Positions 1 through 64,000 of a stretch of 64,000 bases of DNA are shown one piece after another; positions within the stretch are counted from its first letter, which is position 1; every line of letters starts with the position of its first letter. The position numbers and the translations under genes were made by a program. This DNA is from Thiomicrospira aerophila AL3 (lineage in GTDB: Bacteria; Pseudomonadota; Gammaproteobacteria; Thiomicrospirales; Thiomicrospiraceae): assembly GCF_000227665.2 (NCBI RefSeq), contig NZ_CP007030.1, forward strand, positions 496,001 to 560,000. Direction: 5' to 3'. Below the pieces are notes generated by a model. It saw only the letters and a program-made list of their open reading frames with translations, was not told the origin of the DNA and searched no databases.

Positions 1-376
1 GTTCTTGTTGGTCGAGTGCTTTTGGACGCCCATGTTTGACATCACAAAATGGGCATTTGCGAGTACAAATATCGCCCATAATCATAAAGGTCGCGGTGCC
101 ATGACCAAAGCATTCGCCTAAATTAGGGCAAGAAGCTTCTTCACAAACCGTGTGCAGTTGATGCTCACGCAGGATTTGCTTGAGTTCGGTAATGCGATGA
201 ATGTCCTTGGCCTTGGGCAGTTTGGCGCGAATCCAATTAGGTTTGGCCAAGCGTTCACGTTCAGGGTCGGGGCGGTGCTTGAGCGCTTTGGTTTTATATT
301 CGCCTTTACTCATCGCTTGATTGCGAGCTTTAAGTCCGCCAATGGTATCGAGGCTGATTTCCTGATAGTTTTGCAT
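1..376 (-). CDS. lipA: Lipoyl synthase, N-terminal part (runs off window)
   Basis: Radical SAM enzyme that inserts sulfur into protein-bound octanoyl groups to make lipoate. Seen: reverse-strand frame from ATG at 376, beginning [14 protein letters not shown], with the auxiliary-cluster cysteine set [12 protein letters not shown] followed by the radical-SAM CxxxCxxC motif CTRKCPFC. Both cysteine sets are diagnostic of LipA. The remaining roughly 200 residues lie left of position 1. It follows lipB on the same strand with a 28-base gap, so lipB-lipA act in sequence: LipB transfers octanoate and LipA thiolates it. Confidence 0.95.
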
Positions 377-404
377 GGTCTAATCTCTTTGGGTCGAGGG
401 GCTA

Positions 405-1067
405 TTATAACGAAGATGCGCCATGTGCGTGAAGTGCGGCGATAAGATGGCTGAGTAACGCCTCGCCAAGCTGCTCAGAATCGTGGCTTGTATCGAAGTT
501 AGGTAAATGGTTGCTGACTTGCGTCATCTGCATGCCTGTCAGCCCGCAAGGGGTAATCCACTGAAACGGACTAAGGTCCATTGCGACGTTTAGCGCCAGA
601 CCATGATAGCTGCATTGGCGTTTAACCTTTAAGCCCAGTGAAGCAATTTTTTGACCGGCCACATAAAGGCCAGGCGCATCAGCGCGGGCGGTGGCGGTGA
701 TGCCAAAATCAGCTAAAAGTTGAATGCCTGTCTGTTCAAGCAGATGAACGAGTGCTTTGACACCGAGCTGGCGACGTTTTAGGTTAAGCAGCGGATAGAC
801 GATCCATTGTCCCGGCCCGTGATAGGTGATTTGGCCGCCACGGTCAGTTTGGATCAGTGGGATGTTTGCTGGGCGTTGCAAGAGATCTAGCAGGTTTTTG
901 GTATCGCCGTTCAGACCCTGAGTAAATACCGGTGGATGCTGAACTAACCAAATTTCATCGTCGGTGTCAGAGTGGCGTGCTTGGGTGAAATTCTGCATCG
1001 CTTGGTAGCAGGCCTGGTAGTCAATTAATCCCAGGCGTTTAATATGAATGGGCAGACCAGCCGCCAT
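405..1067 (-). CDS. lipB: Octanoyl-[ACP]:protein N-octanoyltransferase
   Basis: Transfers octanoate from acyl carrier protein to lipoyl domains via a Cys/Lys acyl-enzyme. Seen: GGQITYHGPGQW, the catalytic lysine in GQKIASLG and the catalytic cysteine in TPCGLTGM. Their spacing of 34 residues equals that of E. coli K135/C169. Start: ATG at 1067 gives 220 residues, close to the usual length. An upstream TTG at 1091 would overlap the ybeD-like gene and has no better ribosome site, so it is less likely. Lies between the YbeD-like gene and lipA, the same neighbourhood as in E. coli. Confidence 0.93.
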   Translation of the reverse strand: MAAGLPIHIKRLGLIDYQACYQAMQNFTQARHSDTDDEIWLVQHPPVFTQGLNGDTKNLLDLLQRPANIPLIQTDRGGQITYHGPGQWIVYPLLNLKRRQLGVKALVHLLEQTGIQLLADFGITATARADAPGLYVAGQKIASLGLKVKRQCSYHGLALNVAMDLSPFQWITPCGLTGMQMTQVSNHLPNFDTSHDSEQLGEALLSHLIAALHAHGASSL

Positions 1068-1078
1068 AGTTACCGCGC

Positions 1079-1381
1079 TTAAAGCGTCCAAAGTACATCA
1101 GGGTGGGTATTAAGTTCACCATAGATGCCATGAATTTGTTGAATATGGGTGGCGTAAATGGTGATTTTTACTGATACATATTTGCCATTTTTAGAGGCTT
1201 GCAAGCGTATCGCATCGCGGCTGACGTCAGGCGCGTGTTTTTGGGTGGTTTGATAAACCAGCTCAACAAACTCGTCACAATGTTGTCCCATCGCTTTTAA
1301 TTCAAAGTGACAAGGAAATTCAATTAACGTGTCGGGCTGATTGGGCGCAGTTGTGTGAGTTGGGTACTTATTGTCTGTCAT
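1079..1381 (-). CDS. ybeD: YbeD-like DUF493 protein
   Basis: Small protein of 100 residues in the DUF493/UPF0250 family, encoded beside lipB in many gammaproteobacteria. Its biochemical role is not established; the fold resembles small regulatory ferredoxin-like domains. Seen: the C-terminal half FVELVYQTTQKHAPDV and KYVSVKITIYATH followed by HPDVLWTL at the end, which matches the family pattern. An AGGA ribosome site lies 5 bases before the ATG. Upstream aminotransferase stop is 9 bases away, so it belongs to the dacA-dat-ybeD-lipB-lipA run. Confidence 0.85.
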   Translation of the reverse strand: MTDNKYPTHTTAPNQPDTLIEFPCHFELKAMGQHCDEFVELVYQTTQKHAPDVSRDAIRLQASKNGKYVSVKITIYATHIQQIHGIYGELNTHPDVLWTL

Positions 1382-1390
1382 GCCTATCCT

Positions 1391-2251
1391 TTAACGATTT
1401 TTATACGCTTGATACAGGTCAAACATCTGTGACCAAAGCCGACCAGCTTGGCCAGAGCCAACGGGCTGATGATTAAGCCGCACAATCGGAATAATCTCTT
1501 TGGTTGAACTGGCTAACCATAATTCATCGGCGGTACTTAGTTCAGCTTGATCAATATCGCGCTCAATAAATTCTATATGGTGTTGGCGACAAAGTTTTTC
1601 AACCACCAGTCGGGTAATGCCTGGCAATATAAATTCATTGAGCGGCGGGGTATGAATAGTGCCATCTTTAATTAAAAACATATTGCTCGCGCTACCTTCA
1701 GTTACGCGGCCGTCAGGTCTAACTAACAACGCATCTTGCGCTTCTGCGGCCTGTGCCGCTTGTTTAGCCATGACGTTGGCTAACAGAGTAATCGCTTTGA
1801 TATCACAATGTTGCCAACGTAAATCGGCATGAGTAATCGCCGCAATACCCTGGCTAACTTTTCGTTTGTCTATCGGCGCTAGGGGGTTGGTATAGGCAAG
1901 TAGCGTAGGGATTAATTCAGCGGCCGGCAAATGATCACGGGGTGTTTGTACACCTCGGGTGATTTGTAGATAAATAAACTGATGAGGCCAAGGGTGGCGT
2001 TGAATCAGTTCGTTTAGCAAGGCTAACCAGGCCTGCTGATCGAGTGGGTTGGGGATATGGGTTAACGCAAGCGAGCGCTCAAGTCTGGCATAGTGTGCCG
2101 GCCACTCAAATACTTGTTGGTTGTAAACCGGTACCACTTCATAAACGCCGTCGCCAAATAAAAAACCTCGGTCAAGGACCGAGATTTTCGTTTCGTGCAA
2201 AGGCTGAAATTGGCCATTTAGATATGCCCATTGCGTCACCTTATCGCTCAT
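1391..2251 (-). CDS. dat: D-amino acid aminotransferase (PLP class IV)
   Basis: Class IV PLP transaminase of 286 residues, probably interconverting D-alanine and D-glutamate for the cell wall. Seen: GFLFGDGVYEVVPVY near residue 30 and RWQHCDIKAITLL, where the PLP lysine is about residue 152. The CDIK context favours the D-amino acid enzymes over branched-chain aminotransferases. The C-terminal half has the class IV signature around EGSASNMFLI. Starts 2 bases after dacA stops, so D-alanine metabolism and D-Ala carboxypeptidase are co-transcribed. Aminodeoxychorismate lyase is a less likely alternative. Confidence 0.85.
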   Translation of the reverse strand: MSDKVTQWAYLNGQFQPLHETKISVLDRGFLFGDGVYEVVPVYNQQVFEWPAHYARLERSLALTHIPNPLDQQAWLALLNELIQRHPWPHQFIYLQITRGVQTPRDHLPAAELIPTLLAYTNPLAPIDKRKVSQGIAAITHADLRWQHCDIKAITLLANVMAKQAAQAAEAQDALLVRPDGRVTEGSASNMFLIKDGTIHTPPLNEFILPGITRLVVEKLCRQHHIEFIERDIDQAELSTADELWLASSTKEIIPIVRLNHQPVGSGQAGRLWSQMFDLYQAYKNR

Positions 2252-2253
2252 GG

Positions 2254-3426
2254 CTAGTTACCAAAGCTAAATAGGTTTTTAAAGAAGAGTTTGATGCTGT
2301 CAAACAACCGTTTAAAAAACGAGCCTTTTTCAACTGCTTCAAGGGCGACTATCGCTGGCTCCGCTAGGATTTCGTTATTGAAACTAATTTGTAAGCTACC
2401 AATTTGATCGCCAGTTGCGATGGGCGCATTGAGTTTGTTAGGAATCACTAACTCAATCGCTAGGTTTTGGTATTGACCACGTGGAATGGTGACATGGACG
2501 GCCTCTTCAACGCCGATGTTAATAAGGTCCTTGGCACCGCCAAAAACTCGCGTTTCTTGTAGACGTTGTCCCGCATCATATAGTTTGTGGCCTTCAAAGA
2601 AACGGAACGCATAGTTAATTAAACGTTGGCTTTCGGCAATACGTTGGTTAGCACTATCTGTACCCGCTATAACACTAATAACACGCATATCATCACGCTT
2701 AGCTGAACTGACTAAACAATAGCCAGCGGAACTGGTATGGCCAGTTTTTAAGCCATCAACGGTTGGATCTTGCCACAATAAACGGTTACGGTTGAACTGA
2801 GTAATACCGTTAAAGGTAAAACTGCGCTCAGAGTACCAGCTGTAAAACTCGGGAAACTCATTAATCAGCGCACGGGCAAGAATGGCCAGGTCACGTGCTG
2901 TGGTTAGATGCTCAGGGTCAGGAAGTCCTGTGGAGTTCAGAAAGTTGGTATTAGTCATGCCAAGTTTTGCGGCATATTGATTCATTAAGATTGCAAAGTC
3001 TTCTTCGGTTCGGGCGATGTGTTCTGCTAAGGCCACACTGGCATCATTCCCAGACTGAATGACCATGCCACGAATCAAATCTTCAACCGACACTTGTGTA
3101 TCGACTTCAATAAACATACGTGAACCGGGCATACGCCAAGCTTTATGGCTAATCGTTACCATATCATCGAGCTGAATGCGGCCATTGCGAATTTCACTAA
3201 ACACGACATAGCCGGTCATGATTTTCGTCAAACTAGCCGGTTCAATTTTCATGTCAGGTTCTTGGCTGGTGATTATCGCGCCGCTGTCAAAGTCCATCAC
3301 AATGTGAGCGGTGCCTGCCACATTAGGCGGTGATGGGATAATGAACGGGGTATTGGCCAACACTTTAGGTGCAATTAAGCTAAGGCTGACCAAAAGACTC
3401 ACGAACAGTGTACGACTTAGTTTCAT
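2254..3426 (-). CDS. dacA: D-Ala-D-Ala carboxypeptidase (PBP5/6 type)
   Basis: Periplasmic low-molecular-mass penicillin-binding protein that trims the terminal D-Ala of peptidoglycan stem peptides. Seen: N-terminal signal peptide (residues 1-24, ending near VLA), SxxK motif S65-K68 in EPASLTKIM, SGN at 125-127, KTG at 227-229, then a PBP5 C-terminal domain and a terminal amphipathic, phenylalanine-rich helix that would anchor the protein to the membrane. All active-site motifs are intact and 390 residues is typical. Located downstream of rodA on the same strand after an 84-base gap. Confidence 0.95.
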   Translation of the reverse strand: MKLSRTLFVSLLVSLSLIAPKVLANTPFIIPSPPNVAGTAHIVMDFDSGAIITSQEPDMKIEPASLTKIMTGYVVFSEIRNGRIQLDDMVTISHKAWRMPGSRMFIEVDTQVSVEDLIRGMVIQSGNDASVALAEHIARTEEDFAILMNQYAAKLGMTNTNFLNSTGLPDPEHLTTARDLAILARALINEFPEFYSWYSERSFTFNGITQFNRNRLLWQDPTVDGLKTGHTSSAGYCLVSSAKRDDMRVISVIAGTDSANQRIAESQRLINYAFRFFEGHKLYDAGQRLQETRVFGGAKDLINIGVEEAVHVTIPRGQYQNLAIELVIPNKLNAPIATGDQIGSLQISFNNEILAEPAIVALEAVEKGSFFKRLFDSIKLFFKNLFSFGN

Positions 3427-3510
3427 AAAGCTAGACTCATAAAAGGTTTAAATAGTAATGGCATAATTTATCATAAATGAGGCATGTTTTGGGCTTAATG
3501 CTACTCAAAA

Positions 3511-4659
3511 CTAAGCCTCCTGGTTGTTTTGATATAGAAACTTCTTATGGGTATGGATTGACATTAGTATCCCAAAACTGATCAGTAGGGTGACCATAGA
3601 CGTCCCGCCATAGCTTATAAGCGGTAAGGGTAAGCCTACCACAGGGAATAAGCCGCTTACCATGCCAATATTGACAAGGATATAGATAAAAAACGTGAGG
3701 GTGAAGCTTGCCGCGACCAATTGGGCATAACGCTCTTGAGCTTGATAAGCGATCATTAAGCCACGTACCAATACAAATAAATAAACGACAAGCAGAGCCA
3801 CAACACCAATGAGGCCAAACTCTTCAGCAAACACTGAAAAAATAAAGTCGGTGGTGCTTTCAGGTAAAAATTCCAAATGGGCTTGGGTGCTTCCTAAAAA
3901 GCCTTTACCTTCAATACCCCCAGAGCCAATCGCAATTTTTGATTGAATAATGTGATAGCCGGCACCTAAAGGGTCTGATTCCGGGTTTAAAAAGGTTAGG
4001 ATGCGTTGTTGTTGATAGGAATGGAGGAAGTTCCATGCAATAGGTGCGCTAGCAAGAAGTGTAACTAATGCACCGACAATAAATTTCCATGGCAGGCCTG
4101 CTAAAAAAACCACAAACAAACCGCTCATTGCAATAAGTAGTGCGGTACCCAAGTCGGGTTGTAAAAAAATCATCCCAGCCGTGAGCAGGGTTAATAAGAT
4201 GCCTAGGATAAACCTTAGCGGATGAATGCGAAGATCGTGGCTGATAAATAGCCAAGCGATCATCATTGGGAGCACTAGCTTCATCATTTCAGAGGGTTGA
4301 AAGCGAACAAAGCCCAAGTCTAACCAACGTTGTGCCCCTTTACCCATATCGCCCACAACCAGTACGGCAATGAGCATAAAAAAACCAGCAATAAAAAACC
4401 AAGGTGTAACCAATTTAAGCCAGGACGGTGGGATTTGAGCAAATATTAGCATTAAAACTACGGCAATCCCCATTCTAATAGCATGGTTTTTGGTCACCTG
4501 CCAGTCGGCACCTGATGCACTGTAGATAGTCATTAAACTGATTGTGAGTAGCGTAGCCAGACCTAAAAGCAGCCAGCCATCAATATGAATGCGTGCCAGC
4601 CAATTTTTGGGTTTAACATAGGTTGAACCCAGCCGAGCTTTAGACCAGAGTGCTATCAT
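3511..4659 (-). CDS. rodA: Rod-shape SEDS peptidoglycan glycosyltransferase RodA
   Basis: Polytopic SEDS-family glycan polymerase of the elongasome, partner of PBP2. Seen: about ten hydrophobic membrane segments across 382 residues, with FQPSEMMKL and the C-terminal PLPLISYGGTS block that are conserved in FtsW/RodA. GWHIIQSKIAIGSGG-type text (here GYHIIQSKIAIG) precedes GFLGSTQAHLEFLPE, typical of RodA rather than FtsW. Overlaps the end of mrdA by 4 bases, indicating translational coupling with its transpeptidase partner. Confidence 0.96.
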   Translation of the reverse strand: MIALWSKARLGSTYVKPKNWLARIHIDGWLLLGLATLLTISLMTIYSASGADWQVTKNHAIRMGIAVVLMLIFAQIPPSWLKLVTPWFFIAGFFMLIAVLVVGDMGKGAQRWLDLGFVRFQPSEMMKLVLPMMIAWLFISHDLRIHPLRFILGILLTLLTAGMIFLQPDLGTALLIAMSGLFVVFLAGLPWKFIVGALVTLLASAPIAWNFLHSYQQQRILTFLNPESDPLGAGYHIIQSKIAIGSGGIEGKGFLGSTQAHLEFLPESTTDFIFSVFAEEFGLIGVVALLVVYLFVLVRGLMIAYQAQERYAQLVAASFTLTFFIYILVNIGMVSGLFPVVGLPLPLISYGGTSMVTLLISFGILMSIHTHKKFLYQNNQEA

Positions 4660-6488
4660 CGTAATTCTCGCTGGTAATAATCTATCGCCCGAATGGCAAT
4701 AGGCGCAGCAGTGCGACCGCCTCCGCCCCCATTTTCAACGATAATACTAATCGCAATATTGGGTTGATGGGCGGGTGCAAAAGCTACAAAAAGTGCGTGA
4801 TTATGAAGACGCTTATCTAGCTCTTCCTCTACATAAAGTTGATCATTTAAGCTAAACACCTGCGCCGTTCCAGTTTTGCCAGCAATTTTATATCCTTGAA
4901 TGTGTCTGCCTGAGCTCCAAGCCGTACCCCTGGGGGTGTGCACCGAATCGATCATGCCATTAATAACATATTCCCAGTTTTGACGATTACGAATCGGCAG
5001 TTGATGCATAGTGGGTTCAAGGTCACGCTTAAAATGCGGGGTGATGACTTTGCCGCGATTGGCTAAAATACTGGTAGCCTGTGCTAATTGTAAAGGCGTC
5101 ACTAGATTATAGCCTTGTCCTATTGAGGAGATAATGGTTTCACCGCGAAACCAAGGTTGTCCGTGAGTGGCTCGCTTCCATGCCTGTGAAGGTAGAATTC
5201 CCATTTGTTCACCGGGATGATCAACGCCGGTTAGTGCACCAAAACCAAAGGGTGCTAAGATGTCGTGAATAGTATCAATACCCATGTCTAGGCTCATTTT
5301 GTAGTAGAAGGTGTCCACCGATTCAACAATGGAGCGTTTTAGGTCTGTCCAACCATGTCCTTCGCGTCGCCAATTGTGGTAGCGCCGATCTTGAAATTCA
5401 AAATAACCTGGATCAAAAATTCGTTCAGTCATGGTGGTGAACCCAAGTTCCAAAGCACCTAACGCCGTTATGGGTTTTGTGGTTGAACCGGGCGGATATT
5501 GACCTCTACTAGCACGATTGATCAGTGGGCGTTCTGGGTCGTTTAATAGGGTATTGTATTCGCTGTGACTGATGCCATCGACGAACAAGTTGGCATCATA
5601 ACTTGGTGTGCTGACAAAGGCTAAAATCTGCCCTGTGCTCGGTTCTATTGCCACCGCAGCAGCGCGTCGTCCTGCTAACTCTTGTTCTAAAAATTGTTGT
5701 AGGCGGATATCAACGGTTAGGTGTAAGTCCTCCCCCGGGGTAGCTGGAATCTGTTCAAGAATGCGGATAACTCGGCCACGCGCATTGGTTTCGACCCGCC
5801 TTAAACCAGGCTGGCCGTGTAAGCTGGATTCATAAAATCTTTCTAACCCTGACTTCCCAATAATATCGGTCCCACGATAACGTGCTCGATCAATACGCGC
5901 CATATCTTGTTCACTAATTCGGCCAACATAGCCCACAAGATGCGCGGTTGTTTCACCAAATGGATAGACACGTTTTTGGCGAGCAGTTAGTTGAATGCCT
6001 GGAAACTTATGATTATGAGCGGCAAAGACAGCGGCTTGCTGTTCATTCAGGCTGACTGGAAACACATGCGTTTGATGTCGCGGTAATCGCAATATGCGTT
6101 GGGCAAACTGTTCTAGTCTTTCTGGGTCTAAGTCAGGAAATAAAACTTGTAAATCATTAATACTTTCAGCTAGGTTAGGGATACGTTCCCGGGTAAAACT
6201 TAATGAGAAAACGGGACGATTATCGGCCAAAATTCTGCCTTGGCGATCAAAGATTTTACCGCGTTCTGGCGGAATGACCTGAACAGAGATACGGTTGCCT
6301 TCAGCAAGACCCAAATAGGTTTCATAATGGTGATATTGTAGATACACCATGCGGGTAATAAGACCGCTAAATGTGATTAAAATAACGGCGAGGGCGATCC
6401 AAAGTCTTTGCTTGAAGGGCCAACTATTGTTTTTTTTGGGTGTCCAACTGTTGCCCATTTCAGAAGACTTTTTATTAAATAGTGCCAT
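4656..6488 (-). CDS. mrdA: Penicillin-binding protein 2, transpeptidase
   Basis: Class B PBP that cross-links peptidoglycan during elongation. Seen: one N-terminal membrane helix (about residues 28-48), the PBP dimerisation domain starting at PERGKIFDRQGR, and the transpeptidase motifs SxxK (PPGSTTKP, S335-K338), SVD in IVESVDTFYY (390-392) and KTGTAQ near residue 545. The ENGGGGGRTAAPIA tail is also characteristic. Length 610 residues is normal. Lies between mreD and rodA, 6 bases after mreD. Confidence 0.96.
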   Translation of the reverse strand: MALFNKKSSEMGNSWTPKKNNSWPFKQRLWIALAVILITFSGLITRMVYLQYHHYETYLGLAEGNRISVQVIPPERGKIFDRQGRILADNRPVFSLSFTRERIPNLAESINDLQVLFPDLDPERLEQFAQRILRLPRHQTHVFPVSLNEQQAAVFAAHNHKFPGIQLTARQKRVYPFGETTAHLVGYVGRISEQDMARIDRARYRGTDIIGKSGLERFYESSLHGQPGLRRVETNARGRVIRILEQIPATPGEDLHLTVDIRLQQFLEQELAGRRAAAVAIEPSTGQILAFVSTPSYDANLFVDGISHSEYNTLLNDPERPLINRASRGQYPPGSTTKPITALGALELGFTTMTERIFDPGYFEFQDRRYHNWRREGHGWTDLKRSIVESVDTFYYKMSLDMGIDTIHDILAPFGFGALTGVDHPGEQMGILPSQAWKRATHGQPWFRGETIISSIGQGYNLVTPLQLAQATSILANRGKVITPHFKRDLEPTMHQLPIRNRQNWEYVINGMIDSVHTPRGTAWSSGRHIQGYKIAGKTGTAQVFSLNDQLYVEEELDKRLHNHALFVAFAPAHQPNIAISIIVENGGGGGRTAAPIAIRAIDYYQRELR

Positions 6489-6494
6489 AGTCTG

Positions 6495-6998
6495 CTAGGT
6501 GTGGGTATGGAGAGAGATTATCCAGCGAAAGCTCATATAAATAGGCACCCAAAGTAATCCTGCTAGCAGAGGTACTGTCCAGTAATGCCAAGTTTGAGAG
6601 CCCGTTAAGATTTCACCGTTCATTAAGTAATTAGTGAGTTGGTAGATCGCTAAATAAAAAGTAATCACTAGTGATTGTTGCCAAATCCTATAGCTTCGAA
6701 AACGTAGCCTAATACGTAGCATCAAAAACATAAGTAAAACAAAAAGCAATGCATGCATGCCAAGCAGCGATTGATACAAGCCATCATATAAAAGACCTAG
6801 TATAAAAACACTAATTAGGTGTGGGGAATGGATGTAGTAGGTTGTCCAAAAAAAGGCAATAATCAACGCTAGTGGTGGAAGAAAAAAAGGCATGGTCAGC
6901 TGTAGGTTAATGGCATTTAAAGTAAGTGCAACAAAATAACTTAACAGCCATAACCAGGTGACCCTAGAAAATTCGATGTCATTAATTCTATCAGTCAT
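6495..6998 (-). CDS. mreD: Rod shape-determining membrane protein MreD
   Basis: Integral membrane component of the elongasome, 167 residues with about five hydrophobic segments. Recognition rests on size, hydrophobicity, the LGLLYDGLYQSLLGMHAL stretch typical of MreD, and its position between mreC and mrdA. Overlaps the mreC 3' end by 8 bases, consistent with translational coupling. It likely scaffolds MreC to the inner membrane. Confidence 0.92.
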   Translation of the reverse strand: MTDRINDIEFSRVTWLWLLSYFVALTLNAINLQLTMPFFLPPLALIIAFFWTTYYIHSPHLISVFILGLLYDGLYQSLLGMHALLFVLLMFLMLRIRLRFRSYRIWQQSLVITFYLAIYQLTNYLMNGEILTGSQTWHYWTVPLLAGLLWVPIYMSFRWIISLHTHT

Positions 6999-7818
6999 CT
7001 TTTTGTCTTTCTATGATAAGGACTTCATAACTGTGCTGCAGGTTGGCAAGTGGCCTCGCTTTAATTGTAAGGTAGCTTTCACCAGGAAATTGTTCAACGC
7101 TCTCGATTGTTGCAACCGGGTAGCCAGATGGAAATAAGCCGTCTAATCCAGAAGTAACCAGCAAGTCATCAACTCTTACAGAGCTGTTAGTGGGCATGAA
7201 GTGCAATTGTGTCATCCCATTGCCCATGCCTGTTAGGATGCCGCGTGCCCCTGTTCGTATATTTCTAACTGAGATCTGATGGTTGGGGTCACTAATAAGC
7301 AGTACGCGACTTTTAAATGGAGTGACTTCGCTTATTTGCCCAACAACACCCTCTGCATCAACGACGGGTTGCTGTAAGCGCACCCCATTTATTAAACCTT
7401 TATTTAGCGTCTTGTATTCAGTGATGGGTGTTATTGAGAATTGAATGACGCTGGCAATTTGTAAATCATAATTAGCCATACGTCCCGTTGTACCCAATAA
7501 GCGTTGCAATCTTTCTAGTTCGTGCTCTGTGGTATCAAGGTGAGCAAGTCTATTTCTTAGGAGTAGATTCTCAGAACGTAATTGTAGTAATTCATTTCTA
7601 AGTTCTGCTTGATCAGTACTGGAACTCAAATACCAGCTGTGTACTTGAAAAGGCAGGTTAGCTACCCTTTCAACGGGTTCAAGTGCTGTTGCAAGTAAAC
7701 TTTTTACCTGACCAGAGTATTGACCATAATAATCGAAAACCATTAGCAACAAACTAAGGATGAATACCGCTAAGAAGTGAACGGCATCCTGTTGCGGGCT
7801 GCTGGCATTGAGGCTAAT
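6991..7818 (-). CDS. mreC: Rod shape-determining protein MreC, apparent AUU start
   Basis: Periplasmic scaffold of the elongasome: membrane anchor, coiled coil, then two beta-barrel domains. Seen: coiled coil from about ELRNELLQLRSENLLL to LERLQRLLG, and C-terminal MreC domain with the GVVGQISEV and VLLISDPNHQISV blocks. Start choice: the only ATG/GTG/TTG codons lie inside the anchor helix. Reading upstream, the frame stays open to a stop near 7848, and an ATT at 7816-7818 is preceded by a strong AGGAGA six bases away. This restores residues SLNASSPQQDAVHFLAVF and a full membrane helix, giving 275 residues. A TTG at 7752 would truncate the anchor. Confidence 0.9.
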   Translation of the reverse strand: MSLNASSPQQDAVHFLAVFILSLLLMVFDYYGQYSGQVKSLLATALEPVERVANLPFQVHSWYLSSSTDQAELRNELLQLRSENLLLRNRLAHLDTTEHELERLQRLLGTTGRMANYDLQIASVIQFSITPITEYKTLNKGLINGVRLQQPVVDAEGVVGQISEVTPFKSRVLLISDPNHQISVRNIRTGARGILTGMGNGMTQLHFMPTNSSVRVDDLLVTSGLDGLFPSGYPVATIESVEQFPGESYLTIKARPLANLQHSYEVLIIERQKDD

Positions 7819-7853
7819 GGTCTGTCTCCTAACTTGACTTGAATACTAAAGGA

Positions 7854-8988
<1,135 letters not shown>

Positions 8989-8995
8989 GACTAAA

Positions 8996-9024
8996 TTGGC
9001 GTCACTTGGATTCAATGTTAAAAT
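8996..9024 (+). promoter_or_regulatory. Candidate sigma-70 promoter of gatCAB
   Basis: TTGGCG (8996-9001), 17 bases, TAAAAT (9019-9024): 4/6 and 5/6 consensus matches with ideal spacing. Transcription would start about 9031, giving a 40-base leader before gatC. The promoter position also argues against a gatC start at the upstream ATG at 8982. Confidence 0.45.
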
Positions 9025-9071
9025 TACTGGCTTTAGTAATCCGGTCAAAAATTTTTAAAAGGGTCGTCTGT

Positions 9072-9359
9072 ATGGCTTTATCAGAACAAGAAGTATTGAA
9101 AATCGCTAAATTGTCGGCACTTGATGTATCTTCGCAGGATTTAAGCCGGTTGTCGGCTAAGTTATCGAATGTGTTGGATTTATTTGCTCAATTAGAGCAG
9201 GTCAATACCGATCATGTGTTGCCGATGGCGCACCCGCTGGATAAAGTCCAGCGCTTACGAGCTGACCAAGCAGTAGCGGACATTCCACGTGATAAATATC
9301 AGGCCATCGCTCCGGCATGTGAGCAAGGGTTATATTTAGTCCCCAAAGTGATTGATTAA
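9072..9359 (+). CDS. gatC: Asp-tRNA(Asn)/Glu-tRNA(Gln) amidotransferase subunit C
   Basis: Small chaperone-like subunit that clamps GatA and GatB in the tRNA-dependent amidotransferase. Seen: 95 residues, KIAKLSALDVSSQDL near the N-terminus and the PMAHPLDKVQRLRAD loop followed by GLYLVPKVID at the end, which is the standard GatC C-terminus. Start chosen at ATG 9072 because an in-frame ATG at 8982 lies upstream of the predicted promoter and would add 30 residues absent from the family. First gene of gatCAB. Confidence 0.93.
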   Translation: MALSEQEVLKIAKLSALDVSSQDLSRLSAKLSNVLDLFAQLEQVNTDHVLPMAHPLDKVQRLRADQAVADIPRDKYQAIAPACEQGLYLVPKVID

Positions 9360-9377
9360 AATAAGAGAAGCGCATTA

Positions 9378-10844
9378 ATGAATATGATGTCTTTAGCAGA
9401 GCTTAACCAAGCTTTGCAAACCAAACAGGTTTCGAGTGTTGAGCTGACCGAGTTTTTTTTGGCGCGGATTGCTGAGCATGACGCTAAGTTGAATAGTTTT
9501 ATTACCGTGACGGCTGAGCAGGCGTTAAGTGTTGCGCAAGCAGCAGATAAGCGTTTGGCGCGTGGTGATGCGCCTCATTTGTGTGGTATTCCGATGGCGC
9601 ACAAGGATATTTTTTGTACTGATGGCGTGTTAACCAGTTGTGGTTCAAAGATGTTGGCCAATTTTACGGCTCCTTATGATGCACACATTGTCAGTCAATT
9701 TAAAGCCCTTGATATGCCGATGTTGGGTAAAACCAATATGGATGAATTTGCGATGGGTTCGTCTAATGAGTCGAGTTATTTTGGTGCGGTTAAAAATCCT
9801 TGGGCGCTTGATGCGGTCCCTGGTGGGTCTTCGGGCGGTTCAGCTGCGGCTGTTGCAGCAGGCCTGGTTCCGTTTGCCACTGGTTCAGACACCGGCGGTT
9901 CTATTCGCCAACCTGCGAGCTTTTGTGGCATTAGTGGCCTAAAGCCAACTTATGGTTTAGCCTCGCGCTTTGGCATGATTGCGTATGCGTCAAGTTTTGA
10001 TCAGGCTGGCCCGATGGCGCAATCGGCAGAGGATTTAGCGCTAACGCTGGATGTGATGCATAGTTTTGATATGCGTGATTCGACTAGTTTAGATCAACCT
10101 AAACCTGATTATATAGCGGCCTTATACCAGCCCTTAGCAGGCCTGCGGATTGGTGTGCCGGCCAGTTATTTTGGTGAGGGCTTGGATGCCGAGGTTAGAC
10201 AGGTTATTGAAGCAGCGATAGCTGAATATGAAAAGTTGGGTGCGCAGTGTGTCGCCGTTGAATTACCCAATCAAGCACATGCCGTGGCGGCCTATTACAT
10301 TTTGGCGCCTGCAGAGGCGTCATCAAACTTATCGCGATTTGATGGCGTGCGTTATGGCCATCGTTGTGAGAATCCAAAAGATTTAGCTGATCTTTATGAA
10401 CGTTCGCGTGCTGAAGGTTTTGGCATTGAAGTGCAAAAGCGGATTATGCTGGGCACCTATGCGTTATCGGCTGGCTATTACGATGCCTATTATCTTAAAG
10501 CACAAAAAGTGCGTCGATTAATCCAACAAGATTTCTTAACCGCTTTTGAACAGTGTGATGTGATTATGGGTCCTGTGGCGCCGACCCCAGCGTTTAAACT
10601 GGGCGAAAAAACCGATGATCCGCTGAGTATGTATTTAGCGGATCTTTACACGATTCCCGTTAACCTAGCCGGCTTACCGGCCATGTCCATTCCAGCAGGC
10701 CTGGTGCAGGGCTTACCAGTCGGTTTGCACTTGGTAGGGCCCTATTTTAGTGAAGCGAAGTTGCTCAATATAGCGCATCAGTTCCAATTACATACTGATT
10801 GGCATCGTCAAGTATCCCCGTTAGCACAAGGAGCCGCACTATGA
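9378..10844 (+). CDS. gatA: Asp-tRNA(Asn)/Glu-tRNA(Gln) amidotransferase subunit A
   Basis: Glutaminase subunit that supplies ammonia for transamidation of misacylated tRNA. Seen: amidase-signature catalytic triad, lysine K76 in MAHKDIF, S151 in PGGSSGGS and S175 in TGGSIRQ; each is three residues before the S. aureus GatA numbering. Length 488 residues is typical. Its stop overlaps the gatB start in an ATGA junction, so the two large subunits are translationally coupled. Confidence 0.97.
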
Positions 10845-12274
10845 ATTGGGAAGTTGTGATTGGACTTGAAATTCATGCGCAGCTGGCGTGTGAATCGAAA
10901 ATATTCTCTAATGCGCCGACCGCTTATGGTGCAGAGCCTAATACGCAAGCCAATATTGTTGACTTGGCCATGCCAGGTGTATTGCCCGTATTAAATGAGC
11001 GTGCGGTGGAGTTAGCAGTACGTTTTGGCTTGGCGGTTGGCGCAGAAATTGGGCAAACTTCGGTGTTTGCACGTAAAAATTATTTTTATCCCGATTCACC
11101 AAAAGCCTATCAGATTTCTCAGTTTGAACTGCCGATTGTAGGTAAGGGTGAAATCACCATTGAAGTTGATGGCCAGCAAAAGACCATTGGAATTACGCGT
11201 GCACATTTAGAAGAAGATGCCGGTAAGTCGTTACATGAAGATTTTCATGGTTTAACCGGAATCGATTTGAACCGTGCTGGCACGCCTTTGTTGGAGATAG
11301 TGTCTGAGCCGGATATGCGTTCGGCTGCCGAAGCGATTGCTTATGCGAAAGCTATTCATGAGCTGGTGCAGTTTTTGGAAATTGGTGATGGCAATATGCA
11401 AGAGGGTTCATTCCGCGTCGATGTCAATGTGTCCTTACGCAAGCCAGGCGCGCCATTTGGTACGCGCACCGAGTTAAAAAACATTAACTCCTTTAAGTTT
11501 ATTGAAAAAGCCTTGGCCTATGAAATTGATCGTCATATTGAAATTTTAGAAAGTGGTGGCGAAATCGTACAAGAAACACGTTTGTATGATCCAGAACGCG
11601 ATGAAACTCGTTCGATGCGCTCCAAAGAGGAGGCGAACGACTACCGTTATTTCCCTGACCCAGATTTGTTGCCCGTAGTGGTGAGTGATGAACAGTTGGC
11701 CGCAATTAAAGCGAGTCTGCCAGAGTTGCCTGGACAAATGCGAGTGCGTTTTGAACAGGATTATGGTTTGTCTGCCTATGACGCGCAATTGTTGACTGCG
11801 GCCGCGGTCAATGCTCGCTATTTCGAGGGACTGGTCGCAAATCTTGGGGCTGAACAAGCCAAGTTAGCAGCCAATTGGATGAATGGCGAGCTGGCTAAAG
11901 CTTTAAATAAAGCAGGCTTAACGCTTGATCAGTCACCGATCAACGCGGATGCCTTAGCAGGCCTGCTGGCGCGAATAGTCGATAATACCGTCTCAGGCAA
12001 GTTGGCAAAGCAGGTATTTGAGGCGATGTGGGCGGGCGAGGGCAGTGCCGATCAAATCATTGAAGCCAAAGGCTTGAAGCAAATTACCGACACCGGTGCG
12101 ATTGAGAAAATCGTTGATGAGGTGTTGGCGGCCAATGCGAAGCAAGTTGAGGCTTATAAAGCGGGTCAAGAGAAGATGTTTGGCTTTTTTGTAGGGCAGG
12201 TGATGAAGCAGTCGAAAGGGCAAGCTAACCCAGCGCAAGTGAATGATTTGTTGCAAGAAAAATTAAAAAACTAA
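10841..12274 (+). CDS. gatB: Asp-tRNA(Asn)/Glu-tRNA(Gln) amidotransferase subunit B
   Basis: tRNA-binding and kinase/transamidase subunit. Seen: start [15 protein letters not shown], the [14 protein letters not shown] block, [12 protein letters not shown], and the C-terminal YqeY-like tail ending VNDLLQEKL. 477 residues from ATG 10841, which overlaps the gatA stop by four bases. Presence of GatCAB implies indirect synthesis of Asn-tRNA and/or Gln-tRNA; which one cannot be told here. Confidence 0.97.
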
Positions 12275-12302
12275 GTTTTTTGGGTGATGAGGACAATCAC
12301 TA

Positions 12303-12331
12303 CTTGAAACCTCATAAAAAAAGCTTATATT
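12303..12331 (+). promoter_or_regulatory. Candidate htpX promoter, possibly heat-shock type
   Basis: CTTGAAA (12303-12309) matches the sigma-32 -35 element. Fourteen bases later CTTATAT (12324-12330) partly matches the sigma-32 -10 (CCCATNT). The same bases also read as a sigma-70 promoter, TTGAAA-N16-TATATT (5/6 in the -10). htpX is heat-shock controlled in E. coli, so a sigma-32 reading is plausible, but the sequence cannot separate the two. Confidence 0.4.
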
Positions 12332-12375
12332 AACACTGATAAATTTTTAATCTTCTCAAATAAGGAGAAATACGA

Positions 12376-13275
12376 ATGAAACGAATTGGTTTGTTTTTAT
12401 TAACCAACATCGCGGTCATTGCTGTTGCATCGATCGTATTAAGTTTGTTGGGCGTGGGTTCAACCCTGCAAGCCAACGGTGTAGATTTAGCTTTGGGTAA
12501 CCTGCTGATTTTTGCAGCGGTATTTGGTTTTGCTGGTTCATTTGTGTCCTTAGCCTTATCGAAGTTTATGGCGAAGAAAATGACCGGTGCGCAGGTCATT
12601 GAAAATCCACGCAATGCTGATGAACAATGGTTGGTTGATACCGTGCGTCGTCAGGCTGAAAAAGCTGGTATTGGCATGCCCGAGGTCGCGATTTACAACG
12701 CACCGGATCCAAATGCCTTTGCAACGGGTATGAGTAAAAACAATGCGTTGGTCGCCGTGTCTACGGGATTGTTGCGCAACATGACGCGCAATGAAGTTGA
12801 AGCGGTATTGGGTCATGAAGTGGCGCACATTGCCAATGGCGATATGATTACCATGGCATTAGTACAGGGCGTAGTTAACACATTTGTTATCTTTTTTGCC
12901 CGTATCGCCGGTCACTTTGTTGATCGTATTATTCTTAAAAATGAATCAGGCCATGGTATTGGTTACTATGTCGCGTCATTCATCTTTGAAATCATCTTCG
13001 GTATATTGGCGAGTGTGATTACCATGTGGTTCTCGCGTCGTCGTGAATTCCATGCGGATAACGGCGGTGCTTATTTGGCCGGTAAAGAAAATATGATCGC
13101 TGCACTACGTCGTCTGCAAATGATGCAGCCAGGTGAATTGCCCGATCAAATGGCGGCGTTTGGTATTTCAAATCGTCCAAGCAAGCTAGGGGCGTTGTTT
13201 ATGTCACATCCGCCCATTGAAGATCGCATCGCTGCCTTAGAAGCGACTCGTCAAGAAGAGTTGAAAATTGCTTAA
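12376..13275 (+). CDS. htpX: Membrane zinc metalloprotease HtpX
   Basis: M48-family inner-membrane protease for quality control of misfolded membrane proteins. Seen: two N-terminal membrane helices (about residues 5-25 and 37-57), zinc motif HEVAH within [11 protein letters not shown], further membrane segments, and the third-ligand region [11 protein letters not shown]. Ends with [13 protein letters not shown], typical of the family. 299 residues. Strong AAGGAG ribosome site upstream, and monocistronic by context: candidate promoter before it and terminator after it. Confidence 0.96.
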
Positions 13276-13298
13276 TTAGTTAAATTAGTTAAGTTATC

Positions 13299-13327
13299 AA
13301 AAACCCAGCCTTGCGCTGGGTTTTTTG
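13299..13327. terminator. Rho-independent terminator between htpX and sufE
   Basis: Hairpin AACCCAGC / GCTGGGTT with a short loop, followed by a T-run on the plus strand and flanked by an A-run on the other side, so it can serve both the convergent htpX and sufE genes. Confidence 0.85.
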
Positions 13328-13353
13328 TTTGGGTTGATTGTGTGTAACAGGGT

Positions 13354-13770
13354 TTAAACTCTAGCCTGCGCTTCCGCTTGAATGCGCTTGATCATGTGAT
13401 ATAAGCCGGTCGAACGGTTAGGTGAAAGGTGCTGTAATAACCCTGTAGTCGCTAAAAAGTCGAGTGGTGTATTGATGATTTGATCAGGGGTGTGGTCGTG
13501 ATAGACTCTTAATAAGATCGCAATGAGGCCGGCTACAATCGCCGCATCACTGGTTGCCTGCATTTGCAACTTGCCGTCTTGCTCACTGATCGCAATCCAG
13601 ACTTGGGATTGGCAGCCATGAATACGGTTGTCTTCGGTTTTGAGCTCGTCTGGAAAAGGCGTGAGCTGTTTACCCAGATCAATGATATATTTGTATTTAT
13701 CTTTCCAATTGGTAAAGTAATTGAGACGATTTACCAGGTCTTGTTGTTGTACATCGAGTGTTTGAGCCAC
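13354..13770 (-). CDS. sufE: SufE-family sulfur acceptor
   Basis: Accepts persulfide sulfur from a cysteine desulfurase (SufS/CsdA) for Fe-S cluster assembly. Seen: conserved acceptor cysteine C53 in IHGCQSQVWIA, DGKLQMQATSDAAIV and LGLLQHLSPNRS-like C-terminal text (LLQHLSPNRSTGL). 138 residues, normal for the family. No other suf or csd genes are adjacent, so it may serve either SufS or CsdA encoded elsewhere. Faces htpX. Confidence 0.92.
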   Translation of the reverse strand: MAQTLDVQQQDLVNRLNYFTNWKDKYKYIIDLGKQLTPFPDELKTEDNRIHGCQSQVWIAISEQDGKLQMQATSDAAIVAGLIAILLRVYHDHTPDQIINTPLDFLATTGLLQHLSPNRSTGLYHMIKRIQAEAQARV

Positions 13771-13918
13771 AGTCTTCTCCCATTAAATAAACCAAATTTT
13801 AGCCGATTCTAAACCTAAGGCGCAAAGTTATCTAAAGTTTCGCGGTGATTGCCTTAATTATTGGCTAATTAATCACTAACCTTGCTAAAATACGGCTTTA
13901 TTTTGTAATGAATTCATC

Positions 13919-15331
13919 ATGATTAAACGAATTTTTAATGCCATCTCGCGGCGTCTGGCCAGAATTACCCCGGAGCAAACACGCGAGGTAACGGGTGCTG
14001 AGATATCCGGCACGAATGTACAGACCTACTCTGGTCATCAGCAGGGTATCCACCACCGCCTGATTGATAAGGCCGCGCTTGATACGGTATTTAGTTTAAA
14101 GCGAGCCGGTTATGAGGCCTATTTGGTCGGTGGCGCGGTACGGGATCTGATGTTAGGTATTGAGCCTAAAGATTTTGATATCGTTACGAATGCCTCGCCG
14201 GATCAAGTAAAGCAGGTGTTTCGTCATCGCTGTCAGTTAATTGGTCGGCGTTTTCGCCTGGCCCATGTGCGTTATGGCCGCTTAATTATTGAGGTGGCGA
14301 CCTTTCGGGGTGGCCAGGATGACAATCATCCTGCTCGACAAATTGATGATAGCGGTCGCTTACTCCGCGACAACGTCTATGGCACGATGGACGAAGACGT
14401 CTGGCGGCGAGATTTCACTATTAATGCGCTCTACTATGATCCCAAACGCGATGTTGTTATTGATTATGTAGATGGGCGTGAAGATTTACAGGCTGCTCAA
14501 ATTGCGTTAATTGGCGATCCTTGGGTTAGATATCGTGAAGATCCGGTGCGAATGATTCGTGCGGTGCGCTTTGCGGCAAAGCTTGGTTTTAATTTAGCGC
14601 CAAGCGCTGAGGCGCCGATTGCGGAGTTGGGCGGCTTACTAAAAGAAGTATCCAATGCACGCTTATTTGATGAGGTGCTAAAGCTATTTCATAGTGGTGC
14701 GGCGATATTGGTATTTGAAAAGCTGCGCCATTATGATTTGTTCAAACATCTGTTCCCGTTAACAGATGCGATTTTAGCCACTGAAAACGAGCATTTTCCC
14801 CGGCAGTTAGTGATTGAAGCGCTGCAAAGTACTGATCGACGTATTGCTGAGGATAAGCCGGTTAATCCTGCATTTTTGTTTGCTGCGATGCTTTGGGAGC
14901 CGATGATGCAAGCTCGGCAAGATTATTTGGATGATGGCTTGTCGCCTCAAGATGCGTTATTCGCTGCCGCAGGTGATGTGCTACATATTCAATGTTCGCA
15001 CACCGCTGTACCGAAACGCTTTACTGCACAAGTTCGCGATATTTGGAATCTGCAGTTTAGATTGCATAAGCGATTTGGTGATCGAGCCGCTGCGTTAAGA
15101 GCCCATCCGCGTTTTAGGGCTGCTTATGATTTTATTGGCATTCGGGTTGCGGCCGGTGAGACTGAGCTTAAAGATTTATTTGATTGGTGGACAGACTACC
15201 AAGAAAAAGATCCACTTGAACAGATTCGTTTTGCTAATCAAATGGTTCGCGATGCCAAACCAGGGCGGCGCAAACGTTCTAATCGTAATTTTTACCGTAA
15301 AAAATCAGATCAGTCTGCTACCCATGACTAA
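13919..15331 (+). CDS. pcnB: Poly(A) polymerase I
   Basis: Adds poly(A) tails that destabilise bacterial RNAs. Seen: nucleotidyltransferase core with YLVGGAVRDLMLG and the KDFDIVTNA metal-binding aspartates (about residues 73-95), then RNA-binding domains and a strongly basic C-terminus (GRRKRSNRNFYRKK). The PcnB-type RRFRLAHVRYG segment distinguishes it from CCA-adding enzyme. 470 residues. Overlaps folK by 8 bases; the pcnB-folK-panB-panC order is common in gammaproteobacteria. Confidence 0.94.
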   Translation: MIKRIFNAISRRLARITPEQTREVTGAEISGTNVQTYSGHQQGIHHRLIDKAALDTVFSLKRAGYEAYLVGGAVRDLMLGIEPKDFDIVTNASPDQVKQVFRHRCQLIGRRFRLAHVRYGRLIIEVATFRGGQDDNHPARQIDDSGRLLRDNVYGTMDEDVWRRDFTINALYYDPKRDVVIDYVDGREDLQAAQIALIGDPWVRYREDPVRMIRAVRFAAKLGFNLAPSAEAPIAELGGLLKEVSNARLFDEVLKLFHSGAAILVFEKLRHYDLFKHLFPLTDAILATENEHFPRQLVIEALQSTDRRIAEDKPVNPAFLFAAMLWEPMMQARQDYLDDGLSPQDALFAAAGDVLHIQCSHTAVPKRFTAQVRDIWNLQFRLHKRFGDRAAALRAHPRFRAAYDFIGIRVAAGETELKDLFDWWTDYQEKDPLEQIRFANQMVRDAKPGRRKRSNRNFYRKKSDQSATHD

Positions 15332-15872
15332 CCACACTAAGGTTATAGAACAGCCACCAACAGATAACTGGGTGCAGGTTTTTGTGGGCTTAGGCAGTAA
15401 TTTAGGTGATTCGGAGCAGGTACTGCGGCAGGCCTGCTTTGAGATGATGCAGTGGTCCTCGGTTCGTAACCTGCAGGTCTCTAACTGGTATAGGTCTAGA
15501 CCCCAGGGACCACAAGATCAGCCTGATTATGTTAATGGCGCATGTTGTTTTGAAACCCATCTAGCGCCTGAAGCCTTATTATCTGCTTTGCAGGCGCTTG
15601 AATTAGATTTGGGTAAGGTTAAGCGCCGTCATTGGGGCGAGCGTTTGGTAGATTTAGACATCATCTGTTATGGCCAGCTAAGTATGAAAACGGCTGATTT
15701 AACCTTACCGCATCCTATGGCAGCCAAGCGCGATTTTGTCTTGGTGCCGCTACTTGATTTAGCACCTGACCTGGTATTGCCCGGTTATGGCACGATTGAA
15801 GCCTGTTTAGCAAAACTGCCGGATACTTTTTTATATGCATCTGATACTTCAGACTCTAAGGTAATGGCATGA
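15324..15872 (+). CDS. folK: 2-amino-4-hydroxy-6-hydroxymethyldihydropteridine pyrophosphokinase
   Basis: HPPK, folate-pathway kinase. Seen: VGLGSNLGD at the N-terminus, [13 protein letters not shown], and the metal-binding signature [15 protein letters not shown]; the usual GPR is GER here, a mild departure, but the two aspartates of DLD are kept. ATG at 15324 overlaps the end of pcnB; the frame is open further upstream but that part is inside pcnB. 182 residues. Coupled to panB through an ATGA overlap. Confidence 0.93.
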
Positions 15873-16660
15873 AAAAAACTTTGAAACAACTCTATAAAAT
15901 GGCGGCGGCGCAAGAACCCATAGCTTGTTTGACGGCCTATGATGCGGCCTTTGCGCATTGGGCTGATACGGCGGGCGTGGATGTTATTTTGGTGGGTGAT
16001 TCCTTGGGTATGGTGGTGCAAGGTCAGCGCACGACTTTGCCGGTTTCGCTTGAGGACATGGTTTATCACACGCAGATGGTACAGCGCGGTAATAAGCAGG
16101 CCTGGTGTATTGCTGATGTGCCTTTTATGGCCGATAAAAATCTAGACACGGTGATGGATGCGGCCGCGCAGCTTTTAAAAGTAGGCCAGGCCGATATGGT
16201 AAAGCTTGAGGGCGGTCAGCGCATCGTCTCTTATGTGCAGGCATTAGCTGAGCGTGGCGTACCGGTGTGTGGTCATTTAGGCTTGTTACCGCAATCGGTG
16301 TTAAAAAAGGGCTATCAGGTACAAGGTACTGACCCCGCGCAAGCGGCGCAGTTGTTAGCCGATGCCCAAGCGCTCGTAGCGGCGGGTATTGATTTATTGG
16401 TGCTTGAATGTGTGCCTAGTGAATTGGCAAAGCAGATTACTGCGGCCTTACCCATTCCGGTCATCGGTATTGGTGCGGGGGCTGTGGTTAATGGTCAAGT
16501 ATTGGTGAGCTATGATGTGCTAGGTTTAACACCTGGAAGAGCGCCCAAATTCAGTCAAAACTTTTTGACTGGGCGTGATTCGATTTTGGCCGCTTTTGAG
16601 GCGTATGTGCAAGCGGTTAAAGATAAAACCTTTCCCACTGCAGACCATGAGGTAGGTTAA
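15869..16660 (+). CDS. panB: Ketopantoate hydroxymethyltransferase
   Basis: Methylene-THF-dependent first step of pantothenate synthesis from 2-oxoisovalerate. Seen: [25 protein letters not shown] with metal-binding Asp, DMVKLEGG, and [15 protein letters not shown]. 263 residues, normal. Start overlaps folK stop (ATGA) and its stop overlaps the panC start by one base, so folK-panB-panC are tightly coupled. Confidence 0.97.
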
Positions 16661-17526
16661 TGCAAGTTGTACAGGATATTGCGGCGTTACGCGCGCAGTT
16701 GGCGCAGTGGCGTCAAGCTGGCAAAACCTGGGCCTTGGTGCCGACGATGGGTAATTTACATGCCGGTCATTTGAGCTTGGTATCACTGGCACAAAGCCAT
16801 GTTGATTATGTTGTAGTGAGTATTTTTGTGAATCCGCTGCAATTTGGTGAAGGCGAAGATTTTGCCCAATATCCACGCACATTGGCAGCCGATTGTGATC
16901 AATTGCAAGCCCTAGGGTGCGATCTGGTGTTTAGTCCCTCAGCTAGCGAGCTTTATCCTACTGAAGGGCGGCAGAGTCGTGTGAGTGCTGATCCCTTATT
17001 GGCGTCGCGTTTTGAGGGCGCACTGCGTCCCGGTCATTTTGATGGTGTGGTGACGGTAGTGGCCAAGCTGTTTAATCTAGTGCAACCCCATGTGGCCGTA
17101 TTTGGTCAAAAAGACTATCAGCAATGGCGGGTGATTCAAGCGATGGTGGCCGATTTAAATTGGCCGATTCAGCTGCTGAAAGGGCCGATTGCGCGTGATA
17201 CTGATGACTTGGCACTCAGTTCAAGAAATCAATATTTGGATGCAACTCAGCGCCGTATCGCCCCGCAGTTATATCAAGTATTAAGCAAGCTGGCACAGGC
17301 TATCGTTGCAACCGAACACCCTATGATCAGTTGGCCAGGTGTCTGTGCAAAGGCACAGCAAGAACTCATTGTGGCGGGTTTTGATGAGGTGGATTATATT
17401 GCTTGGGTGGATCAACAAGATTTGACTGATGTGATGGATATCACTAAGCCGAGTGTATTGTTGGTGGTAGCCCGATTAGGCACCACCCGTTTATTAGATA
17501 ATATCGAGATTATACCGCCGCTTTGA
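16660..17526 (+). CDS. panC: Pantothenate synthetase
   Basis: ATP-dependent ligation of pantoate and beta-alanine. Seen: [15 protein letters not shown] with the nucleotide-binding HxGH (HAGH), [19 protein letters not shown] and the KMSKS-like [11 protein letters not shown]. 288 residues. Its 3' end overlaps the convergent panD 3' end by 17 bases, so the last enzyme pair of the pathway share their terminal sequence on opposite strands. Confidence 0.97.
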
Positions 17527-17896
17527 GCGGTGCAATGGTATTGCGAGTATGGGTGATCTTATTGTCCGCATCAACATAAACCAACATAGGTTTATATAAA
17601 TCGGCTTCAGCCTCAGTCATTTGGGCATAGGTTGCAATAATCAATAAATCGCCTGGTGCCGCTTTATGTGCCGCCGCCCCATTGACCGAAATCGTGCCTG
17701 AGTGGGCTTCTGCACTAATAGCATAGGTGGTAAAGCGCTCGCCATTACGCACATTATAAATCTGAATCTGTTCGTATTCGCGAATACCCGCCGCGCTTAG
17801 TAAGGCGGCATCTATTGCACACGAGCCTTCATAATCTAGTTCGGCGTGTGTCGTGGTCACACGATGAATCTTTGATTTTAAAAGTTGAATTTGCAT
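17510..17896 (-). CDS. panD: Aspartate 1-decarboxylase
   Basis: Makes beta-alanine for PanC. Pyruvoyl enzyme formed by self-cleavage at Gly24-Ser25, visible in [13 protein letters not shown]. Also seen are the catalytic Lys region (LLKSKIHR) and [12 protein letters not shown]. 128 residues, normal. Transcribed from its own promoter toward panC; the two coding regions overlap tail to tail. Confidence 0.97.
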
Positions 17897-17937
17897 AGTG
17901 TTATGTGCCTGCCTGTAAAGGGGATCAAAAATAAATC

Positions 17938-17973
17938 GGCGCCCATTATACCTAATAGGGCGCCAATTACCAA
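17938..17973 (-). promoter_or_regulatory. panD promoter with embedded inverted repeat
   Basis: On the minus strand TTGGTA (17968-17973), 17 bases, perfect TATAAT (17945-17950). A 7-bp inverted repeat GGCGCCC / GGGCGCC (17938-17944 and 17958-17964) brackets the -10 element. It could be an operator, or the stem of a terminator for ppc reading the same direction, since a T-rich tail follows. The two roles are not exclusive. Confidence 0.55.
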
Positions 17974-18020
17974 ATCATCAACCTATATCGCGTTGATTAA
18001 CGCTGTGCTTAATCTAATAC

Positions 18021-20825
18021 CTAGCCGGTATTGCGCATACCCGCTGCAATTGCGTTAATGCTGTTAAGAAGGGGTTTAAGCCAAACCTCTCGTTCTTGCT
18101 CAGTGACATTTTCGTCTTTGTAACGTTTTAGCAATACGATTTGGATATGATTAAGTGGATCCAAATAGGGGTTGCGGCGTTGTAAAGACAAGGCAATAGA
18201 TGGGGTTTCAGCCATCAAGTAAGGATTGCCGCTCACCGATAATGAATAGTCAACGGTGCGGGTATGTTCTTCAGCAATCATGTTATAGATGTGCATGGCT
18301 TGCGCTCGATCACTGGCAATTTCACAATATTCTTTACCGGTAATTAATTGCGTTTTGTACAACGCCATTTGAATGTTACTCAATAATGCGCGGAAAAATG
18401 GCCATTGGTTATACATATCTAGCAGGCCTGCTTGACCATGGCGTTTCGCCCATTCATCTAGCGCATAGCCTGTGCCAAACCAAGCCGGGAAGGTTAAGCG
18501 TGCTTGTGCCCAACCGAATACCCACGGAATGGCGCGTATTGATGATTTAGACAAGTTACCTTTTTTACGATGCGAAGGTCTTGAGCCAATATTCAGTAAC
18601 CCAATTTCATTAACTGGTGTAGCTTCATAAAACAGCTTAAAGAAACCTTCGGTATGATCGGTCAGTAGGCGGTAGGCCGACTCACCATCTTTGGCAAGTT
18701 GCTCCATGGTGTTTAGATGGGCCGGATTATCTTCTGCCACATCCGTAACCAAACAGAGTGATGCTTTCATTAGGCCAGTTACGCCCAAGGACAATTCATA
18801 GCTGGCTGTTTCAGAGTTGCTGTATTTGTATGACAATACTTCACCCTGCTCGGTAAATTTAATTTCACCGCGCACTGTCCCAGTCGGTTGTGACAAGATC
18901 GCCATATGGGTTGGACCGCCGCCGCGACCAATTGTGCCACCGCGGCCATGAAACAAACGACAGTCAATTTCAAACGCATCAGCCACTTTCATGATTTTTT
19001 GCTGCGCTTGATAAAGCGACCAAGCCGATGAAAGATTGCCGCCATCTTTGGCCGAATCAGAATAGCCCAACATGATTTCTTGTTGGTTGCCGCTGGCTTT
19101 TAATAACGCATGATAGGTTGCGTTGTTAAATAGGTTTTCGGTTACCGGAACGATGTGTTCTAAATCTTCAATGGTTTCAAACAGTGGGGTGATATGAATG
19201 TCACAATAGGGCTTGCCTGCGTTATAGCCTGCCAGGCCTGCTTGATGCGCTAAAAATAACACTTCCATGACATGACTGGCTTCATGAGTCATGGAGATGA
19301 CATAGTTATTAAAGGCTTTAGGGCTGATTTCTTTGCGCAGTTCGCGTAGCACATTAAAGACTTCGAGCACTTCCACGGTCATCGGCTTCAATGCCAGATG
19401 CTGGGTATCAATAATGGTAGCTGAAGCAACATGCTTAGCAAGCAGAGCTAATTTGTCGTTTTCGTCTAAGGCATTGTAGTCAATATCAAGATGACTCAAT
19501 AACTCGGCAACCGCCTCGGTATGCACAGTGGACTCTTGACGAATATCCAAGCGCATTAAATAAAAGCCAAAGGTTTCCACTAAGCGAATCAAGTCTTTTA
19601 AGGTGGCATTCGCTACACTATGATCCCCGTGATTACACAACGAATCATGGATTAAGTGTAAGTCAGCCAAAAACTCATCTTCTGAGCTATAAGCAAAGCG
19701 TGACGAAGACTGGGGTTGTTCATTGTTTAGTCGCGCTTCGATATAGGCCAAATTTTCTCTGATCCGACCACGCATCAAGTATAAGAAACGGCGATAGGGT
19801 TCATCTTTAAAGCGTTCTGCGCGTTTGTGAAAGACCTTTTCAAGCAAATCGGCATCGACAATCGTCGCACGATTGATCACGTCCTGGTGAATGTCACATA
19901 TGTGGCGTGAATGCGTCAGCATTGCGCTTAGTTCAAGCAAGCGTTTTTCATACTCATAAAGTACGGAGCGAGATTGAAGGTAAATCGCTTCACGAGTGGT
20001 TTGATGGGTAACAAACGGGTTGCCATCTCGATCGCCGCCAATCCATGAACCAAAAGATAGAAAAGGTGGAACTTGGTGGGCAATATCGGGATAGTGACGG
20101 CTAAGGGCTCGCTCAAGATAGCGGTAAACCTGAGGCACTGATTGGAATAAGGACTGACGGAAGTAGTAGATACCGTTGCGAATTTCATCACTTACCGTTG
20201 GTTTTGACTGGCGAACCTCGTCAGTTTTCCAGAGTACCTGAATTTGGTAACGCAGCTTATCAATAACGTCTTGTTTGGTATAGCTGTTATTGTGTGTTTC
20301 TGCTTCATTGAGACCGTCTAGCGTCACGAAAATACGACGCAGGTTTTCCATAACTGCGCGGCGCTTGGATTCGGTCGGGTGGGCAGTAAATACCGGAATG
20401 TATTTAATACGGCTTAATAGCTTTGATACGTCATCACTTGATAAACCGGCTTCTTTAAATTCACCGATCGTTTGCAGCATGGACCCCATCCAAAGTGGGC
20501 CATCAGATTTGAGCTGGCTTTGACGATCATGATATTGATGCTCTTCTTCGGCTAGGTTAGCCAAGCTAAAATAAATGTTGAAGGCTCGAATAATTAGAAT
20601 TAAGTTTTCGGGGGTTTGTTGTTCAATAAAATTAATCAGCGATTGGCGTAATTCGGGATCGTCTTGTTTGCGAAGTTGGATATAGCCACGACGGAGTTTT
20701 TCTACTGCATCGAGGGTAGCTCTACCTACTTGGCTTTCAATAACTTCACCAAGTAGTTGACCCAGCAGTTTAACGCGCGCGCGTAACTGTTTGTCATGAG
20801 ATTCAGTTTGGGCAGATACATTCAT
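18021..20825 (-). CDS. ppc: Phosphoenolpyruvate carboxylase
   Basis: Anaplerotic carboxylation of PEP to oxaloacetate, important in an autotroph with an incomplete or branched TCA cycle. Seen: catalytic histidine in FTAHPTES, GWIGGDRDGNPFVT, the LGYSDSAKDGG motif, FHGRGGTIGRGGGPT, SRPSHRK and a C-terminal tail ending AAGMRNTG, the usual RNTG allosteric end. 934 residues from ATG 20825, which has GGAAAA eight bases upstream. A GTG at 20855 is rejected because it coincides with the -10 element. Confidence 0.96.
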   Translation of the reverse strand: MNVSAQTESHDKQLRARVKLLGQLLGEVIESQVGRATLDAVEKLRRGYIQLRKQDDPELRQSLINFIEQQTPENLILIIRAFNIYFSLANLAEEEHQYHDRQSQLKSDGPLWMGSMLQTIGEFKEAGLSSDDVSKLLSRIKYIPVFTAHPTESKRRAVMENLRRIFVTLDGLNEAETHNNSYTKQDVIDKLRYQIQVLWKTDEVRQSKPTVSDEIRNGIYYFRQSLFQSVPQVYRYLERALSRHYPDIAHQVPPFLSFGSWIGGDRDGNPFVTHQTTREAIYLQSRSVLYEYEKRLLELSAMLTHSRHICDIHQDVINRATIVDADLLEKVFHKRAERFKDEPYRRFLYLMRGRIRENLAYIEARLNNEQPQSSSRFAYSSEDEFLADLHLIHDSLCNHGDHSVANATLKDLIRLVETFGFYLMRLDIRQESTVHTEAVAELLSHLDIDYNALDENDKLALLAKHVASATIIDTQHLALKPMTVEVLEVFNVLRELRKEISPKAFNNYVISMTHEASHVMEVLFLAHQAGLAGYNAGKPYCDIHITPLFETIEDLEHIVPVTENLFNNATYHALLKASGNQQEIMLGYSDSAKDGGNLSSAWSLYQAQQKIMKVADAFEIDCRLFHGRGGTIGRGGGPTHMAILSQPTGTVRGEIKFTEQGEVLSYKYSNSETASYELSLGVTGLMKASLCLVTDVAEDNPAHLNTMEQLAKDGESAYRLLTDHTEGFFKLFYEATPVNEIGLLNIGSRPSHRKKGNLSKSSIRAIPWVFGWAQARLTFPAWFGTGYALDEWAKRHGQAGLLDMYNQWPFFRALLSNIQMALYKTQLITGKEYCEIASDRAQAMHIYNMIAEEHTRTVDYSLSVSGNPYLMAETPSIALSLQRRNPYLDPLNHIQIVLLKRYKDENVTEQEREVWLKPLLNSINAIAAGMRNTG

Positions 20826-20854
20826 GTCAGTGCTTTTCCAAAAAAATTTGCACA

Positions 20855-20863
20855 ATTATAGCA
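20855..20863 (-). promoter_or_regulatory. Extended -10 promoter of ppc
   Basis: Minus-strand TGCTATAAT: a perfect -10 with the TGn extension. No good -35 lies 17 bases upstream, as expected for extended -10 promoters. Predicted start about 23 bases before the ATG. Confidence 0.5.
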
Positions 20864-20896
20864 GAATTAGTCTAGTGGCAGGGGGTTTAGTGAAGA

Positions 20897-20924
20897 GATT
20901 AGCGAGCGAAACGGCTCGCTAATC
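20897..20924. terminator. Strong hairpin between ppa and ppc
   Basis: Perfect 11-bp stem GATTAGCGAGC / GCTCGCTAATC with a six-base loop, 28 bases downstream of ppa. No T-run follows on either strand, so it may be a Rho-assisted terminator or an mRNA 3'-end stabiliser rather than an intrinsic terminator. Confidence 0.5.
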
Positions 20925-20952
20925 GGTGGCTATTGCTGTCTAGATGGAAGAC

Positions 20953-21477
20953 TTAGCCTTGGTAACGCGCGGCACCGGCTAGGATTTCAGCAAAAGCGCC
21001 TTCTGCATCTGTCCAGCCTTCAATTTTGACCCATTTACCGGGTTCTAGATCTTTGTAATGCTTAAAGAAATGTTCAATCTGCTCTTTTAGCAAGGGAATT
21101 TGTTCGACGGCAGTGATGTTTTTATAGATCGCGCTGAGCTTATCAACGGGAACAGCGATAACTTTGGCGTCTTCACCGCCATCATCGGTCATTTTTAACA
21201 TCCCAATTGGGCGACAACGAATCACGGAGCCCACTAATAGTGGGTGAGGGGTGACGACTAAAACATCGACTGGATCGCCATCATTGGCAAGGGTTTGGTT
21301 AATGTAACCATAGTTAGCAGGGTAGGCCATCGTGGCGCCTTGCAGACGGTCAACCCAAACAAGATCCGTGTCCTTGTCAACCTCGTATTTAATCGGTGGT
21401 GCGAAAGCAGGAATTTCAATAATTACATTAATATCATTTGGCAAGCTTTTGCCTGCTGGAACGGCTGCATAACCCAT
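20953..21477 (-). CDS. ppa: Inorganic pyrophosphatase (family I)
   Basis: Soluble pyrophosphatase that drives biosynthetic reactions. Seen: signature [12 protein letters not shown] with metal-binding aspartates, [10 protein letters not shown]-like AYPANYGYI, and the [10 protein letters not shown] segment. Start: ATG at 21477 (MGYAAVPAG) with AAGGA upstream gives 174 residues, near the E. coli length. The frame runs upstream to 21519, but that extension crosses the fbp terminator hairpin. Confidence 0.96.
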
Positions 21478-21504
21478 GTCATGTCCTTTAAATTGTGTAG
21501 GTTT

Positions 21505-21534
21505 GTAAAACAACACCACCCGCTGGGCGGGTGG
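21505..21534 (-). terminator. Terminator of fbp
   Basis: Minus-strand hairpin CCACCCGC-CCA-GCGGGTGG (21516-21534) followed by a T-rich stretch (TGTTGTTTTA). Lies 39 bases after the fbp stop and immediately upstream of ppa. Confidence 0.7.
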
Positions 21535-21572
21535 TAAGAATCTTGATGCTTGATATAGCTAGACAAAAAAGC

Positions 21573-22547
21573 TTAGTCTTTTAAATAACCCATGGCTTTT
21601 TCAACTTCATTTTTTGAACCAAGCATAACGGGGCAGCGCTGATGAATGCCCTCTGGTGTCACGTCCATAATATGCTCACGACCCGTTGTTGATAAGCCAC
21701 CTGCTTGCTCAACGATCATGCTCATTGGGTTGCCTTCATACATTAGGCGTAATTTACCCGGTTTGTTTGGCTCGCGGTTATCCCATGGATACATGAAAAT
21801 ACCGCCACGCACTAGAATACGGTGTACCTCAGCAACCATTGAGGCTACCCAGCGCATGTTATAGCGTTTGGCTAGTGGGCCGGTTTCGCCAGCTAAGCAA
21901 TCATTGATGTAGCTTTTCATGCCGTCTTCCCAGAAGCGCTGGTTAGACATGTTGATCGCAAATTCTTTGGTATCTGCTGGGATTTTAACCTGCTCGCGCG
22001 TCAATACAAATTCACCAATATGGCGGTCAAGCGTAAAGAAGTTCACGCCTTTACCTGTAGTAAGGACTAGGATTGCTGAAGGGCCATAAAGCACATAGCC
22101 TGCAGCTACTTGCTTGCGTCCATTTTGTAAGTAAATGGTCTGATCATCGCCTTGACGGCTATCATCTGGTGCTTCAAGAATAGAGAAGATGGTGCCCACT
22201 GATAGGTTAACATCAATATTTGACGAGCCATCTAATGGGTCAAACAAGACTAAGTATTTACCTGACTCTGTACCCGCTACAGTATAGTCTTCTTCTTCTG
22301 AGGCGATCCCTTTAACGCAGTTGTCTTCAACTAGGATTTTTTTGAGCAGGTCATTAGAAACGACATCCAAAAGTTTTTGCGTTTCACCTTGAACGTTTTC
22401 TGTGACGCTCGAACCTAAAATACCGGCTAGATCGCCTTGGCCCAGTTTATGGGAAATCTCTTTACAGGCAATCATAATATGGCTAATAACTTGTTTCAGT
22501 TCGCTATTGACGCCATCACGTTTCAAAATTTCATGCAATCTAATCAT
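21573..22547 (-). CDS. fbp: Fructose-1,6-bisphosphatase class I
   Basis: Gluconeogenic and Calvin-cycle phosphatase. Seen: metal-binding [15 protein letters not shown], the SVGTIFSI block, [24 protein letters not shown] and [12 protein letters not shown]. 324 residues, all catalytic residues apparently present. If the organism fixes carbon by the Calvin cycle this enzyme would also serve there (inference). Confidence 0.97.
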
Positions 22548-22628
22548 GGATTAACTCTCAGTTGGTTTAAAAAAATTCAGTAAATTCTAACCTTTTCGGT
22601 TAAAAAAACAAGTTTTTTGCAAGATTAG

Positions 22629-24173
22629 CTAGGGTTGTTCAGTGGCTTGGGTTGAAGGATCAGGTCGAGGCGTGCGAGTGATTCTTCGCTCTTCTATTAA
22701 ACTGAGGGTGGTGCTGAAGGTGGTTTGATGGCGTTGCACACTGAGCACGTAGTTAACTGTTTCATGGCCTATTCGTCGGCGTGCAATTTGTTCAACGTTA
22801 TAAAACCATACGTAAGGGTTTAGACCTTCGCGCTCAGCTTCTCGTTGCAGTTGTCTAATCCTAGTTTGCCCAGCGTTGTAGGCCGCAAGAGCAAAGTTTA
22901 AGCTTTCTTCTGGCGTGTAATCCGGTCCGGTAAAAACTTGATGTTTAAGATAAGCTAAATATTTCGTGCCGGCGTGAATGTTTTGCTCGAGTTCATCGAT
23001 AGCTGGAATATCAATTTGTGGTGCGGCTGCGGTGCTGGGTAGAATTTGCATGATCCCTACCGCACCCCGTCCGCTAATTAAGTTGTTGCGAAAACGCGAC
23101 TCTTGAAAGGCAACGGCTGCAACAAGTAACCAATCTAAATTATAAAAATCGCCATAAAGCTCAAAGTAAGGGCGTAATTGATTAAGTTGATCGAAGCTTT
23201 CTGCTGTGAGTCCGGCTTCTTGTAGCCAGCGATTTTCGTTAAAGTATTTATTAAAAAGTAAGTTGCTTAAATAGCGCCCAGGCTTGGCTTGATGTTCAAT
23301 AAAGTTATTTAGGGAGGCCAGTAACTCTGGGTTGTTGTTTCTTACCGCCCAAGCCAGTTGGCCTTCGTGATGAAATCGAAAATCAGGGTAGAGTAAAAGG
23401 TTGTCGAGTACTGGCCACCAAGCTCTAGCAATATGGTCGTCGGTGATCGTAAAGTCAATAATGCCCGCATTAACTAGCTCCAATACATCTTCAGCATCGA
23501 GTGTGCTAGGTGCTTGAATAATTTCGATGGGTTGAAGGCCTAACTGGCCTAAAAATTGATTAGCTAGCATCAGGTTAACTAAATAGCTGCTGTGTGCAAC
23601 TACCATAATTTTTTGCCCGGCTAAGTCCTCTAATTTTGATACGGGAGTAGCTTGTTGGTGGCTGACCAAGATTTCGTTGACGCCTGTAATGTAAGGCTGG
23701 GTAAATAGGGCAAGATTTTTGCGCGTCTCGGTAACCGTCAGCCCTGCCGCAATAATATCGCCGCGGCCGGCATTGAGTGCGTCAAATAATTGGTCAAAAG
23801 GGGTCGGGATAAACACTAGGTGGGTTTGATAGCGTTGCTGCAGTGGGCCACGATTTAAACTTTGTTCATAAGCGCGCAGGAATTCATATTCTAAGCCGAG
23901 GCTACCATGTTCAGCCATAAAGTAATGCGTGCGGTTATAGCTTATTAATACTCTAATAAGGCGTCGTTCTCGCATTTCCTCCAAGTCGCCAAAAAAAGGT
24001 TGCATCAGTCTATCGTGGTAGGATTGAAAGAGCGTTTGCTGGGGAGGTGTTGCCGCATTTAATGGTGGGCCAATTGTGACATAAAGACCGAGTATGATTA
24101 TGATAAGGCTAATACGGGCGCGTGTTATGAACGCCTGGCATGCGCGATAAGTTTCTGTAAGCCCATCTCTCAT
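22629..24173 (-). CDS. mltF: Membrane-bound lytic murein transglycosylase F
   Basis: Periplasmic peptidoglycan-cleaving enzyme with an N-terminal solute-binding-like regulatory domain and a C-terminal SLT domain. Seen: hydrophobic N-terminal segment ISLIIIILGLYVTIG, SBP_bac_3 region with LGLEYEFLRAYEQ and GDIIAAGLTVTETR, then SLT motifs ESRFRN (catalytic Glu), GAVGIMQILPSTA and ALAAYNAG. Start uncertain: ATG at 24173, 24197 and 24227 are all in frame and none has a good ribosome site. 24173 gives the most compact export signal. Confidence 0.9.
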   Translation of the reverse strand: MRDGLTETYRACQAFITRARISLIIIILGLYVTIGPPLNAATPPQQTLFQSYHDRLMQPFFGDLEEMRERRLIRVLISYNRTHYFMAEHGSLGLEYEFLRAYEQSLNRGPLQQRYQTHLVFIPTPFDQLFDALNAGRGDIIAAGLTVTETRKNLALFTQPYITGVNEILVSHQQATPVSKLEDLAGQKIMVVAHSSYLVNLMLANQFLGQLGLQPIEIIQAPSTLDAEDVLELVNAGIIDFTITDDHIARAWWPVLDNLLLYPDFRFHHEGQLAWAVRNNNPELLASLNNFIEHQAKPGRYLSNLLFNKYFNENRWLQEAGLTAESFDQLNQLRPYFELYGDFYNLDWLLVAAVAFQESRFRNNLISGRGAVGIMQILPSTAAAPQIDIPAIDELEQNIHAGTKYLAYLKHQVFTGPDYTPEESLNFALAAYNAGQTRIRQLQREAEREGLNPYVWFYNVEQIARRRIGHETVNYVLSVQRHQTTFSTTLSLIEERRITRTPRPDPSTQATEQP

Positions 24174-24258
24174 AGTGGTAAAGTTACCCTTTAACATAAT
24201 TTTGATTTTAGAGCCTTGATAGACCATTAGCTAGTAATTTTTTTGTGAGGCAGTGCGG

Positions 24259-25647
24259 ATGAAAACAACTCAACAGGTAAAACGGGTCAAATTTGCAATT
24301 ATTGGCGCCGGCTCGGCCGGTTTAACCGCTTGGTCTGAGATCAAAAAACAAACGGATGATTATGTGCTGATTGATTCGGGGCCACTGGGCACGACCTGTG
24401 CGCGCGTAGGCTGTATGCCTTCAAAGGCGTTGATTCATATTGCTGAGCATTACCAGGCCTGGCAAGGTGCTGCAGCGTTGGGGATAGAATTGCCTGCACA
24501 GCCTATTCTGCATGATGACCAGGTGCTCAAACGCGTGCGGCGTTTTCGCGATAGATTTACGTCTGGCTTGATAGCGAACACCACAGATAAATTATCAGAG
24601 CAGCATTTTATCAGCGGACGAGCCGTGGTCTATCCAAATGGTGAGATCCATGTTGATGATCATGTTATTGTTGCCGAGCGGATTATTGTGGCGGTGGGCT
24701 CGAAGCCGATAGTGCCAGATGGATGGTCAGCGAATTTGGGTGACCTGGCGCTGACTAGTGATACTATTTTTGAACTCGAAACCTTGCCAAAACGCTTGGC
24801 TGTGATTGGTTTAGGGGTAATTGGCTTAGAGTTGGGCCAGGCGCTAGCCTATTTAGGTGTCGAGGTAATGGGTTTTGATGCTCAAGGTCAAGTCGGCGGT
24901 TTACAAGATCCATTTTGTAATGAATTTATGCTCGAACACGTTGCAAAAACCTTTCCGGTTCAAATAAATCAACAGGTTGTGCCGCTGCGCGTGCAAAATC
25001 AGGTTAAAATAACTTACCAAGGTGGTGAATGGTTAGGTGACAAGGTGTTATTAACCCTTGGCAGACGACCTAATTCAGACTGGCGCTCTGAGGCTTTGCA
25101 AAATTTAACTGTTGATCCAGTCACCTTGCAATTGGGTGATTTGCCCATTTTTGTTGCCGGCGATGCCAGTGGTTTTCATGGAATTTTGCATGAAGCTAAT
25201 AGAGAAGGCAAAACCGCCGCGCAAAATGCTATACACTACCCGGTGTTAACGGGCAGTAAGCCGTTAACCCCAACGGCCATTGTGTTTAGTGATCCTCAGC
25301 TCTGTCGAGTGGGGGTTTCGTTTAATGAGCTTGACCCGCGTGAAATAATAATTGGGTCGTTCGATTTAAATTGTAACAATGGCCGTGCTATAGTGATGGA
25401 CCAAGATTATGGCCGAATTCGCTTGTATGCAGATCGAACCAGCGGGCGTTTACTGGGCGGGGAATTAGCGATGCCTAGTGCCGAACATCTTGGTCATTTA
25501 TTAGCTTGGTCTGTGCAAACGGGCCTAACGCTAAATGAAATGTCAGCCATGCCTTTTTATCATCCAGTTTTGGAAGAAGCTGTGCAGAATGTCATAGACA
25601 CGATGCTGGATGAATTTAATGCTGAGCAAGGTTTGACGAAAAATTAA
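24259..25647 (+). CDS. FAD-dependent pyridine nucleotide-disulfide oxidoreductase (dihydrolipoamide dehydrogenase-like)
   Basis: Flavoprotein disulfide reductase of 462 residues. Seen: FAD motif IIGAGSAGLTAW, redox-active CxxxxC in TTCARVGCMPSK, NAD-binding VIGLGVIGLELGQAL, FVAGDASG, and the C-terminal catalytic HPVLEE. The residues preceding the redox disulfide (GTTCARVGC) differ from classical Lpd (GGTCLNVGC), so the true substrate may not be lipoamide. ATG 24259 has GAGG eight bases upstream; a GTG at 24253 is too close. No 2-oxoacid dehydrogenase genes are adjacent. Confidence 0.85.
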   Translation: MKTTQQVKRVKFAIIGAGSAGLTAWSEIKKQTDDYVLIDSGPLGTTCARVGCMPSKALIHIAEHYQAWQGAAALGIELPAQPILHDDQVLKRVRRFRDRFTSGLIANTTDKLSEQHFISGRAVVYPNGEIHVDDHVIVAERIIVAVGSKPIVPDGWSANLGDLALTSDTIFELETLPKRLAVIGLGVIGLELGQALAYLGVEVMGFDAQGQVGGLQDPFCNEFMLEHVAKTFPVQINQQVVPLRVQNQVKITYQGGEWLGDKVLLTLGRRPNSDWRSEALQNLTVDPVTLQLGDLPIFVAGDASGFHGILHEANREGKTAAQNAIHYPVLTGSKPLTPTAIVFSDPQLCRVGVSFNELDPREIIIGSFDLNCNNGRAIVMDQDYGRIRLYADRTSGRLLGGELAMPSAEHLGHLLAWSVQTGLTLNEMSAMPFYHPVLEEAVQNVIDTMLDEFNAEQGLTKN

Positions 25648-25648
25648 T

Positions 25649-25689
25649 TGGGTTTGGGATGGCAGATAAGATTAAGTCATCCCAACCCA
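25649..25689 (+). other. Hairpin between the oxidoreductase gene and rnr
   Basis: TGGGTTTGGGATG (25649-25661) pairs with CATCCCAACCCA (25678-25689), twelve pairs and one bulge, with a 16-base loop. No T-run follows. It sits 24 bases before the rnr GTG, so it could be a weak terminator or part of the rnr leader. Confidence 0.45.
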
Positions 25690-25712
25690 CCTACTAAGTA
25701 AGATGGAATCGA

Positions 25713-28061
25713 GTGACTGAACAAACTACTACACCTGTTATAGACCCCTTTGCTGATCGTGAAGCGGAAAAATACGACAACCCTATCCCGAGTCGGGAAT
25801 TTATTTTAGAACACCTAGCCGAACTACAACAGCCCATGCGTTTGGGGCCGCTTGCTCAAAGCTTGGGCATAGATGAGGAAGATGAAGAACGTTTTGAAGC
25901 TTTGTCGCGCCGTCTAAAAGCGATGTTGCGGGATGGTCAATTAATTAAAAACCGTCGTGGTGCCTTTGGCTTAATCCAGAAAATGGATTTGATTAAGGGG
26001 ATTGTTACAGGCCACCCGGATGGGTTTGGCTTTGTCGCCAGCGAGCAAGTTGAGCGGGATTTATTACTCTCTGCACATGAAATGCACAAGGTTTTACATG
26101 GCGATGAGGTTATCGTATCGATTGTGGGCGAAGATCGTCGCGGACGACAAGAAGCTGCTATTGTTGAAGTAACGCGTCGTGCTAACGAAGAGCTGGTTGG
26201 GCGTATTCACATTGAGCAAAACCTAGCATGGGTTCACCCCAACAATAATCGTATTACCCAAGATGTGTTTATCCCCGCCGACGGTTTATTAAATGCGCAG
26301 GAAGGGCAAATCGTGCGCGTAGCGATTGTTATGCATCCGTCACAGCGTCATGGCCCAGTGGGCAAGGTGGTGGAAGTGCTCGGTGACTACATGGCACCTG
26401 GCATGGAAATCGATACGGCGATTCAAACTTTTAATATTCCTAATAAATGGTCAGAAGAATTATTGGCGGAGTTAGCCGCCATTCCGTCAGTGTTGACCGA
26501 GCAGGATTATGCCGATCGTAAGGATTTGCGTAGTCTGCCATTGGTGACTATTGATGGTGAAGACTCCAAAGATTTTGACGATGCGGTCTTTGCCAAGCGC
26601 CGTAAAAATGGCTGGCGCCTAGTCGTAGCGATTGCCGATGTCTCTCACTATGTTAAGCCAGGTTCTGAACTGGATAAAGAAGCCTATGAGCGTGGCAATT
26701 CGGTATATTTCCCCCAACGGGTTATTCCGATGTTGCCAGAAAAGTTATCCAATGATCTTTGTTCACTTAATCCGAATGTGGACCGCGTTTGTATGGTGTG
26801 CGATATGTCCATCACTGAAGACGGTCAGTTAGAACGCAGCCAGTTCTATCAAGCGGTGATGAACTCCAAAGCGCGTTTAACCTATAACCAAGTCCATCAA
26901 ATGGTCACGGATTCAAGTTCAGCTTTTAGAGCCGAATTTGCTGAGGTCGTTGATGCAGTTGATCAACTCTATGAGCTTTATCATATTTTGCATGCGGCAC
27001 GAGCTGAGCGTGGTGCGCTAGAATTTGATACGGTGGAAACGCGAATAGTGTTTGATGGTGAGCGTAAAATCGATAAGATCATTCCTGTCGTTCGTAACGA
27101 TGCGCATCGTTTGATTGAAGAATGTATGCTGATGGCCAACGTGGCTGCAGCACGCTATTTAAAGTGGCACAAGCTGCCGATTGTCTATCGTGTTCATGAG
27201 CCACCTAAAGAAGAAAAATTGACCAAGCTGCGTGGTTTCTTAAAGGACTTTGGTTTAAGTTTAGAAGGGGGTGATGAGCCAAGTGCACAGGACTTTGATC
27301 AGGTCTTACAAGCGGCACAAGGCATGCCATCTGAGCATTTAATTAAAACAATCATGTTGCGTAGTATGAATCAAGCAGTGTATCAGCCGGATAACAAAGG
27401 CCATTTCGGCTTGAACTTTGAACACTATGCGCATTTCACATCGCCGATCCGTCGTTATCCAGATTTGTTGATTCATCGTGCCATTCGCCAGGCCTGGTTA
27501 AAGCAAGGGGCACAAGGCTTTGCCTATAATGAAGAAGATATGACTCGAATGGGGCGTCATTGCTCTGATACCGAACGTCGTGCCGATGAAGCAACGCGTG
27601 ATGCCGTGACATTCCTGAAGTGTGAGTTCTTGTCGCATCGTTTAGGTGAAGAATATGATGCCGTGATCAGTTCAGTAACTAACTTCGGCATGTTTGTTGA
27701 GCTAGACCCGCTTTATATTGAAGGTTTAGTCCATGTCACTGAATTAGGTGAGGATTACTTCCATTTTGATGCAGTACGTCATTGTCTAAAAGGCGAGCGT
27801 ACGGGTAAGGTTTATCGTATTGGTGACCGTGTCAAAGTACAGGTAGCTCAGGTTGTCCTAGATACCCGTAAGATTGATTTGCGACTAATTAACAAACCTG
27901 CTGATGAAGTGCTCGTTGTTGAAAACGACAGTGATGATTTTGACAACCCAGTTTCAGAGCAAGAAGGCGAGGGCGAGGCGAAGAAAAAGCGCCGTTCACG
28001 TTCGCGCTCTCGCCCAAATAATCGCAAACGTCGTACTCGATCCAAGGCTAAGAATGACTGA
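25713..28061 (+). CDS. rnr: Ribonuclease R
   Basis: Processive 3'-5' exoribonuclease of the RNB family that degrades structured RNA. Seen: N-terminal winged helix and cold-shock domains, RNB catalytic motif DGEDSKDFDDAVFA, YVHFTSPIRRYPDL-like HFTSPIRRYPDLLIHR, S1 domain (VTNFGMFVELD), and a lysine/arginine-rich tail ending RKRRTRSKAKND. 782 residues. GTG start at 25713: the ATG ten bases earlier is out of frame and closes quickly. Overlaps rlmB by 8 bases. Confidence 0.95.
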   Translation: MTEQTTTPVIDPFADREAEKYDNPIPSREFILEHLAELQQPMRLGPLAQSLGIDEEDEERFEALSRRLKAMLRDGQLIKNRRGAFGLIQKMDLIKGIVTGHPDGFGFVASEQVERDLLLSAHEMHKVLHGDEVIVSIVGEDRRGRQEAAIVEVTRRANEELVGRIHIEQNLAWVHPNNNRITQDVFIPADGLLNAQEGQIVRVAIVMHPSQRHGPVGKVVEVLGDYMAPGMEIDTAIQTFNIPNKWSEELLAELAAIPSVLTEQDYADRKDLRSLPLVTIDGEDSKDFDDAVFAKRRKNGWRLVVAIADVSHYVKPGSELDKEAYERGNSVYFPQRVIPMLPEKLSNDLCSLNPNVDRVCMVCDMSITEDGQLERSQFYQAVMNSKARLTYNQVHQMVTDSSSAFRAEFAEVVDAVDQLYELYHILHAARAERGALEFDTVETRIVFDGERKIDKIIPVVRNDAHRLIEECMLMANVAAARYLKWHKLPIVYRVHEPPKEEKLTKLRGFLKDFGLSLEGGDEPSAQDFDQVLQAAQGMPSEHLIKTIMLRSMNQAVYQPDNKGHFGLNFEHYAHFTSPIRRYPDLLIHRAIRQAWLKQGAQGFAYNEEDMTRMGRHCSDTERRADEATRDAVTFLKCEFLSHRLGEEYDAVISSVTNFGMFVELDPLYIEGLVHVTELGEDYFHFDAVRHCLKGERTGKVYRIGDRVKVQVAQVVLDTRKIDLRLINKPADEVLVVENDSDDFDNPVSEQEGEGEAKKKRRSRSRSRPNNRKRRTRSKAKND

Positions 28062-28785
28062 TCAAGTCTATGGCTTGCATGCCTTAGAGCCACTGCTGGC
28101 AAAGCATCCCGAGCAGATTTTTCAGGTAGTCTTCTGCGAAGGGCGTTTAAATGCCCGTCAACAGGCCTTACTGGATCTCGCAATGCAATTGGGCGTCAGA
28201 GTGCAGCGCGCACCTAAAAAAGTGTTTGATCAGCTGGCGGGTGTGCATCAGGGCGTCTATGCTGATGTTGCCGCGCAAGCGGCTTACACCGAAGCGGATT
28301 TACTCGACTGGGTTGCCAAAACAACCGACCCACTGCTGGTCTTTTTGGATGAAGTCCAGGATCCACACAATCTAGGCGCCATCCTCCGTACGGCTGATGC
28401 AACGGGTGTGACCGCTGTTGTGGTGCCAAAGAATAATGCAGTAGGCCTAAATGCTACGGTGCGTAAGGTGGCCTCTGGTGGCGCCGAATCAGTGCCGCTA
28501 GTAGTCGTCACTAACTTAGTGCGTACGATGGAGCAGTTACAGCAGCAGGGTGTTTGGTTTACTGGCTTGGCGGGAGAGACAGAGCAAACGCTCTATCAGG
28601 CTGATTTAACCGGTCCGGTGGCGATAGTCTTAGGCGCCGAAGGCAAGGGGTTGCGCCCTCTAACGCGTAAGGCCTGTGACTATTTGGTGGCCATTCCTAT
28701 GCAAGGGCAGGTGTCCAGCTTAAACGTATCGGTTGCAGCAGGGGTTACCCTTTATGAAGCCGTAAGACAGCGCCAGCTTAAATAA
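28054..28785 (+). CDS. rlmB: 23S rRNA (guanosine-2'-O)-methyltransferase
   Basis: SpoU/TrmH-family methyltransferase acting on G2251 of 23S rRNA. Seen: N-terminal substrate-binding part YGLHALEPLLAKHPEQI, SPOUT motif 1 in DEVQDPHNLGAILRTAD, motif 2 VIVLGAEGKGLR-like AIVLGAEGKGLR, motif 3 IPMQGQVSSLNVSVAAG. 243 residues from ATG 28054, identical in length to the E. coli protein. Overlaps rnr, the same pairing as in E. coli. Confidence 0.95.
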   Translation: MTDQVYGLHALEPLLAKHPEQIFQVVFCEGRLNARQQALLDLAMQLGVRVQRAPKKVFDQLAGVHQGVYADVAAQAAYTEADLLDWVAKTTDPLLVFLDEVQDPHNLGAILRTADATGVTAVVVPKNNAVGLNATVRKVASGGAESVPLVVVTNLVRTMEQLQQQGVWFTGLAGETEQTLYQADLTGPVAIVLGAEGKGLRPLTRKACDYLVAIPMQGQVSSLNVSVAAGVTLYEAVRQRQLK

Positions 28786-28808
28786 GCTAGCGCGCCGATT
28801 AACACTTT

Positions 28809-30020
28809 TTATTGTTCCGCTACGTAGATAGCACCGGTTTCTGGATCAATCTCCAAATCAACTGGTGTTAACTCTTCTCGCCAGCAAGGTCCTTCAACAC
28901 AGACCCCGTCCTCAATTCTAAAAAAAGCATCATGGACTGAACATTTCATGGTCATTTCAAAGGGATTAATATCAATTTTATAGGCTTCATCCAATGGCAC
29001 ATCTTGGTGCGGACAGTTATTTAAATAAGCCTTAATTTCATTGTCATGCTTAATCAATACAACCTTGTGACGCAGTCCCGGTGCAGGCACAACGGTCGCA
29101 CGTGAATTGGTGATATGTTTAATATTGGCAATGGGTTTGCGGGTGACCAGAGGGGCTAATAGATTATCTAAGCCGAGTTGTTGGCATTTGCGGCGTGCAA
29201 GCTGATTGCCAGCTGCGACGGCGTCTGCTAGCGGTTTTTGAGCGATTAACGCATCAATCGTGGCGGCGATAAAGGTATCGCCGGCGCCTAGGGTATCGAC
29301 AGGCTTGGCTAAGGCTTGAGTGGGTTGGTGACTGGGTTGACTTCCTGGTGCCGCATACCAGGCCCCATCACTTCCCCAGCTACAGATAATAGTCGCCTGC
29401 GGTGCTAAGGCTTGTAGGTGGGTGATCAGTTCATCAGCCTGCACCAATCCCAAGGATTTAGCATAGGCTTCACCCGTAAAGATGATATTGACCTGTTCTA
29501 ATAGGGCTTCAAGCCCGTCCCGGGGTTTTTCCAGCTCAATAGAAATAGGCTGGTGGCTTAAAAAGGTTTTAGCAATATTGAGCATGCCACCCAGTGCGTC
29601 AAGGTTGCGTCCTTCAAAATGCAACCAGTCAAAGGTTTCAATTTCAATTTTGGCAAAATGCTCAAAGCTTATTTCAGGTAGATCACGATAATGAACAATG
29701 GTACGCGAGCCATTTTGTTGATTAATCTGCACATAGGATGTCGGGGTCGAGCCTTGAATAAAGCGTTGAATTAGGCTTGTATCTATGTGTCGTTCTTCTA
29801 AGGCCTTTTTAAGGCGTTTAGCGGCATCATCGGTTGCCAAGGTGGCACAAATGGCACAATCATGTCCCAGTTGCTGCAGTACGTTTAAATTATTGGCGAC
29901 ATTACCGCCCAGCGCAAACACTCGAGTCTGTGCACGTTGTTCGGAATTTTCTGACGGATAGTGGGGTAAAAAAAGTTGCGTATCAAGAACTAAATTGCCT
30001 ATACCTAAAATGCGCGCCAT
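28809..30020 (-). CDS. PfkB-family sugar kinase fused to a C-terminal Rieske domain
   Basis: 403 residues in two parts. Residues 1-300 are a ribokinase/PfkB kinase: N-terminal GNLVLDTQLF, ALGGNVANNLNVLQQLG, and catalytic D248 in DTLGAGDTF. Residues about 305-403 are a small Rieske-type domain with CPH (C336, H338) and CSVH (C360, H363), i.e. the CxH...CxxH ligand set of a [2Fe-2S] cluster, followed by DAFFRIEDGVCVEGPCW. The frame is continuous without a stop between the parts. Known families: sugar kinases are not normally redox proteins, so a cluster-gated kinase or a misjoined function is possible. Substrate unknown. Confidence 0.85.
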   Translation of the reverse strand: MARILGIGNLVLDTQLFLPHYPSENSEQRAQTRVFALGGNVANNLNVLQQLGHDCAICATLATDDAAKRLKKALEERHIDTSLIQRFIQGSTPTSYVQINQQNGSRTIVHYRDLPEISFEHFAKIEIETFDWLHFEGRNLDALGGMLNIAKTFLSHQPISIELEKPRDGLEALLEQVNIIFTGEAYAKSLGLVQADELITHLQALAPQATIICSWGSDGAWYAAPGSQPSHQPTQALAKPVDTLGAGDTFIAATIDALIAQKPLADAVAAGNQLARRKCQQLGLDNLLAPLVTRKPIANIKHITNSRATVVPAPGLRHKVVLIKHDNEIKAYLNNCPHQDVPLDEAYKIDINPFEMTMKCSVHDAFFRIEDGVCVEGPCWREELTPVDLEIDPETGAIYVAEQ

Positions 30021-30286
30021 GTCGTTTAAACTCGAAAGATAAAAATAAGTTTAAATTTTAACGCTTCAGGCCTTTTAGGTCACGTCTAAAACCTAATTAG
30101 CAGGTTTTTATTAAGCTTTATGCAAAAAACTGCTTGATTTTTGTTGAGATAGTTTGCTTGTGCACGAAATAGTTTAAAAATTTAATTTTAATCATGTTTT
30201 TAGGGGGTTGACATGAGTTGTATTTTATTAAATTGTTGTATTTAAAGGATTTATTGATTAAGCGACTGTTGAGGTCTGGCTGGGAA

Positions 30287-30309
30287 TTATTCACAAAATC
30301 TGTGGATAA
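30287..30309. promoter_or_regulatory. Two inverted DnaA boxes
   Basis: TTATTCACA (30287-30295) and TGTGGATAA (30301-30309), the second being the exact complement of the consensus DnaA box TTATCCACA and the first differing by one base. They face each other across five bases in an AT-rich setting. No further boxes seen nearby. Confidence 0.45.
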
Positions 30310-30426
30310 CTCTGTTAATGAATTTTTAAAAACTGCGCCAAGTTGTTAGTATCGCAACTAAAGTTTTAGATTGCTTAAAAATTAGACAGCTTTCGAAGCT
30401 GAGAACATCTGGTGACTTTTTTAATA

Positions 30427-30456
30427 AAAAAAACCTGCCAATTGGCAGGTTTTTAA
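30427..30456. terminator. Bidirectional terminator after the phosphate transporter gene
   Basis: Near-perfect hairpin AAAACCTGCC-AATT-GGCAGGTTTTT with an A-run on one side and T-run on the other, 22 bases beyond the transporter stop codon. Confidence 0.85.
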
Positions 30457-30478
30457 CGATGCTTTTGGGTGATGGGGC

Positions 30479-32047
30479 CTAAGCCATCATCAAATTAATA
30501 GAGTAAAAAATGCCTGCCGCAAGTAAGGCTGTAGCTGGAACGGTAATGACCCAAGCCGCAACCACTTTCAAAATGATTGAGCGCTTAACCAATTCTTGGT
30601 TGTAGGCTTTTCTGAGACCTTTACGCTCTTTTTTGGTCAAGTGGGCATCATTTTCCAGGCTCTTGGTTTTTAAGTCTTGCAGCATGCGGCCTTTCTCAGC
30701 CAAGCTGGCTTTGTCAAAACGGCGAATAAAGGCTTCAACAATTTCACGTTCTTGTCCTTCGTGATGTTCTTCGATTTGTCGAATCATCCGTTGGTAATTC
30801 GCCTTTAAATATTCACGTAAAAAACCGACCCCAAAAATAGCACCGATGGTAACGTGAGTGGTACTGACTGGAAGCCCTAATTGTGAAGCTAAAATAACCG
30901 TTAGGGCTGCGGCCATCGCAATACAGTAGGCACGCATCTGGTCAATATCAGTAATTTCTGAGCCAACGGTCTTAATGAGTTTGGGGCCATAGAGCGCCAA
31001 ACCTAGCGCAATCCCTATTGCACCGACCACCAGAATCCACATTGGGATGGCGGCTTTAGTGCCACCTACGTCACCAGAAGTGAGTGCTTCATGAATCGCG
31101 GCTAAAGGCCCCACCGCATTAGCGACATCGTTTGAGCCGTGTGCAAAACTTAATAGCGCGGCAGCAAAAATTAATGGGATAACAAACATTTGGTTAACGC
31201 CTTTTTTGCAGTTAGAGGCAACAACTGACGCGCGATTAACCAGTGGACGAGTAATAAAATAGACCATAGTGGCAACGGCCAAACCGACTAAGGCCGAAGT
31301 TAAGAAGCTGACCTTCATGATTTGGCTAAAGCCTTTCATCATCAAATAGGTGCCAAAAGCCCAGCCCATCAAGGCTAACAACCAAGGCACCATGCGGCGT
31401 GAGGCATCCATCATATCTTCTTGATAGGTAATCGTGCGTTTAATGGTGTAAAGCAGCAGGGCCGCAATTAACCCGCCCAGCATGGGCGAAATTACCCAAC
31501 TCGCCGCGATTTGTCCTACGGTGCCCCAGTTAACAATCGCCCAGCCAGCTGCGGCAATACCCGCGCCCATAACGCCGCCTATAATAGAGTGGGTAGTCGA
31601 AACCGGTGCGCCGAGAGCAGTCGCAATATTTAACCATACTGCAGCGGCCAGCAACGCGGCCATCATTAGCCAAATAAAGGCTTCGGTATCATCTACATCA
31701 GCCGGGTTGATAATGCCACCTTTAATAGTGGTAATGACGCTACCACCCGCAATGATAGCGCCTGCCGCCTCAAATACCGCTGCAATAATGATGGCCGTGG
31801 TGAGGGTCATTGCTTTAGAGCCAACCGCAGGGCCGACGTTGTTAGCAACGTCATTAGCGCCGATATTCATCGCCATATAACCCCCAATCATCGCGGCAAC
31901 GACTAGGGTAAAGCTGATATGACCGTAATTGATAAAGGTGTATAGTATGACACCAATAATGAACAATAACGCTAACCCAAAGCGCAAGAGTTCTTTGCGG
32001 CTACGTTGGCCAGCCTCTTCAAGGTGTTGAATATTTTTCAGTTCCAT
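30479..32047 (-). CDS. PiT-family inorganic phosphate transporter
   Basis: Low-affinity phosphate permease of 522 residues with about ten membrane segments in two homologous halves. Seen: the duplicated PiT signature GANDVANNVGPAVGSKAMT (N half) and GSNDVANAVGPLAA (C half), plus ALGAPVSTTHSIIGG and GLPVSTTHVTIGA. A soluble charged segment (residues about 410-490) lies before the last helix. ATG 32047 chosen because the frame upstream to 32095 covers the promoter. Transported ion coupling (H+ or Na+) cannot be read from sequence. Confidence 0.9.
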   Translation of the reverse strand: MELKNIQHLEEAGQRSRKELLRFGLALLFIIGVILYTFINYGHISFTLVVAAMIGGYMAMNIGANDVANNVGPAVGSKAMTLTTAIIIAAVFEAAGAIIAGGSVITTIKGGIINPADVDDTEAFIWLMMAALLAAAVWLNIATALGAPVSTTHSIIGGVMGAGIAAAGWAIVNWGTVGQIAASWVISPMLGGLIAALLLYTIKRTITYQEDMMDASRRMVPWLLALMGWAFGTYLMMKGFSQIMKVSFLTSALVGLAVATMVYFITRPLVNRASVVASNCKKGVNQMFVIPLIFAAALLSFAHGSNDVANAVGPLAAIHEALTSGDVGGTKAAIPMWILVVGAIGIALGLALYGPKLIKTVGSEITDIDQMRAYCIAMAAALTVILASQLGLPVSTTHVTIGAIFGVGFLREYLKANYQRMIRQIEEHHEGQEREIVEAFIRRFDKASLAEKGRMLQDLKTKSLENDAHLTKKERKGLRKAYNQELVKRSIILKVVAAWVITVPATALLAAGIFYSINLMMA

Positions 32048-32066
32048 AAGCGGTCCATGTAAAGAT

Positions 32067-32095
32067 ATAAAAGCGAGTTGTAATAAAAATGTCAA
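32067..32095 (-). promoter_or_regulatory. Candidate promoter of the phosphate transporter
   Basis: Minus-strand TTGACA (32090-32095, perfect), 17 bases, TTTTAT (32067-32072, 4/6). Implied leader is only about 13 bases. No clear Pho box seen. Confidence 0.4.
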
Positions 32096-32192
32096 CGGAT
32101 TGTAACACTTAAGAAATAAAAGTGAAGCAATTGTTTATCTTGTTGAAATACATATTGATTTTGTTGGAATTTAAAGAAGATAGGGTAGAAAA

Positions 32193-33062
32193 ATGTTAAG
32201 TTATCAGCATGGTTTTCATGCCGGCAATGCCGCCGATTTGCTCAAACATCTTGTGCTGGTGAATGTGCTGGCTTATATGGTCAAAAAAGATAAACCTTTG
32301 GTTTATGTTGATACCCATGCTGGATCGGGAGGCTATAGTTTGGCCGATGCGCAAGCACAAAAAACCCTCGAGTTTAAACAGGGCATTGGACAGCTTTGGG
32401 CGTTGCCCGAGCAGGCCTGGTCACCGAGCATAAAGGCTTATCTTGAAGTGGTAAGTGCCTTTGAACAGCAGGCTCGTCAACTTACGCAACAGCAGGTGTC
32501 TGGACGTTTTTATCCAGGTTCTCCGGCCATTGCGCAACATTGTCTGCGTGATATTGATCGTTTGGTAGCTTACGAGTTACATCCGCAAGCCTTTTCACAA
32601 CTCCAAGCGCACACGGCAACAGACCGGCGGGTTAAGATTTACCAACAAAATGGCTTTCAAGGACTGATTGCGCAAGTCCCCCCCAAAGAGCGTCGCGGGG
32701 TCATCTTAATCGATCCGCCCTATGAGCTTAAGCAAGATTATGACGAAGTCGTAACACGTTTGTTGGCCGCCTATAAACGTTTTGCGACCGGAACCTATTT
32801 AGTTTGGTATCCAGTGGTTGAACGACGTCGGATAGATAAAATATGGCGTGATTTAAAAGCCAGTGGCATCCGCAATGTTGCGGTATTTGAGCTGGGTTGG
32901 CAAGCTGATAACCCTGGTCGTGGCATGACGGCCAGTGGTATGATAGTAATCAATCCGCCATGGACATTAATGGCGACTATGCAACAAGATTTAGCGCTGC
33001 TGAAGTCGCTTGTTGCAACTGAGCAGGGTTTTTGGCAAGCGGATATGCTGGCGGCAGAATAA
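32193..33062 (+). CDS. rlmJ: 23S rRNA (adenine-2030-N6)-methyltransferase
   Basis: Class I SAM methyltransferase acting on 23S rRNA A2030. Seen: N-terminal family signature YQHGFHAGNAADLLKH, SAM-binding VDTHAGSGGY, catalytic motif IV DPPYELKQDY. 289 residues, normal. Lies just upstream of the antiporter operon but with a 47-base gap, and its function is unrelated. Confidence 0.94.
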   Translation: MLSYQHGFHAGNAADLLKHLVLVNVLAYMVKKDKPLVYVDTHAGSGGYSLADAQAQKTLEFKQGIGQLWALPEQAWSPSIKAYLEVVSAFEQQARQLTQQQVSGRFYPGSPAIAQHCLRDIDRLVAYELHPQAFSQLQAHTATDRRVKIYQQNGFQGLIAQVPPKERRGVILIDPPYELKQDYDEVVTRLLAAYKRFATGTYLVWYPVVERRRIDKIWRDLKASGIRNVAVFELGWQADNPGRGMTASGMIVINPPWTLMATMQQDLALLKSLVATEQGFWQADMLAAE

Positions 33063-33109
33063 ACTTTAATTTAGCTAAGCGCTTGTTTAACTACACTAAG
33101 GGGCTTCGA

Positions 33110-33646
33110 ATGTGGATTGTTTTGCGTCGCATTGTTGTGTTTTGGCTATTATCTCTAATGATATGGTGGAGCTTGGCTGATGGACAACTCAGCTCGTTCG
33201 CATTGATTTGGACGCTTGCGGCTGCATTATTAATGCACAAGCTTTGGCCACCCTTAAACTACGCACTTCACTGGCGATATGTGCCCTCTCTGATCCTGCT
33301 TTTTGTTCGTGCCTCTGTATTGGGTGGTTGGGACGTCAGTCGTCGCGCCATTCAAGCCAAGCCATCACTTCACAGCTGTTATCTAGATTACTATCTGCAA
33401 TTACCTGAAGGCTGGGCCCGTAGTGTTTGGGTCAGCTTAATTGGGTTATTTCCGGGGACCTTAACTGTAGCTGTATCGCAAAAATGGGTGCGTATTCATT
33501 TATTGGATGATTCATTAAACGTCCATCAAGATTTACAAGCATTAGAAGGCTTGCTCGCCAAATTTATTGGGGTAGAAATACATCCGTCGCAGCAGGTTCC
33601 TAAGGTTATTGCCCCTGCTCAAGGACCTATGGGGGTGAGCAAATGA
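33110..33646 (+). CDS. mnhE: Mrp-type cation/proton antiporter subunit E
   Basis: 178-residue membrane protein, MnhE/MrpE family. Seen: about three N-terminal membrane helices (VVFWLLSLMIWWSL and following), then the soluble part with VWVSLIGLFPGTLTV and VHQDLQALEGLLAKF, typical of MrpE. ATG 33110 has AAGGGG upstream; the frame is open back to 33032 inside rlmJ. First gene of the seven-gene antiporter operon; overlaps the next by four bases. Confidence 0.88.
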   Translation: MWIVLRRIVVFWLLSLMIWWSLADGQLSSFALIWTLAAALLMHKLWPPLNYALHWRYVPSLILLFVRASVLGGWDVSRRAIQAKPSLHSCYLDYYLQLPEGWARSVWVSLIGLFPGTLTVAVSQKWVRIHLLDDSLNVHQDLQALEGLLAKFIGVEIHPSQQVPKVIAPAQGPMGVSK

Positions 33647-33945
33647 TCACATTCCTCTGGCTGGTTGCGGCTGTGTTGGCGTTGTTGCTATTACTTGGGT
33701 TATGGCGAGTGATTCAAGGTCCGAATTTGACTGATCGGATGCTTGCTGCACAGCTTGCAGGATCAACTGGTGTGGCCTTGGTTGTGGTGTTGGCTTGGGT
33801 GATGCGCAATCAAAATTTGCTAGATGTAGCCCTGTTACTAGCGCTCTTAGCTGCGATAAGCGGCATTGCATTTGCAAAGTTATTGCGGCCAGAACAACTC
33901 GATAGCCATCAAAAGGGAGCAGATGACCATGTGGATCATTCATAG
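33643..33945 (+). CDS. mnhF: Mrp-type antiporter subunit F
   Basis: 100 residues, three membrane helices. Seen: the MrpF pattern RVIQGPNLTDRMLAAQL followed by NQNLLDVALLLALLA. Start overlaps mnhE stop (ATGA). Overlaps the mnhG start. Functions only within the complex. Confidence 0.88.
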   Translation: MITFLWLVAAVLALLLLLGLWRVIQGPNLTDRMLAAQLAGSTGVALVVVLAWVMRNQNLLDVALLLALLAAISGIAFAKLLRPEQLDSHQKGADDHVDHS

Positions 33946-34261
33946 TCTCGCGAGTATCAGTATCTTAATTGGTTTGCTGTTTTTTATTGCCGGAACTTTA
34001 GGTTTGTTGCGCTTTTCAGATGATCTAAGCCGTCTGCATGCGCTGACTAAAGCGGATAATTTAGGTCTCGGGTTAGTCTTGTTGGGTATGGCCATGTTGT
34101 TTTTAAGCCTTAACATCACGCTGAAATTATTTTTGATTTGGGCGTTGGTGATTATCAGTGCCGCCGCCGTTAGTCATGTTATTGGACAAAGAGCCTATCA
34201 ACAGCAACGTAAAAAACAACTCAATAAGCAACCCAATAAGCAAGTTGGAGAGACAAGATGA
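33923..34261 (+). CDS. mnhG: Mrp-type antiporter subunit G
   Basis: About 112 residues, three membrane helices. Seen: the MrpG signature GTLGLLRFSDDLSRLHAL followed by KADNLGLGLVLLG. Two ATGs are possible: 33923 or 33929. The GGGAG ribosome site sits 3 and 9 bases before them, which slightly favours 33929. Overlaps mnhF at its start and the B-subunit gene at its end (ATGA). Confidence 0.88.
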   Translation: MTMWIIHSLASISILIGLLFFIAGTLGLLRFSDDLSRLHALTKADNLGLGLVLLGMAMLFLSLNITLKLFLIWALVIISAAAVSHVIGQRAYQQQRKKQLNKQPNKQVGETR

Positions 34262-35184
34262 TTCTGGTCGATTTAATCCTTGCTTTGGCTATTATTATTG
34301 TAGCGGTGCGTTGTTTAGCAACACCTAATCTTGCTGAGTCGGTTGTTTTGTTTATTGTATTTGGTTTGTTGCTAGCACTGGTCTGGGTGAGATTGCAGGC
34401 ACCAGATGCTGCTTTAGCCGAAGTCGCCATTGGAGCGGGTTTAGCCGGCGCGCTTTTGCTGGCAACGCTGAGTCAAATGCACCACACCCAGGATATAAAG
34501 CTGACTAAAACGAATTTACTTAGTTTGGTCCTACCGATTGGTGTGGGCGGGCTATTGGCATTTAGTTTAATGAGTTTAGTGCAGCCTGCGCCAGGATTGT
34601 CAGATTTGGTCATGGCTAATATTACGCTATCCGGTGTGGAGCATCCCGTCACTGCGGTACTGCTCAACTATCGCGCCTGGGATACGGCCTTAGAATTGGC
34701 CGTACTCATGTGGGCTTGGGCAGCACAACGGGCTTTGGGCCCAAGCTTGGCGTGGCATGGCGTTAAGTTACAAGGACGGGTGCTCATATACTTTAGCCGT
34801 TTAGTACTGCCATTATTAGTGTTGATTGCTGGGTATATATTATGGCAGGGCGCCTATTTATTAGGTGGCGCATTTCAAGCCGGTGCGCTCTTGGCTACGG
34901 CATTTATTTTGGCCTTCTTGGTTCAGCAAGCCCAATTGGGTCAAGCAAGTCCGGTATTCGTATCTTGGTTGATTCATCACTGGGCGGTTAAGCTACTCTG
35001 GCTGGGTGGTTTATTGGCTTTTTTTGGTATTGGATTAGCAGGTCTGCTTTTGGGGTATGGGTTTATGGGTTATGACCCAGCTTATGCAGGGGCTTTGATT
35101 TTGGCAATTGAAATAGCCGCAACCTTTTCTATAGCGCTTATTCTGGCCGCGCTGTTTACCGGTGAGGGACGTCGTTATGAATGA
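34258..35184 (+). CDS. mnhB: Mrp-type antiporter subunit B with N-terminal MbhD-like domain
   Basis: 308 residues, about eight membrane helices. Seen: residues 1-80 resemble the DUF4040/MbhD domain (APDAALAEVAIGAGLAGALLL), a middle YRAWDTALELAVLM segment as in MbhE, and a C-terminal MnhB domain (YILWQGAYLLGGAFQAGALLA). In classical Mrp systems the MbhD/E part is at the C-terminus of MrpA; here it is joined to MrpB and no MrpA-sized gene is present. Overlaps mnhC by 8 bases. Confidence 0.82.
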   Translation: MILVDLILALAIIIVAVRCLATPNLAESVVLFIVFGLLLALVWVRLQAPDAALAEVAIGAGLAGALLLATLSQMHHTQDIKLTKTNLLSLVLPIGVGGLLAFSLMSLVQPAPGLSDLVMANITLSGVEHPVTAVLLNYRAWDTALELAVLMWAWAAQRALGPSLAWHGVKLQGRVLIYFSRLVLPLLVLIAGYILWQGAYLLGGAFQAGALLATAFILAFLVQQAQLGQASPVFVSWLIHHWAVKLLWLGGLLAFFGIGLAGLLLGYGFMGYDPAYAGALILAIEIAATFSIALILAALFTGEGRRYE

Positions 35185-35479
35185 AATCGCCATCTATTTA
35201 GTCACCGGCTCAGTACTGTTTTGTATAGGTCTATGGGGCGTGGTGATGCGCCAGCATTTGTTACATAAAATACTCGGGGTCAACATTATGGGGTCTGCGG
35301 TGTTTATGCTGTTTTTAGCTTTTGCAGCACGGGCACAACCGGCCGATGCGGTACCCCACGCGCTGGTATTAACCGGCATTGTGGTTGCCATTAGTGCGAT
35401 GGCCTTGGGGCTGGCGTTAATGAAACGTGTCGCCAAGGAATCTAAACAGCATCATGCTACGCTGGAGGATTCGCAATGA
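35177..35479 (+). CDS. mnhC: Mrp-type antiporter subunit C (NuoK-like)
   Basis: 100 residues with three membrane helices, homologous to complex I NuoK. Seen: GLWGVVMRQHLLHKILGVN and PHALVLTGIVVAISAMALGL, the MrpC signature. ATG 35177 overlaps the B-subunit stop. Four-base overlap with the following D subunit. Confidence 0.9.
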   Translation: MNEIAIYLVTGSVLFCIGLWGVVMRQHLLHKILGVNIMGSAVFMLFLAFAARAQPADAVPHALVLTGIVVAISAMALGLALMKRVAKESKQHHATLEDSQ

Positions 35480-36951
35480 CGGCCTTGCTACCCGGTTTAG
35501 TGTTATTGCCACTTATTGCAGGTGGGTTAGCGGCCTTGTTTCGCTCGCATGGACGTTGGATAACGCTCACCGCTGGGCTAGGAATGCTAGTGATGTTGGT
35601 GTTACTGAGTATCGATGCATGGGGCGTCGGCCAGTATCAAGGATTATGGGCGTTAGGTGGCTGGGAGCGGCCATTAGCGATAGCCTGGTATTTAGATGAT
35701 TTAGCCCATTTGATGCTGTTGCTGGTAGGGCTGGTGAGCTTAGCCATTATGGCTTATGCGTGGTTTGATACTGAGACCTCAGCGCATTTTTGGGGGCTGT
35801 GGTTAGGTGGCTGGGGCGCAATGAATGCGCTGATTCTTTCAAGTGATTTATTTAATATTTACGTCACAATTGAACTCTTGGGTTTAGTGGCGGTGGCGCT
35901 GGTGGCGCTATCGACCAAAGCGGGTGCCGCTGCAGCCGCAATGCGTTATTTAATAATTAGCTTAACCGGTTCGATGTTTTTTCTACTGGGCGTCGCGTTG
36001 ATCTATGGCCAATATGGGCGTTTAGATCTAATTGGTTTGGCTGAAGTGGTTGAGCATAACTGGGTGACGCATTTGGCCTGGAGCATGATGTTATTAGGCC
36101 TGCTCGCCAAAACAGCGGCTTGGCCGTTACATGGCTGGTTGCCGCTAGCACATGGTCGTGCACCGACGGCAGCGAGTGCCTTGCTGTCAGCGTTGGTCAT
36201 TAAGGCGTCGTTTTATTTAATGTGGCGATTTGGCGTGGGACCTTTTGCCGCGCTCGGTAATGAACTGATCGCTCTGCTGTTGGCGCTATTGGGTACGATG
36301 GCTATTTTTTGGGGTTCTTGGCGTGCCTGGAAAACGCCGTTGCTTAAAGAGTTAATCGCTTGGTCAACGGTGGCACAAATTGGTTATCTGCTCATTGGCT
36401 TGGCCATCCTGTTGCATCCGCAATCAATATTGACTGTCACCGATCAATTTAACCCGAGTTTACTGTTATTTTGGTTAATCGCAGCGCATGCCTTAACCAA
36501 GGCGGGTTTATTTTTAGTAGCGGGCAATTTAATTTTGCTGACTCACAGTTATCAACTAAAAGATCAACTAGCCGTGTTATGTAATTCCCCTTTAACCTTG
36601 TGGACACTGGGCTTGGGTTCGGTAGCCTTAGCAGGCCTGCCTTTAACATTGGGTTTTATCGGTAAGTGGTGGTTAATTGAGTCGAGCGTGGCCTTAGGTC
36701 AGTTTTGGTTGCTCGCGCCTTTGATATTAGGTGGGGTATTTACGCTGGCCTATATGGGTCGTTTATTGCAACCAGCGCTTGAGCAGCGCTTGCTGTGTCA
36801 GTTTGCACCCAAGCAGGCCGATGGCCGTCCGGCAGAGTGTATCAGTGACCGTCAATTAGCTTGGCCATTGCTTGCTGTGCCTTTCATCCTCGTGTTAAGC
36901 GTATGGGTATTAGCCTTGTTTCCGCTTTATCCATGGGGGGCGACCTTATGA
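35476..36951 (+). CDS. mnhD: Mrp-type antiporter subunit D, first copy (NuoL/M/N-like)
   Basis: 491-residue proton-conducting membrane protein with about 14 helices. Seen: NIYVTIELLGLVAVALVAL with the key helix-5 glutamate, KTAAWPLHGWLPLAHGRAPTA-type loop (AAWPLHGWLPLAHG) with its lysine, and TVAQIGYLLIGLA. Belongs to the NuoL/M/N antiporter-like superfamily. Coupled to the following paralogue by an ATGA overlap. Confidence 0.88.
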   Translation: MTALLPGLVLLPLIAGGLAALFRSHGRWITLTAGLGMLVMLVLLSIDAWGVGQYQGLWALGGWERPLAIAWYLDDLAHLMLLLVGLVSLAIMAYAWFDTETSAHFWGLWLGGWGAMNALILSSDLFNIYVTIELLGLVAVALVALSTKAGAAAAAMRYLIISLTGSMFFLLGVALIYGQYGRLDLIGLAEVVEHNWVTHLAWSMMLLGLLAKTAAWPLHGWLPLAHGRAPTAASALLSALVIKASFYLMWRFGVGPFAALGNELIALLLALLGTMAIFWGSWRAWKTPLLKELIAWSTVAQIGYLLIGLAILLHPQSILTVTDQFNPSLLLFWLIAAHALTKAGLFLVAGNLILLTHSYQLKDQLAVLCNSPLTLWTLGLGSVALAGLPLTLGFIGKWWLIESSVALGQFWLLAPLILGGVFTLAYMGRLLQPALEQRLLCQFAPKQADGRPAECISDRQLAWPLLAVPFILVLSVWVLALFPLYPWGATL

Positions 36952-38477
36952 TCGAACAGTTAATTAGCTGGACGACGGCTTATTCATTTTGGCCGTTGGT
37001 CATTATGGGCTTGTCATTTGGTGTGGCGTTGTTGGTGTTTTTAATTGCCGAAGAGCGTGTTTGGTTGCGCTCAAGTGTTAACATCGCGGCTGCATTGATT
37101 AAGCTAGTGTTAGTGTTGGCGTTAATGCCGAGTTTGCTACAAGGGCACACCTATGAGTTTGGCTGGACGCTCGTGCCCGGCTTGACGATTCTGCTCAAAA
37201 TAGATGGCTTAGCCATGCTATTTTTGGTGTTGTCAGTGTTTTTATGGTTGCTTACCACCCTTTATGCCATAGGTTATTTAGAGGGGGGGGTAAATCGCGC
37301 GCGCTTTTTTGGGTTTTTTAACCTCTGTGTCAGTGCCACCACCGGTGTGGCCATGGCGGGTAACCTATTCACCTTCATTATTTTCTATGAATTGCTGACC
37401 TTGGCAACCTGGCCGCTGGTGGTACATCGTGGCACTGAAAAAGCCTTGCAGGCTGGTCGGGTATATTTGCTCTACACTTTGAGCGGGGGCTTGGTGTTGC
37501 TTACCGCCGCGATTGGCCTGCACCTTTTAGTGGGTACGCAGGCGTTTGTGGTGGGCGGCTATTTAAATGACTATTGGGCGGCTAATCCAGATATGGCGCC
37601 AATATTGTTTGGCTTAGGATTAGTGTTTATCGCCGGTTTAGGCGTGAAGGCCGCGTTATTTCCATTTCATGGTTGGTTACCCACAGCGATGGTGGCTCCT
37701 GCGCCAGTGAGTTCCTTGTTGCACGCTGTCGCCGTGGTTAAAGCCGGTGCCTTTGGCCTAGCCCGCTTTGTCTATGAAATCTACGGCATTTATGTGTTTA
37801 GTGACTTGTATTTGCATTGGGTGTTGTTGGGCATGGCCAGCTTTACAATTGTCTATGGGTCGGTGCGCGCATTATTTCAGCAGGATATTAAAAAGCGCTT
37901 GGCTTTCTCAACGGTTAGCCAAGTGTCCTATGTGGCGCTAGGTTTGGCGCTGGCAGGGCCAATTGGCGCTATTGGCGGGTTAATTCATATAGTGCATCAA
38001 GGGTTTATGAAAATCACCCTGTTTATGGCCGCCGGTAATTATGCTGAAACCCTAGGGGTGCACAAGATTAAGGAGCTCAATGGGGTTGGCCGAGTCATGC
38101 CACTGACCACGCTGGCCTTTACGATAGGAGCACTGGGCATGATTGGCTTGCCGCCTTTGGCCGGATTTATTACCAAATGGTATTTGGGCTTGGGCGCGTG
38201 GGAAAGTGGTTTTTACTGGGTGATTGGCGTATTAATTATTTCCAGCTTACTGAATGCCGCTTACTTTTTACCGACGATCTATCGAGCTTGGTTTTTACCA
38301 CCACCTTCGCAATGGCCGCATCGTCAGGTGCTGAGTCAGCGTTTTGAAACCCACTTACTCTTGTTAGTGCCGCCATTGGTGACTACAGTAATGATTATTG
38401 TGTTGGGTGTCTGGGCCGGTCATGTAGCCACCCCATTGGGTTGGGTATCGACCCTGGTCGCGAGCGAGTTTGAGTGA
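36948..38477 (+). CDS. mnhD: Mrp-type antiporter subunit D, second copy
   Basis: 509-residue paralogue of the preceding gene. Seen: FIIFYELLTLATWPLVVH with helix-5 glutamate, KAALFPFHGWLPTAMVAPAPV loop (20-residue core AALFPFHGWLPTAMVAPAPV), lysine-containing AVVKAGAFGLARF, STVSQVSYVALGLAL and LPPLAGFITKWYLG. ATG 36948 overlaps the upstream stop; the frame is open farther upstream inside the first copy. Last gene of the operon. Two D-type subunits suggest two proton pathways. Confidence 0.88.
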   Translation: MIEQLISWTTAYSFWPLVIMGLSFGVALLVFLIAEERVWLRSSVNIAAALIKLVLVLALMPSLLQGHTYEFGWTLVPGLTILLKIDGLAMLFLVLSVFLWLLTTLYAIGYLEGGVNRARFFGFFNLCVSATTGVAMAGNLFTFIIFYELLTLATWPLVVHRGTEKALQAGRVYLLYTLSGGLVLLTAAIGLHLLVGTQAFVVGGYLNDYWAANPDMAPILFGLGLVFIAGLGVKAALFPFHGWLPTAMVAPAPVSSLLHAVAVVKAGAFGLARFVYEIYGIYVFSDLYLHWVLLGMASFTIVYGSVRALFQQDIKKRLAFSTVSQVSYVALGLALAGPIGAIGGLIHIVHQGFMKITLFMAAGNYAETLGVHKIKELNGVGRVMPLTTLAFTIGALGMIGLPPLAGFITKWYLGLGAWESGFYWVIGVLIISSLLNAAYFLPTIYRAWFLPPPSQWPHRQVLSQRFETHLLLLVPPLVTTVMIIVLGVWAGHVATPLGWVSTLVASEFE

Positions 38478-38564
38478 GGGAAGCAATGATTAATTAATGA
38501 ACCTTGCTGATATAACCAGGCTTGGTTAAACTACTTAATCGTATATTAGATTATTGAGTAACTC

Positions 38565-40868
38565 ATGCAATCAGAAGCCGATACCCGCGCTAATTATATT
38601 GATCCCGCTTTAAAAGCAGCAAACTGGCAACCCAGCCAAATTATCCGTGAACACTATTTCACCGACGGTCGAAAAATGGCCGGTAATGTACGTGGACGGC
38701 GTTGTTTCGTTGACTATTTGCTACATAAAGACAATCGCTATTTAGCTATTATCGAAGCTAAAAAAGAATCAGAACATCCCACCAAAGGTCTTCAGCAAGC
38801 TATTGATTACGCCAATAAGCTCAAAGTACGTTTTGTCTATTCAAGCAATGGCAAGCAAACCTATGAGTTTGATTTAGAAACAGGTAAGGGTGAGTTTGTA
38901 GAATTTTACCCAGACCCGCAAACCCTTGAGCAACGCTATCAAGGCGTTAATAGTGATGTAGGGCAGCAGTTAAGAAATGTACCTTTCCATTTAGAAGGTG
39001 CCATGCAACCACGTTATTATCAAGAGCTGGCGGTGCATGCGGCAACCGATGCAATTGGGCAGGGCGCACAGCGTATTTTATTAACGCTGGCTACTGGAAC
39101 GGGCAAAACCTTTATTTCATTTCAAATCGTCCACAAACTGTTTCAAGCACGTTGGAATCGTGATCAATTTGGCTCACGCCGCCCAAGAGTACTATTTCTT
39201 GCTGACCGCAATATTCTCGCTGACCAAGCGATCAACACATTTAACCCCTATGAAAAAGATGTGATAAAAATCAATGGTGATGAGGTGCGTAAACGTAATG
39301 GCGTGGTGCCCACCAATGCGCATATCTTCTTTGCGATTTACCAGGCGATAGCCGAAAAAGAAAATATTGATGGCTACTACAAAGCCTACCCGCAAGATTT
39401 TTTCGATTTAGTCATGATTGATGAATGTCACCGTGGTGCAGCTAATGAAGCTGGATCATGGCGTGCGATTTTAGATCACTTCAGCAGTGCAGTGCATCTA
39501 GGGTTAACCGCGACCCCCAAACGCACAGATAACGTCGATACCTATGAATACTTTGGAAAGCCAGTATTTGAATATTCACTCAAAGAGGGTATTAACGATG
39601 GGTTTTTAACCCCCTATCGCGTTAAACGTATTCGTACTAATTTAGATGAATTGGTACTCACCAAAGACGATCAAATCATTGTAGGCGAGTCTGAACAAGA
39701 CATTTATCAAGTCGAAGACTATGACCGCAAAATTGTGGTTGATGATCGAACTGAGCTGGTAGCTAAATCAATTCTTGAAAACATCAATACAATGGATAAG
39801 ACCATCGTGTTTTGTGAAAACCAATATCACGCACTCACCATGCGCGATATGATCAACAAACACAAACAGATTAAAGACCCGCACTATTGTGTACGCGTGA
39901 CCAGTGACGAAGGTAAAATAGGGCGCGAATTGCTGGAGAAGTTTCAAGACAATGACAAAGACATCCCCACCATCTTAACCTCATCGCAAATGCTTACTAC
40001 CGGTGTTGATGCCCGCAATGTGCGTAATGTGGTGTTAGATCGCACTGTTGGCTCAATGGTCGAATTCAAACAAATTGTCGGGCGGGGTACGCGAGTATTT
40101 GACGGTAAAGACTACTTCACCATTATTGATTTTCGTGGCGCAACCAACAAGTTTTACGATGATGATTGGGATGGTGAACCCGAACCGCCAGCCGGTGGTG
40201 TAAAAGACCCTAATCCTATTTATGGACAGCCGCCTGAAAAGCCGGAGCCGCTAACCGGTGGCCCAACCGAACCGCCGAAAACACGTTTAAAAATCAAGCT
40301 GGGTCAATACCGCGAAATCAAAGTGATTGATGTTGAAACCCGCTATATTGACGAACACGGCAAACCCCTAACCATTCAAGAGTTTGTTGAGCGTTTGATT
40401 CAACAACTACCAGGCCTGTTTAAAAGCGTTGATGAATTACGTCAAATATGGTCAGACCCGGATAAACGTGATCAATTACTGCAAAAGCTAATACACGCGG
40501 GATTTGATAAGGAACAACTCGTAACATTACGCCGCATTTTTGAGGCAGAAGACTGCGATATGTTTGATCTACTCGCATTTTTAGCGTTTGAACAACCTAT
40601 GGCAACGCGTAAAGCGCGTGCTGACAAGGTGCGGAGCAACTCGGATTTCTTTGCCCAATACCAACATGAAAAAGCGCAAGACTTCCTGCGTTTTGTCCTC
40701 GACCGTTACGAGCAAACAGGGGTAACGGAACTATCGCGTGATCGCATCCCAACGCTAATCGAACTCTCGGGACTCGGCACCACCAAAGACGCCTCAATCG
40801 CGTTCGGTGGTAAAGCCACCCACCTGCTTGATGCCTTTAAACAACTCCAGCACCAGTTGTACTATTAA
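38565..40868 (+). CDS. hsdR: Type I restriction enzyme R subunit
   Basis: Motor-nuclease of a type I R-M system. Seen: N-terminal PD-(D/E)xK nuclease with D50 (CFVDYLL) and E64-x-K66 (IIEAKKE), Walker A ATGTGKT at 176-182, DECH box 286-289, LGLTATPKRTD, and motif VI region IVGRGTRVF. C-terminal HsdM-contacting region present. 767 residues, typical of the EcoAI/EcoEI-like class. Contains one CAGGCCTG site. No gene-specific promoter of quality was found in the 87-base gap after the antiporter operon. Confidence 0.93.
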   Translation: MQSEADTRANYIDPALKAANWQPSQIIREHYFTDGRKMAGNVRGRRCFVDYLLHKDNRYLAIIEAKKESEHPTKGLQQAIDYANKLKVRFVYSSNGKQTYEFDLETGKGEFVEFYPDPQTLEQRYQGVNSDVGQQLRNVPFHLEGAMQPRYYQELAVHAATDAIGQGAQRILLTLATGTGKTFISFQIVHKLFQARWNRDQFGSRRPRVLFLADRNILADQAINTFNPYEKDVIKINGDEVRKRNGVVPTNAHIFFAIYQAIAEKENIDGYYKAYPQDFFDLVMIDECHRGAANEAGSWRAILDHFSSAVHLGLTATPKRTDNVDTYEYFGKPVFEYSLKEGINDGFLTPYRVKRIRTNLDELVLTKDDQIIVGESEQDIYQVEDYDRKIVVDDRTELVAKSILENINTMDKTIVFCENQYHALTMRDMINKHKQIKDPHYCVRVTSDEGKIGRELLEKFQDNDKDIPTILTSSQMLTTGVDARNVRNVVLDRTVGSMVEFKQIVGRGTRVFDGKDYFTIIDFRGATNKFYDDDWDGEPEPPAGGVKDPNPIYGQPPEKPEPLTGGPTEPPKTRLKIKLGQYREIKVIDVETRYIDEHGKPLTIQEFVERLIQQLPGLFKSVDELRQIWSDPDKRDQLLQKLIHAGFDKEQLVTLRRIFEAEDCDMFDLLAFLAFEQPMATRKARADKVRSNSDFFAQYQHEKAQDFLRFVLDRYEQTGVTELSRDRIPTLIELSGLGTTKDASIAFGGKATHLLDAFKQLQHQLYY

Positions 40869-40879
40869 TAGAGCACGCC

Positions 40880-41920
40880 ATGTTGACCATCAACCCCTTA
40901 ATCCATCAGCTAAAAACCCTGATTCAACACGCCAGAAATCAAGCCTATCGTGCGGTGGATACGATTCAAGTGCAAACCTATTGGCAAATAGGGCAGCATA
41001 TTGTCGAGTTTGAACAGCAAGGTGAAAATCGTGCTCAATATGGCAGCAAGCTAATAGAGCAGTTGGCGGAACAACTCACCGCTGAGTTTGGTAAAGGTTT
41101 TGATGTTACAAACTTACGTAAAATGCGCCTGTTTTATCAGGCCTTTCCAATTCGAGACGCACTGCGTCCCGAATTAAGCTGGACGCATTATCGCCGACTT
41201 TTGCGAGTGGAAGATGAACGCGCTCGTCAGTGGTACATGAACGAAGCCGCTGAACAAAACTGGAGTACGCGTGCGCTGGAGCGACAAATTGGCACGCTGT
41301 ATTATGAGCGTTTATTAATCAGCCAAAACAAACAAGCCGTCACCGATGAAGCCAGTCAACAACTGGCGCAGCAGGTTAAAAAACCTCAACCAAAAGGCTT
41401 TGTGCGCGACCCGATGATGCTGGAGTTTTTAGGTATCGAAGGCATTGAAAAGCTGCTCGAATCCGACCTAGAACAAGCACTCATGGACAAATTGCAGGGC
41501 TTTTTACTTGAGTTGGGTAAAGGCTTTGCATTTGTGGCGCGCCAGCAGCGTGTGAGCACCGAAAGCAAAGACTTTTATATCGACCTGGTGTTCTACAACT
41601 ACCTGCTCAAATGCTTCGTATTGTTCGAGCTTAAAACCGGCGAACTCGGTCATCAAGACATAGGCCAAATGGATATGTACGTAAGAATGTACGATGACCT
41701 AAAACGCGGCCAAGACGACAACCCAACGGTTGGCATTATCCTCTGCACGAATAAGGACGAATCCATCGTGCGCTATTCCGTGCTTAAAGATAGTGAACAA
41801 CTCTTCGCCAGCCGCTACCGCCTGATCCTGCCAAGTGAAGAAGAACTACGCCAAGAGCTGGAGCGTGAAAAACAGCAAATTGTACAGCTAAAACAAGAAC
41901 AAACAAAAGGCGAAAAATAA
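40880..41920 (+). CDS. YhcG-type PD-(D/E)xK nuclease (DUF1016)
   Basis: 346 residues. Seen: N-terminal DUF1016 helical part (TYWQIGQHIVEFEQQG, FGKGFDVTNLRKMRLFYQ) and a C-terminal nuclease core with D235 (FYIDLVFYN) and E250-L-K252 (FELKTGEL), matching PD-(D/E)xK. Such proteins often ride in type I R-M operons; their role there is unsettled. Twelve bases after hsdR and directly abutting the next gene (zero gap), so the three are co-translated. Confidence 0.88.
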   Translation: MLTINPLIHQLKTLIQHARNQAYRAVDTIQVQTYWQIGQHIVEFEQQGENRAQYGSKLIEQLAEQLTAEFGKGFDVTNLRKMRLFYQAFPIRDALRPELSWTHYRRLLRVEDERARQWYMNEAAEQNWSTRALERQIGTLYYERLLISQNKQAVTDEASQQLAQQVKKPQPKGFVRDPMMLEFLGIEGIEKLLESDLEQALMDKLQGFLLELGKGFAFVARQQRVSTESKDFYIDLVFYNYLLKCFVLFELKTGELGHQDIGQMDMYVRMYDDLKRGQDDNPTVGIILCTNKDESIVRYSVLKDSEQLFASRYRLILPSEEELRQELEREKQQIVQLKQEQTKGEK

Positions 41921-43720
41921 ATGGAATTAACACTACCGCCTAACCCGCTACACAATCAGCCTCAAGTCTTGCATATCAATAAGGTGGCAGCCTTAATTGG
42001 TGAAAATGGCAGTGGCAAATCAAGCATTTTGCAGTCAGTATTTGAGCAGCGATTGAGTAAGGCAGACCACACTGATTTAAATGTAGTCGGTTTTTCTTCA
42101 GGGCAAAATGAAAATTATTCGGCAAAGTTCAGTGAGTACCTTAGAAAAGAGCGTAAAGCAGGTAGAGGCCTAACTCTAGAATGTCTTTATTTCGATAAAC
42201 CTTGGTCAAAACTATTGATATTTTTGGCTACAGCGATCAAACGAAAAGGAAAAGTTAGAACTTTTCTTGTTGAACGTAATTATGTATCACAATCTGCTGA
42301 TCTGGATGATGAAAGTACTGTTCTAAAGTGCGCCTTTAAAGTTGAAAAAAATTATGTAGACCGTGTGAAAGAAGCACTTAAATGCCAAGAACAAGGTGAA
42401 ACAGATACTTTACGAGATACGCCATATTTTAGAGCACTTGAAAGCTTTATTAGCAATTTGGTTTCAGGCAATTTTGAATTCGAAGAAACTTTGAAAAAAC
42501 AGCAAGTCGAAATTCCAGCAAACCGTTTAATCGATGTATCGTTTGATTACAATCGCCGCGTTCACCTAAGTGATAGCCTTGTACTTTCTGGTGGAGAAGA
42601 GGATAGTGGCGATCAAAATAATATATCCCCCTTTTCACCTGAAATAAGTTTCTTTACCCAGGCGGCTAATAATGATTACTTTATTGATAAGTCGAGCTGT
42701 AAGTTAATTTTTAAAAATGGTTTAGAGCTTGATCAGTTAAGTGATGGCGAGTATCAACTGCTTTTTTTATACTCTTTAATTGATTTGTTTGATGCAGAAA
42801 ATACGCTCTTTTTGTTCGACGAAGCGGATTCCCACCTCCATTATAAAAACGTCGAAAAATTATGGTCGCTGCTCCATAGCATTAAAGGTTATGCAATCAC
42901 TACCACCCATTTGCTTGATTCAATTTCAGCCAAAGAAAATCGCATTGAACACCTAAAGGTTGTAGAAAATGGCCGAATCAATGAAGACAACAAAATCAAA
43001 CAATTGATCAATCGTTTAAGCGTACTGTCTCGGGCTAAATCCGTAGAGTTTGAAGTGTGTGGAAAGTTACCAAATATTGCCTTGTTAGATGATTACAATG
43101 ACTGGTTGATTTTCACTTTGTTGGCTAACAAAAAAGGTCACGATATTACAGTTTTGAAAACCGTTCATGCTATGAAAAAATTGTCTAGTTACACAACGGT
43201 AAATGAAACTTTTGGCAAAGGCAAAATTGACTGGATTTCACGATTAAGTAATGTTGAATCTGAAATTGAAACGTCCAATATTTTCATGATTTGTGACCGT
43301 GATGAAGCTGCTTTAGATTGGAATGACAATGGTGTTTCAGTTAATGGTCAAATTTATCGTGAGTTATTGACCTCTATTCGATGGCCAAGAGGTGTTAGGG
43401 TTAACTCATATCTTCTTGCTTGGAAACGACGCGAGATAAAAAATTATCTTCTTTCATACACAGCACTATCGCAACATAACGTGCTCAATCAAATTAACAA
43501 TCGCAATATTGCAGCGAGTAACCACTTACAACCGAATACCAGTGACGATAACGATGATATACGTCGTCTGAATGCCAAGAGTGTTATTGACCCATTAATC
43601 AACACAGATGGGATTGGACTAGACATTGAGAAGCTTCAAGCTTATATCGACTTAATACCCGCTGACGAAATCAGTGAAGACATCACTAATATGTACAATT
43701 TTATTATCGGAAAACTATAA
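41921..43720 (+). CDS. AAA/ABC-type ATPase with C-terminal Toprim/DUF4435-like part
   Basis: 599 residues. Seen: Walker A GENGSGKSS (27-35), signature-like LSDGE (273-277), Walker B LFLFDEADSHLH (296-307) and a switch histidine in TTTHLLD. C-terminal region (about 380-599) has LLDDYND (389-395), ICDRDE (457-462) and WKRREIKNYLL (501-511), reminiscent of the Toprim-like DUF4435 nucleases that accompany such ATPases in PARIS and OLD-type defence. Resemblance is by eye. More AT-rich than host genes and carries no CAGGCCTG site. Inserted between hsdR and hsdM. Confidence 0.72.
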   Translation: MELTLPPNPLHNQPQVLHINKVAALIGENGSGKSSILQSVFEQRLSKADHTDLNVVGFSSGQNENYSAKFSEYLRKERKAGRGLTLECLYFDKPWSKLLIFLATAIKRKGKVRTFLVERNYVSQSADLDDESTVLKCAFKVEKNYVDRVKEALKCQEQGETDTLRDTPYFRALESFISNLVSGNFEFEETLKKQQVEIPANRLIDVSFDYNRRVHLSDSLVLSGGEEDSGDQNNISPFSPEISFFTQAANNDYFIDKSSCKLIFKNGLELDQLSDGEYQLLFLYSLIDLFDAENTLFLFDEADSHLHYKNVEKLWSLLHSIKGYAITTTHLLDSISAKENRIEHLKVVENGRINEDNKIKQLINRLSVLSRAKSVEFEVCGKLPNIALLDDYNDWLIFTLLANKKGHDITVLKTVHAMKKLSSYTTVNETFGKGKIDWISRLSNVESEIETSNIFMICDRDEAALDWNDNGVSVNGQIYRELLTSIRWPRGVRVNSYLLAWKRREIKNYLLSYTALSQHNVLNQINNRNIAASNHLQPNTSDDNDDIRRLNAKSVIDPLINTDGIGLDIEKLQAYIDLIPADEISEDITNMYNFIIGKL

Positions 43721-43723
43721 ACC

Positions 43724-45196
43724 ATGTCACTACAACAAAAAATAGACCGAATTACTGATATTTTGCGCCGCGATGACGGTATTAGCGGGGCGATGCACTA
43801 TACCGAACAAACTTCATGGGTGTTGTTTCTCAAGTTTTTAGACGACTACGAAGCCGAAAAAGAAGACGAAGCCATTTTATCCGGCAAACCTTACCAACCC
43901 GTATTGGATGAAGAACACCGCTGGTCAAACTGGGCCTGTCCGAAAACGCCCGATGGCAAGCTGGATATTAACCGCGTTCGCACCGGCGACGACCTCACCG
44001 ATTACGTGAATAAAGAACTGTTTCCTTACCTAAAAAACTTCGCCAATGCCACCAGCGCTGATCCCAAATCCTTCACCTATAAAATCGGCGGGATTTTTCA
44101 ATATCTTGATAACAAAGTGGCATCTGGCCACACCCTGCGCGAAGTGCTGGATATTATCGACACGTTAAATTTTCAATCAAGTGATGAAATGTTTGAGCTG
44201 TCGCTGGTGTACGAAGGCCTGCTACAAAACATGGGCGATGCCGGCGGTTATGCCGGTGAATTTTATACGCCTCGCGCGGTGGTGCGGGCGATGGTTAAAG
44301 TGCTCGACCCCAGGCCTGGTCAAACCATTTACGATGCTGCCGCTGGTTCTTGTGGGTTTTTAGTCGAAGTTTTCGACCATCTCAAAGCCAATAAATCGCA
44401 ACTCACTACCGAGCAATGGGATTTTATTCAACACGACACTTTTTTCGGCTTTGAAAAAACCTCGCTGGCCTATGTGATGGGTATGATGAATATGATTCTG
44501 CATGGTATCGAATCGCCGAATTTATTTCGCGGCAATACGCTGACGCAGAATATCCGCGATATTCAAGAAAAAGACCGCTACGACATCATTCTCGCCAACC
44601 CGCCATTTGGTGGCAAAGAAAAATCACAAATCCAACAGAACTTCCCGATTCAAAGCAACGCCACCGAACTGCTGTTTATGCAGCACTTTATGAAAACCCT
44701 TAAAACCGGTGGCAAAGCGGCGATTGTTATACCCGAAGGCGTGCTATTTCAAACCAATAGCGCGTTTAAACAAGTCAAACAAGAACTGCTCGAAAACTTT
44801 AACCTGCACACGATTTTAAGCCTGCCCGCCGGTGTGTTTTTGCCTTATTCTGGCGTAAAAACCAATGTACTGTTTTTTGAACGCAGCGGCGGCACCAGCG
44901 ATGTGTGGTATTACGAATGCGAACCCGAACAAAAACTCACCAAAAACAAACCGATCACAGACGCGCATTTAGCCGAGTTTGTTGAGCTTTACAACAGTCG
45001 AACCACCACAGACCGCTCGTGGACGGTATCCGCTAGTAAACTCGGGGAAGACTACGATCTCTCCGCTAAAAACCCGGCCAAACAAAAAGACACGGTACAC
45101 CTCGCGCCCAATGACATCCTCAAACAAATCCGCATCAAAGAACAACAAGTAGCAGGCCTGCTTGATGAGATTGAACAGCTACTGGCGGAGACGTGA
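43724..45196 (+). CDS. hsdM: Type I restriction enzyme M subunit
   Basis: N6-adenine DNA methyltransferase of the type I system. Seen: N-terminal HsdM helical domain, SAM motif I region YDAAAGSCGFLVEVF, catalytic NPPF at residues 292-295 in ILANPPFGGKE, and a C-terminal tail for HsdS contact. 490 residues. Contains two CAGGCCTG sites. Three bases after the ATPase gene; overlaps none of hsdS when the ATG start of the latter is used. Confidence 0.95.
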   Translation: MSLQQKIDRITDILRRDDGISGAMHYTEQTSWVLFLKFLDDYEAEKEDEAILSGKPYQPVLDEEHRWSNWACPKTPDGKLDINRVRTGDDLTDYVNKELFPYLKNFANATSADPKSFTYKIGGIFQYLDNKVASGHTLREVLDIIDTLNFQSSDEMFELSLVYEGLLQNMGDAGGYAGEFYTPRAVVRAMVKVLDPRPGQTIYDAAAGSCGFLVEVFDHLKANKSQLTTEQWDFIQHDTFFGFEKTSLAYVMGMMNMILHGIESPNLFRGNTLTQNIRDIQEKDRYDIILANPPFGGKEKSQIQQNFPIQSNATELLFMQHFMKTLKTGGKAAIVIPEGVLFQTNSAFKQVKQELLENFNLHTILSLPAGVFLPYSGVKTNVLFFERSGGTSDVWYYECEPEQKLTKNKPITDAHLAEFVELYNSRTTTDRSWTVSASKLGEDYDLSAKNPAKQKDTVHLAPNDILKQIRIKEQQVAGLLDEIEQLLAET

Positions 45197-45198
45197 GT

Positions 45199-46410
45199 AT
45201 GGAACAGGTTTTATACGAACTGCCGGAGGGGTGGGACTGGCAGCCTTTAACTGCGGTTTGTACACCAAGCAGGAAAACTGTAACCCCTGATAATACAAGG
45301 CTTTATAACTACATCGGGTTGGAAAATATAGAGAGTAATACTGGAAAACTAACTAACTTTTTACCATCGAAAGGTTCTGAAATAAACAGTACAAAAGTTG
45401 AGTTTAAAAAAGGGATGGTGCTTTATGGAAAGCTACGGCCTTATTTAAATAAGGTTTTTGTTGCTGAATTTGATGGTGTGGCGACGACTGAAATAATACC
45501 TTTTGATTGCTATGAAAATGTTGACGCACAGTATTTAGCCTATTTCCTTAGAACGCAATACTTTGTTGAACTTGCGATGAATAATTGCTCTGGCGCGAGA
45601 ATGCCAAGAGCAACAACAAATCTATTTCAAAAAATTGCACAAGTACCAATAACTAGTATTGATAATCAAAAACGCATCGTCGAAAAACTCGATGCACTGC
45701 TCACCCGCATCGACACCGCCATCGAACACTTGCAGGAAAGCATCACACTGGCTGATGCGTTGTATGCGAGTTCTCTCGATCAAGTTTTTGAAGAAGTTTA
45801 CAAGAGTTATCAAACTAAGTGCTTGTCTTCGTTAACAACGAAAATTGGTAGCGGTGCGACGCCAAAAGGTGGTCAAAAAGCATATAAAGATTCAGGTATA
45901 TCATTGATTCGTAGCCTTAATGTTTATGATTCAGTGTTTAAACCGGAGGGGTTAGCTTTTATTGATGATAACCAAGCGAGCAAACTTAGTAATGTAGAGG
46001 TTGAAACGGGCGATGTACTTTTAAACATTACGGGTGCATCCATCGCTAGATGTTGCATTGCACCAGATGATTTACTGCCAGCGCGAGTAAATCAACACGT
46101 TTGTATCATCCGACCGAATGAGTTACTTGATTCTCAATATCTAAATTATTTATTGGTAAGCCCAAAATTTAAGTCCGCATTATTATTTCAAGGGGCTGGT
46201 GGAGCAACACGCCAAGCCTTAACAAAAGCGATGATTTCTAATTTGGAAATACCATTACCTCCATTAAATGTTCAACTTGAATTAGTTGGAAAGGTGCAAA
46301 CCCTTGGTGAAAAGCATCGCCTGTTGAAAGCGCAATTCAGCTTCAAGGTTTCAGACTTAATTGATCTAAAAGCATCAATTCTCGATTCTGCCTTTAAAGG
46401 CGAACTCTAA
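45199..46410 (+). CDS. hsdS: Type I restriction enzyme S (specificity) subunit
   Basis: Determines the DNA target. Seen: two target-recognition domains (about residues 1-150 and 190-350), each followed by a conserved helical spacer (KLDALLTRIDTAIEHLQES and the terminal LKASILDSAFKGEL). 403 residues. ATG 45199 has GGAG eight bases before it; GTG 45193 is too close. The TRDs are AT-rich compared with the spacers, as usual for exchanged recognition domains. Confidence 0.93.
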   Translation: MEQVLYELPEGWDWQPLTAVCTPSRKTVTPDNTRLYNYIGLENIESNTGKLTNFLPSKGSEINSTKVEFKKGMVLYGKLRPYLNKVFVAEFDGVATTEIIPFDCYENVDAQYLAYFLRTQYFVELAMNNCSGARMPRATTNLFQKIAQVPITSIDNQKRIVEKLDALLTRIDTAIEHLQESITLADALYASSLDQVFEEVYKSYQTKCLSSLTTKIGSGATPKGGQKAYKDSGISLIRSLNVYDSVFKPEGLAFIDDNQASKLSNVEVETGDVLLNITGASIARCCIAPDDLLPARVNQHVCIIRPNELLDSQYLNYLLVSPKFKSALLFQGAGGATRQALTKAMISNLEIPLPPLNVQLELVGKVQTLGEKHRLLKAQFSFKVSDLIDLKASILDSAFKGEL

Positions 46411-46419
46411 GGAGGCAGT

Positions 46420-47763
46420 ATGGCTAGGTTATTGCCCGATGATTTCACTCCAGAAGAGTTAAATATTGAGATTGAAGAGGTCTTTCCTAACTGCACGGAA
46501 GTTTTTTATCTTCCTAGATCGGATGAACTAGAGGAAGCTGGATTGGATTCAGAAGATACTGGCAAATATAAACGAAAAATCGCATTCTTTAGCGGCCAGG
46601 ATAGATTCATTACGATCTACCCCATATTTACATTGCCAACCCATCCAGATTATTTAAAACAAAAATACGACAAAATTAATGAGATTAATGTTGAGCTAGA
46701 ATTTGGTTCCGCACCCTATTCAAAAGAAGAGGTTGTTGAAAGCTTGCAACAATTGCCAGCAGGTTTTATCAAAGATATTCGCTATGGTTTAGGTTTGACA
46801 AAAGAGTTTCAAGCGATCATTTCAGCTGTTGAGGAACATACTGAGCATCAATGCCTTGTAATTGGCGATGAGCCAACTGACGATACGGGTTATGAATGCT
46901 TTCATTTAAACTTAGATGATTATGATGAAATGCGCCGTGCTTGTAACCGTATTACGGATAGAGCAAGAAAAGTCGCCCGTATCACGAAGGCTGCTACTAC
47001 CTATAACCATATTGCCTACAGGTTAGGTGTCGAGCAAAAGCCCTTGCCTACCGATAACGATGCCATTAGCAAAATGCTTAGAATCAAAATAAGTGATACT
47101 GATAAGCAGGCGGCTATGAGCATGATCACGGAAGATAAAACGGCGGTAAAACAAACTGATTCTATTACCTTAACCAAGTTAAAAAATGATATTGAGCTGG
47201 TTTCACTTGAGCGTCTGATTTCCGCCTATGAAGAGTTGCTTGGCAAAAAGACTAAAGAAGATACTTGGCAGGTACTTTTCAACCAAAATCCATTTATCTT
47301 GAGTCTTGCGTTTGGTTATCCAGCAATAAAAATTTCGGATCAAGCAAGTGTAGGCGGAAAAAAGTTATCAGGTGGTGGCGATAAAATAACCGATTACTTG
47401 ATTAAGAATGGTGTCACAAACAATTTGGCACTGATAGAAATAAAAAAGCCATCTTCTGCCTTGCTTAACAAAACGCCTTATCGCGGTGAAGTTTATTGCG
47501 CATCTACCGGATTAACAGGCTCGGTGACGCAGGTGTTGGATCAAAGTTATCAACTACAACAAAACATAGCCGCAATAAAAAATAATAATCGAATTTATGA
47601 TATTGAAACTTATGCAGTTCATTGCATTTTAGTGATTGGAACGATGCCAACCGATGATGACAAAAAAAATCGTTTGAAATTTACCGGCGTAACTCAAAGA
47701 ATGTACAGATCATTACTTTTGATGAGCTGTTACTCAAATTACAGCAGCTACATGATTTCTTGA
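46420..47763 (+). CDS. Shedu-like nuclease (DUF4263), C-terminus frameshifted
   Basis: 447 residues as read. Seen: C-terminal DUF4263 core with D325 (KITDYLI), E340-I-K342 (LIEIKKP) and a following VTQVLDQSYQLQQNI helix, matching the PD-(D/E)xK nuclease of Shedu SduA. N-terminal 240 residues are not recognised. After an A8 run at 47662-47669 the frame gives an unrelated tail. One frame over, KSFEIYRRNSKNVQIITFDELL-type residues (core NVQIITFDELLLKLQQL) appear, the usual family end, with a stop at 47781-47783. One added A would restore a 454-residue protein ending 15 bases before the next gene. Confidence 0.78.
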   Translation: MARLLPDDFTPEELNIEIEEVFPNCTEVFYLPRSDELEEAGLDSEDTGKYKRKIAFFSGQDRFITIYPIFTLPTHPDYLKQKYDKINEINVELEFGSAPYSKEEVVESLQQLPAGFIKDIRYGLGLTKEFQAIISAVEEHTEHQCLVIGDEPTDDTGYECFHLNLDDYDEMRRACNRITDRARKVARITKAATTYNHIAYRLGVEQKPLPTDNDAISKMLRIKISDTDKQAAMSMITEDKTAVKQTDSITLTKLKNDIELVSLERLISAYEELLGKKTKEDTWQVLFNQNPFILSLAFGYPAIKISDQASVGGKKLSGGGDKITDYLIKNGVTNNLALIEIKKPSSALLNKTPYRGEVYCASTGLTGSVTQVLDQSYQLQQNIAAIKNNNRIYDIETYAVHCILVIGTMPTDDDKKNRLKFTGVTQRMYRSLLLMSCYSNYSSYMIS

Positions 47764-47798
47764 GCAAGAATAATAATGAGTAAAGAGGAGGCAGATTT

Positions 47799-49817
47799 GT
47801 GAGCTTGCAAACAAACTTAAAGGGTCGTTTACGGAATACCTCTCTTCCCAAGAGTCATGGCTTGATGCCAGTATTTGAAGCGGTGGTAAATTCTATTCAT
47901 TCAATTGAAGAAAAAACTAACAGCAATAACGGGATGATTGTTTTACAAATAAACCGCAGTACGCAAAATGATCTTGAGCTAGGTGATAAATCTGTGCCTC
48001 CGATTGTTGGTTTCACTATAACTGATAATGGCTTAGGGTTTGATGAAGCTAATTTTAAATCATTTGAAACCTTAGATTCCGAACACAAAATAGATAAGGG
48101 TTGTCGTGGTGTTGGACGCCTGATGTGGCTTAAAGCCTTTGAGTTAGCCGAGATCGAGAGCCATTTTCTTGATGACAATAATGTATTGAAAAAGAGAGTA
48201 TTTCGGTTTAATGACAAAAAGGGTGTACATTCTGAAAAGATTATAGAAGCAACCGATAAACAATCGGGTACACTCATCAAACTAATCAGTTTTGATGAAA
48301 CCTTTCGAAAGCATGTTCCCGCAAAGGGCTCATCAATCGCTAATCAATTGCTGGAGCATGTGCTCTGGTATTTTGTTCGTCAAGGCAGCGCACCCAAGAT
48401 AATGGTAAAAGATGCAGGTGAGGTGTTCGATCTTGAACATTTGTTTGAAGAACATATGCACGCTAGTGCGTTTCCCGAAACTATAAATATCCGTGATTAT
48501 TCCTTTGATCTAATTCACATTAAGTTTCGTGCATCGGTAAATAAAAAGCATCAGTTAGCTCTATGTGCGGCTAACCGGCTGGTTAAAGAGGAGTCTATTC
48601 AAGGTAAGCTCCTTGGCCTGTATGGCAAAATCTCAGACGCTTCAGGCGAATTCACCTACACCTGCTATGTATCTTCTGATTACCTCAACAAACACGTGCG
48701 AAGCGAACGCACCTCTTTTGATATTACTGAAAACGTAGAGGACATGCTCAACGAAGTGAGCTTTAAAGATATTCGCAATGCTGTGTTAGAGCGCACAAAA
48801 GCGTATTTGCATGATGTCCTCGCAGAAAATGTCTCAGCAGGTCGCAAAAGAGTAGATGATTTTATTAACAATCACGCACCGCGCTACCGGCCAATTGCCA
48901 ATTATGTTGCAGAAGAGTTGCTAATCGTTGATCCTGAAAAATCAGATAAAGAGCTTGAGATGCATTTGCATGCTCAGTGGTATGAAGTGGAAAGGCAATT
49001 AGTCAGTGAAGGCCACGATATTATGCAACCTCAGAATGAGGAACATATTGAAGAGTACAATAAACGGCTGAGTGAATATCTACGCAAAGCAGAAGACATT
49101 AAAAAATCAGACCTTGCTAATTATGTTTCACATCGCAAAGTTATTATTGACCTGCTACAAAAGTCTATCGAGAAACTTGATGATGGCAAGTATGCCCGTG
49201 AAGATATGATTCATGAACTAATCATGCCTATGCGTAAAGACTCAAATGAAGTCTTACAGGATTCCTGTAATCTATGGTTAATCGACGAGCGCTTGGCATT
49301 TCATAATTATTTGGCTTCTGATAAAACGCTAAACTCCATGCCTATCACTGGAAATGATTCAAATAAGGAGCCCGACCTGCTTAGTCTGAGAGTGTTTGAT
49401 AATCCTTTGCTAGTTAATGACGATACTAGCTTTCCACTAGCATCTATAACTGTGGTCGAAATCAAACGCCCAATGCGCAACGATATGCGTGAAGGTGAAG
49501 ATAAAGACCCAATAGATCAGGCTCTTGGTTATGTTGAGAGAATTCGCGATGGACAAGCGAAAACAAAATCAGGTCTACTCATTCCAAGAAATCATGATAT
49601 CCCTGCATATTGTTATATTGTTTGTGACCTAACTCCGACAATGATAAAGCGCTGCAAAAATTTTAGTTTGACAATGACAGCTGATGGAATGGGTTACTTC
49701 GGTTACAACCCTAATTACAAAGCTTATATCGAGGTGATTAGTTTTAATCAGTTAGTAAAAGCTGCTAAAGAACGTAACCGTGCATTCTTCGATAAACTTG
49801 GATTGCCTTCTGCATAG
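47799..49817 (+). CDS. GHKL ATPase with C-terminal PD-(D/E)xK nuclease motif
   Basis: 672 residues, function not recognised. Seen: N-terminal Bergerat ATP fold: N-box E27...N31 (FEAVVNSIHS), G1 box ITDNGLG (74-80) and G2 box GCRGVGR (101-107), as in Hsp90/MutL/MORC proteins. Middle helical region (about 330-500). C-terminal P525-D526 ... VVEIKRP (E554, K556) followed by DPIDQALGYVERI, a PD-(D/E)xK pattern. GTG start with a strong GAGGAGG eight bases before. In line with the Shedu-like and DUF3800 genes. Confidence 0.75.
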   Translation: MSLQTNLKGRLRNTSLPKSHGLMPVFEAVVNSIHSIEEKTNSNNGMIVLQINRSTQNDLELGDKSVPPIVGFTITDNGLGFDEANFKSFETLDSEHKIDKGCRGVGRLMWLKAFELAEIESHFLDDNNVLKKRVFRFNDKKGVHSEKIIEATDKQSGTLIKLISFDETFRKHVPAKGSSIANQLLEHVLWYFVRQGSAPKIMVKDAGEVFDLEHLFEEHMHASAFPETINIRDYSFDLIHIKFRASVNKKHQLALCAANRLVKEESIQGKLLGLYGKISDASGEFTYTCYVSSDYLNKHVRSERTSFDITENVEDMLNEVSFKDIRNAVLERTKAYLHDVLAENVSAGRKRVDDFINNHAPRYRPIANYVAEELLIVDPEKSDKELEMHLHAQWYEVERQLVSEGHDIMQPQNEEHIEEYNKRLSEYLRKAEDIKKSDLANYVSHRKVIIDLLQKSIEKLDDGKYAREDMIHELIMPMRKDSNEVLQDSCNLWLIDERLAFHNYLASDKTLNSMPITGNDSNKEPDLLSLRVFDNPLLVNDDTSFPLASITVVEIKRPMRNDMREGEDKDPIDQALGYVERIRDGQAKTKSGLLIPRNHDIPAYCYIVCDLTPTMIKRCKNFSLTMTADGMGYFGYNPNYKAYIEVISFNQLVKAAKERNRAFFDKLGLPSA

Positions 49818-49825
49818 GAAAGTTT

Positions 49826-50524
49826 ATGACTATCTACAACGTTTATTGCGATGAAAGTCGCCATACCTCAGACCCCTCTCAACCTTATATTGTTATCGGT
49901 GCGCTACAATGCCCGCGAGAAGAAAAGCACCGCATTGTTGGCCGTTTACACGGCCTCATGACCAAACATTGTATTAAATCTGAATTTGGTTGGAAAAAAC
50001 TATCGCCAAACAAGGCTGAATTCTACCGGAGTCTTATACAAATATTTTCTGAAGAAAACTCGCTTTCATTTAGGTGCATTGTGATCGATCGTAGGCAGCT
50101 AAATCATGAACAGTGGAATGATGGTGATAAAGAATTAGGGTTTTATAAGCTGTATTATCAATTGTTGGTTCACTGGCTACAACCGGGTGAAACTTATTAT
50201 ATTTACCTTGATTGGCAGCAGAATGCGTCTAGCACACGATTCGAAGAGTTACGCCAGATTTTGGTTCATAAATTATCTGGTCGTGCCAAGCTAGCTTGTT
50301 TGGAGCCTGTAGAGTCACATAATCAGCCATTAATTCAACTCTCAGATTTGTTGATGGGTGCGGTGGGTTATAGTTGGAATGAGATGCAAAAACGGCCTAA
50401 AGCGAGTGTATTTAAATCCGCATTTGTCGAAGAATTAGCTAGTTCGCTCGGCAAGGGAAGTTTGCGTTTCACTACAACCAGAGGTGAGCGAAACTTTAAC
50501 ATCTTCAATTGGCGAGGAAAATAA
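49826..50524 (+). CDS. DUF3800 protein (RNase H-like fold)
   Basis: 232 residues. Seen: N-terminal YCDESRH, a central IYLDWQQNA segment and the C-terminal QLSDLLMGAVGY motif; acidic residues at these places are the DUF3800 hallmark and suggest a metal-dependent RNase H-like fold. DUF3800 genes are frequent in phage-defence and mobile regions with unproven chemistry. Eight bases after the GHKL gene, so probably the same transcript. Confidence 0.8.
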   Translation: MTIYNVYCDESRHTSDPSQPYIVIGALQCPREEKHRIVGRLHGLMTKHCIKSEFGWKKLSPNKAEFYRSLIQIFSEENSLSFRCIVIDRRQLNHEQWNDGDKELGFYKLYYQLLVHWLQPGETYYIYLDWQQNASSTRFEELRQILVHKLSGRAKLACLEPVESHNQPLIQLSDLLMGAVGYSWNEMQKRPKASVFKSAFVEELASSLGKGSLRFTTTRGERNFNIFNWRGK

Positions 50525-50528
50525 ACCA

Positions 50529-51038
50529 GTGTGTGAAAGTTTGTGGCCACAGCTGCGTTTAAAAGCTGATACGGAAGAGGAGTTAATTGAAAAGTACCGT
50601 CAGGTTTACTTGGAAACTTATGTTCAAGATGAGTTGGGGCGCAAAAGAACTTTTACCGATTGGTGTGGTGTCACGTATCAATTTGGTGCGCATGCTTTTG
50701 ACCATGCCTTTACAGAGTCAACCGATTATCGAACTTCTGCTGGAATCCATGATGGAGGCTTTTCTAAGAAAAGAGCAAGAAGAATTCTATGGATTAAAGA
50801 GGTGTTGGCATTAACTGCGGGAACGATTCAACGATACAGTCAAAGCCGACAAACAGATAGAGGCCGTACTGCTAAAAGACGAACATTGGTTGTTGTTGAG
50901 GAACGATATGTAGTGGTATTCAATGATCCACAAAAAAGAGATGGGCATCATCAGTTTGTAACAGCTTTTCCTGCGGACGGAAGCTATCTTACAAAAATTA
51001 AACGTGAAAGCTTTTTGGTTGAAACAAAGAAAGGATAA
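50529..51038 (+). CDS. Small uncharacterised protein, nuclease/toxin-like
   Basis: 169 residues if GTG 50529 is used (GAGGA ten bases upstream); a GTG at 50484, overlapping the DUF3800 gene, gives 184. Not recognised with certainty. Seen: a C-terminal TLVVVEERYVVVFND / FVTAFPAD / KIKRESFLVETKK segment of alternating beta strands and basic residues, which recalls the RelE/Barnase-type nucleases at the end of polymorphic and phage-encoded proteins. Last gene of the island operon. Confidence 0.6.
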   Translation: MCESLWPQLRLKADTEEELIEKYRQVYLETYVQDELGRKRTFTDWCGVTYQFGAHAFDHAFTESTDYRTSAGIHDGGFSKKRARRILWIKEVLALTAGTIQRYSQSRQTDRGRTAKRRTLVVVEERYVVVFNDPQKRDGHHQFVTAFPADGSYLTKIKRESFLVETKKG

Positions 51039-51198
51039 AAATATGCCCCAGTCTTATGGCGACTGAGGCGCGGCCACGAACCAAAACACTAGGTAAAGGT
51101 TCAATCAGCTATAAAAGCTTAGATATAGGTTATCACTAATTTTCAGTTCGCGTCAATATTTTATTTACTGGTCGGTGGGGCGGGGTGTTGATAAGATG

Positions 51199-51229
51199 CA
51201 GGGGAAACAATGTGTTACAGGGGAAACAA
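51199..51229 (+). repeat. Two direct copies of a 12-mer before the BrnA-type gene
   Basis: CAGGGGAAACAA at 51199-51210 and 51218-51229, 19 bases apart. The second copy doubles as the ribosome site of the antitoxin gene. Could be an operator pair for the antitoxin or a duplication scar. The 160 bases to the left (51039-51198) contain no gene that I can see. Confidence 0.5.
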
Positions 51230-51233
51230 AAAA

Positions 51234-51452
51234 ATGAAAGACGAATATGATTTTTCAACCATGAAAGCCAAGCCTAATCCTTATGCGTCGAAACTCAAAA
51301 AACCGGTCACCATTCGGCTGGGCGAAGATGTAATCGATTACTTTAAAACATTATCTGAAGAGGTAGGGATTCCTTACCAAAGCTTGATTAATTTGTATCT
51401 AAAAGATTGTGCGAATTCTCACCGAAAGCTTGATATACAGTGGCGTAGTTAA
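51234..51452 (+). CDS. brnA: BrnA-type antitoxin, no toxin partner visible
   Basis: 72 residues. Seen: KKPVTIRLGEDVIDYFK and GIPYQSLINLYL, the ribbon-helix-helix pattern of BrnA/CopG antitoxins. ATG 51234 follows AGGGG; an upstream ATG at 51210 is less likely. BrnT normally lies immediately upstream, but nothing of that kind can be read between 51039 and 51233, so this is an orphan, perhaps retained as an anti-addiction gene or a repressor. Confidence 0.75.
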   Translation: MKDEYDFSTMKAKPNPYASKLKKPVTIRLGEDVIDYFKTLSEEVGIPYQSLINLYLKDCANSHRKLDIQWRS

Positions 51453-51475
51453 AATAAACTATTTGGAGGGTATCC

Positions 51476-51520
51476 ATGACATTACGCCATTCGCGAGAAA
51501 ACTGGTTAGCGCAATTATAA
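51476..51520 (+). CDS. 14-codon open frame with strong ribosome site
   Basis: MTLRHSRENWLAQL then TAA, preceded by GGAGGG five bases before ATG. Its position ahead of the decayed thioredoxin-like fragment suggests the truncated beginning of a former gene rather than a functional peptide. Confidence 0.25.
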   Translation: MTLRHSRENWLAQL

Positions 51521-51531
51521 AAACGAAAAAT

Positions 51532-51696
51532 TTATGTCCTTGTGGACAATTTGATGCCTCAAGAAAACATACCGCGCCATAAGGAACGCGGCGAGATTTG
51601 TTTGAAGTGATGAAACAGGTTGCCTTAACCGGTGTTGGGCCGTTAGAGCAGATTCCTTCGATGGGCTGTTCGATTAAATGTAAGTATACTGTTTAG
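51532..51696 (+). pseudogene. Remnant of a thioredoxin-family protein
   Basis: One reading frame spells LCPCGQFDASRKHTAP, an in-frame TAA at 51580-51582, then GTRRDLFEVMKQVA and EQIPSMGCSIKCK, ending in TAG. The GQFDASR and EQIPSMGCSIK blocks match the C-terminal end of small thioredoxin-like/peroxiredoxin-like proteins (which usually end SMGCNIKWK). There is no start, the redox domain is missing, and the frame is interrupted. Confidence 0.65.
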
Positions 51697-51708
51697 CTAG
51701 GAGGCGCG

Positions 51709-52140
51709 ATGTTAGTTTGTGGGGTTGATTTAAGTGGTAACGATGCGATTGTTAGCTTGCTAAAGTTTGAACAAGGCGTGTTTCACCTGCCGGCGTGTCG
51801 CACCACGCGGGTTTCTTGCACGAACCCAGATAGCCGTGAGGCCTTGGTTTACTTTCAAAAAACCTTTGCGAAGTTGGTTGAGGATTATAAGGTGGATCAG
51901 GTGGTGATTCGTGCGCGAATGAAAAAAGGTAAATTTGCCGGTGGCGCGAACGGTTTTATTCTTGAGGGCGTATTGCAAGTAATTCCCGATATTAAAGTGA
52001 GCCTTTTAACCGCCACCGAACAGAAAGCCGCGATTAAGCAATATGGTATGCCAATGTCGTTTGCTGAAACCGGGTTGAAGAAGTTTCAGGAGCCCGCTTT
52101 TATGACAGCTTTGGGTTATGTTGTCGGTCAGCTGGCCTGA
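51709..52140 (+). CDS. DUF3010 protein (RuvC-like fold)
   Basis: 143 residues of the DUF3010 family, function unknown. Seen: N-terminal CGVDLSGNDAIVSLL and VVIRARMKKGKFAGGANGF, the family landmarks, with an Asp in the first strand as in RNase H/RuvC-like folds. Good ribosome site (AGGAGG) seven bases before ATG. Next gene starts 13 bases on. Confidence 0.8.
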   Translation: MLVCGVDLSGNDAIVSLLKFEQGVFHLPACRTTRVSCTNPDSREALVYFQKTFAKLVEDYKVDQVVIRARMKKGKFAGGANGFILEGVLQVIPDIKVSLLTATEQKAAIKQYGMPMSFAETGLKKFQEPAFMTALGYVVGQLA

Positions 52141-52153
52141 GAGGACTTATAGG

Positions 52154-53269
52154 ATGTCATGGACTAGAAAACTAACGTTTGGTTTATTGGCGCTAATGAT
52201 GTCGTTATCTTATGCCTATGCGCAAAGCAACTTTACCCTAGAACGTTTGGCGTCTGGCTTGGGTGTGGTATGGGGGATGGACTTTGTTAGCGAACATCAG
52301 TTGGTGTTTACCCAGCGCTCGGGTGAGGCGGGGGTGTTGGATATTCAAACCGGTCAAGTGACTTGGTTAGCAGGCCTGCCTGCTGTCGCGGCCACCGGGC
52401 AGGGCGGGTTATTGGATGTCAAATTTCTGCACAATGACGGCCATAACCAGGCCTGGTTGTATTTTACCTATAGTTATCCCGATGAATTTGGTGCGCGAAC
52501 CGCTTTAGCACGGGCGCAATTGCCGGATTTAGCGCGCTCGAATCAATTGCAAAATTGGCAAGATTTGTTGATTAGCGAATCCTCAACCGGTAGCGGCCAG
52601 CATTTTGGCAGTCGGATTGCGTTTGATGATCAAGGCTATGTGTTTTTTGGCGTCGGTGATCGTGGTGAACGTCAGCAAAGTCAAAACACGGCTAATCATA
52701 TTGGTACGATTATGCGCTTGCATTTAGATGGTCGCGTGCCGAAGGATAATCCGTTTGTCGGTAACCCAGCGGTGTTGGATGAGATTTGGAGCTTTGGTCA
52801 TCGTAATCCGCAGGGCATGGCGTTTGATTCGGCAACCGGTCGGTTGTGGTCAAACGAACATGGTCCGCGCGGGGGAGATGAGATTAATTTAATTCAGCCG
52901 GGTGAAAACTATGGCTGGCCTTTAGTGTCGCAAGGCAAAGAATATTGGGGAGATCGCGCGATTGGCGTGACGAGTAAACCCGGTATGGTGGATGCGGTGA
53001 AGGTGTTTACGCCCTCGATTGCACCGGGTAGTTTGTTGGTTTATCGGGGAAAAGCTTTTCCGCAGTGGCAAGGTTCGTTATTTTCCGGTGCCTTGGCTTT
53101 ACGCCATTTAAATCGGGTGACGCTGAATGAGCAGGGTAAAGCAATCAGTGAAGAGCGATTGTTAACGGATTTAAATGAGCGCATACGTTCTTTGGCGGTT
53201 GACCAAGCAGGCCTGGTTTATTTCAGTACCGATAGTGGCTTAATTGCGCGTCTTCGTCCTGCAGACTAA
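52154..53269 (+). CDS. PQQ-dependent soluble aldose dehydrogenase (YliI/Asd type)
   Basis: 371 residues. Seen: signal peptide (LTFGLLALMMSLSYAYA), then a six-bladed beta-propeller with GGLLDVKFL, SEHGPRGGDEINL-like NEHGPRGGDEINL, and ENYGWPLVSQG, which is the glucose/sorbosone dehydrogenase signature. Acts in the periplasm, oxidising aldoses with PQQ. ATG 52154 preferred over upstream in-frame codon at 52118, which is inside the DUF3010 gene. Three CAGGCCTG sites lie within it. Confidence 0.88.
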   Translation: MSWTRKLTFGLLALMMSLSYAYAQSNFTLERLASGLGVVWGMDFVSEHQLVFTQRSGEAGVLDIQTGQVTWLAGLPAVAATGQGGLLDVKFLHNDGHNQAWLYFTYSYPDEFGARTALARAQLPDLARSNQLQNWQDLLISESSTGSGQHFGSRIAFDDQGYVFFGVGDRGERQQSQNTANHIGTIMRLHLDGRVPKDNPFVGNPAVLDEIWSFGHRNPQGMAFDSATGRLWSNEHGPRGGDEINLIQPGENYGWPLVSQGKEYWGDRAIGVTSKPGMVDAVKVFTPSIAPGSLLVYRGKAFPQWQGSLFSGALALRHLNRVTLNEQGKAISEERLLTDLNERIRSLAVDQAGLVYFSTDSGLIARLRPAD

Positions 53270-53285
53270 AAGTTTAACCCTGCAA

Positions 53286-54158
53286 TTAAATCTGTGAAAG
53301 CAATCGATCAATCAGCTGTTCGGCTTGGTGTTGATAGTGGCCGCCGAATAGGTTGAAGTGATTGAGAATATGGTACAGGTTATAAATCGGTTTACGATGT
53401 TGATAGCCGGCATCTAATGGCCAGGCCTGGTTGTAACCTTGATAAAAAGCCTGGCTAAAGCCACCAAATAATTCAGTCATGGCCATATCGGTTTCGCGGT
53501 CGCCATAATAGCTGGCGGGGTCGTAAATAACCGGCTCGCCTTGGGCTGAAAAGGCGCTATTTCCTGCCCATAAATCGCCATGTAATAAAGACGGTACTGG
53601 CTGGTAGTGTTCAAAAAACACCGCTAGGTTTTCGGCCAGTTGTTGTCCTTTTTCGATTAGCCGCTGGCTAGCCCCCTGTTGTTTGGCAAGGGCTAGTTGC
53701 GGTTCAAGACGTTGCTGGCGATAAAAATCCAGCCATTCTTGCGTCCAAGTATTGCGTTGTGGGGTGTGACCTATAAAGTTATCCTGCTCCCAACCAAATT
53801 GGTGATGCTGCGTTTGATGCATCGCCGCTAAGGCTTGACCTCGTTTAAAATCATCGCCCCGCCCAGACAAGGCTATATATTCCATTAACAACCAGGCCTG
53901 CTGGTCGGTTTGGCCCAGGGCGATAACCTGAGGACAACGAATAGTTTGGCTTTGCTGAATTTGCTGTAATGCCCAGGCTTCTGCGGCAAACACCGGGGCG
54001 GATTGTGCGCGATTAAGTTTTAAAAACAGTTTTGCTTGGCTTGTTTCGAGTAACCAGGCCTGGTGAATATCGCCGCCGGCGATCGGTGTGATGTTTTGGA
54101 GTTCGAGCGTTTGATTTAAGCTGTTATTCAGCGAGTGGATTAGGCTGTCAGAGAGCAT
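53286..54158 (-). CDS. Fructosamine kinase-family protein (YniA-like)
   Basis: 290 residues; aminoglycoside-phosphotransferase fold. Seen: FLKLNRAQSA (ATP-binding lysine), catalytic LLHGDLWAGN and metal-binding YDPASYYGDRETDMAMTELF. Family members phosphorylate ketoamines to repair glycated proteins. ATG 54158 overlaps the end of the ArsR gene by 11 bases, so it is third in that operon. The frame is open upstream to 54278, inside the regulator gene. Contains three CAGGCCTG sites. Confidence 0.88.
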   Translation of the reverse strand: MLSDSLIHSLNNSLNQTLELQNITPIAGGDIHQAWLLETSQAKLFLKLNRAQSAPVFAAEAWALQQIQQSQTIRCPQVIALGQTDQQAWLLMEYIALSGRGDDFKRGQALAAMHQTQHHQFGWEQDNFIGHTPQRNTWTQEWLDFYRQQRLEPQLALAKQQGASQRLIEKGQQLAENLAVFFEHYQPVPSLLHGDLWAGNSAFSAQGEPVIYDPASYYGDRETDMAMTELFGGFSQAFYQGYNQAWPLDAGYQHRKPIYNLYHILNHFNLFGGHYQHQAEQLIDRLLSQI

Positions 54159-54795
54159 GGCTGTAAGCTTGCCATTCGGGATAGCCTTCGGCCAGGCGTT
54201 TGGCTTGGATGCCGTGCTGTTGCAATTGGTCGAGCGCTTGTTGCGACCACATGCAATAGGGGCCGCGACAATAGACAATTAAGGTGCGATCGGTATCGAG
54301 TTCCGGCAGTTTTTGTGCCAGTTGTTCAATCGGGATATTAATCGCCTGCGGAATGTGACCGGCGGCATATTCGTCTTCAGGGCGCACATCCAGCAGCGTA
54401 TAGGGTTGTTTGATGTCTTTTAAGGCTTTAAGCGAAATCGGTTCAAATGGCGTGTTGGGTTGCAAGTGGGTTAATAACAGGGTTTGCATCGAATCCAGTT
54501 GCGATTCGGTCACTTCACGTAAACTGACAATCAAACGAAATACACTGGGGTCACTCAGCGCATAGACAATACGTTGACCCTGGCGTTGGCTGATCACCAG
54601 GCCTGCTTGTTTTAGGGTTTGCAGGTGTTTGGAGACATTGGCAATACTCAAGCCGAGTTTTTGATGCAAGGTATCCACGTCGCACTCGGTTTGCACCAGC
54701 ACATCCAAAATCATCAGCCGATTCGCATGCCCCAGCGCCTTACTGACCTGCGCCAACTGATCAAACAAATTGTATTTAAGAGAGTGTGTTGTCAT
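54148..54795 (-). CDS. ArsR-family regulator with C-terminal rhodanese domain
   Basis: 215 residues. Residues 1-95: winged-helix ArsR/SmtB domain (SKALGHANRLMILDVL, IANVSKHLQTLKQAGL). Residues 115-215: rhodanese domain with LLDVRPEDEYAAGHIPQA and the active loop CRGPYCMWS (C176, C181). One further cysteine (C38) lies in the DNA-binding half. Known ArsR-rhodanese fusions sense sulfide/persulfide and control sulfur genes. Sits 30 bases after the MBL-fold gene; the palindrome upstream of that gene is its likely operator. No obvious ribosome site. Confidence 0.9.
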   Translation of the reverse strand: MTTHSLKYNLFDQLAQVSKALGHANRLMILDVLVQTECDVDTLHQKLGLSIANVSKHLQTLKQAGLVISQRQGQRIVYALSDPSVFRLIVSLREVTESQLDSMQTLLLTHLQPNTPFEPISLKALKDIKQPYTLLDVRPEDEYAAGHIPQAINIPIEQLAQKLPELDTDRTLIVYCRGPYCMWSQQALDQLQQHGIQAKRLAEGYPEWQAYSHAL

Positions 54796-54825
54796 AGCAC
54801 TTATTATAACTCAGCTTTTAACCCA

Positions 54826-55560
54826 CTAATCGGGGTTGGCATTAAATGCGATGATTTTGTCCATACCTTCTGGCTGGGGAAGAATGGTGCCTTTGACGTG
54901 AGTGACAAACGCATCACGACTAAGGCTTAGGGTGGGGTTGTGGCGTTTTTCAAAACCGATGGTGGAAACCGGTTTACCGCTAATCCCTGCGCCGCAGACA
55001 CTGCCAGCTTGTGCGCCGGGTAGGATTTCTAGGTAATCGGCTAAAGGTAGAATTTTTTGATGTAAAGAGTCAAATAATGCGTCCGCTAAGATCTCTTCTT
55101 TGCCATGTAAATCCGGGCGGCCGACACTGCCAACAAATAAGGTATGACCACTGACTAAAAACCAAGGTTCGTCACAGCGGGATTTGTCGGTCACCAGTAA
55201 ACAAATGCTGTCTTCGGTATGGCCGGGCGTATGCAAAACCTGCGCGTGAACATTACCGGCTTTAATCACTTGACCATCCGCTAACGGGGTAAAATCGCAC
55301 TGCGCCGGTGAGTCCTTAAACAAACAGTATTCGCCCCCGGCACGTTGGGCGAGTTCAAGGCCGCCGGTAAAGTGATCGGCATGCACATGGGTATCGACCA
55401 CATAGGCAATTATGACGCCTTTTTGTGCCGCCTTTTCTAAATAAAGATCAACTTCGTCTTGATGGACATCGACCGCAACCGCCAAACCTTGACCAACGCA
55501 GCCAAGCATATAAGACAAGGAACCGGGTTCAGAATCAGGGGTGTGTTGGAATAGAAACAT
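54826..55560 (-). CDS. MBL-fold hydrolase, persulfide dioxygenase-like
   Basis: 244 residues of the glyoxalase II/ETHE1-like metallo-beta-lactamase fold. Seen: metal motif THVHADHFTGG (about residues 57-67), HTPGHTEDSICLL, and SGHTLFVGSVGRPDL. The last is typical of persulfide dioxygenases linked to rhodanese/ArsR regulators. ATG 55560 has GAGG seven bases upstream; the frame is open to 55599 but that overlaps the promoter. First gene of the operon with the ArsR regulator and fructosamine kinase. Confidence 0.85.
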   Translation of the reverse strand: MFLFQHTPDSEPGSLSYMLGCVGQGLAVAVDVHQDEVDLYLEKAAQKGVIIAYVVDTHVHADHFTGGLELAQRAGGEYCLFKDSPAQCDFTPLADGQVIKAGNVHAQVLHTPGHTEDSICLLVTDKSRCDEPWFLVSGHTLFVGSVGRPDLHGKEEILADALFDSLHQKILPLADYLEILPGAQAGSVCGAGISGKPVSTIGFEKRHNPTLSLSRDAFVTHVKGTILPQPEGMDKIIAFNANPD

Positions 55561-55592
55561 AGCGCAACCTCGCGTTAATTTTACATTTGGAA

Positions 55593-55622
55593 TTGACACT
55601 ATACGATCTTGTCAGCTAATAT
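55593..55622 (+). promoter_or_regulatory. Promoter of the MFS transporter
   Basis: TTGACA (55593-55598, perfect), 18 bases, TAATAT (55617-55622). The -10 lies in the left arm of the palindromic operator. Confidence 0.55.
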
Positions 55623-55626
55623 TCAA
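55598..55626 (-). promoter_or_regulatory. Promoter of the MBL-ArsR operon
   Basis: Minus-strand TTGAAT (55621-55626), 17 bases, TATAGT (55598-55603, 5/6). The -35 lies in the left arm of the palindromic operator; with the MFS promoter it forms overlapping divergent promoters. Confidence 0.6.
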
Positions 55627-55644
55627 CCACTTAGTTGAATATTA
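55617..55644. promoter_or_regulatory. Palindromic ArsR-type operator, copy 1
   Basis: Perfect 11-bp arms TAATATTCAAC (55617-55627) and GTTGAATATTA (55634-55644) separated by CACTTA. It covers the -35 of the leftward promoter and the -10 of the rightward one, so a bound repressor would block both. A near copy lies at 58142-58167. Confidence 0.75.
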
Positions 55645-55655
55645 AAGGCAGATTG

Positions 55656-56903
55656 ATGCACACACCCATTGAACACGGTATAAAAGCCAATCTATCACAA
55701 ATTAGTCAGCAACTGATTCAAGTCTTTTTGGTCGGTTTGGCGTTGGGGATGACGCGCACGGTGGTACCAGGCCTGGCAGAAACCGAGTTTGGTTTGGCCG
55801 CGCAAGCCTTTATGAGCTTGGTGATGTTTGTGTTGGTGTTTGGCTTGGTAAAAGCGACCATGAACCTGGTTGCCGGCCATTTAAGTGAGCAGTATGGCCG
55901 CCGCCGATTATTGGTGATGGGCTGGCTGTTGGCCTTGCCGGTGCCGTTTTTGATTTTTTACGCCCAGAGCTGGTGGTGGATTGTGTGGGCAATGGTGTTT
56001 CTCGGCTTAAACCAAGGTTTGTGTTGGTCGATGGCACTGAATAGCAAGCTTGATCTCGCTAAAACCAATCAAAAAGGTTTAATCAACGGTTTGAATGAGT
56101 TTTCCGGTTATGCCGCTGTGGGTATAGCCGGTTGGTTAACCGCGTATTTAGCGGAAGTTTATGGTGCGCGTGATGCGTTACTCGGGTTCGGTTTAGTGGT
56201 GATTTTAGTCGGCTTGTTGTTAGCGCTATGGAAAGTGTTAGATACCCGACCCTGGTCGAATTTGCATCAACAGCACCATAACGACCAGCATGGCGATGAC
56301 GGTGAAAAACAAACACTTGTACAAGCATTTAAAATCGGCACCTTTCAGCACAAACAATTGATTGCGCTGAATCAAGCAGGCCTGGTGGAAAAGTTTATTG
56401 ATGCGCTGGTGTGGATTTTTATGCCGGTGTATTTATTGTCGCAAACCCAAACGCTAGTGCAAGCCAGTGGCATTATTGCTGTTTATGGCGTGGTGTGGGG
56501 CGCGTCGCAACTGATTACCGGCACGGCGTCAGATAGGTTTGGTCGTCGTGCTTTGATTGTCGGCGGTTTTTGGCTGTGTGCGCTGACTAGCATAACCTTT
56601 GTGTGGGTGGATTCGGTTGCTGCCTGGTCAGTGTTAGCCGCCTTTATGGGCTTCGGTATGGCGATGCTTTACCCAACGCTCGGTGCCGCGGTGGCGGATT
56701 ACAGCCAGCCGAAACAACGCGCCGGTCTGCTCGGGGTCTATCGTTTTTGGCGTGACTTTGGTTATGCGGTCGGTGCGTTGTTAATGGGCTTGCTGGCCTT
56801 CTATACCAGCTCAGTCGTTTGGCCGTTTTACTTTGTCGGCGGCATGATGTTTTTATCCGGATTATGGGTATACTTAGCCTTGCAGTCGCGTAAAACGGTT
56901 TAA
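55656..56903 (+). CDS. MFS transporter
   Basis: 415 residues with about 12 membrane helices. Seen: MFS motif A-like GHLSEQYGRRRLLVMG after helix 2, the second-half counterpart TGTASDRFGRRALIVGG, and a histidine-rich central loop (HQQHHNDQHGDDGE). ATG 55656 has AAGG upstream. Divergent from the MBL-ArsR operon and sharing its operator, so its substrate may be sulfur-related (inference); sequence alone does not tell. Confidence 0.85.
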   Translation: MHTPIEHGIKANLSQISQQLIQVFLVGLALGMTRTVVPGLAETEFGLAAQAFMSLVMFVLVFGLVKATMNLVAGHLSEQYGRRRLLVMGWLLALPVPFLIFYAQSWWWIVWAMVFLGLNQGLCWSMALNSKLDLAKTNQKGLINGLNEFSGYAAVGIAGWLTAYLAEVYGARDALLGFGLVVILVGLLLALWKVLDTRPWSNLHQQHHNDQHGDDGEKQTLVQAFKIGTFQHKQLIALNQAGLVEKFIDALVWIFMPVYLLSQTQTLVQASGIIAVYGVVWGASQLITGTASDRFGRRALIVGGFWLCALTSITFVWVDSVAAWSVLAAFMGFGMAMLYPTLGAAVADYSQPKQRAGLLGVYRFWRDFGYAVGALLMGLLAFYTSSVVWPFYFVGGMMFLSGLWVYLALQSRKTV

Positions 56904-56960
56904 ATCAGTTTAACTATTAAAACAAAATAAAGCTTAACCCCATCTCTGTAGGAGGAGACT

Positions 56961-57878
56961 ATGAAACATCGGATGAAACAGAGTTTAAAACAAACCCTTA
57001 TGTCTGGCTTATTAGCGAGCAGTTTGGCATTTGCAGGCCTGGTCAATGCTGAAGAAATCAAACAAACCTGGCAGGGTAAAACCCTGAATGCCAATTTAGA
57101 AATGGCTGATGGCAAAAGCTACAGCGATGAATTTGTGCTGCTGCTACATGGCACTTTGACGCATAAAGGGCGCTCGACCTATATGGCGCTGCAGCAAAAT
57201 TTGGCTGAACAAGGTATTAGCTCGCTATCGATTAATTTATCCTTGGGTTTGAATGACCGTGATGGCGAGTACGATTGCGCCGTACCGCATACCCACAAAC
57301 ACACTGATGCGCTCGATGAAGTAGGCGTGTGGCTGGATTGGTTAGAGCAGCAGGGCGCGCAGCAGGTTACCTTGATGGGGCATTCTCGCGGCGGCAATCA
57401 AATCGCTTGGTTTGCGACCGAGCGTGATCGTGATTCGATTGCGAATGTGGTGTTATGGGCACCGGCCACTGGCGCACAACAATCGCATGAAAGCTACGAA
57501 GCAAGTTTTGGCAAACCCATTGCACCGATTTTAAGCCAAGCGCAACAGCAGATTCGTGCCGGTAAAGGTGATGAACTCATGCAAGGTATTGATTTTATTT
57601 ACTGCCAAGATGCACAGGTGACCGCGGCGGCGTTTGTCGATTATTATGACATTAAGCCGCAATTTGATACCCCAACCTTACTAAAATCGGCTAAAAAACC
57701 GATCTTGGTGATTATTGGCTCAGACGATGATGTGGTCGCTGATTTACCCAGCGCAATTGCAGCATTGGGCGATCTGGCCAAGGTGCAAACGGTGACCATT
57801 GACGGTGCCGATCATTTCTTCCTAGATTTTTACAACGAAGACTCGGCTACCGCTGTGCGTGAGTTCTTGAACAACTAA
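56961..57878 (+). CDS. Secreted alpha/beta hydrolase
   Basis: 305 residues. Seen: signal peptide (LLASSLAFAGLVNA), LLLHGTLTHKG oxyanion loop, nucleophile elbow GHSRGGNQ, acidic residue in IGSDDDVVAD, and catalytic histidine in GADHFFLDF, a complete Ser-Asp-His set. Substrate unknown. GGAGGAG ribosome site upstream. Terminated by a strong hairpin. One CAGGCCTG site lies in the signal-peptide coding region. Confidence 0.8.
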   Translation: MKHRMKQSLKQTLMSGLLASSLAFAGLVNAEEIKQTWQGKTLNANLEMADGKSYSDEFVLLLHGTLTHKGRSTYMALQQNLAEQGISSLSINLSLGLNDRDGEYDCAVPHTHKHTDALDEVGVWLDWLEQQGAQQVTLMGHSRGGNQIAWFATERDRDSIANVVLWAPATGAQQSHESYEASFGKPIAPILSQAQQQIRAGKGDELMQGIDFIYCQDAQVTAAAFVDYYDIKPQFDTPTLLKSAKKPILVIIGSDDDVVADLPSAIAALGDLAKVQTVTIDGADHFFLDFYNEDSATAVREFLNN

Positions 57879-57911
57879 TCGTTTTCAGATTTGCCTTTCT
57901 CGGTCAGATCG

Positions 57912-57948
57912 AAAAAGCCGCATGAGTCATAATCATGCGGCTTTTTTT
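57912..57948 (+). terminator. Strong terminator after the hydrolase gene
   Basis: Stem AAAAAGCCGCATGA / TCATGCGGCTTTTT with a short loop followed by a T-run. The 14-mer TTTTCAGCCTTCTA is repeated twice just after it (57945-57958 and 57960-57973). The remainder up to the moxR operator holds no gene that I can see. Confidence 0.9.
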
Positions 57949-58115
57949 CAGCCTTCTATTTTTCAGCCTTCTAATAGATTTTGCTTTCAATAAGGAGGTT
58001 GGGCTTGTCATCTAGTCACCTGAGATTATCAAGTTATAATTTTAAAAATATAGATTAGCTAAAGTTTGATTAATCAACGCCCAAAAACATTTAGGGCGCT
58101 GGTCACGAAGTAACA

Positions 58116-58144
58116 TTGCATTATGAAACTAAATCCAGTAGATT
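58116..58144 (+). promoter_or_regulatory. Candidate promoter of the moxR operon
   Basis: TTGCAT (58116-58121), 17 bases, TAGATT (58139-58144). Consensus match is modest (3/6 and 4/6). The -10 touches the left arm of the operator at 58142-58167, which fits repression. Confidence 0.35.
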
Positions 58145-58167
58145 ATTCAACCATTTAGTTGAATAAT
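58142..58167. promoter_or_regulatory. Palindromic ArsR-type operator, copy 2
   Basis: Perfect 10-bp arms ATTATTCAAC and GTTGAATAAT around CATTTA. It shares TATTCAACCA-TTAGTTGAATA with copy 1 at 55617-55644, only the central base and the outer arm differing. It ends 24 bases before the moxR ATG. Confidence 0.7.
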
Positions 58168-58191
58168 TAAATCAAGCCCGAAAGGAAGCCT

Positions 58192-59178
58192 ATGTCTGTC
58201 ACGCCATCATCGAGTCAACAAGCGTTTATTGATCTTAATCGCCATTTGCAAAAAACGATTGTCGGCCAACACGCCTTGTTAGAACGCATGATGATTGCGA
58301 TGCTGACCGGTGGCCATGTGTTATTAGAAGGTCCACCAGGCCTGGCGAAAACCACGGCGGTTAAAACCTTGGCAAAAGGCGTGCATGCCAGTTTTCAGCG
58401 CATTCAATTTACCCCGGATTTAATGCCGGCCGATGTCATGGGGTCGGAAATTCTTGATACCCAACAGGGTGGCTTAAGTTTTGTGCCAGGGCCAATTTTT
58501 AATGAAATCGTGTTGGCGGATGAAATCAACCGTGCGCCGCCGAAAGTCCAGTCGGCATTATTAGAAGCCATGGCCGAAAAGCAGGTGACGGCGGGGGGCA
58601 AAACCCGCGCCTTGCCGGAATTGTTTATTGTAATGGCGACCCAAAACCCATTGGAACAAAGCGGCACCTATCCGTTACCGGAAGCCCAAATGGACCGGTT
58701 TATGTTGCATGTGGTGTTGGATTATCCGACTGAAACGGAAGAGCTTGAAATTTTGCGCCGTGACCGAGCCAAACATTTTGGGGTGGACGCCGAACCCGAT
58801 ACCACCAGTTTAACGCCGCAGGATGTGATGCAAGCACGTCGAGATGTTGCTGATATTCATGTTGCGCCGGCCATCGAAGCCTATATTGTTGCGTTGATTG
58901 CCGCGACGCGTAACCTAAGCCGATTTGATCCGGCCTTAGCCGGGGTCCTTGATGTGGCCGCTTCACCGCGTGCGTCGATTGCATTATTGCATGCCGCCAC
59001 CGCTTATGCTTGGTTGCAAGGGCGTAACTATGTCATTCCTGAAGACGTGCTGCTACTGTTACCCGATGTGCTACGCCATCGACTTGGTTTGAGTTTTGCC
59101 GGGCGCGCGCAGGGTTGGACGGTCGATAGTTTACTGGCTAAATTAGTGGGCTGGGTTGAGGTGCCCGTTGTGGCATGA
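58192..59178 (+). CDS. MoxR-family AAA+ ATPase
   Basis: 328 residues. Seen: Walker A LEGPPGLAKTT, Walker B VLADEINRAPPK, sensor 1 ATQNPLEQSGTYPLPE and C-terminal lid with DVAASPRASIALLHAA. MoxR ATPases act as chaperones that insert metals or mature complexes with vWA partners, all encoded next to it. Good ribosome site AAGGAAG. Overlaps the DUF58 gene by four bases (ATGA). Confidence 0.93.
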   Translation: MSVTPSSSQQAFIDLNRHLQKTIVGQHALLERMMIAMLTGGHVLLEGPPGLAKTTAVKTLAKGVHASFQRIQFTPDLMPADVMGSEILDTQQGGLSFVPGPIFNEIVLADEINRAPPKVQSALLEAMAEKQVTAGGKTRALPELFIVMATQNPLEQSGTYPLPEAQMDRFMLHVVLDYPTETEELEILRRDRAKHFGVDAEPDTTSLTPQDVMQARRDVADIHVAPAIEAYIVALIAATRNLSRFDPALAGVLDVAASPRASIALLHAATAYAWLQGRNYVIPEDVLLLLPDVLRHRLGLSFAGRAQGWTVDSLLAKLVGWVEVPVVA

Positions 59179-60119
59179 ATATCAGCGGCATGAGCAAACT
59201 CGGGCTGACTAAAACTGCTATCACCGCGGCACCGATTATGAGTGTCGCTGAGATCGCCGCTTGGGCGCAAGCGATTGCAGCCGATTTGGTTGATTTTAAG
59301 CCTAATCAGCGAGCCAGTAGCCAAGCCTTGTTTGGTGATCAATGGGCTAAATCGACCGGGCAGGGTATGGATTATGCCGATAGTCGGCCCTATTACGCCG
59401 GGGATGAATTACGTCATTTAAACTGGCGGGCTTGGGCGCGTTCAGGTCAAGCGATGACCAAGGTATTTCAGCAGGAGCGTCAGCAGGCCTGGTGCGTCTG
59501 TGTTGATCAAGGGCCCAGTATGCGATTTGGTTCGCACAAGCGTTTAAAAGTTACCCAAGCTATGCGTTTTACCGGTTGGTTGGCCTGGTGGGCGCAACAG
59601 CAAGGCGTGCAATGGCAACTTATTCAAGCTCATGATCAGCTGTATAGCTGGCCGACGCCCGCCGCACGTGATATTTTTATGAGTAGCATGAACCACTTGG
59701 CTAAGCCCTGTCCGCCACAAGCTGCGGTGAATCAACAGCCTTTTGCGCAACGCATTAAGCCGGCACAGCAGGCCTGGTTGCCCGGTGCCAAACTCTGGTT
59801 AATCACCGATTTTGCCGATTGGGCTGAGCAGGACTGGCAATGGCTCTATGCCCTTAATGCGCACTATGATGTCCAAGCGGTGAGTATCACTGATCCGGTT
59901 GAACAGCAGTTGCCCAAACGTGCCTTGTTAGCGTTACAGCAGGGCGCGCGTCGTTGGCTGCTTAATCGCGATAGCCTCGAAGCCTATAATGTCTGGGCGC
60001 AACAACAGCGTGAACACTTAGCCACTAGACTGAGCGGCTATGGTATTGCGCACTGGGCGCTGAGCACGCAAGATGAATTGGTCGATTTTAGACGTTTAGC
60101 GGTGGAGCGAGCCGGATGA
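59175..60119 (+). CDS. DUF58 protein
   Basis: 314 residues. Seen: the DUF58 core YADSRPYYAGDELRHLNWRA near residue 75 followed by a vWA-like second half with VCVDQGPSMRFG. Soluble, without signal peptide. Standard partner of MoxR ATPases. Overlaps its neighbours by four bases on both sides. Confidence 0.9.
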   Translation: MNISGMSKLGLTKTAITAAPIMSVAEIAAWAQAIAADLVDFKPNQRASSQALFGDQWAKSTGQGMDYADSRPYYAGDELRHLNWRAWARSGQAMTKVFQQERQQAWCVCVDQGPSMRFGSHKRLKVTQAMRFTGWLAWWAQQQGVQWQLIQAHDQLYSWPTPAARDIFMSSMNHLAKPCPPQAAVNQQPFAQRIKPAQQAWLPGAKLWLITDFADWAEQDWQWLYALNAHYDVQAVSITDPVEQQLPKRALLALQQGARRWLLNRDSLEAYNVWAQQQREHLATRLSGYGIAHWALSTQDELVDFRRLAVERAG

Positions 60120-60559
60120 GTATTACCCAGCGTGCTGATGGTTGGTATGATCTAGCGCAAACGCTGGATGACCCCGTGTTGCTGGTCGCTGCAGAGCAGG
60201 GGCTGACGCTATGGCCGAGTTGGCAATTATTGCTGGTTGGAGTGAGCGGGCTAGTGGTCTTAGCAGGCCTGCTGAAATGGGGCTGGCGAGCTTACCAGGC
60301 CTGGTATACCAAGCGTAGCTTGCAACGCCTTATCAAACGGGTGCAGCTGTTAGGCTCGGCCAATTTAACGGCTAGTGAGCGAAGCATTGAATTGCGCCGT
60401 GTCGCTTTGGCGATTTATCAACAGCAGGTGCCGCTTGTCTTAGCCGATTATCCTTGGCTCTATGACGCGTGTTTCAGTAATCAGCCGATTGACCCCCAAG
60501 AATTTTATCACCAACTGCAAAAGGCTGAATTTAGCCTAAAGCGAATCGCTGATGACTGA
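60116..60559 (+). CDS. DUF4381 membrane protein
   Basis: 147 residues. Seen: one membrane helix (LLLVGVSGLVVLAGLLKWG) and a cytoplasmic basic segment SLQRLIKRVQLLG followed by SIELRRVALAIYQ. Such small proteins are regular members of MoxR/Bat operons. Two CAGGCCTG sites occur 24 bases apart in it. Overlaps the next gene by eight bases. Confidence 0.8.
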   Translation: MSITQRADGWYDLAQTLDDPVLLVAAEQGLTLWPSWQLLLVGVSGLVVLAGLLKWGWRAYQAWYTKRSLQRLIKRVQLLGSANLTASERSIELRRVALAIYQQQVPLVLADYPWLYDACFSNQPIDPQEFYHQLQKAEFSLKRIADD

Positions 60560-61658
60560 ATTTTTTTCACTATGGCAAGATGTGCACTGGCAGGCCGCTT
60601 GGGTCCTGTTGTTGGTCGTGCTTTGGCCCATGGTGCGATGGCTGCGTCAGCAGGGTCAAGCGCGTTGGCCGTGGTTAGCAGAACCCGCCACCCAAGCCCA
60701 GCCGGTTTTTTATCATTCAAAAATAGCCGCATTTATGGCAACGCGCGGTGATCAACCCGTTCAGTCACCCGGGCTGATACGCTGGTTAATGCCTTTACAA
60801 ACGCTATTGCGCACTTTGTTAGTAATACTGGTATTGCTTGCCTTGGCTGGCCCCTTTTATTGGCAGGCGCTGCCGCAACAGGTTCGTCAGGCTGAACCTA
60901 TCCGTGATGTCACCTTGGTGGTGGAAAGTTCGGTGTCTTTGGTGCTAGAGGACTATGCAGAAAACGACCAACCTTTAAGTCGCGTGGCGGTGTTGCAGCA
61001 GGTATTAGATGAGTTTGTAGCCGCCATGCCGCAACATCGTTTTAGTATTATTTTATATGCTGACCAGGCCTTTACGCTGATGCCAATGACCGCTGATCGA
61101 AATACGGTGCGCGCTGAATTGCCGCGCTTGCTGCCCTATCTAGCGGGGCGTACCGATCAAGCTATGGGCGAGGCGATGGCCTTGGCGATACGCACTATGT
61201 TAGCTGATACTCAGCGTCCCAAGGATTATGATCCGCTGTTAGTGGTGGTCAGTGATGGCTTACAAGCACGCAGTCGATTGAGTTTGGCCGATGTCATTGA
61301 GTATGCAAGGCTGAATGATATCGCGATTCACACCATTGGATTAGGCGGGCAGCAAGACTTGTCCACCCGCTCGTCTGGGTTAATTTATCAGCCGTTAGAA
61401 ACGGCGAGTTTACAAACCCTGGCGGCAGAAACCGGCGGTCAATTTGTGGCGGTGTATGATCCGAATGCGTTACGGCAAGCTTTTGCGCAATTGCAGCTGC
61501 GCGCACGCGAAGGGGTGGTCGAGCAGGGTGAACAATGGCGTGCGGTGAGTTTAGCCCATTGGCCGTTGCTGCTGGCACTCGGCGTGGCCGGGTTGTTGTT
61601 GTTAATTCATGTATTAACCCATTATCCGTTGCGGGGGTGGCGTCGTGGTCACGAATGA
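60552..61658 (+). CDS. vWA-domain protein, BatA-like, with altered MIDAS
   Basis: 368 residues. Seen: two N-terminal membrane helices (about 15-30 and 86-104), a vWA domain and a C-terminal helix (LLLALGVAGLLLLIHVL). The MIDAS motif DxSxS reads ExSxS here (E125, S127, S129 in VVESSVSL), so the first metal ligand is conservatively changed. Overlaps the following vWA gene by 14 bases. Confidence 0.85.
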   Translation: MTEFFSLWQDVHWQAAWVLLLVVLWPMVRWLRQQGQARWPWLAEPATQAQPVFYHSKIAAFMATRGDQPVQSPGLIRWLMPLQTLLRTLLVILVLLALAGPFYWQALPQQVRQAEPIRDVTLVVESSVSLVLEDYAENDQPLSRVAVLQQVLDEFVAAMPQHRFSIILYADQAFTLMPMTADRNTVRAELPRLLPYLAGRTDQAMGEAMALAIRTMLADTQRPKDYDPLLVVVSDGLQARSRLSLADVIEYARLNDIAIHTIGLGGQQDLSTRSSGLIYQPLETASLQTLAAETGGQFVAVYDPNALRQAFAQLQLRAREGVVEQGEQWRAVSLAHWPLLLALGVAGLLLLIHVLTHYPLRGWRRGHE

Positions 61659-63501
61659 GGCGGATTTAATCGTAGCGGGCTTGTTTTTTCGGCAGGCAGG
61701 TTGGTTAGTTTTACTGCTGCCCTGGCTTGCAGGCCTGCTGCTGTGGTTAGTCTATCGGCATAAACAACTTAATGATTATAGTGATGCATCATTGAGTCCT
61801 TGGTCGCTCGCTGCTGGTGCGTCAGCCAGATTATGGCCCTGGCGCTGGCCGCTCGGGTTTTGGTTGGGTGTGTTGCTTATTGTGGCCGTAGCAGGGCCAC
61901 GTTGGGCGTTGGATGCGCCTGCCACACCCCAACAAACCGGCGGAATCACCCATTTGGTATTGTTGGATGCCAGTCGCTCGATGACTGCACTTGACCGCCA
62001 ACCGGATCGTTTTGGCCATGCGCAAAACTTGATGGCGGCTTGGGCGCAACGCTTACCCGCCGAGGATCGCGTGGGTTTAATGCTGTTTGGTACCGAGGCC
62101 TATTGGGCCTTGCCGATAACCGAAGATAAGGCGTTGTTGCAAAGCCGGTTGGGCTTATTGCAAGCACAACGCCTGCCGTTTGCGGGCACTCAGTTGGCGG
62201 TCGCGATGCAGCAGGCTTTAGGGGTCGCGCAAGCGCAAGGGGTGCAGCAGGTGGTGCTGGTAACCGATGGCGTGTTGGCAGAGCAACAGACTGGTTTACT
62301 GGCGGTGGCTGAGGCCTATGCGCAGGCGAAGATTGGTTTGCTAGTGGTCGGGGTAGGGTCGACGGATGCGGTGGGCTTGCCAGATTCAGCTTCACCAACC
62401 GGATGGCTGGTCCATGATGGCGTGAGGGTGACGGTGCCAATGGCGCGACAAAGCTTGCAACGCCTAGCGCAAGCGGCACAAGGGCGCTATGTTGATGACC
62501 GTAATCAATCTGCCGCACTACAAAGCTGGTTTGACTATGAGGCGCGTTTGTTAGTCAATGCTGGGTTGGGCTTAGATGATGAGAAGAGTGCAGACGATGC
62601 GAGCGCTATGCAACGCGCATTTTACGACCTAACGCCTTGGGTGGTGGGATTGTTATTGCTAGGATTATTGTGGCGCTATTCGACGCCCAGTCAGCAGTCG
62701 GCTCAGCGGCAAGCTATATCCTCATCACCGCTTGCTTTGTGGCTAGTAGCAGGCCTGCTAGTTAGCCTATTAAGTATGAACAATGTACAAGCTCAGCAAG
62801 CGGATTATGTGCGCTGGATGCAAGCGGGAGAAGAGTTGCACCGCGAACAGCAACATCAACAAGCTCAGGGTTATTTTCGTCAAGCGCTATTAACTGCACG
62901 AAACCATGACGAGCGGGCGCGTAGTTTATATAACCTAGGTTTAAGTTATGCCGATCAGCAGGCCTGGTCTTTAGCCGTAGAAGCCTTTGAAGGCGCGTTA
63001 ATTCATCAAGCGGACTTTCCCGAAGCGGCGCATAATTTAGCTTTGGCACAACGTCAGCAAGCGCTTGAATTGGCGGCGCAAGCCCGTCAGGCTGAGCAGG
63101 GTGAGCAAGCTCGCGAACAGGGAGAAAATGGCGAGGGCGTCGGGCGTGACGGCAATGAGGATCCAACCCTAGCTGGCGCCACCGATGGCGAAAACTGGGG
63201 GCGCGATGACGATGAAGACTATTGGGGCGAGGAGTTGCCAGAGCGCGATGCTCAGCAAGCCGAGTTACCGCCCGAGCAACAATCGACGTTTGCGAGTCGT
63301 GGGGCCTGGCAAGGCCAAGCGGTCATTGAACAGCAACGTCTAGATTTAGCCCGCGAGCAGCGTCAGGCTGATTTAGCCCGTTACTTAGACACGATTGCTG
63401 ATGACCAAGTGGGCATTTTGTTTCATTTGTTTGAGCGTGAGGCCGGTTTTCAAGCGCGTCAGGCCCAGCCACGTGAGCTGCCAGGGGTTAAACCATGGTA
63501 A
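61645..63501 (+). CDS. vWA-TPR fusion protein, BatB/BatC-like
   Basis: 618 residues. Seen: N-terminal helices, vWA domain with intact MIDAS (DASRS, D108-S110-S112) and MLFGTEAYWALP, a further helix pair, a signal-like segment, then TPR repeats (GYFRQALLTARNHDERARSLYNLG-type, core RARSLYNLGLSY) and an acidic, Glu/Gln-rich tail. Combines what are separate BatB and BatC genes in other bacteria. GTG start at 61645. Contains three CAGGCCTG sites. Confidence 0.88.
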   Translation: MVTNEADLIVAGLFFRQAGWLVLLLPWLAGLLLWLVYRHKQLNDYSDASLSPWSLAAGASARLWPWRWPLGFWLGVLLIVAVAGPRWALDAPATPQQTGGITHLVLLDASRSMTALDRQPDRFGHAQNLMAAWAQRLPAEDRVGLMLFGTEAYWALPITEDKALLQSRLGLLQAQRLPFAGTQLAVAMQQALGVAQAQGVQQVVLVTDGVLAEQQTGLLAVAEAYAQAKIGLLVVGVGSTDAVGLPDSASPTGWLVHDGVRVTVPMARQSLQRLAQAAQGRYVDDRNQSAALQSWFDYEARLLVNAGLGLDDEKSADDASAMQRAFYDLTPWVVGLLLLGLLWRYSTPSQQSAQRQAISSSPLALWLVAGLLVSLLSMNNVQAQQADYVRWMQAGEELHREQQHQQAQGYFRQALLTARNHDERARSLYNLGLSYADQQAWSLAVEAFEGALIHQADFPEAAHNLALAQRQQALELAAQARQAEQGEQAREQGENGEGVGRDGNEDPTLAGATDGENWGRDDDEDYWGEELPERDAQQAELPPEQQSTFASRGAWQGQAVIEQQRLDLAREQRQADLARYLDTIADDQVGILFHLFEREAGFQARQAQPRELPGVKPW

Positions 63502-64000
63502 GCAAAACGATGGTAAAACTTTACCTAAGGCGTAACCTTATGATAGCGATCATATGCTGGTGGTTTGCCATTGTCTTGCAGGGGCTGTCTGCGCACGCCA
63601 TTGCAGACGCTTCAGCCACGGGTCTTACGCCAAGTTTAATCCTCGGTGAAAGTATTCAACTGACCTTACGCAGTGACAATACGCACGCCGAATTTGGCCG
63701 CATGGATTTAACCCCGCTGCAGGCCTATTTTCATATCCAAGTGCGCTATCCTGCTGTTGATCGGGTGCGACTGACTTTGACGCCTTACCAACCTGGCTTA
63801 ATTACCACGCCGGCTTTGCGAAGTGGTACTTTGCGTTTACCCGCGCAACGCTTAGAGGTGTTACCTAATCCTTTAATCAAATTACATTGGTCGGACGCGC
63901 CAGCAAAAGGCTGGCTAGGTGACTGGTGGAGCCAGCACTTGGATATTGAATTAGTCGATGAAGGTTTGAGCTTAAATGTACAGATGCCGGAGCAAGCGGG
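63495..64000 (+). CDS. BatD-like protein, N-terminal part (runs off window)
   Basis: Starts at ATG 63495 overlapping the previous stop by seven bases. Residues 16-42 include a membrane/signal segment (IAIICWWFAIVLQGLSAHA), then SLILGESIQLTLRSDN and alternating beta-strand sequence typical of BatD exported domains. The 3' part lies beyond 64000. Last visible gene of the MoxR operon. Confidence 0.75.
   Translation, partial: MVSKTMVKLYLRRNLMIAIICWWFAIVLQGLSAHAIADASATGLTPSLILGESIQLTLRSDNTHAEFGRMDLTPLQAYFHIQVRYPAVDRVRLTLTPYQPGLITTPALRSGTLRLPAQRLEVLPNPLIKLHWSDAPAKGWLGDWWSQHLDIELVDEGLSLNVQMPEQA

Follow-up and report, generated by a model that had tools for sequence, protein, structure and literature searches.

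A predicted ketohexokinase-like kinase and a Rieske domain are joined in a single gene of Thiomicrospira aerophila AL3, and the fusion is real and fixed in the order Thiomicrospirales. Every sampled genome of this order of sulfur-oxidising autotrophs thus carries a fusion of two well-known families. Although both families are known, their combination appears to be undescribed: a full-text literature search, whose coverage left most subscription journals outside, found no paper on a kinase-Rieske pair; the architecture may be recorded in domain databases.

Architecture of the fusion gene in the Thiomicrospirales

The window, i.e., the whole stretch of 64,000 nucleotides that was analysed, contains the fusion as a single unbroken open reading frame on the minus strand (Table 1). 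The initial annotation had described one uninterrupted frame encoding a PfkB kinase with its catalytic aspartate and a Rieske domain with the complete CxH...CxxH ligand set, neither half being truncated, and all of these statements are borne out. The Pfam matches cover residues 7-286 (PfkB) and 316-381 (Rieske) of the 403-residue protein, each above its curated cut-off. The catalytic residue Asp248 lies within a GAGDT motif and is invariant in the alignment, while the ligand residues (Cys336/His338 and Cys360/His363) are invariant both in 18 aligned fusion proteins and in the 55 Rieske sequences compared. Other assemblies (Thiomicrospira, Thiomicrorhabdus, and relatives) contributed 18 loci, 17 of which have a full-length open frame, at 54-86% identity. 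Conservation is equal in the kinase half (mean column identity of 73%) and the Rieske half (72%), and the distance between Asp248 and Cys336 amounts to 86-88 residues in all 18 aligned fusion proteins. The full-length AlphaFold model reaches a mean pLDDT of 63, which is too poor for judging contact between the domains.

Table 1. Features of the kinase-Rieske fusion gene (positions refer to the window)
Feature	Position	Strand	Basis
Whole fusion gene, KHK-like kinase + Rieske	28809..30020	-	403 aa; both Pfam domains; architecture in 63/63 order genomes
Kinase domain (predicted), residues 1-290	29151..30020	-	Pfam PfkB 4.2e-31; PDB ketohexokinase 3.6e-47
Catalytic Asp248, GAGD motif (= KHK Asp258)	29277..29279	-	Invariant in alignment
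Cys279, counterpart of KHK Cys289, adenine pocket	29184..29186	-	Alignment; PMC2651755; Cys in 91/119 kinases
Rieske domain (predicted) with lead-in, residues 298-403	28812..29129	-	Pfam 3.1e-9 (316-381); model pLDDT 83; Foldseek 3gce ferredoxin 9.6e-7
First cluster-ligand motif, Cys336-Pro-His338	29007..29015	-	Invariant 55/55
Second cluster-ligand motif, Cys360-Ser-Val-His363	28932..28943	-	Cys and His invariant 55/55
Extra cysteine motif, Cys374-x-x-Gly-Pro-Cys379	28884..28901	-	Both Cys, Gly, and Pro invariant 55/55

The same domain architecture was sought in 63 genomes of the order, which span seven genus codes and include single-contig genomes, as well as in genomes of other orders. Within the Thiomicrospirales the two halves are consecutive on one strand in every genome, and outside the order five further loci are fused. 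Close relatives therefore do not carry the halves as separate genes: the fusion extends throughout the order, and separate adjacent genes occur only in other orders. The frame is a single open one in all but two genomes. In one of these (G022, C1:787500-790500, L214) the kinase is intact and a frameshift lies within the Rieske half; in the other, a fragmented genome (G036, C180, L215) with the same sequence as locus L018, the frameshift lies in the kinase half. Both frameshifts may represent sequencing errors or decay. They are what could be held in favour of a sequencing or assembly artefact, or of a decaying gene, such that the join would not be real in the cell. That explanation is improbable in the extreme, and an artefactual join is ruled out by the finding of consecutive halves in all 63 genomes, which represent seven genera, by frames that are open with only two exceptions, and by conservation of the key residues.

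Kinase and Rieske halves compared with known proteins

The kinase had been annotated as a PfkB sugar kinase; the PfkB fold and the GAGD aspartate stand, but the generic assignment does not, as the closest proteins are ketohexokinases (KHK). Mammalian ketohexokinases are the top matches of the kinase half in the PDB (Table 1), with sulfofructose kinase and ribokinases far behind, and ketohexokinase is also its top Foldseek match. Named sugar-kinase and PfkB equivalog identities were rejected, because none of the NCBIfam equivalog cut-offs was reached (the highest score, for ribokinase, was 65.8 bits against a cut-off of 299.65).

The residues binding fructose in KHK include Asp15, Gly41, Asn42, Asn45, and Asp258 (PMC2651755, PMC11332825), and Cys289 packs on the adenine base (PMC2651755). 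The counterparts of the KHK fructose site in the fusion (Asp13, Gly39, Asn40, Asn43, Lys165, and Asp248) are retained in at least 118 of 119 kinases compared. Arg141, suggested in a 2024 paper as specific to KHK versus ribokinase (PMC11332825), corresponds to Arg138, which is invariant in the 119 kinases. The fusion thus resembles the animal fructokinase of the PfkB/ribokinase family in its fructose-contact residues, the GAGD aspartate, and this arginine; unlike KHK, it is bacterial and carries a C-terminal Rieske domain. Two pocket positions also differ. All 119 kinases have a histidine (His110) in place of KHK Tyr112, the residue that shuts the KHK pocket at its C6 end. Opposite KHK Asp27 in the alignment, the source genome has Asn and most other kinases have Asp. 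Taken together, the kinase half is, as judged from its sequence, a ketohexokinase-like, ATP-dependent ketose kinase, and it probably phosphorylates a ketose at C1. Since His110 replaces Tyr112 at the C6 end of the pocket, the natural ketose may differ from fructose. Sucrose-derived fructose was considered as the purpose of the kinase and rejected: sucrose-synthase-type genes occur in 27 of the 63 order genomes and are absent from the source genome. Several of the genomes with such genes (e.g., G025 and G048) have a separate PfkB gene approximately 3 kb away.

The Rieske half appears closest to soluble ferredoxins of the dioxygenase type and is predicted to hold a [2Fe-2S] cluster. A narrow profile of this half had no PDB match, while a broad Rieske-family profile matched ferredoxins of aromatic dioxygenases and toluene monooxygenase (3e-6). 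The model of the Rieske half has the Rieske ferredoxin fold, with 3gce as the best Foldseek match. High-potential (bc1-type) Rieske proteins typically have a disulfide formed by additional cysteines of the two ligand loops; at the corresponding loop positions 341 and 362 no cysteine was found among the residues counted in 55 Rieske sequences. The Rieske half shares the cluster-ligand pattern and the fold superfamily with the cytochrome bc1/b6f protein, but lacks its loop-disulfide cysteines and trails a kinase domain of cytosolic type. The Rieske ferredoxins of aromatic-ring dioxygenases and toluene-4-monooxygenase (3gce, 1fqt, and 1vm9) are likewise soluble, contain CxH...CxxH, and have no loop-disulfide cysteines. 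In contrast to them, the Rieske half is linked to a kinase, shows approximately 15-21% identity (structural matches), and has no recurring oxygenase gene among the neighbours examined. It also differs by an invariant CxxGPC, whose cysteines, Cys374 and Cys379, sit within a GxCxxGPC motif in 55/55 Rieske sequences. Three members of this CxxGPC family reached no NCBIfam cut-off.

Relatives outside the order and possible coupling of the halves

The wider sample comprised 369 genomes of the class Gammaproteobacteria, and a KHK-like kinase is encoded in 98 genomes from outside the order. An adjacent Rieske gene of the same family and on the same strand accompanies 31 of these 98 kinase loci, five are fused (codes f158, f146, and f55), and 62 have no Rieske gene nearby, although some of the latter sit close to a contig end. 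Sampling 299 genomes across the phylum yielded one more strong kinase match, also within the class, so that the kinase appears largely confined to the class. The adjacent pairs of these other Gammaproteobacteria-type genomes involve the same protein families as the fusion, in two genes instead of a single one, and occur, mostly as coupled genes, across many taxonomic families of the class. The kinase is first in 30 of the 31 pairs (L053 is reversed), and many pairs are readable with a 4-base stop/start overlap. A quick kinase tree requires three changes for the fused state and seventeen for the adjacent state, of which the starred branches alone force one and six, respectively; several independent origins of the fusion are likely on this basis.

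Among genomes outside the order holding both genes, the two are linked in 36 of 57, while random gene order would be expected to give well under one. The Rieske protein is also more common in kinase-bearing genomes (odds ratio 2.8, P 2e-5, uncorrected for ancestry). Owing to this repeated adjacency, coupling, and fusion, the kinase and the Rieske protein probably work together. Of 365 genomes sampled outside the order, 146 encode a member of the CxxGPC Rieske family, and the kinase is often missing from them (89 genomes); 41 of the 98 kinase genomes lack the family. As a nearby Rieske gene is missing from most kinase loci outside the order and many Rieske genes are kinase-free, neither protein seems to be needed for the basic chemistry of the other. 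The linkage of the two proteins is established by sequence; an effect of one on the other would lie beyond what such data can tell.

The favoured mechanism, put forward tentatively and falling somewhat short of an even chance, is redox gating of the ketose kinase by the attached Rieske cluster. Gating of phosphorylation had been proposed in the initial annotation, with a cluster that would sense oxidants or iron. The two domains would form a complex of fixed geometry, in which the Rieske domain probably lies close to that end of the kinase where the nucleotide binds, as suggested by the start of the lead-in approximately 20 residues after Cys279. Changes in cluster occupancy or redox state, perhaps with participation of the Cys374 and Cys379 thiols, might alter the conformation of the kinase or the access of ATP, and ketose phosphorylation would then track the redox state of the cell. 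Several observations speak against gating: the genome with the frameshifted Rieske half (G022) keeps its kinase intact, most kinases outside the order (62/98) have no nearby Rieske gene and 41/98 of their genomes lack the family altogether, 89 genomes have the Rieske protein but no kinase, and the nearest solved Rieske proteins are dioxygenase ferredoxins.

This last resemblance makes electron delivery a strong rival. Rieske domains known so far are mostly electron carriers, and the Rieske half could be a ferredoxin that exchanges electrons with some oxidoreductase acting on the substrate or product of the kinase; two steps of a pathway would be coupled and the kinase itself would be unregulated. 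Such a role is quite conceivable while falling short of probable. The closest solved structures are electron-transfer ferredoxins of dioxygenases and of toluene monooxygenase, and the presence of the Rieske protein in many kinase-free genomes is what would be expected of a general carrier; yet the neighbours inspected around fusions and gene pairs, which are annotated in part, included no recurring terminal oxygenase or reductase. Coupled genes and repeated fusion would also suit any requirement for equal amounts of two proteins of the same process, obtained through an operon or a fusion, with neither electron transfer between the partners nor gating, the Rieske domain stabilizing the kinase or working independently. 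The occurrence of the two proteins apart from each other agrees with this explanation, which is nevertheless unlikely, given that the 86-88 residue spacing and the invariant ligands suggest more than a tether, even if the spacing could reflect shared descent. Redox gating is slightly preferred to electron delivery because of the steady geometry, the probable attachment near the ATP pocket, and the absence of a recurring oxidoreductase from the inspected neighbours.

Control of the kinase by the cluster, if real, would make enzyme regulation a new role for Rieske domains and would give a KHK-type enzyme built-in control, whereas the KHK pathway of animals has been described as not robustly regulated (PMC11332825). 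A broader proposal, that a built-in Rieske redox switch ties ketose phosphorylation to redox in carbon-fixing sulfur bacteria and that many members of the class have a two-gene version of it, is possible and must be regarded with some doubt.

Genomic neighbourhood

In the order, the fusion gene faces rlmB and rnr. Most of the order loci (L003-L020, e.g., L015:3739-4488) have, upstream of the fusion, a divergent regulator of the FNR/CRP type whose N-terminus carries a cysteine motif, followed by a Pal-like lipoprotein and then a pepN-like gene. In the source genome and its nearest named relative, a phosphate transporter is located on the upstream side of the fusion. Candidate FNR boxes upstream of the fusion were no better than shuffled sequences in all but one locus.

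Outside the order, a protein of 1350-1670 aa with cNMP-binding, rhodanese, and FGE-sulfatase domains is encoded upstream of about ten kinase loci (L053:366-4448, L181:5340-9653, and relatives). It also precedes some kinase-free Rieske genes, and much of its middle part has no Pfam match. As a general partner this protein was rejected, having no match in the source genome in a search run without a positive control. In a few genomes, CxxGPC Rieske genes (L181-L200) adjoin ABC-transporter-like genes.

An inverted pair of 9-mers resembling DnaA boxes, TTATCCACA-N5-TGTGgATAA, is located at 30287-30309 of the window. A replication origin at this site was rejected: there is no flip of GC skew in the window, and a dnaA-like gene, recognised from its sequence, is at C1:66. 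Of the 18 loci examined, 16 have such a pair on the upstream side, at a distance of 250-360 bp from the fusion; the other two have little upstream sequence. The exact pattern occurs at 0-2 sites in each of 62 order genomes, usually with one near the fusion; in two genomes (G056 and G060) the pair stays with the FNR-like gene and not with the fusion.
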